Source: Verrucomicrobiota bacterium
Lineage (GTDB): Bacteria; Verrucomicrobiota; Kiritimatiellia; SS1-B-03-39; UBA6053
Reading direction: 5' to 3'
DNA: 48,855 nucleotides
Assembly (NCBI GenBank): GCA_020831625.1
Contig: JAFIGD010000038.1
Span: 1 to 48,855, forward strand
Below the pieces are notes generated by a model, which saw nothing but the letters and a program-made list of their open reading frames with translations, was not told the origin of the DNA and searched no databases. The position numbers and the translations under genes were made by a program. This document shows positions 1 through 48,855 of the stretch, piece after piece. Numbering within the stretch: position 1 is the first letter of the stretch; every line of letters begins with the position of its first letter.

Positions 1-158
1 CGCATGGCCGACGGAAACGCGGCCCCGTCCACGGAGCGATGAAACCCCGGCTCCAAGTATTCATCCGGCACCATTTGCGGAAAGGGATAACTTAACTGAG
101 CGAATCCGCAGGAGGCCCAACCGAGTACACACGTCAGAATCAGAATGAATTTTCTCAT
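1..158 (-). CDS. Secreted protein, N-terminal fragment cut by the window edge
   Basis: Only the first 52 codons are present; the gene runs off the left end. The reading frame begins MRKFILILTCVLGW and continues with a small-residue stretch and a probable signal peptidase I site (CGFA before QLSYPFP), so the product is exported. An in-frame ATG two codons earlier (position 164) is an alternative start. The mature part starts with a Pro-rich segment (YPFPQMVPDEYLEPGF) that I cannot assign to a family. It is divergent from the XylR-type regulator at 287, which suggests it is a target such as a secreted glycoside hydrolase or sulfatase, but that is inference. Confidence 0.6.
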   Translation of the reverse strand, partial: MRKFILILTCVLGWASCGFAQLSYPFPQMVPDEYLEPGFHRSVDGAAFPSAM

Positions 159-198
159 ATGCATTAAGAGTACACTAATGACGGCTCGCGCGTATATC

Positions 199-240
199 CC
201 TGTTTAACGACAAATTTTAACCCAAAATCAGACAAACAGG
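199..240. promoter_or_regulatory. Nested dyad between divergent genes (candidate regulator-binding site)
   Basis: An outer inverted repeat CCTGTTT (199-205) / AAACAGG (234-240) encloses an inner one, ATTTT (214-218) / AAAAT (224-228). It lies in the AT-rich gap between the truncated secreted-protein gene and the XylR-type regulator. Regulators of this family often act on the adjacent divergent promoter, so this is a reasonable operator candidate. No binding consensus was matched. Confidence 0.4.
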
Positions 241-286
241 ACTTGATTCACCTTCCCGAACCTGTTTTTCTAAAAGCCTTCAGACC

Positions 287-1456
287 ATGCATCCTCCCTC
301 CGTCTCCAAACTGATCCTGCATTTCGAAAGCCGTGAGGACTGGCGCCGCTCCATCGCGAAAGGCGTCCTCGAACATGTGAGAAAAACCACCAACTGGGAG
401 CCGGTTCTGATCACCGAGCCCGATGCGCTCCGCAGATTGTTGAACGCTCCCGGAGAAACAGAGGACTGGGTCGGAGTGATCGGCGCGTTTTTTGTTCAGG
501 AAGAGGACTGCGTGCGGCGCTGCCTCGCGCTGGGGCTCCCGGTCGTGAATGTGACCAGTTGGCGGCCGCCCCGGGGGGTGGACTGGATACACGCCGATGA
601 CCGCGGGATCGGGGAGACCGCCGCCCGGTATTTTATCGACCGCGGGTACCGTCAGTTCGCCTACCTCGGCCAGCGCGGCTGGCCCACATCCTCTGTCCGG
701 CTGGAGGGCTTTCAAACCGCGCTGCGGGAAAAGAACCTCTCCCCCGCGCGGGTGTACGATCAGGATCAGCATCCCGCACACTTCACAGCCTGGCTCAAAG
801 CCCTGCCCCTCCCCTGCGCCGTCATGGTCTGCAATGACCTGCACGCCCAGTTCCTCTTCGAACACATCGAAGCCTCCGGCCTCACCGTTCCGGATCATCT
901 CGCGGTCCTCGGCGTCGACGATGATGATTTACTCTGCATCCTCAGCAAAATCCCCCTCTCCAGCATCCGCCCCGACTGGGAACAGGTCGGCCGCCGCGCC
1001 GCCATGGCGCTTGACCTCAGGGTCGCTCAGCGAAAGCCCGCCGGCGGGCCGACAACAGAAGTGATTTCCGCCTGCAAAGTCGTGATGCGTCAATCCACCG
1101 ACGCCTTTGCGGTTGAGGACGATCTGGTTCAAAAAACCCTCGCCGTGATTCGAAACGATTTGCGCAGCCCGCCCTCGGTTCAGCATCTCGCCGCCCGGCT
1201 GGGCGTCTCCCCCCGCACGCTGTCCCGTCACGTGCGGCGGACCCTCGGGAAATCCGTCAAACAGGTCATTCTTCACGCCCGGCTCGAACAGGCCTATGAC
1301 CTCGTCGTCAACAACAATCATTCCATCGGCGAGATCGCCTGGCTCACCGGATTCAATAAACAAAGCCGCTTCAACGCCGCCTTCCGCGAACGCTTTAAAC
1401 ACGCCCCCACCCAGCTCCGTCACCGCCGGAAACAAGCCCCCCCCCGGCCGACATGA
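287..1456 (+). CDS. XylR-type AraC-family transcriptional regulator
   Basis: A 389-residue DNA-binding protein. Residues about 8-270 resemble a LacI/periplasmic sugar-binding fold (GIGETAARYFIDRGYRQFAYLG, then AVLGVDDDDLLCILSKIPLSSIRPDWEQVGRRAA, the usual end of such domains). Residues about 285-385 are an AraC double helix-turn-helix (VQHLAARLGVSPRTLSRHVRR, then SIGEIAWLTGFNKQSRFNAAFRERF). This order is that of E. coli XylR, which binds a sugar and activates catabolic genes. It is divergent from the truncated secreted-protein gene at the left edge and is followed by the CapA/M14 pair. The ligand cannot be read from sequence. Confidence 0.9.
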   Translation: MHPPSVSKLILHFESREDWRRSIAKGVLEHVRKTTNWEPVLITEPDALRRLLNAPGETEDWVGVIGAFFVQEEDCVRRCLALGLPVVNVTSWRPPRGVDWIHADDRGIGETAARYFIDRGYRQFAYLGQRGWPTSSVRLEGFQTALREKNLSPARVYDQDQHPAHFTAWLKALPLPCAVMVCNDLHAQFLFEHIEASGLTVPDHLAVLGVDDDDLLCILSKIPLSSIRPDWEQVGRRAAMALDLRVAQRKPAGGPTTEVISACKVVMRQSTDAFAVEDDLVQKTLAVIRNDLRSPPSVQHLAARLGVSPRTLSRHVRRTLGKSVKQVILHARLEQAYDLVVNNNHSIGEIAWLTGFNKQSRFNAAFRERFKHAPTQLRHRRKQAPPRPT

Positions 1457-1561
1457 CGGATTTCGGGGTAAACTTTGGCGGAATCCGCCCCGTTTTTGCA
1501 CGGACTTTTTCGCTTTTCCGCATTAAACATCGAAACGCAATCAACCCGAAACACCCGGAAT

Positions 1562-2863
1562 ATGTCCCAACCCCCTTCTGATTCCTTCACCCTGCATGCA
1601 CCGGAATTCCGCCTCACACCGGACGGAGCGTATTCCCTCCTGGACGCCCCCGCCCTCTCCCCCCGCCTGCTGATCGCCGGCGACTGGGCCTCCATCCGTA
1701 TTCATGAGGATGCCGCGCGGCGGTCACCCGAACAGCTCTACGGCGGACTGGCCGAACACATCGCAGGAGCCGATCTCTCCATCGTCAATCTGGAATGCGT
1801 CCTCGGCGGGGAAACGCCGGTCCCCAAAGACGGGCCCAACCTCAAAGGCGACCCCGAATCCGCCCGCGCCCTCAAAGCCGCCGGTTTCGATCTCGCCACC
1901 CTCGCCAACAATCATATGATGGATTACGGCACCGAAGGCATGCGCGCAACCCTCGACGCCTGCCGCAGGGCCGGACTCGCCTCCGTCGGCGCCGGAGACA
2001 ACGAACACGCCGCCCTGCGGCCCGCCTACAGCGAAGTCCGCGGACTCCGCGTCGGAGTCCTCAACCTCTCCGACCGCGAAGACGGAGAGGCCGGCCGCGA
2101 CACCCCCGGCGTGGCCGACGGATTCGCCTATGCCGCCGACCGCGCCGTGCGGGACATGCGGGACCAATCCGACTTCTGCCTCGTCATCGCCCACGGCGGC
2201 AAGGAATATGTTCCCGTCCCCTCCCTCTATTGGTACGAACAACTCCTCCGCTACGCCCTCTCCGGCGCGGACATGGTCGTCGCCCACCACCCGCATGTCC
2301 CCCAGGGGATCACCTGGCTGACCCCCGAGGGCCGCGCCCCCGTGCCCGTGATCTTCAGCACCGGCAACTTCGTGTTTCGGCCCGCCGCCTCCGACGGCGC
2401 CAACATCCCCCCGCACACCGCCGACGGATATCTGGTCGAGGCCTCCATCGAAACCCGCCGCGTGGCCGGCCTGACCCTCCGCCCCTACCTCATTCAGCAG
2501 GAGGCCGGCCCCCGCCCCCTCGACACCCCTCGGCAGCTCGAAGATTTCCGAAAAGTTCTCGAAGCCCAAAGCGAGCCCCTCACCGACCCCCGACAGGTCG
2601 CCGCCTGGTTCGACGCCGCCTGCGACTGGCTCTGGACCCGCGGCTACCGCGAACGCCTCGAAGGCCTCACCGCCAAACTCTGCGTCGGCGACCTCACCGC
2701 CGCCCGGCACGCCCGCAACCACCACCATGGCAACGCCCACCTCACGCTCATCGACCATATGATCGCCCGCATGATCCATCAATCCCCGCCCCCCGATCCG
2801 GTTCTGACCCACGCGCTCCAACGCTGGTTCACCGCCGGCTGGCGCCCGGAGCCCCCCCAATGA
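1562..2863 (+). CDS. CapA-family metallophosphatase-like protein
   Basis: A 433-residue protein of the CapA (poly-gamma-glutamate synthesis accessory) family, which has a calcineurin-like fold. Visible metal-site motifs, in order: GDWA, NLECVL, LANNHMMDYG, IAHGGKEY and VVAHHPHVPQG, followed by IFSTGNFVF. The frame is open from 1475, but the start at 1562 (MSQPPSDS) leaves only a short leader before the conserved GD motif. There is no signal peptide, unlike many CapA proteins, so it may act in the cytoplasm. Its stop overlaps the start of the M14 peptidase gene (ATGA), so the two are translationally coupled. Family members occur both in capsule synthesis and in peptide or cell-wall metabolism; the substrate here is unknown. 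Confidence 0.85.
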   Translation: MSQPPSDSFTLHAPEFRLTPDGAYSLLDAPALSPRLLIAGDWASIRIHEDAARRSPEQLYGGLAEHIAGADLSIVNLECVLGGETPVPKDGPNLKGDPESARALKAAGFDLATLANNHMMDYGTEGMRATLDACRRAGLASVGAGDNEHAALRPAYSEVRGLRVGVLNLSDREDGEAGRDTPGVADGFAYAADRAVRDMRDQSDFCLVIAHGGKEYVPVPSLYWYEQLLRYALSGADMVVAHHPHVPQGITWLTPEGRAPVPVIFSTGNFVFRPAASDGANIPPHTADGYLVEASIETRRVAGLTLRPYLIQQEAGPRPLDTPRQLEDFRKVLEAQSEPLTDPRQVAAWFDAACDWLWTRGYRERLEGLTAKLCVGDLTAARHARNHHHGNAHLTLIDHMIARMIHQSPPPDPVLTHALQRWFTAGWRPEPPQ

Positions 2864-4026
2864 ACGGACAGCTCACCCGCGCCCGGCTTCCCCGCGGAAC
2901 CTTTGAATGCGCGACACGGCTGGAAACCGAAAACGGCCGGCCGGTCTTCGGACCCGACACCCCCGAAAGCATACCCGGAAACGCCCAATACGTGTTTCTG
3001 CTCCACCTCCCCCGCGGCCCCGCCTTTTCCCTCGACATCCTCTGGCCCCACCGTGAAACTCCGCCCCGGCCGGGATTCGATTATCCGCATAACGCCAACT
3101 TCAGCGAAGTGCTCGCTCAAGTGATCTTTCTACAGCCCCGAGGCGGGGACTGGCAGCGGATCACGGCCCCGCGCCCCCGCCCTTTCGGAGTCGAAGTCGA
3201 TATCCCCGCCCTGGAACAACCCGCCTGGCTCTCCGTCGGCATCCCTTATTTCGCCTGTCAATATGAAGCCCTGCTGGACCATTTGGAGCAGGACCCCGCC
3301 TGGTCGGTGACAAAAATCGGTGGATCTCTTGAAGGCAGACCGCTCCACGCCTGCCTGCGCCCCGCCCGCGGCCAGTCCCGGGGCCTGTTCCTGCTCACCG
3401 CCTATCAGCACTACGGCGAATGGGCCGGACTCCACGCCATTGACGCCCTGATGCGGAACCTGCCGCCCGAAGCTGACGCCTTCACCTGGGCCGTCGTCCC
3501 CTGCCTCAACCCCGACGGACTGTACCGGGGCTGGCGCGGCGATCTCATGCACCGCGGCGACGCCCTCAACGAGGAGCACGGCGGCAACATCAACCGCGCC
3601 TGGAATCCCCCCTGTCTGCCGGAAAGCGCCGCCGCCGCCGGATTTTTCAAAAACACAGCCCAGGCCGACCGCCCCCTCCACGCGCTCGATTTTCATATGG
3701 GCTGGTCAAGTCCCCAACACAGCGGCGGCGGCCTCACCGTCTATCATCCCGGAGAGATCGACCCGGAAACAGACGCGCACATGCGCCGATTCACCGAGGA
3801 TTTTTTCAAAACAGTCCCCATACAGCCCTTCGCCTGGGAGCACAGCCGGCTCAACGGACCCGGAGCCACTCCCTGGTTCACCCGCGAACTTGGTTGCCCT
3901 GCCCAGACCGTCGAATTCTCCCGCTTCCAGGCGCACCTCCCCGGCAGCCCGCCCCGCCCTGTCACCCCCGACTACTACCGGAACTTGGGCCCGCAAATCG
4001 CCGAATGCCTGATATTAAAGTACTAA
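2860..4026 (+). CDS. M14-family zinc carboxypeptidase-like protein
   Basis: A 388-residue protein starting at the ATGA overlap with the CapA-like gene. The M14 core is in the C-terminal part: the zinc motif HxxE (QHYGEW, His184 and Glu187), NPDG (VPCLNPDGLYRG), NINRAW, the third zinc ligand His279 (DFHMGW), and the catalytic Glu352 (QTVEFSR). The N-terminal ~140 residues look like the beta-rich pro-like domain of cytosolic carboxypeptidase-type M14 proteins. No signal peptide is seen. Coupling to CapA, itself linked to poly-gamma-glutamate in other bacteria, suggests joint action on a peptide-containing substrate (inference). Confidence 0.85.
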   Translation: MNGQLTRARLPRGTFECATRLETENGRPVFGPDTPESIPGNAQYVFLLHLPRGPAFSLDILWPHRETPPRPGFDYPHNANFSEVLAQVIFLQPRGGDWQRITAPRPRPFGVEVDIPALEQPAWLSVGIPYFACQYEALLDHLEQDPAWSVTKIGGSLEGRPLHACLRPARGQSRGLFLLTAYQHYGEWAGLHAIDALMRNLPPEADAFTWAVVPCLNPDGLYRGWRGDLMHRGDALNEEHGGNINRAWNPPCLPESAAAAGFFKNTAQADRPLHALDFHMGWSSPQHSGGGLTVYHPGEIDPETDAHMRRFTEDFFKTVPIQPFAWEHSRLNGPGATPWFTRELGCPAQTVEFSRFQAHLPGSPPRPVTPDYYRNLGPQIAECLILKY

Positions 4027-4215
4027 TCACAGCACCGTTCGCTTACGGAGCCGCGCGGGCGTGTCCCTGAATGACTCCTCCGATCATTGGTGATGTTCAC
4101 CCGCGGGGCAAAAACGGCCTGCGGCTGTAAGCGAATATCCCCTTGACTTTCAGCAAATATTTCGATGGGTATTAACGGTTTCTATTGTACAAAAAGCAAC
4201 ACGGGAGATTTGTTT

Positions 4216-5373
4216 ATGGCAACGAAAGTCACCTCGCAGAGCTGGATCAGCCGCCTTGGTAATTCCATCAAAGGCATTCTTTTCGGATTTGTCCTGTTTC
4301 TCGGGAGTTTTGTGCTCCTCTGGTGGAACGAGGGGCGCGCCGTCCAGCAATACAAACAGCTGGGCGAAGTCAGTCTCGCCGCCGTCGAAATTCAGGCCTC
4401 CAACCCGCCCGCCTCTGCCGAAACCCTGCTGGTCCATGTCTCCGGTCAAACCCAAACACCGGATACGATCGAGGATTCCGCGTTCGGGTTCACCGTGACC
4501 GACAGCATTCACCTGCTGCGCAGCGTGGAAATGTACCAATGGGAGGAGTCCTCCCGAAGCGAAACCCGCACCAAGGTCGGCGGCGGACAGGAAACCGTCA
4601 CCACCTACAGCTACGACACCACCTGGTCCGGACGGGTGATCGACAGCAGCCGTTTTTATGAACAAGTCGCCGAACGGCGCAACCCCGGCAGCATGCCCTA
4701 TCAGGACCGGCGCACCTCCGCGACCAACGTGACCCTGGGCAACCTGACGCTTGCCTCCGAAATCATCTCCCGCATCGGCGGCATGCAGACGCTGTCCCTT
4801 CGGCCGGACGACGTCACCCTCCCGGAAGGCGCACAGCTCCACGGCGAGTACATTTACATCGGTGCCAATCCCTCCGCGCCGCAGGTCGGCGATGTCCGCG
4901 TTCAGTTCCAGGCCGCCCCCGCGCAAACCGTCAGCATCCTCGCCGGACTCCAGGGCAACCGCCTCAATCAGTCCTGGACCGATTCCGGCGGCCGGTCCTA
5001 CACCCGGGTGCAGACCGGCGAACACAGCAAAGCCGCCATGATCGCCCAGGCCGAGCAGGAGGTGAAAATCCTCACCTGGATCCTGCGCCTGGTCGGCTGG
5101 ATCGCCATGAGTTCCGGCATGGGCATGATTCTCGCGCCGATGCGCATCATGGCCGATGTGCTGCCCTTCCTCGGCCGCATCGTCGGCGCCGGTCTCGGTC
5201 TGATCACCGGTCTCATTTCCGGCGTGCTCACCCTCGTCACCATCGCCATTGCCTGGGTCGCCGTTCGCCCCCTCATCGGGGTGCCCCTCCTTATTGCCGC
5301 CGCCGTCCTGCTCTTCTTTGTCATCAAAAAAACACGGAAAGCCCCGGTCGCGCCGGTGCCGGAAGCCGCTTAA
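4216..5373 (+). CDS. TMEM43-family membrane protein
   Basis: A 385-residue membrane protein. After a short cytoplasmic start comes a transmembrane helix ending in the family hallmark WWNEGRAV (about residues 17-40). A large soluble beta-rich domain follows (about 40-290). The C-terminal part (about 295-375) has several hydrophobic helices, some Gly-rich (GAGLGLITGLISGVLTLV). This layout matches the TMEM43/LUMA family, whose bacterial role is not established. ATG 4216 is chosen because GGGAG lies about 9 bases upstream; an in-frame ATG at 4165 exists. Its stop codon overlaps the convergent Omp85 gene by four bases. The 190 bases before it hold no gene. Confidence 0.8.
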   Translation: MATKVTSQSWISRLGNSIKGILFGFVLFLGSFVLLWWNEGRAVQQYKQLGEVSLAAVEIQASNPPASAETLLVHVSGQTQTPDTIEDSAFGFTVTDSIHLLRSVEMYQWEESSRSETRTKVGGGQETVTTYSYDTTWSGRVIDSSRFYEQVAERRNPGSMPYQDRRTSATNVTLGNLTLASEIISRIGGMQTLSLRPDDVTLPEGAQLHGEYIYIGANPSAPQVGDVRVQFQAAPAQTVSILAGLQGNRLNQSWTDSGGRSYTRVQTGEHSKAAMIAQAEQEVKILTWILRLVGWIAMSSGMGMILAPMRIMADVLPFLGRIVGAGLGLITGLISGVLTLVTIAIAWVAVRPLIGVPLLIAAAVLLFFVIKKTRKAPVAPVPEAA

Positions 5374-7484
5374 AACCGATACGCGGCCGAAAAACTGAAG
5401 CGGGCTTCGCCGACATTGTTCACCGGATCGTCCTCCGGCACGCTGAGCGGAAACGCCACATCAAGCCGCACCGGGAAATTTTCCGCGCGAATAAGGAAGC
5501 CGATGCCCCATTCGGCCACCGGCCCGTCCCCGCTGAAGCTTCCGGAGGTGTCGGACACGTCGCCCGCATGGATGTAGAAGGCTAAATCCAACCGTGATGC
5601 CGCCGGGATCAGAATCTCGGGACCGCCCCACCACATCGCCTCCCCGCCCCGGGCCTCACCGTCGTCATCGAACGCCGATACGGATCGGTATTCGAACCCC
5701 TTCAGCGTGTCCGCGCCGCCCAGAAACGTCCGCAGGGTCAGTGGGACCTCCTCGGTTCCGCCCACCGGAAACACGTGCCGGGTTTGACCATGCACCCGCA
5801 AGACGATCTCGTTCCACAGCTTGAAATATAACTCGCCCCGGGCATTCCACTCCACAATCTCGGTGTCGCCCCCCAGGCCGGAAAGACCGACCAGGACATC
5901 CTGCCGAACCCGCGCGCCCCTTTGCGGCCGGAACGCCTGATCGGTCGCATCATACCGCCAGACCGCCCGGGGACCCGAAACCTCAACCTTTCGGTCCGCG
6001 TCGCTTAACGACTCATTCAAAACCGGATCAATATCTTTAAGCGCAAACGACGAATACGCCCAGCCCGCCCCGAGGGTCTGCCTGCGGCCGAACGGATGCA
6101 GACCCAAAACCGTGCCCCCCAAACTCTGTTGATCATATCGATTGCTGATAAACGAATTATCCTCGTAAAAAACACGGGTGGACAGCGTCCAAAAGCTGTC
6201 CGCCAGCCGGGGAGTTCCCAAACCGGTCTCCACGCGAAGGATTTTGGGTCCAGCCGTCAAACCCGCGTCCAGTTCCAGCGCCTGCCCCCGGAACGGCGGA
6301 CGAAACGAAAAATTGCGCTCGCGCACGGTGGTGACAAAGGCGGGCCCTTCCACCTCCCCCCAACTCACGCCCGCCTCAACCCGCCCGGTGTGTGCCTCCT
6401 CCACTTCCACCGCCAAATCAAACGCCTCGCCATGCCCGACCGGAACCGCCCGCAACGTCACCTGATCAAACAACCCGGTCCGCTCCAGACGCCCGGCGAA
6501 GCGGTTCATCCGGTCTCCGGAATACCGGTCCCCCGGTTGAAACACATGCTCCCGCTGAAGAATCCGCTCATCGGTGCGCCGGTTCCCCGCCACCCGCACC
6601 TCCCGCAGCACCGAAACCGGACCGGGATTCACCCTGAAATCCAAATCCACCCGCGCCCTCTCCGGCTGCCAGTCCGGGGTCAGTTCCACCTCCGCGAAGG
6701 CATGGCCCTGGCGGTCCAGCCTGGCCCGCACCTCGCGCCCGGCGGCCTGAATCCGCGCCGGAGAGGCGGGGTGCCCCGCATACGAACGGGCCAGAAATTC
6801 GTTGGCGGTCCCGTTCACCGTCACCGCGCCGATCACATAGCGCGGGCCCTCCACAACCGGCCAGGTGAGGCGGAAGCCGGCAGCGGGACGCAGGGCATCC
6901 CTGCCCCGGCCTTCCCGCCGCAGGGATGCGGAGCCTCCGTCAAGGATTTCGCCGATATAAGCCAGATCCGGCACTCCGATCTCCACGTCCATAAACCCTT
7001 CCCGCTGATACCGCTCCGCCAAAGCCTGCTGGTCCGCAGCCAAGGTCTCGATCAGCAAAACATCCCTGCCCGTCAGGCGCGCCCACCGTCCACTGCGGGG
7101 CACGGTTTGCAGTTCCTCAATCAGCGCCGCGTCCGGAATCGAATGATTACCGCTGAACTCGATTTCCGTTAATACGCCTTTGGGTCCGGCATCCACGACA
7201 AAGCGGACCCGCAAACCGGCGCCTTCATCATCCGGCCCGGCGGACCACCGCACCCGCGCAAGCGGATGATACGCCGTGCGGCAGGCCTCCATCAAACGGT
7301 TCGACGCCGCCTGCGCCGCTTCGGGATCAAAAGGCTGACCCGGTTGTATCTCCGAAACCAGCCCCTGACGCGCCCGCCCGGAAACCGGCCACTCCCCTTC
7401 AAAGTGGACCTCCGTCACTGGCAATTCTGCAGAAATCAGTGAGGAAATCACAAAAATAAAAATGAAAACCGCGCGATGAAACAT
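5370..7484 (-). CDS. Omp85-family outer membrane protein (BamA/TamA-like)
   Basis: A 704-residue precursor. The signal peptide is MFHRAVFIFIFVISSLISA. POTRA-like repeats follow to about residue 370 (for example VLTEIEFSGNHSIPDAALIEEL and VLREVRVAGNRRTDERILQREHVFQPGD), then a 16-strand-type barrel. The barrel carries the Omp85 LRTFLGGADTLKGFEYRSV motif, equivalent to the RGF/RGY loop, and ends in a C-terminal Phe (AAYRF). Family members insert barrel proteins into the outer membrane. It sits next to the trimeric autotransporter, a typical client class, on the same strand. It is probably not the housekeeping BamA, because no lpxD, fabZ or ompH genes flank it. An upstream in-frame start at 7529 is possible. 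Confidence 0.85.
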   Translation of the reverse strand: MFHRAVFIFIFVISSLISAELPVTEVHFEGEWPVSGRARQGLVSEIQPGQPFDPEAAQAASNRLMEACRTAYHPLARVRWSAGPDDEGAGLRVRFVVDAGPKGVLTEIEFSGNHSIPDAALIEELQTVPRSGRWARLTGRDVLLIETLAADQQALAERYQREGFMDVEIGVPDLAYIGEILDGGSASLRREGRGRDALRPAAGFRLTWPVVEGPRYVIGAVTVNGTANEFLARSYAGHPASPARIQAAGREVRARLDRQGHAFAEVELTPDWQPERARVDLDFRVNPGPVSVLREVRVAGNRRTDERILQREHVFQPGDRYSGDRMNRFAGRLERTGLFDQVTLRAVPVGHGEAFDLAVEVEEAHTGRVEAGVSWGEVEGPAFVTTVRERNFSFRPPFRGQALELDAGLTAGPKILRVETGLGTPRLADSFWTLSTRVFYEDNSFISNRYDQQSLGGTVLGLHPFGRRQTLGAGWAYSSFALKDIDPVLNESLSDADRKVEVSGPRAVWRYDATDQAFRPQRGARVRQDVLVGLSGLGGDTEIVEWNARGELYFKLWNEIVLRVHGQTRHVFPVGGTEEVPLTLRTFLGGADTLKGFEYRSVSAFDDDGEARGGEAMWWGGPEILIPAASRLDLAFYIHAGDVSDTSGSFSGDGPVAEWGIGFLIRAENFPVRLDVAFPLSVPEDDPVNNVGEARFSFSAAYRF

Positions 7485-7550
7485 GAGGGAAGAGAGGTGA
7501 GAGGTGGAATTTCTGGGCAGAGGCTTCAATACTTACACGGAATCGTAACC

Positions 7551-7587
7551 GGATTCGATTAGGATTACGATTAAGATGACGATTAAG
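7551..7587. repeat. Hexamer-phased degenerate repeat (ATTAGG/ATTACG/ATTAAG)
   Basis: Six consecutive six-base units read as variants of ATTANG (ATTAGG, ATTACG, ATTAAG, ATGACG, ATTAAG) upstream of the minus-strand Omp85 gene. The intergenic space 7485-7763 shows nothing else except a short T-poor stretch after the adhesin stop. No coding function is supported. Confidence 0.6.
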
Positions 7588-7763
7588 TTCAAGAGGCCTG
7601 ATACAAACCCCGCCGCTGATGGGAATCGGAATTTAAAGCGAGGCGTCTCGGCGGCGGGCGTAATGGGGTATTGGGTGATGCGTTGATGGAATTCCATCAC
7701 AACACCAAAACAGGACTCCATCACCCCGCACCCTCACCACTCACCTCTACCCTCTCAGCTCTC

Positions 7764-10325
7764 TCAGAATTCCATTCCAACCATGGCCCGGGTCAGCACC
7801 GTACTTTCAGAGGTGACCGAAACGCCGGCGTTCACATAAACCCGATTGTTTTCAACGCGGCGGCCGCCCACATGATGCGTCAGATTCACACCCACCGCGC
7901 TTTCGCCCTCGTAATAGGCCACGCCGGCGTTCACCGTGGTTTTGCCGGGGGCGGAGGGCGGAACCAACGCGGCCAGCGTCGCCGCCGCGGCAATCCCGCT
8001 GTACGCCTTGCCTTCCACGTCATTGACCCGTCGGTCCAGTTGCTGAATCGCGGCGGTGTTCTGTTCAATGCGGGCTCTGTTTTCGTTGATCATGTTCCGG
8101 TTCTGACTGATCATTCGCGAATGGGTGTTTAAACGGCCCTCGTGGTCCGCCAGCCGGGCCGCATTGGCGTTGATCCCAGCCTGAGCCGCGCTTAGGTCGA
8201 CCTGAACCGCATTCACCTGCCCGACATTCGCCACGTCATTGGGCCCCACCCCCGGAGCGACATTCGTGATCCGCCGCTCATTTCCGGGAGCACCCACGCT
8301 GAAGGTATTATCCTCAGCGGCGACACTGTTCGCGCCCAATGCGACGGAATTGTCACCCGAAGCCACCGCGAAGTCACCCACCGCCGTGGTGGTCGTTCCC
8401 GTGGCCTGTGCCCCCACGCCCACCGCGACGGAGGAAAGGGCCACCGCGCCGTCGCCGATGGCCACCGATCCGGCGGAGGCCGCGTTGGCGTTGCGACCGA
8501 TGGCAATCGAACCTTCGCCGGCCGCATTCGCGGATGTGCCGGCGGCGAAACTGTCGACGCCCACAGCATTGGACTCAAAGCCAAGCACGACGGAACGGGT
8601 TCCCAGCGCCTCATTGAACCGACCGACCGCCAGGCTGTTCGCGCCTTCGGCCAAGTTCTGCCGTCCGGCGGAGAAACTGTTGTTGCCGACTGCCACATTG
8701 CCACGCCCCACGGCGGTGCTGTTGTTGCCCAGGGTCAGGTTGTTCACCCCGATCGCGGAACTGCGGTCACCCAGCGCCTCGTTGTTGCGCCCCATCGACA
8801 CACTGCCGAAGCCCTCCGCGGTATTGGTGAATCCCATGGCCGAGGATTGGTGACCCACGGCGGTGTTTCCGCCGCCCATGGCGGAGGATTCATCCCCGAG
8901 AGCGCTGTTCACCAATCCCACCGCATTGCTTGCAGCTCCAACTGCGCTGTTTCCCAAACCAAGCGCGTTGGCGCCGGCATCCATTGCACTGTTTCCCTGT
9001 CCGATGGCGATACTGCCTTCGCCCTCGGCGGTGTTTCCCAGACCCATGGCATTGCTTCCGTCGCCCAAAGCGGTATTCCCAAGCCCCACAGCATTACCGC
9101 CAACTCCGATAACCTCATTGCTTAATCCAACCGCATTGCCACCAAGTCCGGTAACGGTATTGTTTAATCCCACCGCATTGGATGCGTCGGAAATCGCATT
9201 GTTCCCGAAACCCACCGCATTGCTTCCGGTTCCGGCAGAAAAGTTATTGGCCCCCAGGGCGATGCTGCCAATGCCGTCGGAGATATTGTCAATCCCGACC
9301 GCAGTGGAGCTGCTGCCCAAAGACTGGTTGTCTTTGCCCATCGCCACGCTTCCGTCCCCACCCGAGAAATTGTCCACGCCCAACGCGGAACTCGAATTGC
9401 CGATGGCCTGATTGGCATTCCCTACCGATACGCTGTCATTCCCGGCCGCGAGATTTCCATACCCCAATGTGGAACTTCTGTTCCCCACCGAGAAATTATC
9501 GTAACCGACGGCTGTGCTGCGGTTGCCCACGGCGGTGTTCTCATACCCAAGGGCGGAACTTCTGTTCCCCACCGTTGTATTCCCGTGGCCAACCGCAGTG
9601 CTGTTCACTCCCAGAGCCTCATTCCGTCTGCCTGCCGCGAAACTGTTGTTGCCAACGGCAACATTGCCCCTACCCACCGCCGTACTGCTGTCGCCCACGG
9701 CCAAATTGTTGACCCCCAGCGCGGAACTCCGGTCGCCTACCGCCTCATTGTTGCGGCCAACAGCAATGGAGGTGTTTTCCGCCGTGTTTCGATGCCCCAC
9801 GGCCAGGTTTTCCTGATCGTTGCCCTCGGCGGTGTTTCGGAACCCGATCGCAATATTGGCGCTGTCATCTCCCCCGGCGGCGTTTCGACTGCCGAGGGCA
9901 AGGTTGTCACTCCCATCCCCCGCAGCGTTATTACGCCACCCAGCCGAAATGTTGGCGCTGTCATCCCCAAATGCGTCGTTAAAACTGCCCAGGGCGGTGT
10001 TGGAACTGCCATCTCCCTCGGCTTCGTTTGCCGTTCCGATGGCGGTGTTGAGGCTGTCGTTGCCGACGGCCAGGTTGGCACTGCCCAGGGCGGTGTTGGC
10101 GCTGTTGCCTCCCTCGGCATCGTTGTCATAGCCAATGGCGGTGTTCCAACTATCATCCCCGGACGCATCGTTGTCCGTGCCGCCGGCGGTGTTGTGGGAG
10201 TCGGTGCCGCTCACATCATTACCCGGTCCACCCAAATCCACATTGGCTGCGTGAAGCCGTGGGGCGGCGGATAAACAGAGCAGGGTCAACATCATGACCG
10301 GGTTCAATCGTGGGAGGTTTTTCAT
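7764..10325 (-). CDS. YadA-type trimeric autotransporter adhesin
   Basis: An 853-residue surface adhesin. Residues 1-26 are a signal peptide ending LHA. The head (about 30-675) is built of Hep_Hag-type repeats. From residue 41 to 168 the period is exactly 16 (NDSLNTAIGTANEAEG type). From about 185 to 617 it is 14 (NRSSALGYENTAVG type). A neck/HIM motif follows at 670-708 (NTFSVGAPGNERRITNVA, then ANVGQVNAV). A very short coiled-coil stalk spans about 710-772. A YadA_anchor beta domain ends in VGMEF. Three chains should form one 12-strand pore and a left-handed beta-roll head. AAGGAA six bases before the ATG is a good ribosome site. The LuxR-type gene upstream on the same strand may control it. 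Confidence 0.95.
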   Translation of the reverse strand: MKNLPRLNPVMMLTLLCLSAAPRLHAANVDLGGPGNDVSGTDSHNTAGGTDNDASGDDSWNTAIGYDNDAEGGNSANTALGSANLAVGNDSLNTAIGTANEAEGDGSSNTALGSFNDAFGDDSANISAGWRNNAAGDGSDNLALGSRNAAGGDDSANIAIGFRNTAEGNDQENLAVGHRNTAENTSIAVGRNNEAVGDRSSALGVNNLAVGDSSTAVGRGNVAVGNNSFAAGRRNEALGVNSTAVGHGNTTVGNRSSALGYENTAVGNRSTAVGYDNFSVGNRSSTLGYGNLAAGNDSVSVGNANQAIGNSSSALGVDNFSGGDGSVAMGKDNQSLGSSSTAVGIDNISDGIGSIALGANNFSAGTGSNAVGFGNNAISDASNAVGLNNTVTGLGGNAVGLSNEVIGVGGNAVGLGNTALGDGSNAMGLGNTAEGEGSIAIGQGNSAMDAGANALGLGNSAVGAASNAVGLVNSALGDESSAMGGGNTAVGHQSSAMGFTNTAEGFGSVSMGRNNEALGDRSSAIGVNNLTLGNNSTAVGRGNVAVGNNSFSAGRQNLAEGANSLAVGRFNEALGTRSVVLGFESNAVGVDSFAAGTSANAAGEGSIAIGRNANAASAGSVAIGDGAVALSSVAVGVGAQATGTTTTAVGDFAVASGDNSVALGANSVAAEDNTFSVGAPGNERRITNVAPGVGPNDVANVGQVNAVQVDLSAAQAGINANAARLADHEGRLNTHSRMISQNRNMINENRARIEQNTAAIQQLDRRVNDVEGKAYSGIAAAATLAALVPPSAPGKTTVNAGVAYYEGESAVGVNLTHHVGGRRVENNRVYVNAGVSVTSESTVLTRAMVGMEF

Positions 10326-10515
10326 GCGTGTTCCTTCGGGTAGTATTGAATAGGGTGTTGTGAATCAATTATCCCGTTACGCATAGGTTAATCCTTACCC
10401 TTCGTCGCCTGTAAATCCCCCCCGCCCACCCCAACTTTGGTTGGTACTCCCACTGAAAACCTTTTTAAACAGCTATGAAAAATTTCTCTCCCGCTCTGCC
10501 CCCCTCCGAAGAATC

Positions 10516-11367
10516 TTACAGCTTCACATTCAAATTCCCGACTTCGGCACTCGACACCGGCGCTTTTGCGCAAACCCGGGTAAACGCCCGGGCCGGAGAG
10601 CTTTCAGGCAATTGACGGCGCTGAACGATCTCCAGCCCTCTCAAAATCGCGGCATGGCGGTTGGAGACCCCCAGCTTGTTAAAAAGATTGAACACATAGC
10701 TCTTCACCGTCGCGAGTCGCAACCCGAGAAGCACGCTGATTTCGCCGTTGCTTTTTCCCTGGATAATCCAGTGAAACACCTCCGACTCGCGGCACGTCAG
10801 CCCCTCATCCCGAAAATCCTCCGGAACAATCGACTCAAGCGACACCGCCGCCCCCGCCAGAGCCAGAGCCCGCGCGTTTTCCAAATGAGGCTGCATCACG
10901 TCCAAAAGCCGGACCTCATCCGCCTTAAATGCCCCTCCGCACCGCTCAATTCCCAGATAAAGTATCTTTCCCTCCCCGGTGCGGATGGGAATTGCGCTGT
11001 GGTCGGTTATCCCCGCCAGTCTGAAACCTTCCTGATAGACATCGAGATCCCGAAATTGACGTTCCGAGACAAAGTCCCCCCGCAGAAACGGTTTCCAGTT
11101 TGTCGACCGCGGATCAAAATCCGAGAACGGGTATTTGGCCATGTGACGGACAAACCCCTCTATGCTCTCCGCAAGCCCCGGAATGCAGTCGTCAAAGTCC
11201 ACCGCGAGTTCCCCGGCCACGGGAGTATACGCCGCAAACGCGGTTAAATCACAGCCAACAAGTGCTCGCGCGAACGCACTGCTGCGGGCCGCATAGGACG
11301 ACAAGGTAAGCCCCGGCTGAAAAAGCCTCAACAGGGCCTGATTCAATAGATCGGTGGTTACATTCAT
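10516..11367 (-). CDS. LuxR-family transcriptional regulator
   Basis: A 283-residue protein. Residues about 1-180 form an N-terminal sensory domain of unknown ligand (VRLLDVMQPHLENARALAL near its end is typical of LuxR-type regulators with a GAF/PAS-like input). A LuxR/GerE helix-turn-helix follows at about 190-245 (LTCRESEVFHWIIQGKSNGEI, then LATVKSYVFNLFNKLGVSNRHAA). The C-terminal tail of about 35 residues is unconserved in appearance. It is upstream of, and on the same strand as, the trimeric adhesin, with 190 bases between. A lux-box-like dyad precedes its start, consistent with autoregulation. The gap to the adhesin contains a small hairpin, CCAAC-TTTG-GTTGG (10431-10444). Confidence 0.85.
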   Translation of the reverse strand: MNVTTDLLNQALLRLFQPGLTLSSYAARSSAFARALVGCDLTAFAAYTPVAGELAVDFDDCIPGLAESIEGFVRHMAKYPFSDFDPRSTNWKPFLRGDFVSERQFRDLDVYQEGFRLAGITDHSAIPIRTGEGKILYLGIERCGGAFKADEVRLLDVMQPHLENARALALAGAAVSLESIVPEDFRDEGLTCRESEVFHWIIQGKSNGEISVLLGLRLATVKSYVFNLFNKLGVSNRHAAILRGLEIVQRRQLPESSPARAFTRVCAKAPVSSAEVGNLNVKL

Positions 11368-11398
11368 TCGATCGAACGATATGAATTAAAATGGGACC

Positions 11399-11414
11399 CT
11401 GTCAAGGTTGACAG
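11399..11414. promoter_or_regulatory. Lux-box-like dyad upstream of the LuxR-type gene
   Basis: CTGTCAA-GG-TTGACAG is a perfect interrupted palindrome centred about 40 bases upstream of the LuxR-type start. It has the CTGT-N8-ACAG core seen in lux boxes. It could serve autoregulation or the opposite-strand promoter of the oxidoreductase gene. Confidence 0.45.
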
Positions 11415-11543
11415 AGAATCAAACACAACCGACCCTCACGAAAACGCGGCACATTATACGCCTTGTTTTTTGCTGGTTTTAAAGATGTGTTCGTATCCGT
11501 TGTCCGGCGTAGCCATCCGCTGGGCTTGTTTAAATTATCTTCC

Positions 11544-11562
11544 AGTGTCAGACTTCGACACT
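11544..11562. promoter_or_regulatory. Inverted repeat AGTGTC-N7-GACACT in the LuxR/PFOR gap
   Basis: A perfect six-base dyad with a seven-base spacer, in the middle of the 400-base gap 11368-11767. The rest of the gap holds the dyad at 11399, a short degenerate repeat at 11674 and a promoter-like pair at 11733. Open frames in the gap show no convincing coding character. Confidence 0.35.
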
Positions 11563-11673
11563 AAAAAATCAGCCGTGTCCCGGGACAAAGCGGTTGAGAG
11601 AACATCCACCCAGTCCTCAATCGAATCATTGAACGAATCCTCCATGTTCAGGACAAGACCGTGCAACCCACCC

Positions 11674-11709
11674 GCTTATCCTGCCCATCCTGTTATCCTG
11701 TCAAAAAAT
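11674..11709. repeat. Degenerate ATCCTG repeat ending in GTCAAAAAA
   Basis: Three spaced units of ATCCTG (TTATCCTGCCC, ATCCTGTT, ATCCTGTC) lead into A6. The same design, ATCC-G-TC units ending GTCAAAAAA, recurs at 17261 and 21428, always intergenic. Confidence 0.55.
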
Positions 11710-11732
11710 GGGGAAGGTCCCGGGGCAAGAGA

Positions 11733-11760
11733 TTGACCCCGCATGATTAGGCGGTATACA
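11733..11760 (+). promoter_or_regulatory. Candidate sigma-70 promoter close to the PFOR start
   Basis: TTGACC (11733-11738), a 16-base spacer, then TATACA (11755-11760). The -10 element ends only seven bases before the ATG at 11768. If used, transcription would start at or next to the start codon, giving a leaderless message; there is also no clear ribosome site before this ATG. Confidence 0.35.
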
Positions 11761-11767
11761 CCTAAGA

Positions 11768-14700
11768 ATGCCCCGTCCCTCCATCACATCCCCCACCGTT
11801 TGTATCGACGGCAACCACGCGGCCGCGGATGTCGCCTACCGCCTGAGCGAACTGTGCGCAATCTACCCGATCACCCCCTCCTCCCGCATGGGCGAACTGG
11901 CCGATGAATGGAGTCATCAGCAAAAACCCAACCTATGGGGCGCAATTCCCGAAGTGGTGGAAATGCAAAGCGAGGGCGGCGCCGCCGGGGCGCTGCACGG
12001 CGCGCTGCAGACCGGCGCGCTGGCCACCACCTTCACCTCCTCGCAGGGGCTGCTGCTCATGCTGCCCAACTTCTATAAAATCGCCGGAGAACTCACCCCC
12101 TGCGTCGTCCACGTCGCCGCCCGCGCAATCGCGACTCAGGGGCTGTCGATTTTCGGCGATCATTCCGATGTCATGGCCGCCCGCCCCACCGGCTTCGCCA
12201 TGCTCTTCGCCGCCTCCGTCCAGGAGGCCCACGATTTCGCCCTCATCAGCCAGGCCGCCTCCCTCCAGAGCCGCATCCCCTTCCTGCACGTGTTCGACGG
12301 CTTCCGCACCTCCCACGAACTCGCGCCCGTCCAGCGCCTTGCCGACGACACCCTCCGCGCCCTCATCGATCCCGAAGCCCTCCGCGCCCACCGCGAACGC
12401 AGCCTGAATCCCAACCGCCCCGTCCTCCGCGGCACCGCCCAGAATCCCGACGTCTTTTTCCAGAGCCGCGAGGCCTCGAACCGCTTCTACGACGCCCTCC
12501 CCGGAATCGTCCAAGCCAAAATGGACCGCCTCGCCGCCGAAACCGGCCGCGAATATCACCTCGTCGACTACACCGGAGCCCCCGATGCCGAACGCGTCAT
12601 TGTCATCATGGGCTCCGGAGCGGTCACCGCCGCCGAAACCTCTGCCCATCTCAACGGCAAAAGGGAAAAAGTCGGCGTGCTCACCGTCCGCCTCTACCGT
12701 CCCTGGCCCGCCGAAGCCTTTCTCGCCGCCCTGCCGAATTCAGTCACATCCGTGGCCGTGCTCGACCGCACCAAAGAACCCGGCGCCCCCGCCGAGCCAC
12801 TCTGCCTCGACGTCGCCGCCACCCTGCAAAGCGCCCGCCCCGGCGTGCGCGTGACCGGCGGACGCTACGGCCTCGGCTCCAAAGAATTCACCCCCGCCAT
12901 GGTCCGCGCCGTCTTCGACGAACTCGCCCTCGACGCCCCCCGGCCCCGCTTCACCGTCGGCATCGAGGACGACCTCACGCACCTCAGCCTGCCCGTCGAC
13001 CCCGCCTTCCACCTCGAAGACCCCGAAACCACCCGCGCCGTCTTCTACGGCCTCGGGTCCGACGGCACCGTCGGCGCCAACCGAAACACCCTCCGCATCC
13101 TCTCCGAACACACCCCGCTCCACACCCAGGGCTATTTCGTCTTCGACTCCAACAAAGCCGGCTCCCGCACCGTCTCCCACCTCCGCTTCGGCCCCCGCCC
13201 CGTCCGAGCCCCCTACCTCATCCAGTCCGCCAGTTTTATTGCCTGCCACCATTTCAGTTTCGTCAAAACCCTCGACCTCCTCGAGACCGCCGTACCGGGG
13301 GCCACCCTGCTCCTCAATGCCCCCCACGGTCCCGACACCCTGCTCTCCTTTCTGCCAACAGAAATGGTCGCGGATATCCAGCGGCTGAACCTCAGGGTCC
13401 ACGTCATCGACGCCGCCCGCGTCGCCCGCGAAGCCGGACTCGGCGGGCGCATCAACACCGTCATGCAAACCTGCTTCTTCGCGCTCACCGATATCCTCCC
13501 GCGCGAAGAGGCCCTGGAGGCGGTTCGACAGGAAATCCGCAACGCCTACGGCGCGAAAGGCGCCGACACCGTCGCCAAAAACCTCGCCGCCATCAACACC
13601 TGCCTCGACCACCTTCACCCGGTGCCGCTCCCGCGGGTTCTTCCCCCAAGCGCCCCGCGCGAAAATCCCGTCCCGGCCGACGCGCCCGACTTCGTGCGCA
13701 ACGTCACCGGCCCTCTGCTCGCCGGAAAAGGTGACAAACTCCCGGTCAGCGCCCTGCCCGTCGACGGCACCTGGCCCACTGGAACCGCCAAGTGGAACAA
13801 ACGCGACCTCAGTCCCATCGTCCCCGCTTGGGAGCCCGACCTCTGCATCCAGTGCGGCCACTGCGTGCTCGTCTGCCCGCATGGCGTCATCACCGTCAAA
13901 CAGGCCGAAGCCGCGAAGGTGCCCGACGCCGTCCCCGCCTCGCCCCTGCGCGGTGTCGATCCCGGCGAGAACCTCCGCTATCTGCTCAACATCTCCCTGC
14001 CCGACTGCACCGGCTGCGGCCTCTGCGTGGAGATCTGCCCCGCCAAAGACCGCACCAACCCAAGCCGCAAAGCCCTCAATCTCGTCGAAAAAACCGACCA
14101 CAGCGAAGTCCAGCGGCTCTTCGACGCCATTCCGGTGCGCCACGACCAGACCAATCCCGCCACCGTCCGCGGCGTTCAGTATCTCCCCGGCACCTTTGAA
14201 TTCCCCGGAGCCTGCGCCGGCTGCGGCGAAACCCCGTACCTCCGCCTCGTCAGCCAGCTCTTCGGCGACCGCATGCTTGTCGCCAACGCCACCGGCTGCT
14301 CCTCCATCTACGGCGGCAATCTGCCCACCACCCCCTGGACCACCGACAACCACGGACGCGGCCCCGCCTGGTCCAATTCACTCTTCGAAGACAACGCCGA
14401 ATTCGGCTACGGCTTCCGCCTCGGCGTCAACGCCCTCACCCGCCAGGCGCAAACCGCCCTCCGCACCCTGTCCCCCGCCCTCGAACTGCCGGACGACGCC
14501 CGCCTCCTGCTCGACGTCCTCCCCGAAACCCCCACCGAATTCACCCGCGCCCGCCAGGCGCTCGCACGCGTTCTCACCGGCGCGCAAGCCCTGCCCGACA
14601 GCTCCGTCAAAGCCGCGCTGCTCGAACTGGCCGACCACCTGATCCCCCGCTCCGTCTGGATCATCGGCGGCGACGGCTGGGCCTACGACATCGGATTCGG

Positions 14701-15289
14701 CGGACTCGACCACGTTCTCTCCGCCGGCGAAAACGTCAACGTGCTCGTGCTCGACACCGAGGTCTATTCCAACACCGGGGGTCAGGCCTCAAAAGCCACA
14801 CCCCTCGGCGCCGCCGCGAAGTTCGCGGTGGGCGGCAAAGCCACCGGCAAAACCGATCTCGCCCTGCAGACGATTCTCAAAGGCAACGTCTACGTCGCCA
14901 ACATCGCCCTCGGAGCCAAACTGCCCCAGGCCCTCCGCGCCATTCGCGAGGCCGAAGCCTACCCCGGCCCCTCCCTGCTCCTCGCCTACAGTCCCTGCAT
15001 CGCCCACGGCTATTCCCTCACCCGCGCCCTCACCCAGGAGGCTCTCGCGGTTGATACCGGCCACTGGCCGCTCTTCCGCTACGATCCCCGCCTCAAAGCC
15101 GCCGGCAAACCCGCCCTCCTCCTCGATTCCCCGGAGCCGAACCGCCCCCTCAAGGATTTCCTGCAAAACGAACTCCGCTTCCGCCTGCCCGAACTCGCCG
15201 ATCCCGCCCTCGCCGACGCCCGCGCCCGCGAAGCCCAGACCGCCGCACGAAACCGCTACGCCCTTCTTAAAACCCTTTCAGAAACTTAA
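11768..15289 (+). CDS. nifJ: Pyruvate:ferredoxin (flavodoxin) oxidoreductase
   Basis: A 1173-residue single-chain enzyme, the usual length for this family. It converts pyruvate and CoA to acetyl-CoA and CO2 and passes electrons to ferredoxin or flavodoxin in the cytoplasm. The N-terminal domain has YPITPSSRMGE and SQGLLLMLPNFYKIAGE. Two ferredoxin-type clusters are seen near residues 690 (CIQCGHCVLVCP) and 745 (CTGCGLCVEICP). The C-terminal TPP domain has CAGCGETPY, TGCSSIYGGNLPTTP, GGDGWAYDIGFGGLDHVL and DTEVYSNTGGQASKATP. It is followed after two bases by a dihydroorotate-dehydrogenase-like gene, a common pairing. The enzyme is oxygen-sensitive in most hosts, pointing to an anaerobic lifestyle. 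Confidence 0.97.
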   Translation: MPRPSITSPTVCIDGNHAAADVAYRLSELCAIYPITPSSRMGELADEWSHQQKPNLWGAIPEVVEMQSEGGAAGALHGALQTGALATTFTSSQGLLLMLPNFYKIAGELTPCVVHVAARAIATQGLSIFGDHSDVMAARPTGFAMLFAASVQEAHDFALISQAASLQSRIPFLHVFDGFRTSHELAPVQRLADDTLRALIDPEALRAHRERSLNPNRPVLRGTAQNPDVFFQSREASNRFYDALPGIVQAKMDRLAAETGREYHLVDYTGAPDAERVIVIMGSGAVTAAETSAHLNGKREKVGVLTVRLYRPWPAEAFLAALPNSVTSVAVLDRTKEPGAPAEPLCLDVAATLQSARPGVRVTGGRYGLGSKEFTPAMVRAVFDELALDAPRPRFTVGIEDDLTHLSLPVDPAFHLEDPETTRAVFYGLGSDGTVGANRNTLRILSEHTPLHTQGYFVFDSNKAGSRTVSHLRFGPRPVRAPYLIQSASFIACHHFSFVKTLDLLETAVPGATLLLNAPHGPDTLLSFLPTEMVADIQRLNLRVHVIDAARVAREAGLGGRINTVMQTCFFALTDILPREEALEAVRQEIRNAYGAKGADTVAKNLAAINTCLDHLHPVPLPRVLPPSAPRENPVPADAPDFVRNVTGPLLAGKGDKLPVSALPVDGTWPTGTAKWNKRDLSPIVPAWEPDLCIQCGHCVLVCPHGVITVKQAEAAKVPDAVPASPLRGVDPGENLRYLLNISLPDCTGCGLCVEICPAKDRTNPSRKALNLVEKTDHSEVQRLFDAIPVRHDQTNPATVRGVQYLPGTFEFPGACAGCGETPYLRLVSQLFGDRMLVANATGCSSIYGGNLPTTPWTTDNHGRGPAWSNSLFEDNAEFGYGFRLGVNALTRQAQTALRTLSPALELPDDARLLLDVLPETPTEFTRARQALARVLTGAQALPDSSVKAALLELADHLIPRSVWIIGGDGWAYDIGFGGLDHVLSAGENVNVLVLDTEVYSNTGGQASKATPLGAAAKFAVGGKATGKTDLALQTILKGNVYVANIALGAKLPQALRAIREAEAYPGPSLLLAYSPCIAHGYSLTRALTQEALAVDTGHWPLFRYDPRLKAAGKPALLLDSPEPNRPLKDFLQNELRFRLPELADPALADARAREAQTAARNRYALLKTLSET

Positions 15290-15291
15290 TC

Positions 15292-16287
15292 ATGAGCCTC
15301 GCCACCCGCTACCTCGGCTTTGAACTCGCCAATCCCTTCATCGCCTCCGCCTCGCCGCTCACCGGCAAGCTCGACAGCCTCAAGGGCCTCGAGGACGCCG
15401 GCGCCGCCGCCGTGGTGCTCCCCTCCGTTTTCGAAGAGCAGCTCCGTCGCGAACGCGAGGCGATCGACACCTTCACCGCCCTCAACAGCGACATGCTCAC
15501 CGAAGCCCAGAGCTTCTTTCCCGACCCCTCCCTCTACGAGCGCGAAAGCCACCGCACCCTCGGTCTCATCCGCTCCGCCCGCGCGTCCCTCGACATTCCC
15601 GTCATCGCCAGCCTCAACGGCGTCAGCCCCGACGGCTGGATCCTCTTCGCCAAAGAACTCGTCGACGCCGGCGCGCAGGCCATCGAACTCAATCTCTATC
15701 ACATCGGCTCCGACCCCGCTGTCTGCGGCCAGGAAATCGAGGCCCGCCACGAGCAGGTCGTCCGCAGCGTGCGCCAGGCGGTGAACGTGCCCGTCGCCGT
15801 CAAGCTCGGCCCCTGGTTCAGCTCCTTCGCCAACATGGCTCACCGCATCACCGAAGCCGGCGCCGACGCCCTCGTCCTCTTCAACCGCTTTTACCTGCCC
15901 GAGATCAATCCTGAAGACCTGACCCTCCAGCGGACCCTGCACCTCAGCGATTCAGAGGATCTGCTGCTCCCCATGAGCTGGATCGCCATGCTCCGGCCGC
16001 ACCTCACCGCCGATCTCGCCCTCACCGGCGGTCTTCACCGCCCCCTCGACGCCGTCAAAGCCCTCATGGCCGGCGCCAACGCGGTCATGACCACCGCCGC
16101 CCTCCTCAAAAACGGCCCCCGCCACCTCATCACCCTCCGCGAGGGCCTCGAGCAATGGATGAACGCCAAAGGCTACGCCAATCTCGACGAACTCATCGGC
16201 TGCATGAGCCGCGACCGCGTCCCCAACCCCGACCTCTTCGAGCGCACCAACTACATGAAACTCCTCGACTCCTGGCCCATGCAGTAG
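15292..16287 (+). CDS. Dihydroorotate dehydrogenase-like flavoprotein
   Basis: A 331-residue TIM-barrel protein of the dihydroorotate dehydrogenase-like group. Features include LGFELANPFIASASPLT at the N-terminus, VIASLNGVSPDGW, AIELNLYHI and VAVKLGPWFSSFANMAHRITEAGADALVLFNR, then TGGLHRPLDAVKALMAGANAVMTTAAL as the phosphate/FMN-binding end. It begins two bases after the PFOR stop and must be cotranscribed with it. Neighbours of PFOR in this family are usually not the pyrimidine-pathway enzyme; the electron partner and substrate are not established, so a role with ferredoxin is inference. Confidence 0.88.
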   Translation: MSLATRYLGFELANPFIASASPLTGKLDSLKGLEDAGAAAVVLPSVFEEQLRREREAIDTFTALNSDMLTEAQSFFPDPSLYERESHRTLGLIRSARASLDIPVIASLNGVSPDGWILFAKELVDAGAQAIELNLYHIGSDPAVCGQEIEARHEQVVRSVRQAVNVPVAVKLGPWFSSFANMAHRITEAGADALVLFNRFYLPEINPEDLTLQRTLHLSDSEDLLLPMSWIAMLRPHLTADLALTGGLHRPLDAVKALMAGANAVMTTAALLKNGPRHLITLREGLEQWMNAKGYANLDELIGCMSRDRVPNPDLFERTNYMKLLDSWPMQ

Positions 16288-16311
16288 CCAGGCAAACAGG
16301 AGCGCCAAAAC

Positions 16312-16956
16312 TCATTCACCATGACTATTCGGTTGTTCCTGCAGAATGTCAGGCCAGGGTTCATCTTTGCCTATGATTAGGACCATGATCTGAGAATATC
16401 CAGTGGCTTGCACGACCCGTATACCCCAAACCAGTAATTCCACAGACTCCCCCGCACCACAAAGAATCACCAATTTATTACGAGAATCTTTCTCCTGTAA
16501 TGGCGGCCGGAGCGAGCCCTGCACCATAAACAGTCCATTTTTAAGAAAAACCAACTCTTCCTTTCCGAATAAAGGAAACAAAGTTAGCTCTTCACTGGAA
16601 TGAAGTAGATACATCGGCTCCAGTAGGAGGTCCAGTTGCGGTTCAGTTTTCCACGTCTCGGTTTCATATTGAAAATTGTAAAAACCCTCCTCACGGAAAA
16701 CATCATGTGTCCGGCGTATATCCTCAACAGTAAGATCTGACCCTAGGCGAAAAATAACAGGATGAACCCGATTTTCATATTTTTTGAAACTGTGCCGAAT
16801 TTTACTGCGTAATTCAGTGTGGTTCGCAACAGATTGTCCGTTCCATCGAAGATGCCCTGAATGATCCATCTCCATAACTAAATTAGATTGTGATCGGCAT
16901 CCCACCATAACGAACAGTAAAACCATCAAGACTGACGAATAGTTCATAAAATTCAT
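16312..16956 (-). CDS. Lipoprotein with two ExbD/TolR-like modules
   Basis: A 214-residue protein. MNFMNYSSVLMVLLFVMVGC is a lipoprotein-like signal ending in Cys. Residues about 35-100 (LRWNGQSVANHTELRSKI, then VHPVIFRLGSDLTVEDIRRT and a short helix-strand) resemble the periplasmic domain of ExbD/TolR. A second, shorter segment near the C-terminus (KLVILCGAGESVELLVWGIR, then ATGYSQIMVLI) repeats the strand-helix-strand pattern. The usual ExbD membrane anchor with its Asp is absent. An upstream in-frame TTG at 16989 with GGGAG before it is an alternative start. Its base composition is noticeably more AT-rich than its neighbours. The ExbD relation is by pattern only. Confidence 0.55.
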   Translation of the reverse strand: MNFMNYSSVLMVLLFVMVGCRSQSNLVMEMDHSGHLRWNGQSVANHTELRSKIRHSFKKYENRVHPVIFRLGSDLTVEDIRRTHDVFREEGFYNFQYETETWKTEPQLDLLLEPMYLLHSSEELTLFPLFGKEELVFLKNGLFMVQGSLRPPLQEKDSRNKLVILCGAGESVELLVWGIRVVQATGYSQIMVLIIGKDEPWPDILQEQPNSHGE

Positions 16957-17067
16957 GGTTATAACAATTCCGAAACTTAATCCACACAATATGCTCCCAA
17001 AATCTGGGATCAGTGGTTTGTTTTTTTACGGAAGAAAGGCAAAACGACAGGAACAGATCTGACAACT

Positions 17068-17118
17068 GTTTTCCGATGCTCGGAAAACAACAGGAAACTT
17101 TTTCCGATCTTCGGAAAA
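17068..17118. repeat. Two tandem TTTTCCGA-N3-TCGGAAAA palindromes
   Basis: Perfect eight-base dyads at 17069-17087 (loop TGC) and 17100-17118 (loop TCT). Their centres are 31 bases apart, about three helical turns. They lie in the 660-base gene-free stretch 16957-17620 and do not end in a T-run, so they look more like binding sites or extragenic palindromes than a terminator. Confidence 0.65.
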
Positions 17119-17160
17119 GCCGGAAGAAACAGAACAAGCCCTTCAAGGCCACTGTTGGCA

Positions 17161-17249
17161 CCCGGCCTCATCCCAACCCGCAGCAAAAAGCTGTAGCTCA
17201 TAAAATTCGCTAAAGCACCAAAGCGGCTTCGCCGCGCAGTTCCGCCGCC
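17161..17249. repeat. Interspersed repeat, copy 1 (about 90 bp)
   Basis: It shares with 21334-21426 the blocks CCCGGCCTCA, GCTGTAGCTCATAAAATTCG, CTAAAGCAC, CAAAGCGGC and CGCCGCGCAGTTCCGCCG. It contains a hairpin GCGGC-TTC-GCCGC whose stem is kept and whose loop differs in copy 2. Both copies are followed by an ATCC-type degenerate repeat. No protein is encoded. Confidence 0.75.
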
Positions 17250-17260
17250 CTCCCCCACCC

Positions 17261-17289
17261 CATCCATCCGGTCAATCCCGTCAAAAAAT
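17261..17289. repeat. Degenerate ATCC repeat ending in GTCAAAAAA, copy 2
   Basis: Units CATCC, ATCCGGTCA, ATCCCGTCA followed by A6, directly after interspersed repeat copy 1. Similar to 11674-11709 and 21428-21467. Confidence 0.55.
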
Positions 17290-17383
17290 CAGCGGCCCGG
17301 CTTCGTTCTCTTCGTTTCCTTCTGTGAAAAATTCCGGTCACCAAGGTGTGCGGCAGGAATCCCCCCCGCCCCCAAAATTCCTT

Positions 17384-17574
17384 GCCCCAAAGATCAGTGT
17401 CCATCAGTGTTATCAGTGGTTTCTCTTTCTCCCTGCCCCAAAGCATCTCCGCTCTTTTTCTCGCGTTGCCCCAAGCCCACCTGCGGCGGGTAAACATCCG
17501 TGGTCTTCATCCGTGGTCTTTTTTCCTCCCCGCCCCAAAGCATTCGTGTCCTTTCGCGTTCATTCGTGGTTCAA
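17384..17574. repeat. Array of four GCCCCAA(A)G-led cassettes with degenerate 11-mers
   Basis: GCCCCAAAG or GCCCCAAG occurs at 17384, 17435, 17468 and 17532. The segments after them carry tandem degenerate units of about 10-12 bases: ATCAGTGTCC/ATCAGTGTT/ATCAGTGGTT, then ATCCGTGGTCT twice, then ATTCGTGTCC/TTCGCGTTC/ATTCGTGGTT. All share a CGTG or AGTG core. The stretch has no plausible gene; it ends shortly before the stop of the minus-strand SHD1 hydrolase gene. Confidence 0.7.
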
Positions 17575-17620
17575 TTACTTTTTGCGACGGAAAGACGCTG
17601 CGCAAATGTCGGGGATTCCC

Positions 17621-18526
17621 TCACTCAGATTGCAGCCATTTCATGGCCTCGGTGACCACTTCCGGAGGCGCGATAACATGGCCGCCGGGAAAGGTGATGA
17701 CGGTCACCGTGTTTTTGCGTTTTTTGAGCAGCTTCGAATCATGTTCCACCCAGCCGTTCGCGCCCCGGTCCCCGTCGCCGTTCACAATCGCAACCCGCAT
17801 ATTCTGTGCCGTCTCTTTAGGATTCCGGCTCCCGCCCAGCCATCCGCCGAACGACAGCACCCCCCGCCAGTTTTGCTCATAGGCCGCCGTATACCCAAAC
17901 GCCCGCGAGGCTCCACCCGAAAATCCGCCCATATACAGGCGGTCGGGGTTCGGCCGAATCTGCGCCAGAATATCCGGCAACACCTCGTCAAAGCGCTCCG
18001 TGAATTCCTGCTCATCCGCCCGGTTTCTGAGCGTGTCCACACCGACCGCGACCCAGCCCAGTTCCTCGCAGCCCTGGATTAAATTGGAAATGATCCCTCT
18101 GCCGTTCCCGCCGGGCGAAAACATGATGATCAAAGGCGGAGGATTCTCCGGGTTGTAGTTTTTCGGAAAATAGGCGTGGTAGCTCGTGGTGTGCTTGCCG
18201 ACCACTTCAAACCTCTGCCGGGTTCCCGCCCGGGCTTTGAGTTCCTCAAACAACTTCCGCTCGGCTTCTTTCCGGGCGCGGTCCGCCTCCACAACCCATT
18301 CCTGATCCGCGTCACTCAGGCGGGTCACCGGCAACACAAACCTGCCGCCGTTCACCACCTGAATTTCAACCGCGCCGACAGAGGGGTCATACGAGAGCCA
18401 GGTCGCCTCAACGGTTTGACCGTCGGCACTGTGCCAAGTGCGCGGTTCGGCGAGGACAGGGTCATTCACCGCCGAAAATAAAACCAACATCAACCCGCAG
18501 GAAAAGAATTTTTGAAATGTAGACAT
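17621..18526 (-). CDS. Secreted SHD1-domain / alpha-beta hydrolase
   Basis: A 301-residue exported protein. The signal peptide is MSTFQKFFSCGLMLVLFSAV ending near VLA. Residues about 28-80 form an SHD1-like beta domain (RTWHSADGQTVEATWLSY, then FVLPVTRLSDADQEWV), common in exported proteins of PVC bacteria. The rest is a serine-hydrolase fold: LIIMFSPGGNGRG (oxyanion region), the nucleophile elbow GGFSGGA, an Asp-rich NGDGDRG segment, and a late His in FPGGHVI. This resembles feruloyl-esterase or dienelactone-hydrolase-like enzymes; the substrate is unknown. The frame opens further upstream (18592), but the start at 18526 places the signal peptide correctly. It lies 55 bases after the transglutaminase gene, in likely operon with it. 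Confidence 0.8.
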   Translation of the reverse strand: MSTFQKFFSCGLMLVLFSAVNDPVLAEPRTWHSADGQTVEATWLSYDPSVGAVEIQVVNGGRFVLPVTRLSDADQEWVVEADRARKEAERKLFEELKARAGTRQRFEVVGKHTTSYHAYFPKNYNPENPPPLIIMFSPGGNGRGIISNLIQGCEELGWVAVGVDTLRNRADEQEFTERFDEVLPDILAQIRPNPDRLYMGGFSGGASRAFGYTAAYEQNWRGVLSFGGWLGGSRNPKETAQNMRVAIVNGDGDRGANGWVEHDSKLLKKRKNTVTVITFPGGHVIAPPEVVTEAMKWLQSE

Positions 18527-18581
18527 CTTAACGTTTCTGACAGTTCCCGGGACAGGATTCAAGCCAAGAGGCACAAAAGAA

Positions 18582-21215
18582 TCAGCGGACAAAGGTCCGT
18601 TTCACGCGGACCGAATTCAGAAAATACGGAATCCAGACGGAGCACACGATCACCGCTCCGATCACTTGGCCGAGGGCCTCGAACCGGCGGCCCGGCTCCA
18701 TGTGCCCCTCCAGTCCCCGAATCAGGAGAAATTGGCTGGTCACGATTGAAAGCAGAATTGCATAAAAGAGGAAAAAGAGGGTTTTTGCCCGGGCCTTGCG
18801 TCGAAAGATCACAATCAAATGCGCCGGGAACGCTCCGAACCCCCATGCAAGATCGAACAAGCCCAGAAAAAACAGCGGTGCCCATAAGGGATGGTACGCT
18901 TCAGAGGCCGGAGACGTCAGGGACTGCCAAACATCCATATCATAGTCCCAGTACATCTCGTTCACCAGGTTGAGCAGCCGATGGGCGATGCCGAAACACA
19001 GTGACAGAATGGGCAGGATGAGCCAGCCGCCAATGCGCATCGGCGGAAGCGGCGGCGGGTGCGCGCCGTCCAGGTCCGCAGGGGGAGGTGGCGGGCGGTG
19101 CCCGAAAGACAAGGTGCCGAACAGAAAAATACCCCACAACAGAATTCCAAACCCGATCAGAGGATAATTGGGAAGAAAACGCGCGGGTCCCTCCTCCAGA
19201 GCCTGATGCGCCCAGGGATTCGCCACCCAGTAGCTTCCCCAGTTCCAGCATTCCTCCATGACCTGTTTGTATTCCGCCAGACGGTCCGGGGGAACGTGAT
19301 CCCGGTAGGTCTCAAACAAATACGACAACACGAGCGTGTTCCCGGTTTGGGTCTCATGAAACCGGAAACGGAAATCCTCTGTGGCCCGCTCAAACTCGCT
19401 CAGTTCAAATTCCGTGTAAAACGGAAACTCGATTTCGATGTCGTGTTTCACGTGCTTCGGATGCGCGAGGGCAAAATACCGGCCCAGGCGCAGCGATGCC
19501 GGGACATGGTTGAGCAGGTTCACGAAATAGGGCTCGAACTCCAGATAAGGCAAACGCTCTCCGTTTCCGGTCTTCCATGGATCGTCCAGAACCCAGGTCT
19601 CCAGGAGGGTGACGCGGTTAATATCCTCCCGGTCCTCAACCGAGGGCAACCCCTCCGGCCGCGCAGACTGGTGCAGTTTGGCATAGTGATCCTGAAAGGT
19701 GTCCTGCAAATCGCGGAGAGAGGTTGAGGCGAGCTGGGCGCGGATTATTTCCGCCTCCATCCCTTCGAAATGCGTCGTGACATACAGCCGTACGGGCTCC
19801 TCCGCCTGTTGCGGCAGCACGTACCGCTCGGTCACATGGACACGACTGGCGTCAAAGCCGGCGCCGGTCATCTTCCGCAAGTCGGTTTCGCCGGGGCGGA
19901 TCCACAAAATCTTTCCGTAGGCGGGCACAAAAACGGTGTTAAGGGGGCCGCGCTGATGGGAATCGGTGGGGTCGAGCCAAATCACATCCCCGTCAGCTCC
20001 GGGGATACCGACAATCACGTGGTCGAACCACAGGGGAGACGGCAGATGTTCCGCAATGGTTTGGCGCAGCCGGGTGTGAACCAGGGCGGGATACGCTTCG
20101 ATTCCGGCGGCCCGCAACAGGGTGATCATTAGCACCGCCTTGTCTTTGCAGTCCCCGAAGCGCCGCCGCAACACATCCTCGACCGGATAGGGCTTGTGGG
20201 AGTGAAGCCCGGCATGAATCGAAACGTAACGCAGGGTGTCCTGCGCGTATCGAAGCGCGTAGAGAATTTTGGCCTCTTCGGTCGGCAGTCCGTTCATGTG
20301 CGCGACAGGCCCGCGCAGCATGTCGGGCAAAGGCTCCGGAATCCGGTACAAGGGCAAGGCCCACTCCACCACCTCCGCCCACGAGGAATAATCGCTCACA
20401 CTGAAGCCCGGAAACGGCCAATACCAGGACGGGGCGTCCTGATAAGTGGGCGAAGGCTCCATGTCCCGCATGTCCGCCTCCACCACCGCGCCCTCCCGGC
20501 GCACCCACTCCGGCGGCGTGCCCGAATATGGCCGCGCCTCAAAGCGGCCGGGATTTTCTTCCGGAAGCAACACCCGCACCCGATAGCGTCTCATGGGAAT
20601 GTTGGAGGAAAGTCCGAAGGATACGTGCGTCCGTCCACCGAAAATCGGGTTGTGTCCCTGCAGAGAGTACACCCATTCCACCACATCGCCGGGGCGGATA
20701 TCCTCCAGCAAGGCTTCGGCGGAAAGCTGGCCGTTGTACAAATTCCACTCCATGCTGCGCTCGCGCTCGCGAACCCGGAACGGCTGGCGCTCGGTCAGAT
20801 CGATAACCTCCCCGTCCCGATGCACCCTCAGCCGGTGAAGCGCGAACTGCTGATAGGCGGGATCGAACCAGACCTGCAGCCGGGAGGAGGCGTCAACCCC
20901 TGCGGAATTCTGAAGCAGGGTGGCCTCATGAAAAAGCCAGGCTTCCGAAGGAAGATGAACCTGCTGATCGTACAACAATGTAAACGAACCGCCTGTCCCC
21001 TCCTCCTCTTTGGATGTCAGCGGAGACAGGTCCGGTTCCAACAGATCCGCCCAGCCCGGTGCCGCCCCCCGGGTGATCACGTCTCCGGCCATCCCCTGAA
21101 CGGGGCCGACGCCGAGAATCAACCCAGCGAACAGCCGAATTAAAACCAAAAATCCCCCCGCTTTTCGGGCGGAGGCGACGGGCAAAACGTTTGGGAAAAC
21201 CTGGTATGGATTCAT
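18582..21215 (-). CDS. DUF3857 / transglutaminase-like membrane protein with DUF2569-like C-terminus
   Basis: An 877-residue envelope protein. A signal or anchor helix (about 20-42) is followed by a DUF3857 domain (about 80-260) and a transglutaminase-like domain. Its catalytic triad is visible as Cys356 (RFGDCKDKA), His399 (WFDHVIV) and Asp415 (WLDPTDSH). After a beta-rich region comes a membrane helix near 680-700, then a Pro-rich linker (HRPPPPPADLDG). A four-helix DUF2569-like module follows (IGGWLILPILSLCFGIAHRL, then two or three more hydrophobic helices) and a basic tail. The order suggests a periplasmic transglutaminase domain anchored at the inner membrane. The substrate is unknown. 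Confidence 0.85.
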   Translation of the reverse strand: MNPYQVFPNVLPVASARKAGGFLVLIRLFAGLILGVGPVQGMAGDVITRGAAPGWADLLEPDLSPLTSKEEEGTGGSFTLLYDQQVHLPSEAWLFHEATLLQNSAGVDASSRLQVWFDPAYQQFALHRLRVHRDGEVIDLTERQPFRVRERERSMEWNLYNGQLSAEALLEDIRPGDVVEWVYSLQGHNPIFGGRTHVSFGLSSNIPMRRYRVRVLLPEENPGRFEARPYSGTPPEWVRREGAVVEADMRDMEPSPTYQDAPSWYWPFPGFSVSDYSSWAEVVEWALPLYRIPEPLPDMLRGPVAHMNGLPTEEAKILYALRYAQDTLRYVSIHAGLHSHKPYPVEDVLRRRFGDCKDKAVLMITLLRAAGIEAYPALVHTRLRQTIAEHLPSPLWFDHVIVGIPGADGDVIWLDPTDSHQRGPLNTVFVPAYGKILWIRPGETDLRKMTGAGFDASRVHVTERYVLPQQAEEPVRLYVTTHFEGMEAEIIRAQLASTSLRDLQDTFQDHYAKLHQSARPEGLPSVEDREDINRVTLLETWVLDDPWKTGNGERLPYLEFEPYFVNLLNHVPASLRLGRYFALAHPKHVKHDIEIEFPFYTEFELSEFERATEDFRFRFHETQTGNTLVLSYLFETYRDHVPPDRLAEYKQVMEECWNWGSYWVANPWAHQALEEGPARFLPNYPLIGFGILLWGIFLFGTLSFGHRPPPPPADLDGAHPPPLPPMRIGGWLILPILSLCFGIAHRLLNLVNEMYWDYDMDVWQSLTSPASEAYHPLWAPLFFLGLFDLAWGFGAFPAHLIVIFRRKARAKTLFFLFYAILLSIVTSQFLLIRGLEGHMEPGRRFEALGQVIGAVIVCSVWIPYFLNSVRVKRTFVR

Positions 21216-21333
21216 AATGATGTCAAAGGTGTGCAGAATCGATCATATAGTTAAGTTTTTGACTGAATGGAAGCGATCAGGCCGAGTCAAACCGTTTTTT
21301 TTCAAACCCCCAACCCACAAGCCCGTTTCGATG

Positions 21334-21426
21334 CCCGGCCTCACCCACACCCCGCGGCACAAAAGCTGTAGCTCATAAAATTCGCTAAAGCACTCCAAAG
21401 CGGCTGCGCCGCGCAGTTCCGCCGCT
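21334..21426. repeat. Interspersed repeat, copy 2
   Basis: Matches 17161-17249 in order and orientation, including GCTGTAGCTCATAAAATTCG and the hairpin GCGGC-TGC-GCCGC. It sits between the DUF3857 gene and the gene ending at 21471, in a 255-base space without genes. Confidence 0.75.
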
Positions 21427-21427
21427 C

Positions 21428-21467
21428 CCATCCATCCCGTCGATCCGGTCGATCCCGTCAAAAAAAC
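21428..21467. repeat. Degenerate ATCC repeat ending in GTCAAAAAA, copy 3
   Basis: Units CATCC, ATCCCGTCG, ATCCGGTCG, ATCCCGTCA then A7, about nine bases apart, directly following interspersed repeat copy 2 and running up to the stop of the next minus-strand gene. Confidence 0.6.
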
Positions 21468-21470
21468 GCT

Positions 21471-22409
21471 TCAGTACACCCTGCGGATTTGCAGATTCCG
21501 CAACTGCCATTCTCCGGTTCCGGTTGAGGTGCGGAACATGAGTTGATCCATGTGCGGACCGGTTCTGAGAACGCCCCGCTGTTCCACCCACTCCGAATCC
21601 ACCGGAGCGGGGGCCATTTGCCATACCGTGCGGTTCACCCGGGCGTTCGCGCCGGAAACCAGCGTCCGGTACCGGGCGTCCGAAATCCCGAACCCGACCG
21701 CATACACCGCCGGCTCCCCTTCCTCTTCCGCCAGCGTATCCGGTCTCACCCCTCTCGCCTCCCAACTCAGATGGTAGTCCACGCCCTCCAAAAGGACCAA
21801 CTCCCGGCTGATCACCAGGAAATGACCCGGTTCCTGATGAATACGGAAAAAAGTTTCGCCCTCTTCAGCAGCGGGTCCGCTCCGGTTTTCTCTTTGTCCA
21901 TAGGGAAGCCGCATCCGCCACTCGGCATTCTGTTCCGGCGAGAAAAAGTCCTCCGGCAGCAGCGAAGGTCCCAGCGGCGGCTCGGCCAGTTCCGCCTCCA
22001 GCGCCGCGGCCGCCTCCTCCACGTCCGCATGCCCCTCATCAGAATCCCGGAGACGCTTCAATTCCGCCAGAATCCGCTCGTTCCGTGTCCGCTCCACCCG
22101 CACAAGCCCCGCCTGCAGCGCATCCCGCTCCACCAAAAGGTCCTCCGGGGTCTCACCCTCCCCCGGCGCGTCCCGCTCATCCGCGATCTCAACCATCAAA
22201 TCGATGTCCCCGGCCGCTTCCGCCGCCCGGAAACGCGCTTCGAGAGCCTCCTGATAATCCCTGTACACCACCTCTAAGCGAACCGCATGTTGCCGGGCAA
22301 TCGATTCCCGCACATCGGGAGGCAGCAGGTCCTCCCCGGCAAACGCCCCGAACGAAACGAGACACACCAACAAATTCCACCGTCTCAGGGATCGCGTAAA
22401 GGTTTTCAT
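21471..22409 (-). CDS. Exported coiled-coil protein, function unknown
   Basis: A 312-residue protein with a signal peptide (RRWNLLVCLVSFGAFAGE). Residues about 35-145 are Ala-, Glu- and Arg-rich, helical and probably coiled coil (YRDYQEALEARFRAAEAAGD). Residues about 165-312 look like a beta-sandwich of the kind found in carbohydrate-binding or concanavalin-like domains (FFRIHQEPGHFLVISRELV, then YHLSWEARGVRP and a final QLRNLQIRRVY). I do not recognise the family. It is separated from the upstream EamA transporter by 50 bases on the same strand. Confidence 0.6.
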   Translation of the reverse strand: MKTFTRSLRRWNLLVCLVSFGAFAGEDLLPPDVRESIARQHAVRLEVVYRDYQEALEARFRAAEAAGDIDLMVEIADERDAPGEGETPEDLLVERDALQAGLVRVERTRNERILAELKRLRDSDEGHADVEEAAAALEAELAEPPLGPSLLPEDFFSPEQNAEWRMRLPYGQRENRSGPAAEEGETFFRIHQEPGHFLVISRELVLLEGVDYHLSWEARGVRPDTLAEEEGEPAVYAVGFGISDARYRTLVSGANARVNRTVWQMAPAPVDSEWVEQRGVLRTGPHMDQLMFRTSTGTGEWQLRNLQIRRVY

Positions 22410-22459
22410 ATCCCAACCTTAATGGACTTAAAACGGATGTGGCAATCCTATTTTCCCGC

Positions 22460-23344
22460 CTAAACCGCCAGCGCAATCGCCACCGTGATCAAAACCGAGC
22501 CCGCGAGCCTGTACGCCAGGCGGGCTTTCCCGCCGTGTTTGAACTCCACATTGGCAAACAGGTGTCCCAGCAGCCAGACGAACACCACACTCCAAATCCC
22601 CCGGCTGCTGTAAACGATATTGATCTGCGCCACCTGCTGATAGCGGGCGATGGCGAAAATCAGCAGCAGGCTTTGACCCGCCAGCAGGATGCCGCCGGGA
22701 ATTAGCACCTTCCGGGCTTTTCCGGAGAGCCGCCGGATTCCGGCCCCGTCGGGCAGCAGAAACAGCAGCGCGAACACCGCCGAGAGGACCATCGCCGGGG
22801 GCACAAACCGTTCAAAGCCCAATTTCGGACTCCAGTGCTGGATCACCACATCCGCTCCCGCGAAAAACCCGGCGGAAACAAACGCGCAGACCATGGCCGA
22901 CACCGTGTGCGGCGGCCGGACATGCCGGTCGGGGTTCGCCTGCAGCGCCGCCACCCCCAACACCGACAGAAACGCCGCGATCCAAACCTTCAACGGCAAC
23001 ATTTCCCGCAGGCCCGCCGCCAGAATCACATTCACAAAAATCACCTTCAGGCCCATGACCGGGGAGACAATCGACACCTCGCCCAGCGAGAGCGCCAGAA
23101 TCGTGAACCCCTGTCCCAGCACAAAAAACACCGCCAGAAGGATCACCGGCCAGAAGGGCTCCGCCACCGCCGGGAAAAGGCTCCAATCATAGAACTGCAG
23201 AAAAAACACCGCCAGCAGCACATTGCAAAAGGCGGTCGTCACCCGTCCGGTCACCCCGGCCTTTCCGGCGGCGTTCAAAAACATCGCCGCCAGCGCGTAC
23301 AGCATGGCGGAGGCGAGCGGAAGCAGGGTGGCGGCGGTCAACAT
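22460..23344 (-). CDS. EamA/DMT-family inner-membrane transporter
   Basis: A 294-residue, highly hydrophobic protein with about ten predicted transmembrane helices in two similar halves, the drug/metabolite transporter layout. Typical pieces are LALSLGEVSIVSPVMGLKVI at the end of the first half and INIVYSSRGIWSVVFVWLLG in the second. The substrate cannot be assigned. It is divergent from the DUF389 gene with 91 bases between. Confidence 0.8.
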   Translation of the reverse strand: MLTAATLLPLASAMLYALAAMFLNAAGKAGVTGRVTTAFCNVLLAVFFLQFYDWSLFPAVAEPFWPVILLAVFFVLGQGFTILALSLGEVSIVSPVMGLKVIFVNVILAAGLREMLPLKVWIAAFLSVLGVAALQANPDRHVRPPHTVSAMVCAFVSAGFFAGADVVIQHWSPKLGFERFVPPAMVLSAVFALLFLLPDGAGIRRLSGKARKVLIPGGILLAGQSLLLIFAIARYQQVAQINIVYSSRGIWSVVFVWLLGHLFANVEFKHGGKARLAYRLAGSVLITVAIALAV

Positions 23345-23435
23345 GGGAATCCATGTTTCCTGTTATTTGCGCGAAAGACAAGCGCGGAGAGTCGATTTTC
23401 ATTTTCAACCCAAAGAAATCCGCTAGGATTATGGA

Positions 23436-24413
23436 ATGAAATACATCGAAATCCTGTTCACGGAAGGCAGTGAAAAAAACCTTGCCTTACTGGCGGAAAA
23501 AGTGAAAGCCGAGGATTATCGGGTCTATGCGGACGTGAAGGACGGCATGCGAATGGCCCGGCTGCTGGTGAGCAAAGACCATCTGCAAAACACCCTGGAC
23601 ACCCTGGAGAATCTTCTGGGCGCGCAGCCCACGGCCAAAGTCGTGGTGCTCGATGTCGAAACCTCTCTGCCGAAAAGCGACGACAAAAAGCGCGAGCAGG
23701 AACAGTCCGCCACCTCCTCCCGGGAAACCCTCTACGAGGAAATCAGCCAAAGCGCGGTCTGCAACCGGAATCACCTGCTGCTGGTGGCCCTGTCCACGGT
23801 CGTCGCGGCGATCGGACTGATGGAGGACAATGTGGCGGTGATTATCGGGGCCATGGTGATCGCCCCGCTTCTCGGTCCCAATCTCGCGCTCAGCCTGGCC
23901 ATCAGCCTCGGGGATATCAGCCTGATCCGCAAGGCGTTCCTGACCTCGACCGCTGGAGTCATGCTGGCCATTGCGCTCTCGTATCTGATGGGGACGTTCA
24001 TTCCGCTGGAGGATCCGGGTGTCGAACTGATGACCCGCACCCACGCGGGCGTGAGTTCCGCCACTCTCGCGCTGGCCTCGGGCGCGGCGGCGGCGCTGTC
24101 GCTGACCACCGGTCTCTCCAGCGTTCTAGTGGGCGTCATGGTCGCGGTGGCCCTCCTGCCGCCGGCCGCGACGCTGGGGATTTTTCTCGGACAAGGCGAG
24201 ATTCACCTGGCCACCGGCGCGGGAATTCTGCTGGGCATCAATGTGGTGTGCGTCGACATTGCCGGCAACATCGTCTTCTGGCTGAAAAGGATCCGCCCGC
24301 GCAATCCCGAACACAAAGCCCAGGCGGTCCGGGCGCTGGCGGTCTCCCTGATCGGCTGGAGCCTGGTGCTCGGCGGTCTGTTTCTGCTCCTGGCCCTGCG
24401 CGGCCGGACCTGA
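23436..24413 (+). CDS. TIGR00341/DUF389-family membrane protein
   Basis: A 325-residue protein. The N-terminal ~75 residues form a small alpha-beta domain (MKYIEILFTEGSEKNLALLA), followed by a charged linker with a Lys/Glu/Gln/Ser-rich run. The DUF389 membrane domain then has five or six helices with the family signature MEDNVAVIIGAMVIAPLLGP and VGVMVAVALLPPAATLG. The biological role of the family is not known. AGGA about eight bases upstream supports ATG 23436 over the ATG at 23431, which is out of frame. Confidence 0.88.
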   Translation: MKYIEILFTEGSEKNLALLAEKVKAEDYRVYADVKDGMRMARLLVSKDHLQNTLDTLENLLGAQPTAKVVVLDVETSLPKSDDKKREQEQSATSSRETLYEEISQSAVCNRNHLLLVALSTVVAAIGLMEDNVAVIIGAMVIAPLLGPNLALSLAISLGDISLIRKAFLTSTAGVMLAIALSYLMGTFIPLEDPGVELMTRTHAGVSSATLALASGAAAALSLTTGLSSVLVGVMVAVALLPPAATLGIFLGQGEIHLATGAGILLGINVVCVDIAGNIVFWLKRIRPRNPEHKAQAVRALAVSLIGWSLVLGGLFLLLALRGRT

Positions 24414-24428
24414 AACGCCGGAAGCGGC

Positions 24429-26486
24429 TCACCTTCCGGAACGCAGCACCGAGACGCCATAGGCCGGAAGGGTCAGTCGCCCTTCCGAAGGTCGTTCGCC
24501 GACAAGCGAATCTCCCTCCGGAACAGCGCCGAGTTCACAGGGCATGTCGGCGTGATTGATCAAAAACAGCAGTTCCCGTCCGTCTCCGTACCGGACCGCG
24601 GCCTCCACATCCTCCGGCAGATCCGGAAGCACCGGCTCCGCGCCGCTCGAACGGACCAGCGCCGGGCCGAATCGTTCCATAAACGCCTCCGTCATTAGCG
24701 TGCCGACATACAAAACCCGGCCTTTTCCCTGCCGGCGGCAGGTAACCGCCGGTTTCCCGGCGGCATGGCGGGCGGTCCACGCGGCCAACACTTCCGTTCC
24801 TTCTTCAGGGGCCAAAATTTCCACCCAGCCCTCGGCGGTATGCTCCCGGTCGTCCCACTTCATCACCCAGGACCGCTGATCCGCACGGTTTTTGCGGCTG
24901 TACTCCTCGACACTGACCCCGGCCAGTTCCCGCAGGAAGCCCGGCGGCGTTTCCGCGATCACGTGATTGTTCGTGTCGCGGGTGGCGCAAATCGCGCCCA
25001 GCACCAGGGTGCCGCCCCGCTCCACAAAATCCCGCAAATGCGGAAGCCAGTCGGGATCCATCACTTCCCAGTGAGGTATGATCAGCATCTTCAGCCCGTC
25101 GAGCACATCCGCAGGATGCACACAACCCGCAGCATAATGCCCGCGGAAAAACCAGCGGTGTATCGCTTCGGCGTGATTGGACAGCGACGGCAGACCCAAA
25201 GGCATCGTGGCCCTCGCTTCCATGGCGTCGTAATCCGCGTACGCCACCCCCACATCCATCCGCACCGAGGTCCCAAGCAGTTCTGGACCCAAAACGGCCA
25301 TTTCCCGGCCGATCCGCTGAATCTCTTCATAACGGCGGCGGGGCACATTATCCTGATCCAACACCCCGCACCAGTACATCTCGGCCCCATACCGGCAGGT
25401 CCGCCAGCGGAAATACAGAATGCTGTCCGTTCCGTGCGCCAGCGAGGCGTAGGTCAGTTTCCGGATCTCGCCGGGCTCTGGATTGTCATGAAAATAGGGT
25501 GCCTGCCCTCCCGGCCCGCTTTGATGCTCGGGAATGATGAAATTCCCGGACCAGGCCCGGGTGCGGTCCAAATTGTAGGCGTGATCCGACGCGCGGCGGG
25601 TCACATCATACGAGAACCCCGGATAGGAGTCATACCCGAGGAAATCCAAATCCCGGATGAAGTCGCCCCGGTAATCGATATGCGGGAAGCATCCGTTGTG
25701 AAAAATAAACCACCGGGGCTGGAACGTGCGCAGTATCTGCACCTGTTCGTGCTGAAAGCGGGTCACCCGCCAACTCAGAAATCGGGCGTAGTCCAATTGC
25801 TGGGTGGGGTTCGGATAGCACGGACGCAGACCCCGCGGCGTGCAAATCTCCTCAAAATCACTATAGGTCAGCGCCCAGAAATTGTTCCCCCAGGCCCGGT
25901 TCAGCGCCTCGATATCCTGACCGTATTTTTCGCGAAGAAACGCGCGGAAATCCTCTTGGGCAGCCCCGCTGTGGTCCTCGGAGAAGTGACAGTGGAATTC
26001 GTTGTCGGTCTGCCAACCGATGACATGGGGGTTTTCAGCGTAATGCTCGGCCAGGGCGCGCGTCACCCGCTGCGAGTACTCGCTGAGCGCGGGATGGCTC
26101 AGGGACATGTGCTGCCGCGAGCCGTGCTGCAGCGGCTGTCCGGCGGCATCCACCGCCAGCGCGTCCGGATGGGCGGCGGAAAGCCAGCGCGGCGGGGCGG
26201 CGGTGGGGGTTCCCAGGATCGTGCGGATCCCGTGCTCCGCGAGTTCGGCAATGGTGTCGTCAAAAATCCGGAAATCAAACTGGCCGGGAGCGGGTTCGAG
26301 CACTTCGGCCGCGAATTCGGCCATGCGCACCACATTGATCCCGGCGGCGCGCATCCGCTCCGCATCCAGACGGCGCGTGTCCGCGTCCCAGTGCTCGGGA
26401 TAATAACACACTCCGAAGAGAAACGAGGACAGCGGAACCGGACGAAGATGACTGGGAGGGCTTTTTTTATACATAATCCGGCGCAT
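24429..26486 (-). CDS. GH42 beta-galactosidase
   Basis: A 685-residue glycoside hydrolase family 42 enzyme, of normal length. The TIM barrel begins with FGVCYYPEHWD. The acid/base is Glu163 in GWQTDNEFHCH. The nucleophile is Glu320 in IIPEHQSGPGG. LAHGTDSILYFRWR closes the barrel. A trimerisation-like Rossmann domain (about 400-610) and a small C-terminal beta domain follow. There is no signal peptide, so it acts on imported galactosides or galacto-oligosaccharides in the cytoplasm. An ATG at 26474 is an equally possible start; no strong ribosome site separates the two. It is convergent with the DUF389 gene. Confidence 0.93.
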   Translation of the reverse strand: MRRIMYKKSPPSHLRPVPLSSFLFGVCYYPEHWDADTRRLDAERMRAAGINVVRMAEFAAEVLEPAPGQFDFRIFDDTIAELAEHGIRTILGTPTAAPPRWLSAAHPDALAVDAAGQPLQHGSRQHMSLSHPALSEYSQRVTRALAEHYAENPHVIGWQTDNEFHCHFSEDHSGAAQEDFRAFLREKYGQDIEALNRAWGNNFWALTYSDFEEICTPRGLRPCYPNPTQQLDYARFLSWRVTRFQHEQVQILRTFQPRWFIFHNGCFPHIDYRGDFIRDLDFLGYDSYPGFSYDVTRRASDHAYNLDRTRAWSGNFIIPEHQSGPGGQAPYFHDNPEPGEIRKLTYASLAHGTDSILYFRWRTCRYGAEMYWCGVLDQDNVPRRRYEEIQRIGREMAVLGPELLGTSVRMDVGVAYADYDAMEARATMPLGLPSLSNHAEAIHRWFFRGHYAAGCVHPADVLDGLKMLIIPHWEVMDPDWLPHLRDFVERGGTLVLGAICATRDTNNHVIAETPPGFLRELAGVSVEEYSRKNRADQRSWVMKWDDREHTAEGWVEILAPEEGTEVLAAWTARHAAGKPAVTCRRQGKGRVLYVGTLMTEAFMERFGPALVRSSGAEPVLPDLPEDVEAAVRYGDGRELLFLINHADMPCELGAVPEGDSLVGERPSEGRLTLPAYGVSVLRSGR

Positions 26487-26576
26487 TCTACACAGCCCGG
26501 CGGCTTCCGCAATCCCTCATTGCCCCCAAATCCCTCTAAAAAGGCGGAGCACCCTCAAAAAAGATTCATCTTGGGA

Positions 26577-26605
26577 TTGACACCGGCGGGCCTTATGACT
26601 AGTTT
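26577..26605 (+). promoter_or_regulatory. Candidate promoter of rplM-rpsI
   Basis: A consensus -35 TTGACA (26577-26582), a 17-base spacer and TAGTTT (26600-26605), 60 bases upstream of the L13 start. AAGGA precedes the ATG as ribosome site. Confidence 0.45.
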
Positions 26606-26664
26606 CCGCCCTCCCTGTCCGGACCCTCGCTGCGGTCACGGCTCACTTTTTAAGGAAAATTGAA

Positions 26665-27093
26665 ATGAAGACAACGTTTCTCAAAGATTCAGAACTGGAC
26701 CGCAAATGGCACGTGGTTGACGCCGCCGGCAAACCGGTCGGCCGCCTGGCGACCGAAATCGCCCAGATTCTGCGCGGCAAACACAAACCCTCCTACGCCC
26801 CGCACGTGGACAACGGCGATTTTGTGATTGTCGTCAACGCCGCCAAGGTTCACCTGTCCGGCAACAAAGAAGAACAGAAAATTTACAAGCACTACACCGG
26901 TTACGCCAACGGGCTCAAGGAATTCACCGCCGCGTTTATTCGCGAGCGCAATCCCGAGCGCATTGTCCGCCAGGCGGTCTGGGGCATGATTCCCCGCACC
27001 CGTCAGGGCCGTCAGGTGATCCGCCGCCTCAAGGTTTTCGCCGGTCCCGAACACACTCACCAGGCCCAACAGCCCCAAGCTCTCGAAGTCTAA
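26665..27093 (+). CDS. rplM: 50S ribosomal protein L13
   Basis: A 142-residue protein with the L13 pattern: WHVVDAAGKPVGRLATEIAQILRGKHKPSYAPHVDNGDFVIVVNA is seen in order, then KHYTGYANGLK and RAVWGMIP-type VWGMIPRT, then LKVFAGPEHTHQAQQP. It binds 23S rRNA early in large-subunit assembly. It is followed after 19 bases by rpsI, the universal L13-S9 operon order. Confidence 0.98.
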   Translation: MKTTFLKDSELDRKWHVVDAAGKPVGRLATEIAQILRGKHKPSYAPHVDNGDFVIVVNAAKVHLSGNKEEQKIYKHYTGYANGLKEFTAAFIRERNPERIVRQAVWGMIPRTRQGRQVIRRLKVFAGPEHTHQAQQPQALEV

Positions 27094-27112
27094 TTAAGGA
27101 ACCCTATCCTCC

Positions 27113-27511
27113 ATGGCTACTGCAACCACTGAATTTATCGCCACCGGACGCCGCAAAACCGCGGTCGCCCGTGTCCGCCTCACCCCCGGTGTGGGCAAAG
27201 TTTTCGTAAACGGCAAAGAGTTCTCAATTTATTTTGCGGATGAATCCCTCCGCAGCTACATCGAACAGCCCCTTGAACTCCTGGATGCCAAAGACAAATT
27301 CGACATTCAGGCCCGCCTCGACGGCGGCGGGATCGCCGGCCAGGCCGGTGCCCTGCGTCACGGCATCTCCCGCGCTCTGGTGGAGGCCGACGGCGAAAAC
27401 CGCGAGGTCCTCAAAGCCAACGGCTGCCTCACCCGTGACGGACGCATGAAAGAGCGGAAAAAGCCCGGTCAGCCCGGCGCACGCAAACGCTTCCAGTTCT
27501 CCAAGCGTTAA
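27113..27511 (+). CDS. rpsI: 30S ribosomal protein S9
   Basis: A 132-residue protein with S9 hallmarks: FIATGRRKTAVARVRLTPG at the start, then GGGIAGQAGALRHGISRAL, and the tail RKKPGQPGARKRFQFSKR, whose C-terminal Lys-Arg reaches the P-site tRNA. Second gene of the rplM operon, with a strong terminator just downstream. Confidence 0.98.
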   Translation: MATATTEFIATGRRKTAVARVRLTPGVGKVFVNGKEFSIYFADESLRSYIEQPLELLDAKDKFDIQARLDGGGIAGQAGALRHGISRALVEADGENREVLKANGCLTRDGRMKERKKPGQPGARKRFQFSKR

Positions 27512-27530
27512 TCGCAGGGAAGCGTATCAA

Positions 27531-27561
27531 AAAAACCTCCGGTTCCCCGGAGGTTTTTTTT
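27531..27561 (+). terminator. Rho-independent terminator after rpsI
   Basis: An 11-base stem AAAACCTCCGG / CCGGAGGTTTT with a TTCC loop (27543-27546), followed by further T residues (T8 at 27554-27561). It lies 20 bases after the S9 stop. Confidence 0.93.
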
Positions 27562-27588
27562 GTGACCTCATCTCTGACAACATCAGGG

Positions 27589-28830
27589 CTAAAACGGAAA
27601 GACCACCTGAACATTCCCCCCGCCGAACGCGGCGCGGTGCAGACGCGCGGACAACAGAAGCGTCAAATGCGCGCCGGTCTCCTCACGCAGTTCCCACCGC
27701 CAGGCGGGCGCGAACTTGCCGTAAATGTCCGCCTCGCTCCAATCCTCCTCGGATGCGCCTGCGCGCGGACCCAGTTGATCAATCTCATGATACCCCAGAA
27801 ACAGCGAAGGAATAAACGTCACCCGGTCGCGCATGGGAATTTCCCGCCCCCAATACAACGTGGCTTCCCGGCGGTCCTCCTCGCTGTCCAGGATTGAATC
27901 CGACAGTCCGGTCCACGCCTCCCGGAACGAAAGCCGCCGGAGACCGGTCCATTGCGAAAACCCGTCGGCGCAGGACCAGCGCAACTCGGCGGTCGCGCCA
28001 CGATACTCCCGGTCAAACTCAAAATCCGTCACCAGAGCCTCGAACAAATCCTGACGGCGGCGCTGGCCGCCCAGGCCCTCCGCATATACCTCCAGAACGA
28101 CATCCTCTGTCAATTGAAGCTCCACACTGCCGCCCGCCGACCGCGCCCGGTTTTTTGAAAGCAGGCCCGCTTCCGCATCGCGCAGCACCGTCCGATTATC
28201 CACCTGAAAAAAACCCTTCAGCATCACCCGCTCGGTCAACCGGCGCTCCCCCCGCATAAACACGGAGTAGGGGCGGGGCTCATAAACAGCGGTTTCGCTC
28301 TTGCGGTTGAAAATCATATCCGGCATCACCCACACAAAACGGAACATGCCGGCCCCGGGATCTCTCCAGGCGAGATCCATATGCGTGTCGATGGAGTCCT
28401 TCTCCGCGACCACATCGCCCCAGTACGACAACCGCCATTGACCCAGTTCCACGCCCAGCCCGATCAGGTTCCAGTCAAAACGTCCGTCAAAATCCTCATC
28501 CCGCCGGAAGCGGTATCCCGAATACAGTGGCCCGTCCAAAGGAATATGCGCCGTCGCCTCAATCCGGGTGTAAAAGTCATTGCGGGAAATACTCCCCGAG
28601 GTTCCCTGCAACACCTTGTCCGGCACCGGCCGCAGCCGCCCCAGATACGGCATCGGCTGATAGCTCAACCGGTGCAGAAACGACATCCCGTCATACGCAT
28701 ACGGTCTCCCGTTCAGCTGATCCCGCCGAAACGGCGTGGGTTCGTAGGGGTGCAGCATCTGCGCCCAGATCGGGATCGCAAGAAAGCCGGCCAAAACAAA
28801 AAAAGAGGAAAGGCGATACATGCTTTTCAC
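27589..28830 (-). CDS. Probable outer-membrane beta-barrel protein
   Basis: A 413-residue protein with a signal peptide (YRLSSFFVLAGFLAIPIWAQ). The mature part alternates amphipathic strands rich in Tyr, Trp and Arg (WRLSYWGDVVAEKDSIDTHM, FRFVWVMPDMIF) and ends in VQVVFPF, a C-terminal Phe as expected for a barrel recognised by the BAM machinery. I do not recognise a named family; a porin-like role is inference. A second ATG three codons in (28821) is possible. It is convergent with the rplM operon. Confidence 0.65.
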   Translation of the reverse strand: MKSMYRLSSFFVLAGFLAIPIWAQMLHPYEPTPFRRDQLNGRPYAYDGMSFLHRLSYQPMPYLGRLRPVPDKVLQGTSGSISRNDFYTRIEATAHIPLDGPLYSGYRFRRDEDFDGRFDWNLIGLGVELGQWRLSYWGDVVAEKDSIDTHMDLAWRDPGAGMFRFVWVMPDMIFNRKSETAVYEPRPYSVFMRGERRLTERVMLKGFFQVDNRTVLRDAEAGLLSKNRARSAGGSVELQLTEDVVLEVYAEGLGGQRRRQDLFEALVTDFEFDREYRGATAELRWSCADGFSQWTGLRRLSFREAWTGLSDSILDSEEDRREATLYWGREIPMRDRVTFIPSLFLGYHEIDQLGPRAGASEEDWSEADIYGKFAPAWRWELREETGAHLTLLLSARLHRAAFGGGNVQVVFPF

Positions 28831-28881
28831 TCTAACAGGAAAAAAGAAAAAATCTTCTTAAAACCACAGTTCCTTGAAAAA

Positions 28882-30768
28882 TCAGGCCCCGTGGCGATGA
28901 CCTTCCCGACCCGTGGCCTCCGTGTCGGGAGGCTGGAGGTCTTTTGGATCCGCCCGGGCCACCACCTCTTTCCACGTCTCCCCCCGCGGAGCGCGATAGG
29001 TGTCGTCACGCCCCTTCGCCAAGAGATCAATGGAGAAAAGCCGGGGATCAATCTGTTCGCTCCAGGTGGAGAGCAGACGTACCCGCACTCCGGTGCCGCT
29101 CGTGTGAAGCGGAACCTCCAAAAGGCGTTTTCGATTGTCGCGCAACTCGTAAACCGTCGTCCATTCACCGCCCCGGTCGATTTGGATATCGAGATCGCGC
29201 ACCAGTTCGCCGGGAAGGGCGTGGACTCTTGCCGGCTGGGGATACTCACAGGCCATGCGTTTGGAATGACTTAGATTGCTGTCGAGAACCAGCCGGAGTC
29301 CGGGCAGGTCCTGTTCGCGCAACCAGCGGAACGAAACCGCCCCGCCCGCCTCGCAGGTCCAGGCGTGCTTTTCGTTTTCCCGGTCGCGCTCCCACCCGTC
29401 GTGCAGTGCCTCGGCGTTCTCGCCGTCGGCAGAAAGCCGCGCATCGAACCAGCAGGCGTCGGGCGCGCGCGACTTGCCGGGAAGCCAGCAGTCGTCGTCC
29501 ATCAGTTGCTGCTGCAATTCGGAAAGGTGACGGGCGTGAAGTTGCCGCGGGGTGACCCCGTGGCGCGCGCAGAGAGCGGCGGCGGTGCCGGCGGCCTGCC
29601 CCAGCACCGCGCAGGTCGCCATCACCCGGGTGGAGGACATCGCCGAGTGGGTGGCGGAAATGTTCCGTCCCGCCATCAACAAATTTTCGGTGTCCACCGA
29701 GTAGAGACAGCGGAAGGGAATGCCGTACGGCGAGGGGGCGGGATGAAAAATCGTGGGACTGCCCGGAAAGAGCAGCCCGGCGGGATGATGATCGTCCATA
29801 CTCCAGCCGCCGTATCCGACCACATCGTCAAAGATTCCGCCCGAAGTGATGTCGTGCTGGGTGAGAATATGATCACCGATCATGCGGCGGTTTTCCCGTT
29901 TACCGGGCAGGCTGCCCAGAAAGTGAAGCGCCCAGTTTTCCGCCTGCTCCCGTTCAGGGGCGCGGTTTTTAATGTAGTCCCAGACGCCGTAGGCGACGCG
30001 GACCAGATCGTCGCGGATGACCTCTGCATCGGTGAGCGTGTCCAAATGACCGCCCAGCTCCAGCCACCAGAAGTTTTCGGCATGAACACCCCGGATGCGT
30101 CGGGGCAGATCCTCCGGACTTTCGAAACGATAGGCCCACTCTGGGGCGGTGAAGGGCTGCGGACGGTCGGTTTTATGAACCTGAATCAGCAGCGTATTGC
30201 CCATGGTTCTCTCGTCGCCGACACCGGGAGCGATTCCTTCGCCGAATTCTTCTCGCGCTTCCCGCCCGATGCGGTGGAGGGCTCCGACTGCGGCCGCGAG
30301 AATACTGTCCCCGGAACAGTCAATAAATACGTCCGCCTCAATCGTGAGCCGGGTCTGCGAGGTGAGCTGCCAGGCGCGCAGGCGGGTGACGCGGCCGTCC
30401 TCCCGGTCGGCATCCAGACAGGTCGTGTTGAGCAACAGCGTTAAATTCGGTTGATGCACCGCGTGGGACCAAAGCACGGAATCCCAGACAAAGAAATTTC
30501 TGTCGGCGTTTCGGTAAAGGTTTTCCAGTTGCAGCTCCTCCAGGATGCCGGTCTCTTTGTTGTGATTCCCGTGGGCGCCGCAAATCCACATGCGCACCTC
30601 TGAGGAGGCGTTGCCGCCCAGTACGGGACGGTCATGCACCAGGATGGTTTTCGCGCCGGTGCGCGCCGAGGCGACCGCGGCGCAGAGACCGGACATGCCG
30701 CCTCCCACCACACAGACCGTGCTGTGAAGTTGATCCCCGCGAATATCCGGTTTTGTAAATTCTTTCAT
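28882..30768 (-). CDS. FAD-dependent oxidoreductase
   Basis: A 628-residue flavoprotein of the FAD_oxidored group. It starts with the dinucleotide-binding loop VGGGMSGLCAAVASARTGAK (Gly22-Gly27 region) and has VLGGNASSEVRMWICGAHG, IDCSGDSILAAAVGALHRIG and, late, LLMAGRNISATHSAMSSTRVMATCAVLGQAAGTA as FAD-binding end. About 150 residues at the C-terminus form an added beta domain. There is no signal peptide. Such proteins are often found in polysaccharide-use loci of PVC and Bacteroidota bacteria, but their substrates are mostly unknown. It is divergent from a LacI-type regulator with a dyad operator between them, so it is the likely regulated target. Confidence 0.85.
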   Translation of the reverse strand: MKEFTKPDIRGDQLHSTVCVVGGGMSGLCAAVASARTGAKTILVHDRPVLGGNASSEVRMWICGAHGNHNKETGILEELQLENLYRNADRNFFVWDSVLWSHAVHQPNLTLLLNTTCLDADREDGRVTRLRAWQLTSQTRLTIEADVFIDCSGDSILAAAVGALHRIGREAREEFGEGIAPGVGDERTMGNTLLIQVHKTDRPQPFTAPEWAYRFESPEDLPRRIRGVHAENFWWLELGGHLDTLTDAEVIRDDLVRVAYGVWDYIKNRAPEREQAENWALHFLGSLPGKRENRRMIGDHILTQHDITSGGIFDDVVGYGGWSMDDHHPAGLLFPGSPTIFHPAPSPYGIPFRCLYSVDTENLLMAGRNISATHSAMSSTRVMATCAVLGQAAGTAAALCARHGVTPRQLHARHLSELQQQLMDDDCWLPGKSRAPDACWFDARLSADGENAEALHDGWERDRENEKHAWTCEAGGAVSFRWLREQDLPGLRLVLDSNLSHSKRMACEYPQPARVHALPGELVRDLDIQIDRGGEWTTVYELRDNRKRLLEVPLHTSGTGVRVRLLSTWSEQIDPRLFSIDLLAKGRDDTYRAPRGETWKEVVARADPKDLQPPDTEATGREGHRHGA

Positions 30769-30815
30769 TCCCCCATCCTAACACGAAATCGAATGCCCGA
30801 TCAAAGCAAGGTTTG

Positions 30816-30831
30816 ACTTTAACAGTAAAGT
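30816..30831. promoter_or_regulatory. Operator candidate ACTTTA-ACAG-TAAAGT
   Basis: A perfect six-base dyad with a four-base spacer in the 80-base gap between the FAD oxidoreductase and the LacI-type regulator. It overlaps TTGACT (30813-30818), a possible -35 element of the regulator gene. Position and symmetry fit a LacI-family operator serving both promoters. Confidence 0.55.
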
Positions 30832-30848
30832 TTATCAACGTGTCGGCT

Positions 30849-31874
30849 GTGAAAACGAGTGTCACCATGAAAAGTTTGGCTGGGGAACTGGGATTGAGCG
30901 TGCAGTCAGTCTCCCTCGCCCTGGGCGGACGGCGGGGCGTGAGCGAGGCGACCCGGGAGCGGGTGCGGGCCCACGCGGCGGCGCGGGGCTATCGTCCTGA
31001 TGCGGGACTAAGGGCTCTGGCGGACTACCGCACCCGGGGCCGCCAGGCCTCCACCCGCTGGAACCGGGTGGCGCTGTTGCACAACTGGCATGCCGAACGG
31101 GCGATAACGGCGGATTCCTTTTATAGTCAGTGGTACAGCCACTTGGATGAGGCGGCGGCGGAGCGGGGGATCCGCATTGAACTCCACTGGGTCGGCGCAC
31201 AGAACGAACGCGCCGATGCGGTTTTCCGTTTGCTGCGGAACCGGGGCATTACCGGTGTCTTTCTCGCACCGCCGGGACTGACACCCGATCCGCTTGCCGT
31301 TCCGGTTCCCGTTGAAGACATTCAAATCGTGACCTTCGGTCCCGAGCATCTCTATCCAGCCTTTCACACGGTGCAGTTTGATTATTACGAAAACCTGCGT
31401 ATCGCCTGGCGGATCCTGCGGCGGAGGGGACACTCGCGCATCGGTCTGGTCTATGCTCAAAATCAAGGCTGGCGAACAGGGCACGCCTGGAAGGCCGCCT
31501 ATCACGTGGAAAAAACCCTGGCCGGCGTTCCGCCCGGGGATCAGCTGCCCCTGGAACTGGACGGGGGCAGTGAAGTCCAGCAGAAAAAACAGTACCGGGC
31601 ATGGCTTCGGAACGGAAAATACGATGCCGTCATCAGCAGCATGCGCCAGGTGCCGGCGTGGGCTCCCGCCGGCCGGAACTCTCCGGAAACCGCCCTCTTC
31701 AATGTCGCCGGTTCAGGGCGACAGGGGATCGACCTGAATTTGCAACAGATGGGTCAAACTGCCATGGAACTCTTGTATTTGGAACTTCAACGCTCCCTCA
31801 TCAACGCGAGGTCCCTCCCTTTCAGGGTCCACATCCCCGGCAAATGGGTGGAGGCGGTGAAAACACCCGACTAA
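30849..31874 (+). CDS. LacI-family transcriptional regulator
   Basis: A 341-residue regulator. The helix-turn-helix is at the N-terminus (MKSLAGELGLSVQSVSLALGG, followed by RGVSEATRERVRAHAAARGY). The ligand domain follows from about residue 60 (VALLHNWHAERAITADSFYSQ and IAWRILRRRGHSRIGLVYAQ). The GTG at 30849 is chosen because it puts the normal five or six residues before the HTH and leaves the upstream dyad outside the gene; an open frame extends to a TTG at 30813. The effector is probably a sugar (family knowledge). It is divergent from the FAD oxidoreductase. Confidence 0.88.
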   Translation: MKTSVTMKSLAGELGLSVQSVSLALGGRRGVSEATRERVRAHAAARGYRPDAGLRALADYRTRGRQASTRWNRVALLHNWHAERAITADSFYSQWYSHLDEAAAERGIRIELHWVGAQNERADAVFRLLRNRGITGVFLAPPGLTPDPLAVPVPVEDIQIVTFGPEHLYPAFHTVQFDYYENLRIAWRILRRRGHSRIGLVYAQNQGWRTGHAWKAAYHVEKTLAGVPPGDQLPLELDGGSEVQQKKQYRAWLRNGKYDAVISSMRQVPAWAPAGRNSPETALFNVAGSGRQGIDLNLQQMGQTAMELLYLELQRSLINARSLPFRVHIPGKWVEAVKTPD

Positions 31875-31941
31875 GTGCCGCGGCTGAAATCTGAAATCAA
31901 ATATTGCCGTATCCGCCGGACTGTGGGATGATACCCCTTCT

Positions 31942-32337
31942 ATGAGCACGATCTTCACCAAAATCATCCGCGGCGAGATTCCCAGCGCCAAACTGTTTGA
32001 AAACGACAGATGGCTGGCCTTCCTGGATGTCCGCCCCATCGCCCGGGGACACGCCCTCCTGATTCCCAAGCAGGAAACCGACTACATCTTTGATCTGGAG
32101 GAGGACCTTCTCTCCGACATGCTGCCCGTGGCCAGGCCGATCGCCAAAGCGATTGAGGCCGCCGTTCCCTGCCAACGCGTCGGCCTCATGGTCGCCGGCC
32201 TCGAGGTCCCCCACTGCCATCTACACCTCGTCCCCATCCAGTCGGTCGGAGACCTCAATTTCGCCAACGCCGCACCCGCCGACCCTCAGGATCTGCAGGA
32301 ACTCGCCGCGAAAATCCGCGAACACCTCGCCTCTTAA
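31942..32337 (+). CDS. HIT-family nucleotide hydrolase/transferase
   Basis: A 131-residue protein with the histidine triad HCHLHLVPI near residue 92 and the N-terminal pattern IFTKIIRGEIPSAKLFENDRWLAFLDVRPIARGHALLIPK. This is the Hint branch that hydrolyses purine nucleoside phosphoramidates. It is followed after 25 bases by the beta-CASP gene on the same strand. Confidence 0.95.
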   Translation: MSTIFTKIIRGEIPSAKLFENDRWLAFLDVRPIARGHALLIPKQETDYIFDLEEDLLSDMLPVARPIAKAIEAAVPCQRVGLMVAGLEVPHCHLHLVPIQSVGDLNFANAAPADPQDLQELAAKIREHLAS

Positions 32338-32362
32338 CCGAACCCCTACCAGGAGACACACC

Positions 32363-33760
32363 ATGCACCTCACCTTCCTCGGCGCCGCCGGCAACGTCAC
32401 CGGTTCCTCCACCCTCCTCGAAACCGGTTCCGCCCGCATTCTCATCGACTGCGGATTCGTGCAGGAACGCAAATTTCAGGACCGCAACTGGGAACCCTTT
32501 CCGGTCGATCCCTCCAGCCTGGATGTGGTGCTGCTCACCCATGCCCATCTCGACCACTGTGGTCTGCTGCCCCGTCTGGTCGCTCAGGGCTTCAAAGGAA
32601 GCATCCTCGGCACCGCCGCCACCTGCGACATCGCCGCCATCATTCTGCGTGACAGCGCCCGCATCCAGCAGGAAGACCTCAAACAGAAGCAAAAACGCCA
32701 CCAGCGGGAAGGCCGTGAGCCCAAACATCCCTACACGCCTCTGTACGATCCTGACGACGCCGAAGACGCCATCCAACAGTTCAGCCCGGTTTCCTTCGAG
32801 AAATCCACGGAAATCGCCCCCGGCATCCGTGCCGTCTGGTACGAGGCCGGTCACATCCTCGGAGCCGCCAGCATCCGCCTCGAAATCGAGGAAAGCGGAG
32901 AAACCAAGTCGATCCTCTTCTCGGGGGATGTGGGCCGCAAAGACATGCCCCTCATACGCGACCCGGTGATTCCGCACGGCGCGGAAACCCTGATCCTCGA
33001 ATCCACCTACGGCGACCGGGACCATGATATGCACGAGGCCATTTCGGATCAGTTGGCCCGGGTCATCAACGAAACCCACGCGGCCGGTGGCAACCTGATC
33101 ATTCCCAGCTTCGCGGTGGAACGCGCCCAGGACCTTCTCTTTCACTTCACCCGGCTCCTGCGCGCCAAACGCATTCCGCCCACCATGGTCTTCATGGACA
33201 GTCCCATGGCCGTCCGCGTCACCGAAATTTTTATGAAACATAAAAACCTTTTCGACGCCAAAACCCGGGCCATGCTGGATCAGGGCGTGAACCCCTGCGA
33301 CTTCCCGGATTTGAAAATGACCCGCACCCGCGAACAGTCCAAAGCCATCAATCAGATCCGCGGCACCATCTGCGTCATCGCCGGCAGCGGCATGTGCACC
33401 GGCGGACGCATCAAGCACCACCTGCTGTCCAATCTCGCCCGCCCCGAAAGCACCGTCCTGTTCGTGGGCTACCAGGCCGAAGGCACCCTCGGACGCATCA
33501 TCCTCCGCAAACCGGAAAAAATCCGCGTGCTCGGACAGGAACTCGAACTCAAAGCGCGCATCGAGCAAATCAACGGCTTCAGCGGCCATGCCGACCGCGG
33601 CGAACTACAAACCTGGATGGAGGCCCTCGACCCCAAACCCGAACGGATCTTCCTCAACCACGGCGAAGCCACCGTCGCCCAAACCTTCGCCGAGTCCCTC
33701 AACAAAAAAACCGGAATCCCCACCGAGGTGGCGGAGTATCAGAAGCGGCTGTCACTCTGA
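32363..33760 (+). CDS. Metallo-beta-lactamase / beta-CASP RNase
   Basis: A 465-residue protein. The metallo-beta-lactamase motif HAHLDHCG is near residue 60. ESTYGDRDHD starts the beta-CASP insertion, and SGMCTGGRIKHHL plus GFSGHADRGELQTW and LNHGE form the RMMBL end with its zinc and substrate ligands. Bacterial members are RNA nucleases similar to CPSF-73 and Thermus TTHA0252. AGGAG eight bases upstream fixes ATG 32363, although the frame is open back into the HIT gene. It is convergent with the secretin-N-like gene and overlaps it by nine bases. Confidence 0.93.
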   Translation: MHLTFLGAAGNVTGSSTLLETGSARILIDCGFVQERKFQDRNWEPFPVDPSSLDVVLLTHAHLDHCGLLPRLVAQGFKGSILGTAATCDIAAIILRDSARIQQEDLKQKQKRHQREGREPKHPYTPLYDPDDAEDAIQQFSPVSFEKSTEIAPGIRAVWYEAGHILGAASIRLEIEESGETKSILFSGDVGRKDMPLIRDPVIPHGAETLILESTYGDRDHDMHEAISDQLARVINETHAAGGNLIIPSFAVERAQDLLFHFTRLLRAKRIPPTMVFMDSPMAVRVTEIFMKHKNLFDAKTRAMLDQGVNPCDFPDLKMTRTREQSKAINQIRGTICVIAGSGMCTGGRIKHHLLSNLARPESTVLFVGYQAEGTLGRIILRKPEKIRVLGQELELKARIEQINGFSGHADRGELQTWMEALDPKPERIFLNHGEATVAQTFAESLNKKTGIPTEVAEYQKRLSL

Positions 33761-34447
33761 CGTCACTTCTTCAAGCGAAATCAGCAACCCCACCGGGGTG
33801 TGACGTCCGGCGGAGCCCTCACTCCTGAAAAACATCCGGTAGAATTCGTTTTCCGCCAGACGGTCCGCCAAATCGACAAACGCCTCGTCGGTCATCATCA
33901 AGTCGGTGGACATTTCCGAAAAACTCACCACCTCATACGGCGGAGATGAACCGAAAAGCACCGAAGGCGTAAGCCGGATTCTCACCCGCGCGGGGTCCGC
34001 CCTCAACACCGAAAAATGAGTGCGCAACACGCTCCCCACCAAAGGCGCGTCGCGCCACTCATGCGGCAGCCTCGCCCTGGCGTTGCTCACCACCTGCGGC
34101 ACCGGGGTGCGGGTCACCGGAAAATTCGCGAAATCCCCGTCCATCAAATCCAGATGCTGCGGCTCATTTTGATTGTGCCGGAACCAGAAAACCACCCGGT
34201 GCGAGGGACGGTCCATCCGCTCAAACAACCGGGCCACCTGCTCATGGGTCTCTCCGTCCGCGATCACCATCACCTGATTCACCTCCGGATTCACCAACAC
34301 CCGGGGCCCCTGCGGCACAAACCGACGCACCTGCGCCTCGACTTCCGCCGGCTCCATTCCCTCAAACCGATAAATCCGCGTTTCCAATTCACCGCCGAAC
34401 AGAGGCGGGACAATTAAACAAATCAGCATTAAAATTGTTTTTTTCAT
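33752..34447 (-). CDS. Exported protein with a secretin-N-like segment
   Basis: A 231-residue protein with a signal peptide (MKKTILMLICLIVPPLFGG). Residues about 24-85 (RIYRFEGMEPAEVEAQVRRF, then VNPEVNQVMVIADGETHEQVARLFERMD) match the short beta-alpha-beta design of secretin N-domains in type II/III/IV pilus secretins. The remaining 145 residues do not form a secretin barrel and are unrecognised. Its start overlaps the stop of the upstream permease gene by four bases, so they form an operon. Function unknown. Confidence 0.6.
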   Translation of the reverse strand: MKKTILMLICLIVPPLFGGELETRIYRFEGMEPAEVEAQVRRFVPQGPRVLVNPEVNQVMVIADGETHEQVARLFERMDRPSHRVVFWFRHNQNEPQHLDLMDGDFANFPVTRTPVPQVVSNARARLPHEWRDAPLVGSVLRTHFSVLRADPARVRIRLTPSVLFGSSPPYEVVSFSEMSTDLMMTDEAFVDLADRLAENEFYRMFFRSEGSAGRHTPVGLLISLEEVTSE

Positions 34448-35430
34448 GATTTGGACCTCTGAACTTTTCCGTTGATCAGCACCGCCACCAGCGCCACGCC
34501 CGAAAGCATCTGCCAGAGAGGCACGTGTTCGCCGTGCAGGCAGGCGGCCTCAATCGGCGGCAGCACCGGCGCAATCACATCCAGCAGAAAACCCATCACC
34601 AATGAAAGCACCACCGCGCACCCCAGATAGGCGAACATTTCCTTTTTGCCGAGAATTTTGCCGATGGTCATATAGGTGGCCGCATTCGTGGCCGGCCCCG
34701 CCATCAGAAACACCACCACCGTTCCCGGCGAAAGACCCGCCGCCAGCATCGAGGCCGCCACCGGCAGCGAGGCAATGTCGCAGACATACAGCGGCGTGGC
34801 GATGGCGATCACCGCCAGTTTCGCCCAGACCCCGCTGCCGTAGGCCGAAAACTGATCCGGATCCACCAGCCCCGAGATCACCCCCGAGGCCAGAATCCCG
34901 AAAGCCAGCGGCACCGCGATATCCCCGGCAATGGTCACAAACCCGTGCCGGATCACCCGACGGGGCCAGGGCGGACGCGCCGCGCCGGTATCCTCCGGCT
35001 CCGCCTCCGCCACCGGCGTGTCCCGGAATAAATTCAACACCAGACCCACGATAATGCCCGACACAAACGCCGCCGCCATGTTGTACATCGCCATCCCCAG
35101 CCCCAGCAGCCCCATCGCCACCAAAAACCCGTCCACCCCCGTCTGCGGCGTGGACAGCAAAAACGCCCCCACCGCACCCTTCGACGCCCCGTGACGCCGC
35201 ATCCACGCCGCCACCGGAATCACTCCGCAACTGCACAGCGGCAGCGGCACCCCGAACAGCGCGCTTTTAAACACCGATGCCTTCCCCCGCTTCGCCAAAT
35301 GCTGCTTCACCCACCGCACCGGAAGCACCACCGACAACACCCCCGAAATCAAAAACCCCAGCAACAAATAAGGCGCCATCATCAACAGCGTCTCCCAGCA
35401 GCCCCACAAAATCGCGGTCAGAATTTCCAT
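34444..35430 (-). CDS. SO_0444-type permease (possible Cu/Zn efflux)
   Basis: A 328-residue membrane protein with eight or so helices. It shows the hallmark of the permease DUF318/SO_0444 group: FGVPLPLCSCGVIPVAAWMRRHGAS, with the paired cysteines in a helix break, then LLSTPQTGVDGFLVAMGLLG and VFLMAGPATNAATYMTIGK. Members are linked to metal or metalloid export (family knowledge); the substrate here is not shown. The GTG two codons earlier (35436) is a possible start. It is translationally coupled to the downstream secretin-N-like gene. Confidence 0.82.
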   Translation of the reverse strand: MEILTAILWGCWETLLMMAPYLLLGFLISGVLSVVLPVRWVKQHLAKRGKASVFKSALFGVPLPLCSCGVIPVAAWMRRHGASKGAVGAFLLSTPQTGVDGFLVAMGLLGLGMAMYNMAAAFVSGIIVGLVLNLFRDTPVAEAEPEDTGAARPPWPRRVIRHGFVTIAGDIAVPLAFGILASGVISGLVDPDQFSAYGSGVWAKLAVIAIATPLYVCDIASLPVAASMLAAGLSPGTVVVFLMAGPATNAATYMTIGKILGKKEMFAYLGCAVVLSLVMGFLLDVIAPVLPPIEAACLHGEHVPLWQMLSGVALVAVLINGKVQRSKS

Positions 35431-35495
35431 CGCCACACAATAAACACTCCACCCAGGACTTCAACCCGAATCCTTGGGAACCTATCACAAGCCCC

Positions 35496-35524
35496 TTGAC
35501 CTTGTCAGCCCATCAATGTTACAA
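35496..35524 (+). promoter_or_regulatory. Candidate promoter of abiEi copy 1
   Basis: TTGACC (35496-35501), 17-base spacer, TTACAA (35519-35524). The -10 element overlaps the left arm of the long inverted repeat, so a bound repressor would block it. A related TTGACT lies before copy 2 (40543-40548). Confidence 0.45.
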
Positions 35525-36181
35525 AACCTCTACACATTTTAATATGTGCAGAGGTTTTGTCATGAGCATACGATATCCGGCACCGAATACCACAGGCGAT
35601 AAAGTCAAACGCGTGTTTGAAACACACGGCGGTGTGCTGCGCTTTTCCGAGGCAGTGCGCCTCGGGGTGCGGCCCGGCACCCTGCGGGACATGGTGGAGG
35701 CGGATCAGCTCGAACAGCTTGCGCGGGGCCTGTATAAAGTCAAAAGCACCCCGGATCTGAGTGTGCCGGATTTGGTCATCGTGGCCGCCAAGATCCCCAA
35801 GGCGGTCATCTGCCTCGTATCGGCGCTGAGTTTTCACGAAATCACCACCCACTTTGCGCGGGGTGTTCAGATCCTCCTCCCGCGCGGCAGTCATCCACCC
35901 GTGCTCGATTACCCCCCGATTCAGGTGCACAGCGCCGTGCGGTCCGTGTATGAGCTTGGACATGAGGTCCATCTCATCGACGGGGTGAAGGTCACCGTCA
36001 CCGACCCTGAAAAAACCCTGGTGGATTGCGTCAAATTCCGTAATGAGCTTGGTACTGAGCTGGTCATCGAAGCTCTTCGGACCTACCGACAAAGCATGCA
36101 GATTCAGGTGGACAAGATGATGAACTATGCGAGAATTTGCCGTGTGGCCAAGGTCATGGGCTACTATTTGGACGGGATTCT
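35515..36181 (+). repeat. 667-bp direct repeat carrying abiEi, copy 1
   Basis: Corresponds base for base to 40560-41226 (constant offset 5045). The only differences I find are a few bases in the operator loop and in the first 30 codons; the rest reads identical. The right edge is exactly at the abiEi/abiEii junction, where the two copies diverge. Confidence 0.95.
35521..35560. promoter_or_regulatory. Long inverted-repeat operator, copy 1
   Basis: ACAAAACCTCT (35521-35531) pairs with AGAGGTTTTGT (35550-35560), and CACAT pairs with ATGTG inside, with one mismatch and a six-base loop. It ends one base before the abiEi ATG. AbiEi antitoxins are known to repress their own promoter by binding inverted repeats, so this is very probably its operator. 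Confidence 0.8.
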
Positions 36182-36185
36182 TTGA
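35562..36185 (+). CDS. abiEi: AbiEi antitoxin, copy 1
   Basis: A 207-residue antitoxin/autorepressor of the type IV AbiE system. A winged helix is at residues about 12-60 (KVKRVFETHGGVLRFSEAVR, then LRDMVEADQLEQLARGLYKV). The C-terminal domain contains SALSFHEITTH and VTVTDPEKTLVDCVKFRNELG. It differs from copy 2 only at Tyr5/Cys and Ala7/Glu. Its TGA overlaps a TTG that begins a short AbiEii remnant, so this copy has lost a working partner toxin. It could still repress both operators and may neutralise the toxin from copy 2. Confidence 0.9.
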   Translation: MSIRYPAPNTTGDKVKRVFETHGGVLRFSEAVRLGVRPGTLRDMVEADQLEQLARGLYKVKSTPDLSVPDLVIVAAKIPKAVICLVSALSFHEITTHFARGVQILLPRGSHPPVLDYPPIQVHSAVRSVYELGHEVHLIDGVKVTVTDPEKTLVDCVKFRNELGTELVIEALRTYRQSMQIQVDKMMNYARICRVAKVMGYYLDGIL

Positions 36186-36298
36186 AGAGTAGAGAACATC
36201 CAGTCAACCTTCCGGCCTCGATTCGGCAAAAGCTCCTGAATCAGGCGGAAACAAGGCCTTCTCTGAAACCGGCCCACAAAAAGTCAGAGATGATCTGA
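36182..36298 (+). pseudogene. AbiEii toxin remnant (N-terminal fragment)
   Basis: A 38-codon frame starting with TTG in a TTGA overlap with abiEi copy 1. It reads LKSREHPVNLPASIRQKLLN, then QAE before it becomes unrecognisable and stops at TGA 36296-36298. The NLPASIRQKLLNQAE part aligns with NLSASIKQRLLNHARAE at the start of the intact AbiEii at 41227, about 60 percent identical in DNA by eye. The nucleotidyltransferase core is missing, so no toxin activity is expected. The sequence from 36299 to 36370 holds nothing I recognise. Confidence 0.75.
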
Positions 36299-36370
36299 AA
36301 ATCCAAATTTCACCATTTCCCGCTTGCCGAAACAATTCTGATCAGCATGATGCGGGTTAAAGGAGCACTC

Positions 36371-36634
36371 ATGGCGGTTTGGCTGACACGATCTGGAAAA
36401 TACTGCGAACACGACAAAAACCAGGCGAAAGGCTACACCGTCTACAACAGCGACAAAGGTCGGGACGGCGGCATCGACCTGCTGGCCGCCCCCGGAAACC
36501 TCGGTTTCGGCGAACCCCGCATCTGCGTGCAGGTTAAAACCTTCATCAACGAATTTCTGGAACACTATGACAAAATGCCCGAAGACATCCGCACCGATGT
36601 GCCGCTGAAACGGGCTTGGGTTGTGGTGGAGTAA
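36371..36634 (+). pseudogene. Mosaic Mrr-like nuclease remnant
   Basis: An 87-codon frame with a good ribosome site (AAAGGAG seven bases before ATG 36371). It joins three pieces that normally lie far apart or in different proteins: MAVWLTRSGKYCEHDKN, like the first residues of Mrr-type restriction proteins; GRDGGIDLLAAPGNLGF, then RICVQVKT, which is the D-x-n-QxK core of an Mrr catalytic domain; and EFLEHYDKMPEDIR, then PLKRAWVVVE, which resembles a protein C-terminus from another gene. Much of the normal Mrr length (about 300 residues) is absent. It may be a decayed fusion, though a small active protein cannot be excluded. Confidence 0.6.
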
Positions 36635-36651
36635 TCAATAGAAGGATTTTT

Positions 36652-37698
36652 ATGCGACTTTTTAAAAAAAACACCATTGAATGTAAGTTAGATATTTTTC
36701 AAAACATACCAGTTGATATAACATATTTTAATAAACCAGTTCTAGACGAAATAACAAATAATGGATTAAAATGTTCTTATATCGACATTCTTAGATCAGC
36801 CTCAATACACTATCAGGGCAAACATCGAAGTTTTCCAATTAGAATTGCACATGCTCATCTGGATCTTGATGGATCACTAAACAACTCATTAGATAATTTT
36901 GTTTTTAATCAAAATGAAAGGCACGAAATGCAAAAGCTTTCAACGGAAATATTTGCACTCGGCCTGGCTATTGAGGCATCAGTAAAACTTTTTTCTGTAA
37001 CCAGAAATTCCATCAGCATCATAGATGAAACTCGAAAGAGATGTGATTTTGTTATACAGAAAAACGGAATTCGTATTGTAGCTGAAGCTAAAGGAAGAAA
37101 AAATCACCCTAAAAGTTCATATAAAGATATTTTCATGAAAAAAGCCGAGTACGGCAATAACATACCGAAGTATGGATTCGTAACTCATATTCCCAGAAAC
37201 GGAAGTCCAGTTTCATTAAACATAATTGACCCACCTGACTTCAGAATAAATCTTACAAAACACGAAATTATAAAGAATATTCTATACTATTATTCTAGGT
37301 GCTCTTATCTTTCAGGTTTTCACCGATTAGGTGATTTGTTACTTAAAAGAATGATTAGAATAAATTCTGATGAAGATATGATGAACTATAATATGAGACC
37401 TCTTGATTTTGGAAATATTCTAAAACTTGGACACTCGTATCAGGTGACTCTATCAAACTACGCAAATGTTTTAAACTTTTTTCAACCTGTTAATCCGAAA
37501 TTTGGCATGAATCTAAAATATAGAAACGGCGTGATTCAGTTTTCTCTTACCAATGAATTATTATCGATACTTGAAAATCAGGATTATTTCAGATTACTTG
37601 AGAAGAAGGTGCATGACGAAACGCACCAAGAAAACTTTTCTATATATGACGATGGAACTTCTATGATATTTATACCTTCCGGAAATCCTGATATATAA
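36652..37698 (+). CDS. AT-rich gene: probable PD-(D/E)XK nuclease-like protein
   Basis: A 348-residue protein of no family I know. Around residues 138-158 it has RKRCDFVIQ, then IRIVAEAKGRK, the D-(x)n-ExK pattern of PD-(D/E)XK nucleases; the preceding helix (ALGLAIEASVKLFS) carries a Glu where these folds often have one. The rest is alpha-beta with no signal peptide or membrane helix. AGAAGGA five bases upstream is a strong ribosome site. The gene is far richer in A+T than the flanking genes (Asn, Ile and Lys abundant), a sign of transfer. It is followed by the DUF2971 gene in the same AT-rich block, which suggests joint acquisition and a defence role (inference). Confidence 0.65.
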   Translation: MRLFKKNTIECKLDIFQNIPVDITYFNKPVLDEITNNGLKCSYIDILRSASIHYQGKHRSFPIRIAHAHLDLDGSLNNSLDNFVFNQNERHEMQKLSTEIFALGLAIEASVKLFSVTRNSISIIDETRKRCDFVIQKNGIRIVAEAKGRKNHPKSSYKDIFMKKAEYGNNIPKYGFVTHIPRNGSPVSLNIIDPPDFRINLTKHEIIKNILYYYSRCSYLSGFHRLGDLLLKRMIRINSDEDMMNYNMRPLDFGNILKLGHSYQVTLSNYANVLNFFQPVNPKFGMNLKYRNGVIQFSLTNELLSILENQDYFRLLEKKVHDETHQENFSIYDDGTSMIFIPSGNPDI

Positions 37699-37757
37699 TA
37701 TTGAACAATTTAATTACAACTATTAATGTATATTTCAGCCAAGAGGTAAGGATATAA

Positions 37758-38528
37758 ATGAAGCCAAATATTTTATATAAATACATGAAGCTAAAACGCG
37801 GCCTTGATGTTCTAAAAACATCAAAGATTTATTTCCCAAAACCAACTGAATTAAACGATCCTTTTGATAGCAAAATTCCAGTCCATGATGACATTCCGGT
37901 TGATCAGTTTATTTCAGCAACATTCAAAGAATGTATAGCTCTCGGGCAAACATGGAGTGAAATTAAAAAATTAATTGACTCTTGTGTCGACGATACAGGG
38001 CAGTATATAGTTAAAACAAAAGAGAATAATAAAAAACTATACCATAAATTTACTAGCGAAAACAATAATGCAGGTATTTTGTCACTAACGGAAGATCCGT
38101 TTTCGTTATTGATGTGGGCTCATTACGCTGAAAATCACAATGGTATTTGTTTAGGTTTTGATGCCAAAAGTGGTTTTTTAGCTGAATATGATGTATTAGG
38201 AAAAGTTCTATATTCCGACATCCTACCACATGCTTCATTTGGTGAAATTCTTAAACGTGATGGAAGCTTAACGAATAAAATATTTTTTACTAAATATAAG
38301 GATTGGTCCTATGAAAAAGAATGGAGACTAATGGCGAATAGAGGAGGAATGTCACATATCATACCATCTGGAATTTCTGAAGTATATATAGGTTTAGGTG
38401 TAAGTAAAGAACAATGTGACAATGTTTTAAAAATTTGTTCTGCATTAAAGATAAAGCCTACTGTTTATAAATGCAAAACCTGCAACGGAAAATTTTCACT
38501 TATTACTGAACAATTAAATTATGAATAA
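37758..38528 (+). CDS. AT-rich gene: DUF2971-family protein
   Basis: A 256-residue protein matching the DUF2971 pattern: [20 protein letters not shown], then [16 protein letters not shown], then [28 protein letters not shown], and [14 protein letters not shown]. The biochemical activity of the family is not established, though members are often found in bacterial defence islands. Base composition is as AT-rich as the preceding gene. Its last eight bases overlap the start of hsdM, so it is coupled to a gene of very different composition. Confidence 0.82.
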
Positions 38529-40491
38529 TTCTTTCTCCGAAACCGCCGCCTTTATCTGGTCTGTCGCTGATTTGCTTCGCGGGGACTTCAAGCAGTCCCA
38601 GTATGGGCGGATTATTTTGCCGTTTACCTTGTTGCGGCGCTTGGAGTGTGTGCTGGAGCCGACGCGAACGAAGGTGTACGCGGAGAGAGTGACGCACCGG
38701 AAGACGCCGGAGGAGATGCGGGAGAAGATCCTGCTGCGGGCTTCGGGATTGAGCTTTTACAATGCGTCGGAATTGACGCTGTCCACCCTGTCGAGCAACC
38801 AGGTTCTTGAGGATTTGGACAGCATGGTGCAGGGCTTCAGCCGCGAGGCCCGGGAGATCTTCGAACAGTTCAAGTTTACGGAATTCTGCCAGCAACTGGC
38901 GGACGCAAACCTGCTCTTTCTGGTGGTGGAGAAGTTCGCCTCCATGGATTTGAGTCCCGGGGCCCTGGACAACCACACCATGGGGCTGGTGTTCGAGGAG
39001 CTGATCCGCCGCTTCGCGGAATCCTCCAACGAAACCGCCGGGGAGCACTTCACCCCGCGCGACGTGGTGCGGCTGACCACCGCCCTGGTGTTCACCGAGG
39101 ACGACGAGGCCCTGACCCGCTCCGGCACCGTGCGCTCCCTCTACGACCCCACCGCCGGCACCGGGGGCTTTCTCTCCTCCGGCATGGAGTATGTGCACGA
39201 ACTCAATCCCCGCGCCCGCATTGTGCCCTTCGGTCAGGAACTCAACCCGGAGTCCTACGCCATCTGCAAGGCGGACATGCTGATCAAGGGGCAGGACGTG
39301 CGAAACATCCATCTGGGCAACACCCTGTCCGAGGACAAACTCGCGGGGCAGCGCTTCGACTACATGCTCTCCAATCCCCCCTTCGGCGTGGACTGGAAGA
39401 AGGTGGAGAAGAAAATCAAGGAGGAGCAGAAGGTCAAAGGCTACGCCGGGCGTTTCGGGCCGGGTCTGCCGCGGGTGTCGGACGGCTCCCTGCTCTTTCT
39501 GCTGCATCTGGTGTCGAAACTGCGCGATCCCGCCGAGGGCGGCTCCCGCATCGGCATTATTCTCAACGGCTCCCCGCTCTTCACCGGCGGCGCGGGCAGC
39601 GGCGAATCGGAAATCCGCCGCTTTCTACTGGAGGCCGACCTGCTGGAGTGCATTGTCGCCCTGCCCACCGACATGTTTTACAACACCGGCATCAGCACCT
39701 ACATCTGGGTGCTCAACAACCACAAGCCCAAGGCCCGCAAAGGCAGGGTGCAGCTCATCAACGCCGCCGAGATGTACGGCAAAATGCGGAAGTCCCTTGG
39801 ATCCAAACGCAAGCAGCTTGAGGAGGAACACGCGGCGGAGATCGTGCGCCTCTACGGGAATTTCGAGGAAAGCCCCGTCAGCAAAATCTTCGACAGCACC
39901 GACTTCGGCTATCGCCGCGTGACCGTTGAGCGCCCCTTGCAGCTCAGCTTCTATCCCCGGGACCCCGCCCGCGTCGCGGCCCTCTTGGAGGACAAGGCCT
40001 TCCAGAAAGCCACCGTCAGCGACCGCAGCACCTTGGTCAAGGCGCTGGACGCCTTCAAACAGGACAAAATACCCTCCCGCAAGACCTTTGCAAAGCAGTT
40101 GCGAACGAACGGATACAAGCCGGGGGCCGCCATGATGAAAGTCCTGCAGAAGCATCTCGCCGAACACGACGAGGAGGCGGAAATCTGCACCGACGCCAAG
40201 GGCCATCCCGAAGCCAACAGCGACCTGCGTGACAACGAGAACGTGCCGCTCAAGGAATCCGTTCAGGACTATTTCGAGCGCGAGGTCTTGCCCCACGTGC
40301 CCAAGGCCTGGATCGACGAAAGCAAACGCGACGGAAAAGACGGCCTGCCCGGCATCGTCGGCTACGAAATCCCCTTCAACCGCCACTTCTACCACTACGT
40401 CCCCCCGCGCCCCCTAGAGGAGATCGACCGCGACCTCGCCACCGTCAGCGGCGAAATCATGGAACTGCTGACCGAGCTGAGCGGGGTTTAA
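38521..40491 (+). CDS. hsdM: Type I restriction-modification DNA methyltransferase subunit
   Basis: A 656-residue HsdM. The N-terminal helical domain ([20 protein letters not shown]) is followed by the N6-adenine methylase core: SAM motif DPTAGTGGF (209-217), catalytic NPPF (285-288), and [12 protein letters not shown] before it. The C-terminal ~200 residues include a helical segment like those that contact HsdS. The gene is full length, but no hsdS or hsdR lies between it and abiEi copy 2 or elsewhere in the window. It needs a specificity subunit from elsewhere, or is orphaned. GC content returns to the host level within a few codons of its start. Confidence 0.93.
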
Positions 40492-40492
40492 T

Positions 40493-40507
40493 ACAAAACC
40501 TATGCAC
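40493..40507. promoter_or_regulatory. Half-site resembling the AbiEi operator arm
   Basis: ACAAAACCTATGCAC matches 13 of 15 bases of the left operator arm ACAAAACCTCTACAC. It begins inside the hsdM stop context, 70 bases before the full operator of copy 2. It may be a remnant of an older operator. Confidence 0.35.
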
Positions 40508-40559
40508 TTATTGATAATTGCATGGGAAATGTGACATCTTTCTTGACTTCTCACGCCCG

Positions 40560-41226
40560 AATGTTACAAAACCTCTACACACTTGAACATGTGCAGAGGT
40601 TTTGTCATGAGCATACGATGTCCGGAACCGAATACCACAGGCGATAAAGTCAAACGCGTGTTTGAAACACACGGCGGCGTGCTGCGCTTTTCCGAGGCAG
40701 TGCGCCTCGGGGTGCGGCCCGGCACCCTGCGGGACATGGTGGAGGCGGATCAGCTCGAACAGCTTGCGCGGGGCCTGTATAAAGTCAAAAGCACCCCGGA
40801 TCTGAGTGTGCCGGATTTGGTCATCGTGGCCGCCAAGATCCCCAAGGCGGTCATCTGCCTCGTATCGGCGCTGAGTTTTCACGAAATCACCACCCACTTT
40901 GCGCGGGGTGTTCAGATCCTCCTCCCGCGCGGCAGTCATCCACCCGTGCTCGATTACCCCCCGATTCAGGTGCACAGCGCCGTGCGGTCCGTGTATGAGC
41001 TTGGACATGAGGTCCATCTCATCGACGGGGTGAAGGTCACCGTCACCGACCCTGAAAAAACCCTGGTGGATTGCGTCAAATTCCGTAATGAGCTTGGTAC
41101 TGAGCTGGTCATCGAAGCTCTTCGGACCTACCGACAAAGCATGCAGATTCAGGTGGACAAGATGATGAACTATGCGAGAATTTGCCGTGTGGCCAAGGTC
41201 ATGGGCTACTATTTGGACGGGATTCT
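40560..41226 (+). repeat. 667-bp direct repeat carrying abiEi, copy 2
   Basis: Counterpart of 35515-36181. Same order: promoter end, inverted-repeat operator, abiEi. Divergence begins at the toxin start codon (ATGA here, TTGA in copy 1). Confidence 0.95.
40566..40605. promoter_or_regulatory. Long inverted-repeat operator, copy 2
   Basis: ACAAAACCTCT (40566-40576) and AGAGGTTTTGT (40595-40605) with an inner CACA/TGTG pairing. The loop differs from copy 1 but the 11-base arms are identical, indicating selection on the arms or a very recent copy. Confidence 0.8.
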
Positions 41227-41230
41227 ATGA
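40607..41230 (+). CDS. abiEi: AbiEi antitoxin, copy 2
   Basis: A 207-residue antitoxin, identical to copy 1 except Cys5 and Glu7. It forms a working type IV toxin-antitoxin operon with the AbiEii gene that begins inside its stop codon (ATGA). The winged helix binds the operator just upstream; the C-terminal domain is the part expected to counter the toxin. Copy 1, 5 kb upstream, would have the same DNA specificity. Confidence 0.93.
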   Translation: MSIRCPEPNTTGDKVKRVFETHGGVLRFSEAVRLGVRPGTLRDMVEADQLEQLARGLYKVKSTPDLSVPDLVIVAAKIPKAVICLVSALSFHEITTHFARGVQILLPRGSHPPVLDYPPIQVHSAVRSVYELGHEVHLIDGVKVTVTDPEKTLVDCVKFRNELGTELVIEALRTYRQSMQIQVDKMMNYARICRVAKVMGYYLDGIL

Positions 41231-42168
41231 TGAAAAATCTTTCCGCCTCCATAAAACAGCGCCTCTTAAACCACGCGAGGGCGGAGGGACTCCAATTTGA
41301 CGAAGTTCTGAAAAACTTTGGCATTGAGCGTGTCCTGTACCGGCTTTCCATTTCCGAGCACGCCAGTCGTTTTGTTCTCAAGGGAGCCCAGATTTTTAGA
41401 GTTTGGGGCGGCAATGACTTTCGCCCAACCCGGGATGTGGATCTGCTGGGGTATACCTCCAACCGGTTGGAGAATTTGACCCAGATTATCCATTCTCTTT
41501 TCATTGAGCCTGCAGAGGATGGTTTGCGGCTTGACCCGACGACACTGCAAGCCGAGCGGATCAAAGAGGATGCGGACTACCAAGGCGTTCGGATTACCTT
41601 TCACATATATCTGGATCGGGCACGCATCCCGATACAGATCGATATAGGGTTCGATGATATTGTCACTCCGGAGCCGGAAGAGATCAGCTTCCCTTCCATG
41701 TTGGGCTTTCCCGAAGCACGGTTGAGAGGATATACTCCTCAAACCGTCATTGCGGAAAAGCTCGAAGCCATGGTGCTTCTCGGGGAACGCAACAGCCGAA
41801 TGAAGGATTTTTATGATATCCTGCTGCTTTCCCGAACGCAGCAATTCTCTTTCGAGATGCTGTGTGCAGCCGTGAGAAGAACCTTTCACCATCGAAACCA
41901 GGTTTTTCCCGTGGGATTCCCCGTTCTTCTAAATCCTGATCATCCTGCCATTCCGGCAAAACAGATACAATGGGCCGCATTTCTGCGCAAAAATCAGATT
42001 GCCAACGTCCCGGAGGATTTCAAACAAGTTTGCGGCGAGCTTGAACGGTTTCTTGCCCCGGTCTTGCAGCCCGGTCAACAAACCGCTAATCGCCAATGGA
42101 TCCCTGCAGAAGGCTGGATTCCATATCACGAAACCATTGCTTTTGAAGGGCAACCTGCTAGCGAATAA
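41227..42168 (+). CDS. abiEii: AbiEii nucleotidyltransferase toxin
   Basis: A 313-residue toxin of the AbiE type IV system, a DNA-polymerase-beta-like nucleotidyltransferase that halts growth during phage infection. Seen motifs: LKGAQIFRVWGG, then RPTRDVDLLGY (the Asp pair of the active site), QIDIGFDDIVTPEP with a further Asp, and EKLEAMVLLGERNSRMKDFYD (Lys and Asp of later motifs). It starts in an ATGA overlap with abiEi; a second ATG follows at once. The length and all motifs are intact, unlike the remnant at 36182. Its N-terminal DNA differs clearly from that remnant although the two antitoxins are nearly identical. Confidence 0.93.
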   Translation: MMKNLSASIKQRLLNHARAEGLQFDEVLKNFGIERVLYRLSISEHASRFVLKGAQIFRVWGGNDFRPTRDVDLLGYTSNRLENLTQIIHSLFIEPAEDGLRLDPTTLQAERIKEDADYQGVRITFHIYLDRARIPIQIDIGFDDIVTPEPEEISFPSMLGFPEARLRGYTPQTVIAEKLEAMVLLGERNSRMKDFYDILLLSRTQQFSFEMLCAAVRRTFHHRNQVFPVGFPVLLNPDHPAIPAKQIQWAAFLRKNQIANVPEDFKQVCGELERFLAPVLQPGQQTANRQWIPAEGWIPYHETIAFEGQPASE

Positions 42169-42173
42169 TCCCT

Positions 42174-43358
42174 ATGATCCGTTTCGCCTGTCTGGCCGAC
42201 GCGCACATTGGCCGCCACTCCTCCGCCGCGCCCGAAGAAACCGCGCTGCGCGCGTTTGCCCGCGTGGTGGATCAGGTGATCGCCGAACCCGCCGACGCCC
42301 TGCTGATCGCCGGGGATCTCTTTGACTCCCGCGCCGCCCAATACCCCGCCCGCCGCGCCCTCGTCGATCACTTGAAGCGTCTCAAGCAGCACAATATTCC
42401 CGTCGTCGCCGTCGCCGGCAACCATGATCCCGAAGCCCTCCGCGACTTCCACCGCTCCTTTCCCGATCTGCTTCACCTCCTCGGCGACACCGCCTGGGAG
42501 GAAATCGATCTCAAAGGCATCCGCATCCTCGGCCGCTCCTTCGTGAAAAGCCGCGCCGCCAACCTGCTCGACGGCTTCCACGCCCTGCCCGACAGCCGGC
42601 CGACCGTGGCCCTGCTCCACGCCGACATCGATGCCGCCTCCCCCTACAATCCCGTCCGCCTCGACGAACTGCGCGGCCGCGGCGTCGGCGCCTGGGTCCT
42701 CGGCCACGTGCATCTCCCCCGCCTCTGGAGCGATCCCCCCGCCGCCTACATCGGCTCCCCGCAGGCCCTCGACCCCGGCGAACCCGGCCCCCACGGCTTC
42801 CGCTGGCTCACCTGGGACAACACCCGCTTCCAATTCTCCGATCTCATTCCCGTCTCCTCCGTCCGCTACGAATCTCTCACCCTCACCAGCACCGACGGTC
42901 AGTCCGTTGAGGACGGCATCGAGGAGGCCCTCGCCCAAAACGACTTCGGCACCGCCCGCCTTTTTCTCCGCATCCATCTCCGCATCCGCGGCGAACGCCC
43001 CCATATTCCCGAAGGCCCGGTCACCGAGGAAACCCTCACCTGGCAGGTGATGAGCACAGAGGACTGCCCTCCCGTCGACCTCGCCGCCGAAGCCGAACAA
43101 AGCGACGCCCGCGGTCAGGCCGCCCGCCTGCTCCTTGCCCTGGAAGATGCCGAAAATCCCGCCGCCTACACGTCCGCCGACACGCTGATTGATCAACTCC
43201 TCGCCGACCTCGAAGACCGCCGCGACAAACTCCGCATCCCGCCCGGCGAACACTTCGATGTCCTCCGCGGCACGCCCGAAACCGACCGCCTCGCCGCCGT
43301 CCGCGCCCTCCGCACCGCCCTGGCCTCGGTGCTCACCGCCGGGAGGCGCGCGACATGA
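42174..43358 (+). CDS. YhaO/SbcD-like DNA repair metallophosphoesterase
   Basis: A 394-residue protein with the calcineurin-like nuclease motifs: ADAHIG, ALLIAGDLFDSR, AVAGNHDPEA, LLHADI and LGHVHLP. The last 150 residues form a capping domain. The stop overlaps the ATG of the ATPase gene (ATGA), the SbcDC/YhaO-YhaN arrangement in which this subunit is the Mn-dependent nuclease. It starts five bases after the AbiEii stop, so it may be read from the toxin operon as well. Confidence 0.9.
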   Translation: MIRFACLADAHIGRHSSAAPEETALRAFARVVDQVIAEPADALLIAGDLFDSRAAQYPARRALVDHLKRLKQHNIPVVAVAGNHDPEALRDFHRSFPDLLHLLGDTAWEEIDLKGIRILGRSFVKSRAANLLDGFHALPDSRPTVALLHADIDAASPYNPVRLDELRGRGVGAWVLGHVHLPRLWSDPPAAYIGSPQALDPGEPGPHGFRWLTWDNTRFQFSDLIPVSSVRYESLTLTSTDGQSVEDGIEEALAQNDFGTARLFLRIHLRIRGERPHIPEGPVTEETLTWQVMSTEDCPPVDLAAEAEQSDARGQAARLLLALEDAENPAAYTSADTLIDQLLADLEDRRDKLRIPPGEHFDVLRGTPETDRLAAVRALRTALASVLTAGRRAT

Positions 43359-45886
43359 AACGCCTCCGCTTCAGCTCCCTCGACATCCGCTCCTTTCATG
43401 ACGGACGGTTTCAGGCCGCGTTCGAAGATTTCGCCCCCGGCCTCAACGCAATCATCGGCCCCAACGCCTCCGGCAAATCCACCCTCGCCCGCGCCGCCAT
43501 GCGCATCCTCAGTCCCGAACTCGCCAAAGGCAAAGACCGCGTCTGCGCGGAACTCATCCTCGACGAGGACGGAGCCGAAACCGCCTTCCACGCCGATGTG
43601 GACCGCAAAACCAAAGAGGCCGCCTGGCCCCGAAGCCTCCGCCCCGGACTCTACCGCCTCGCCCTCGACGACCTCATTACCGGCCCCGCCGACGACGACA
43701 CCCGCGTCATTCGCGAAGCCTTCGCCGGGGGCGTCGATCTCCGCGCCCTCTTCCCCTACGTCAACAAACGCGCCCCCTCCCTCGCCGGACTCGCCAACGG
43801 CATCGCCGAGCGCGAACGGGAGGCCGCCCGCATTGCCGAGGAGGAGGCCCGCTGCGAGGATCTCACCGCCCGCCGGGAGGACCTGCGCCGTCAAATCCGC
43901 CGTCGGGAACAGCTTGGTATCCTCCGCGAAGCCCGGCAGGCCGCGCGCCGCGCCGAAACCCTCGCCGCCGAACGGGACGCGATCCTGCGTCAGCACCCCG
44001 GCATCGAACGCCAGCCCGACGACGCCCTCACCCGCGCCGAACAGGCACGCGACCGCCTCCGCCGCCTGCGCGAAGAACATGACGACACCCTCCGCGCCCT
44101 CGCCCCCCACGGCGGCAGCCCCGCCTCCGCTCCCCTCTCCGCCGCCGCCCGCGCCCGTCTCCAGTCCCTGCAAACCGAACTCGACCGCCTCCGCAACGCC
44201 CGCGACCGCACGGAGGCCGAACACCAGACCCGCCTCAACACCGCCCGGCAGCGGCTGGACGAGGCCAAATCCCGCCTCAGCCGCTGGGAACTCTCCCTGC
44301 CCGAAGACTACAACCCCGCCGACGAAACCGCAGTGCTCCGTCTCCTCGATACCGAGCAGCTCCCCGGCCTGCAGGATCAGATCCGCGAACAGCTCGCCCG
44401 CAAACAGGCCCTCGAAAACGAAGCCGGCCTCCGCGAAAGCGCGCCCGTTTTCCCAGGAAAAGCCCTCAGCCTCCTCACCGGCACCGTCACCCTTGCCCTG
44501 CTGTCCTACAGCCTCTACGCCCGGCACGAAGAACTCCCGGGAGCCCCATATCTTTTCATATTAAGCCTTGGCACCCTGGTGCTCACGCTCTCCATGACCG
44601 TCCTCCGCTCCCGCCTGCTCGGCAAGCAGCGCGAAGAGGTGCAGCGGCTGCGCGACCAGGCCGCCGCCATCGACCCCGCCACCCTTCAGGAACGCCTGCA
44701 GGAGCAGACCCGGGCCTTCCGGGAAGCCACCGGACTGCAACTCGACACCGGCTACACCCTCGACCTCGCCACCCGCCGCGCCCGCGAGGTCTGCGAAGCC
44801 CGCCTCGCCCTCAGCCGCGCCCACGACGATCTCGAACGCCTGCTTCAGCCCCCGCAAACCGATCCCGATGCGCCCCTCAAGCCCCTCGAATCCGAAATCG
44901 CCGCCCTCTACACCGAACACGGACAGGCCCGGCTCGCGTCCGCCGACGGCCGCCCCTCCGGGGCCCTCACTGTTTTTCTTGAATACTTCGACCTCTCCGA
45001 ACAGGCCCGCCGCGCCGAACAACGCGTCCGCGAGGCCGGAACCGACCTCGGCGAACTCCTCGACCGCTTCGGCGCGCCCCCCGCCGAAACCTCCGCCGTC
45101 CGACTGGACACCCTCCGCGAACGCCTTCCCGCCGCAAAGCAATTCCGCGCCCTCGACGCCGAGCACACCCTGGCGGTCAACAAAGCCGACACCCTCGCGG
45201 AGCAAATCCGGCTCGGCAAGCAACAGCTCGAAGAGCTGGGCCTCGGCGACAATTCGGACCCTGCCGACATCGATGCCGTGATCGAACCCCTCCGCGGCCT
45301 TGAACCCGAACTCGAAACCCTCGAAAAGACCCTCGCGGAGATCCGGACCCGGGTCGGTGTCCTCGAAGCCGGCGGCGGCAAAAGTCCGGAGGAATTGTAC
45401 GGACGCATCGAAGAAGCCGAGGCCTTCCTGCAAAGCTTCATCGAACGCCGCGCCGGCTTCCTCGTCCGCGAAACCCTCGAAGAGGCCGTGCGCCGCGAAA
45501 ACACCCCCGAAGTCATCCGCGGGCTCGAAACCTGGCTCGGCCGCTTCACCGGCGGCCGCTACATCCGGCCCGAAGTGCTGGACGGCGAACTCGTCATCAC
45601 CGACACCCGCTCCGCCGACAGCGGATTCACGCCCGCCCAGCTCTCCACCGGCACCCGCGTGCATCTCGCCCTCGCCGTCCGCCTCGCCGTCATCGAAACC
45701 ACCGAAACCCGCGGCATCCGCTTCCCCCTCTTTCTCGACGACATCCTCGCCGTGTCCGACCCCGAAGCCCGCCGCGCCCTGCTCGAGGCCGTTCAGGAAA
45801 TTCAAACCGACCGCCAGGTCTTCCTTCTCACCTCCCGCCCCGACGACCTCGCCCCCCTGGAAGCCAGGCGTTTTACGCTGGGCTGA
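43355..45886 (+). CDS. YhaN-like AAA ATPase (SbcC/RecN group)
   Basis: An 843-residue ATPase. Walker A is at 35-43 (GPNASGKST). Long Arg/Glu/Ala-rich coiled-coil arms span about 145-360 and 430-740. Two hydrophobic helices lie between them near 370-425 (LLTGTVTLALLSYSLYA and PYLFILSLGTLVLTLSM), as in Bacillus YhaN. The C-terminal half has the ABC signature LSTGTRVHLALAVRLAVIE and Walker B FPLFLDDILAV. It pairs with the upstream nuclease subunit. The membrane helices suggest a complex held at the inner membrane, an inference from hydrophobicity. Confidence 0.88.
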   Translation: MKRLRFSSLDIRSFHDGRFQAAFEDFAPGLNAIIGPNASGKSTLARAAMRILSPELAKGKDRVCAELILDEDGAETAFHADVDRKTKEAAWPRSLRPGLYRLALDDLITGPADDDTRVIREAFAGGVDLRALFPYVNKRAPSLAGLANGIAEREREAARIAEEEARCEDLTARREDLRRQIRRREQLGILREARQAARRAETLAAERDAILRQHPGIERQPDDALTRAEQARDRLRRLREEHDDTLRALAPHGGSPASAPLSAAARARLQSLQTELDRLRNARDRTEAEHQTRLNTARQRLDEAKSRLSRWELSLPEDYNPADETAVLRLLDTEQLPGLQDQIREQLARKQALENEAGLRESAPVFPGKALSLLTGTVTLALLSYSLYARHEELPGAPYLFILSLGTLVLTLSMTVLRSRLLGKQREEVQRLRDQAAAIDPATLQERLQEQTRAFREATGLQLDTGYTLDLATRRAREVCEARLALSRAHDDLERLLQPPQTDPDAPLKPLESEIAALYTEHGQARLASADGRPSGALTVFLEYFDLSEQARRAEQRVREAGTDLGELLDRFGAPPAETSAVRLDTLRERLPAAKQFRALDAEHTLAVNKADTLAEQIRLGKQQLEELGLGDNSDPADIDAVIEPLRGLEPELETLEKTLAEIRTRVGVLEAGGGKSPEELYGRIEEAEAFLQSFIERRAGFLVRETLEEAVRRENTPEVIRGLETWLGRFTGGRYIRPEVLDGELVITDTRSADSGFTPAQLSTGTRVHLALAVRLAVIETTETRGIRFPLFLDDILAVSDPEARRALLEAVQEIQTDRQVFLLTSRPDDLAPLEARRFTLG

Positions 45887-45900
45887 ATAGGGACACCGGT

Positions 45901-48597
45901 ATGATTTCCCATCTCCATTTTCAAAAAACCTGGCGACCGTACCAGCAGCGTGTGCTGGAGGAATTGGAGTCGCATCTGGGGGACGGCAAACTGCATGTGG
46001 TGGCGTCTCCGGGGGCCGGTAAAACCACGCTGGGCATTGAAGTGTTCCGCCGTCTGGGTCAGCCGGCGCTCATTCTTTCACCCACGCGGAGCATCCGGGA
46101 TCAGTGGGTGGACCGGCTGCGCGATTTCCTGCCGCCGGATCAACCCTTTCCGCCGGAGGGCGTATCGGTTGATCTGCGCGAGCCGGGGGTGTTCACCTCG
46201 ATCACCTATCAGGCACTGCACTCCTGGCACCGGGAGGACGCCGCTGCGGAATCCTGCGAAGACGAAGGGGAGGAGGATGAGGAGGGCGGGGAAACGGAAT
46301 CCCTGCGGAAGGATGAAATACAGCGGCTCAGCCGACAAATCGCCTCCCGGGGGATTCGGACCTTAATTCTGGATGAGGCCCACCACCTGCGGCAGGAATG
46401 GTGGACGGCGCTCGCGGCGGTGCTGGATGAGGTCCCGGACATCACAACCGTTTCGCTGACAGCGACACCCCCGTTTGATGTGACCGGTGCCGAATGGCGG
46501 AGGTATGTGGAATTGTGCGGGGCGATTGACACGGAAATCTCGGTGCCGGAACTGGTGAAAGCCGGCACACTGTGTCCGCATCAGGATCTGGTCTGGCTGG
46601 TGAAACCCCGGGAGAAGGCCCGCCTGCTCCTGCGGCGTCAGGAGGAACGGGTGGACGTACTGATCGAACGGCTGCGGAACGAGGGGGCGCTGCGGGACGC
46701 GGTGCGGGCGCATCCCTGGTCTGGAACGGAGGATCCGCCGGTGGAGGAGGTGCTCGAACAGCCAGAATTGGCGGTGGCCCTGCTGGTGTTTATGCGGGAG
46801 ACAGGCGATCCTCTTCCCCCCGGACTTATGCGGGCGCTTGAACTGAGCGCGAAGGAGCTTCCCGCGATGGACCGGAGATGGTGGCAGGTCTTATTGCACG
46901 GATTTCTATTCGAAAAACGCTGGATCTCCAGCACGCCCGACAGTCCTTTGCGTATCCGTCTAACCAAAGAGCTGCGGGCGGCGGAACTGCTGTCCCGCCG
47001 GGAACTGCGCATCGACGGCCTCAAGTCGCAACAGCGCCAGCTCTCGCTCTGCCCCTCCAAACTGGATGCGATCCTCGACATACACCATGCCGAGACACGG
47101 GTTCGCACAGACAGCCTGCGGCAGGTGGTCCTCGTCGATTTTATCCGCGATGAGGGTTTTGCCGCCGGGGCCGAACCCCCGGAGACGCTGGGTGCCTGGC
47201 CCGCTTTTTTCCATCTGGCCGACTCCACCCTGCCCGAGACACAGTCGCACTGCGCCCTGATCACCGGCCGTTTGATGATCCTGCACCGGGAACGCCTGGA
47301 TGCCCTTCGGGCGCTGTGCCCGGAGGCGGCGGTTTCCGCCCGGGACATCCCCTGCCTGCCCGCCTTTGTGCAGATCGTCTCCCCCGGCAAGGCCCGGGTG
47401 GCTGAATTCACCCGTCTGCTGATTGCCGGGGAGATCCGCGTGCTGGTGGGCACCCGGGCGCTGCTGGGAGAAGGCTGGGACGCCCCGGTGATCAATTCGC
47501 TGATCCTCGGGACGGCGGTGGGATCGTTTATGCTGACCAATCAGATGCGGGGCCGGGCGATCCGCGTCGACCCCGCGCACCCGGAAAAATGCGCCTCGAT
47601 CTGGCATGTGGCGACGGTCGAACCCCGTTCGCCCTCGGGGATGGACGATGTGTGGGAGCTGCAGCGGAAATTCGGCACCTTTGTGGGACTGGACGCCCAT
47701 AAAGCCGAAATCGCCAACGGCATCTCCCGCATGCGCCTCCGGTATGTGGAGGATGACCGGGTCCACCCCTCCCATTTGCATCCCGACCGGAACAATCTGG
47801 AAATGCGGGAAAGGCTCGGGGCACTGGAGAAATGGCGGGAACGCTGGCGGACTGCGGTGCTCGGCGGTGAAAGCGAGCGTATCGCCCCGGGAATTTGCGC
47901 GGAGGAACCCCCGAAATTCCGCGCTATGGTGTTCACCGCCACGCTGAAGCGACTGATCCTGCAACTGCTGAACGCCTGGATCCTCTACACGCTCCAGTTC
48001 AGCCACAGCCTGCCCCGCACCGACAGAATCGGCAACGTTCTAATCATGCTCCTGATTCTGATGCTGGTGAGCTTCCTCTACCTGCTGCCGAAGACCCTGA
48101 AGCTGATCTGGCTGAGTCTGCGCCACCTTCCGGTGGACGGCAGCGTGCGGCAGATCGCCCTCGCCCTGCGCGACGCGCTCTGCGAATGCGATCTCCTGAA
48201 GGGTCCGCCACAGCGCTTTCCGGTCCGCTCACAACCGCTCACAGACGGGGCCCATTTTCTGCATCTTCAACAGGGCGATTTTCAGGAACAGTCTCTTTTC
48301 GCAGACTGTCTGGCGGAGGTGCTGGGCCCCGTCGAAAACCCCCGCTATGTCGTGGCGCGGGAGGGACGGAACTGGGCGGGCGTACGCTTGCGCGACCTGC
48401 ACGCCGTCCCGTCGATTCTGGCCCAAAACAAATCAAGGGCGGAGGTTTTCCTGAAATACTGGCGGAAACGCATCGGCGAATCAGACCTCCATTACACCCG
48501 CACCCCGGAAGGACGCCGCGACCTGGTCCGGGCCCGGGCGCGGACCTTCGCCACCGCCGTCACCCCCAAAGCCAAACGCGTCGACCGCTGGGTATAA
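45901..48597 (+). CDS. SF2 DEAD/DEAH-box helicase with C-terminal membrane helices
   Basis: An 898-residue protein. Helicase domain 1: motif I ASPGAGKTTL (35-44), motif II DEAH (157-160), motif III SLTATPP. An acidic insertion EDEGEEDEEGG near 120 is notable. Helicase domain 2: AEFTRLLIAGEIRVLVGTRALLGEGWDAP and motif VI QMRGRAIRVDP. Residues about 684-736 contain two hydrophobic helices (LLNAWILYTLQF and NVLIMLLILMLVSFLYLL). A C-terminal domain of 160 residues is unassigned. It starts 14 bases after the YhaN-like gene on the same strand and may belong to the same DNA-processing or defence operon. Membrane attachment of a helicase is unusual; the exact substrate is unknown. Confidence 0.85.
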   Translation: MISHLHFQKTWRPYQQRVLEELESHLGDGKLHVVASPGAGKTTLGIEVFRRLGQPALILSPTRSIRDQWVDRLRDFLPPDQPFPPEGVSVDLREPGVFTSITYQALHSWHREDAAAESCEDEGEEDEEGGETESLRKDEIQRLSRQIASRGIRTLILDEAHHLRQEWWTALAAVLDEVPDITTVSLTATPPFDVTGAEWRRYVELCGAIDTEISVPELVKAGTLCPHQDLVWLVKPREKARLLLRRQEERVDVLIERLRNEGALRDAVRAHPWSGTEDPPVEEVLEQPELAVALLVFMRETGDPLPPGLMRALELSAKELPAMDRRWWQVLLHGFLFEKRWISSTPDSPLRIRLTKELRAAELLSRRELRIDGLKSQQRQLSLCPSKLDAILDIHHAETRVRTDSLRQVVLVDFIRDEGFAAGAEPPETLGAWPAFFHLADSTLPETQSHCALITGRLMILHRERLDALRALCPEAAVSARDIPCLPAFVQIVSPGKARVAEFTRLLIAGEIRVLVGTRALLGEGWDAPVINSLILGTAVGSFMLTNQMRGRAIRVDPAHPEKCASIWHVATVEPRSPSGMDDVWELQRKFGTFVGLDAHKAEIANGISRMRLRYVEDDRVHPSHLHPDRNNLEMRERLGALEKWRERWRTAVLGGESERIAPGICAEEPPKFRAMVFTATLKRLILQLLNAWILYTLQFSHSLPRTDRIGNVLIMLLILMLVSFLYLLPKTLKLIWLSLRHLPVDGSVRQIALALRDALCECDLLKGPPQRFPVRSQPLTDGAHFLHLQQGDFQEQSLFADCLAEVLGPVENPRYVVAREGRNWAGVRLRDLHAVPSILAQNKSRAEVFLKYWRKRIGESDLHYTRTPEGRRDLVRARARTFATAVTPKAKRVDRWV

Positions 48598-48666
48598 CTC
48601 ACAACAACTTATTGTATCTGGTTACCACCCTGCGTGCGGGTCCGCACCGGACGTTTTAACATAGGG

Positions 48667-48715
48667 CCGGCACATTGCGCCCATTCCAGCGGAATGGTGG
48701 GTGACACATTGCTCC
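48667..48715. mobile_element. Possible IS21-type terminus (remnant)
   Basis: CACATTGCGCC (48671-48681) and CACATTGCTCC (48705-48715) are near-identical direct repeats around a palindrome CATTCC-AGC-GGAATG (48682-48696) and GGTGGGTGACAC. Repeated transposase-site-like ends of this look occur in IS21-family elements. No transposase is present in the window. The rest of 48598-48855 shows no gene. Confidence 0.3.
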
Positions 48716-48855
48716 AGGAAACTTTCCCACCCAATCCCGTGATTACGCAGTTGCGATTGCCTTGTGTTTTTGCTTTCATCGTTCCATGCACAAAGGACGT
48801 TGTCGTCGCCAGTCTGAAAGTGGTTTAAAACTGCCGGTTTGAACGTACCTTTACG

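Follow-up and report, generated by a model that had tools for sequence, protein, structure and literature searches.

The STRR sequences of cyanobacteria and the TAACTGA direct repeats are built of 7-bp units (PMC4679880). In Geobacter bemidjiensis, multicopy sequences comprise several palindrome families and families of direct repeats of 6 to 42 nt and are present in 12% of the intergenic regions (PMC2996986). REPs are palindromes that carry GTAG or CGTC tags and are linked to Y1 transposases (RAYT) (PMC3733652). KOPS are single 8-bp sites that are oriented from origin to terminus and read by FtsK (PMC2680272).

The repeats analyzed here lie at positions 17384-17574 of a 48,855-nt window, by which we mean the whole stretch of DNA examined. 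The window is contig C63 of a verrucomicrobial assembly of 4.89 Mb in 111 contigs. We favor the reading, at a probability of about 0.62, that 17384-17574 is a copy of a dispersed non-coding repeat that duplicates, and that its spread or its retention hinges on the direction of the replication fork. In the open-access literature searched, no printed description of the repeat strings was found, bar a chance match in two unrelated animal papers.

Layout of the repeat block

The arrays at 17384-17574 are the best-repeated portion of a longer block, at approximately 17161-17580, which sits between two minus-strand ORFs. The minus strand is the natural reading direction of the repeats. Read in this way, the region contains three CACnnAT arrays (TGAT three times, GGAT twice, and a GAAT type three times) separated by CTTTGGGGC(A/G)GG, the complement of the nine-base leader GCCCCAAAG of a first-pass annotation. 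The "leader" thus comes after each array, as AACCAC..GAT-CTTTGGGGCA, and the minus-strand order is AACCACGAATGAACGCGAAAGGACACGAATG - CTTTGGGGCGGGG - AGACCACGGATGAAGACCACGGATG - TTTACCCGCCGCAGGTGGG - CTTGGGGCAACG - ... - CTTTGGGGCAGGGAGAAAGAG - AAACCACTGATAACACTGATGGACACTGAT - CTTTGGGGCAAGG. CACnnAT is the repeated core and the linkers are short; the nn dinucleotide is mostly shared inside one array and different between arrays. The features, all on the minus strand, are as follows.

16312..16989, minus strand: flanking ORF of 225 aa without a Pfam match (E 0.001)
~17161-17580, minus strand: composite dispersed repeat block that contains 17384-17574; blastn coverage drops outside it
17384..17392, minus strand: spacer ("leader") CTTTGGGGC, immediately after the CACTGAT array
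17393..17420, minus strand: three-unit CACTGAT array with pitches of 9 and 10 bp, AACCACTGATAACACTGATGGACACTGAT
17435..17443, minus strand: spacer CTTTGGGGC, then AGGGAGAAAGAG; no good array directly before it
17468..17475, minus strand: imperfect spacer CTTGGGGC
17476..17495, minus strand: inserted GTTTACCCGCCGCAGGTGGG segment, which recurs, altered, after GGAT arrays at C15 35977 and C59 57682
17496..17517, minus strand: two-unit CACGGAT array with a pitch of 13 bp, GACCACGGATGAAGACCACGGAT
17532..17540, minus strand: spacer CTTTGGGGC, immediately after the CACGAAT array
17542..17570, minus strand: degenerate three-unit array (CACGAAT, CGCGAAA, CACGAAT) with a pitch of 10 bp
17621..18592, minus strand: flanking ORF of 323 aa without a Pfam match (E 0.001), whose stop codon the block closely follows

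The first-pass annotation had described four leaders, each followed by 11-base units with AGTG or CGTG cores near one helical turn apart. Both cores are present. Three of the leaders are exact copies of GCCCCAAAG (17384, 17435, and 17532), and the fourth, at 17468, is imperfect, consisting of GCCCCAAG and then C. Units follow the leaders at 17384 and 17532; those at 17435 and 17468 have no good array directly following. The pitch is not 11 bp; it is 9-10 bp at 17393-17420 and 17542-17570 and 13 bp in the array at 17496-17517. Near-helical phasing is supported. The judgment that the pattern is too regular for chance held up: the three exact copies of GCCCCAAAG are the only ones in the 48.9-kb window and all fall within 160 bp, a clustering of three that occurred in 0 of 300 Markov-1 windows, in which the maximum over such a distance was a single copy.

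In the sampled part of the host genome, blastn recovered further long or partial copies of the block, among other places at C49 42618-43056 (71% over 444 bp), C49 40995-41240 (80%), C80 (L402; 77% over 302), C15 35843-36053 (73% over 243), and C59 (85% over 114). The window itself holds a second, partial copy at 21334-21465, 88% identical to 17161-17288, in which TCCCGTCGA is repeated in tandem (9 bp) over 21426-21459. Adjacent palindromes TTTTCCGAnnnTCGGAAAA are found at 17069-17087 and 17100-17118 of the window, with similar ones at L012, L018, and L030 of the same genome.

The block lies ~40 bp past the stop codon of 17621-18592 and upstream of 16312-16989; it shares its strand with the two ORFs and contains one terminator-like site (17498-17516). 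It might therefore act as a local regulatory or 3'-end element of its neighbors, a terminator or an mRNA feature. We consider this very improbable: the terminator-like site and the genes are on different strands, and such sites numbered 7 against 3.6 expected. RNA folding of the block gave no signal, Rfam and tRNA scans returned no match, no inverted repeat was found among the window arrays, and no clear preference of arrays for a gene context emerged with a simple ORF caller. The initial view that the region is not a known gene, a CRISPR, or a terminator of the flanking genes was supported. To those genes, the repeat DNA is probably neutral or quasi-selfish, and a binding role on the scale of the chromosome is possible.

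Copy number, distribution, and turnover

Approximately 1.5 of the 4.9 Mb of the host genome was sampled, in contigs partly picked for carrying the leader pattern, and ORFs were called with a simple caller. Across the whole genome, GCCCCAAAGCATNCGTG had 65 matches when as many as 2 mismatches were allowed, as opposed to 1 for the backward control, and triple arrays numbered 104 as opposed to 0. In a 1.14-Mb sample, a leader stood immediately after a unit 37 times (control, 1), and there were 44 same-core arrays (control, 3), with spacings of 9, 10, 13, and 14 bp. The leader-like 9-mer by itself was not enriched in that sample (128 versus 121); only its coupling to units was.

The pattern recurs both in the rest of the genome and in relatives, which had been proposed as the check on its reality. 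Of 289 genomes sampled from the phylum, 89 had related arrays and none had a control match. Outside the phylum, named matches came from Planctomycetota, Bacteroidota (Flavobacteriales), Alphaproteobacteria, among them Asticcacaulis biprosthecium C19 with 10 array matches, and Desulfobulbaceae; sixteen of the genomes with named matches contained 1 to 96 each. These unrelated phyla share a unit grammar, AACCACnnATG or ACACnnATG, located between genes. The form coupled to CTTTGGGGCAGGG was confined to the genus among the 97 genomes searched, with 41 copies in the host, 3 in G289, and 1 in G290. The leader is therefore not supported as the defining element it had been taken for: it is genus-confined in the genomes searched, and the arrays cross phyla. 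Plasmids were searched with a 34-bp consensus and phages with the window block, and neither search yielded a match. One flavobacterial locus (L130, 2670-3203) consists of eight 72-bp head-to-tail copies, each with a three-unit array.

The dominant unit core differs from genome to genome, being CACCGAT in G289, CACAGAT in G004, and CACGGAT together with CACTGAT in the host, which points to homogenization or spread within genomes. Exact 46-bp tandem cassettes on C107 and C61 indicate local duplication. At the C61 junction, where G289 was the closest relative examined, the matching interval on its contig C304 is ~590 bp and carries two CACCGAT arrays, versus ~32 bp in the host. The junction between the PFOR and dihydroorotate dehydrogenase-like genes (window 15289-15292) is 2 bp here versus ~440-530 bp in the congeners G015 and G290 (L357, L358), and the gap in both is filled by other repeat families. 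Contigs C18, C20, C24, C48, and C61 end inside or near these repeats, so the repeats probably break the assembly. They also give spurious ORFs in mechanical ORF calls.

Pairing and orientation of the arrays

In other genomes, arrays often occur as inverted pairs. Opposed neighbors within 250 bp of each other converged in 34 cases and diverged in 0 in genome contigs, with corresponding counts of 23 and 0 in viral contigs, and three converging pairs folded as long hairpins (z of -5.7 to -11.3). These pairs suggest a hairpin or MITE origin. The arrays could then be ends or remnants of hairpin or MITE-like mobile elements, with the converging pair as the original state and single-armed copies as decayed halves. 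We consider this unlikely. The host genome has mostly same-direction cassettes (neighboring arrays ran in the same direction in 13 cases, converged in 3, and diverged in 1), and folding of the window block gave no signal. No clear target-site duplication was found in 55 paired elements, whose flanks matched little better than those of shuffled pairs, the longest matches being mostly A-rich. Carriers have no transposase in common, and no mobilizing enzyme was identified. Y1_Tnp had 10 matches in the host genome, none in G164, which has 25 arrays, and many in array-free genomes; Y1 transposase was accordingly rejected as the motor, being found in array-rich and array-poor genomes alike. Selection for hairpin pairing was likewise set aside for the inverted pairs, where the cores agree and the link2 bases of the two arms mismatch. 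In G322, a member of the Phycisphaeraceae (L121, L129), the linkers of many pairs are GA in one arm and GG in the other; at L129 the stem is unbroken when one strand folds and has mismatches in the fold of the other strand.

Long ORFs served to assign the putative local leading strand, by the GC skew at their third positions. Single-armed arrays of the host genome lay along the leading strand in 44 cases and the lagging strand in 7 (p = 1e-7), and the leader+unit combination was split 41 to 3 (p = 2e-9). Long ORFs showed no comparable bias (424 versus 389), and composition-matched shuffled 8-mers were divided 733:656. The totals for arrays, leader+unit, and ORFs include a second contig set, which on its own gave 17:1, 16:0, and 98:99, respectively. 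Among other repeat families, GATTA was split 17:15, and GACGART, at 24:3 and 11:0, was also polar. The intergenic space of the host sample (L031-L089, L401-L420) holds further dispersed short tandem families. The 6-bp GATTAAGATTACG is not polar and the 7-bp GAGTGACGAATGACG strongly favors the leading strand; the others are GTTCGAGTTCGA and GAACAGAAGGA, the latter on the leading strand only.

G088, a single 4.73-Mb contig from another family, had all 17 of its arrays along the leading strand (17:0). Windows as far as 1.94 Mb have negative skew, and those between 2.4 and 4.3 Mb have positive skew; 14 of 14 arrays below 2.05 Mb are on the minus strand and 3 of 3 above 2.3 Mb are on the plus strand, so that the strand switch coincides with the skew switch. 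Such near-perfect orientation along the replication direction in two genomes is unusual for intergenic repeats. G122 leaned mildly the same way, 24:10 among the matches listed, with close pairs left out and strands taken from a GGGGNAGGGG map to 3.1 Mb. G091, at 6:3 among the matches listed and again with the GGGGNAGGGG strand map in place of skew, and G015, at 2:2, did not clearly show the polarity.

The orientation of the repeats raises the question of whether it is set by copying at forks or by some reader of the arrays. Under the latter explanation, the arrays would be phased binding sites of a chromosomal protein and would signal which way replication or segregation runs, in the manner of KOPS or skewed architecture sequences. 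The near-helical pitch, the conserved CAC core with free linkers (link2 of paired arms is unmatched), the polarity along the leading strand, and the occurrence in many phyla are all consistent with it, and the word GGGNAGGG is found inside the spacer form GGGGCAGGG. However, the arrays number about a hundred, most genomes of the phylum and some congeneric junctions lack them, and the polarity is not seen in every genome. The skew of GGGNAGGG is no greater than that of other G-rich words in this strongly skewed genome. We therefore regard the binding-site explanation as quite unlikely. The near-identical core across distant phyla could alternatively mean a conserved reader. The broadest such proposal, that phased CAC-core arrays form a cross-phylum polar class which is read by a conserved DNA-binding protein, marks fork direction, and spreads by insertion at forks, strikes us as improbable to a slightly greater degree.

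We return to the dispersed, duplicating repeat with fork-dependent spread or retention. Its core is a phased CACnnAT array with a pitch of 9-10 or 13-14 bp and mostly one nn per array, and in this genus the spacer CTTTGGGGCAGGG chains arrays into cassettes. Copies may spread through duplication or insertion at a step sensitive to the direction of the fork, or may survive in one direction only. After spreading, the units would be altered by local tandem duplication and homogenization. It is from the orientation of the arrays alone that we infer the dependence on fork direction.

Comparison with known systems

The near-identical repeats of 20 bp or more with unique spacers that characterize CRISPR are absent here, where units are 9-13 bp and contiguous or joined by 1-6-bp linkers. 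REPs and BIMEs resemble the family in being dispersed, small, intergenic, and mosaic (PMC3733652), but the window copy is neither palindromic nor folded, and carriers need no Y1 transposase. As for the terminal inverted repeats of MITEs, converging pairs exist elsewhere and none at the window site; target-site duplication was not seen in the 55 paired elements.

KOPS are similar in their orientation along each replication arm, which is judged here relative to GC skew only, as 44:7 in the host and 17:0 in G088, and is weaker or absent in G122, G091, and G015. They differ (PMC2680272) in that the repeats studied here are multi-unit arrays, are gained and lost between congeners, and have no known reader. 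An identification with KOPS by sequence was rejected: GGGNAGGG is skewed 336:28 in the host, and other G-rich words are skewed likewise.

The repeats of G. bemidjiensis were compared by description and not by consensus, so that they may or may not be the same family, and the part of that description available makes no mention of polarity (PMC2996986). The STRR/TAACTGA repeats share with the present family the head-to-tail arrangement of short units between genes, a patchy occurrence across distant phyla, and no evident transfer mechanism (PMC4679880). Head-to-tail units at many intergenic sites are indeed found here, with 104 triple arrays genome-wide, but the unit is not a heptanucleotide, the spacings being 9, 10, 13, and 14 bp. 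The family differs further in its 9-14-bp unit with a CACnnAT core, its chaining by spacers, its converging pairs in other genomes, and its polarity with respect to replication. It is a variant form of dispersed short tandem repeats and, on the features compared, not a CRISPR, a REP, a typical MITE, or a folded RNA.
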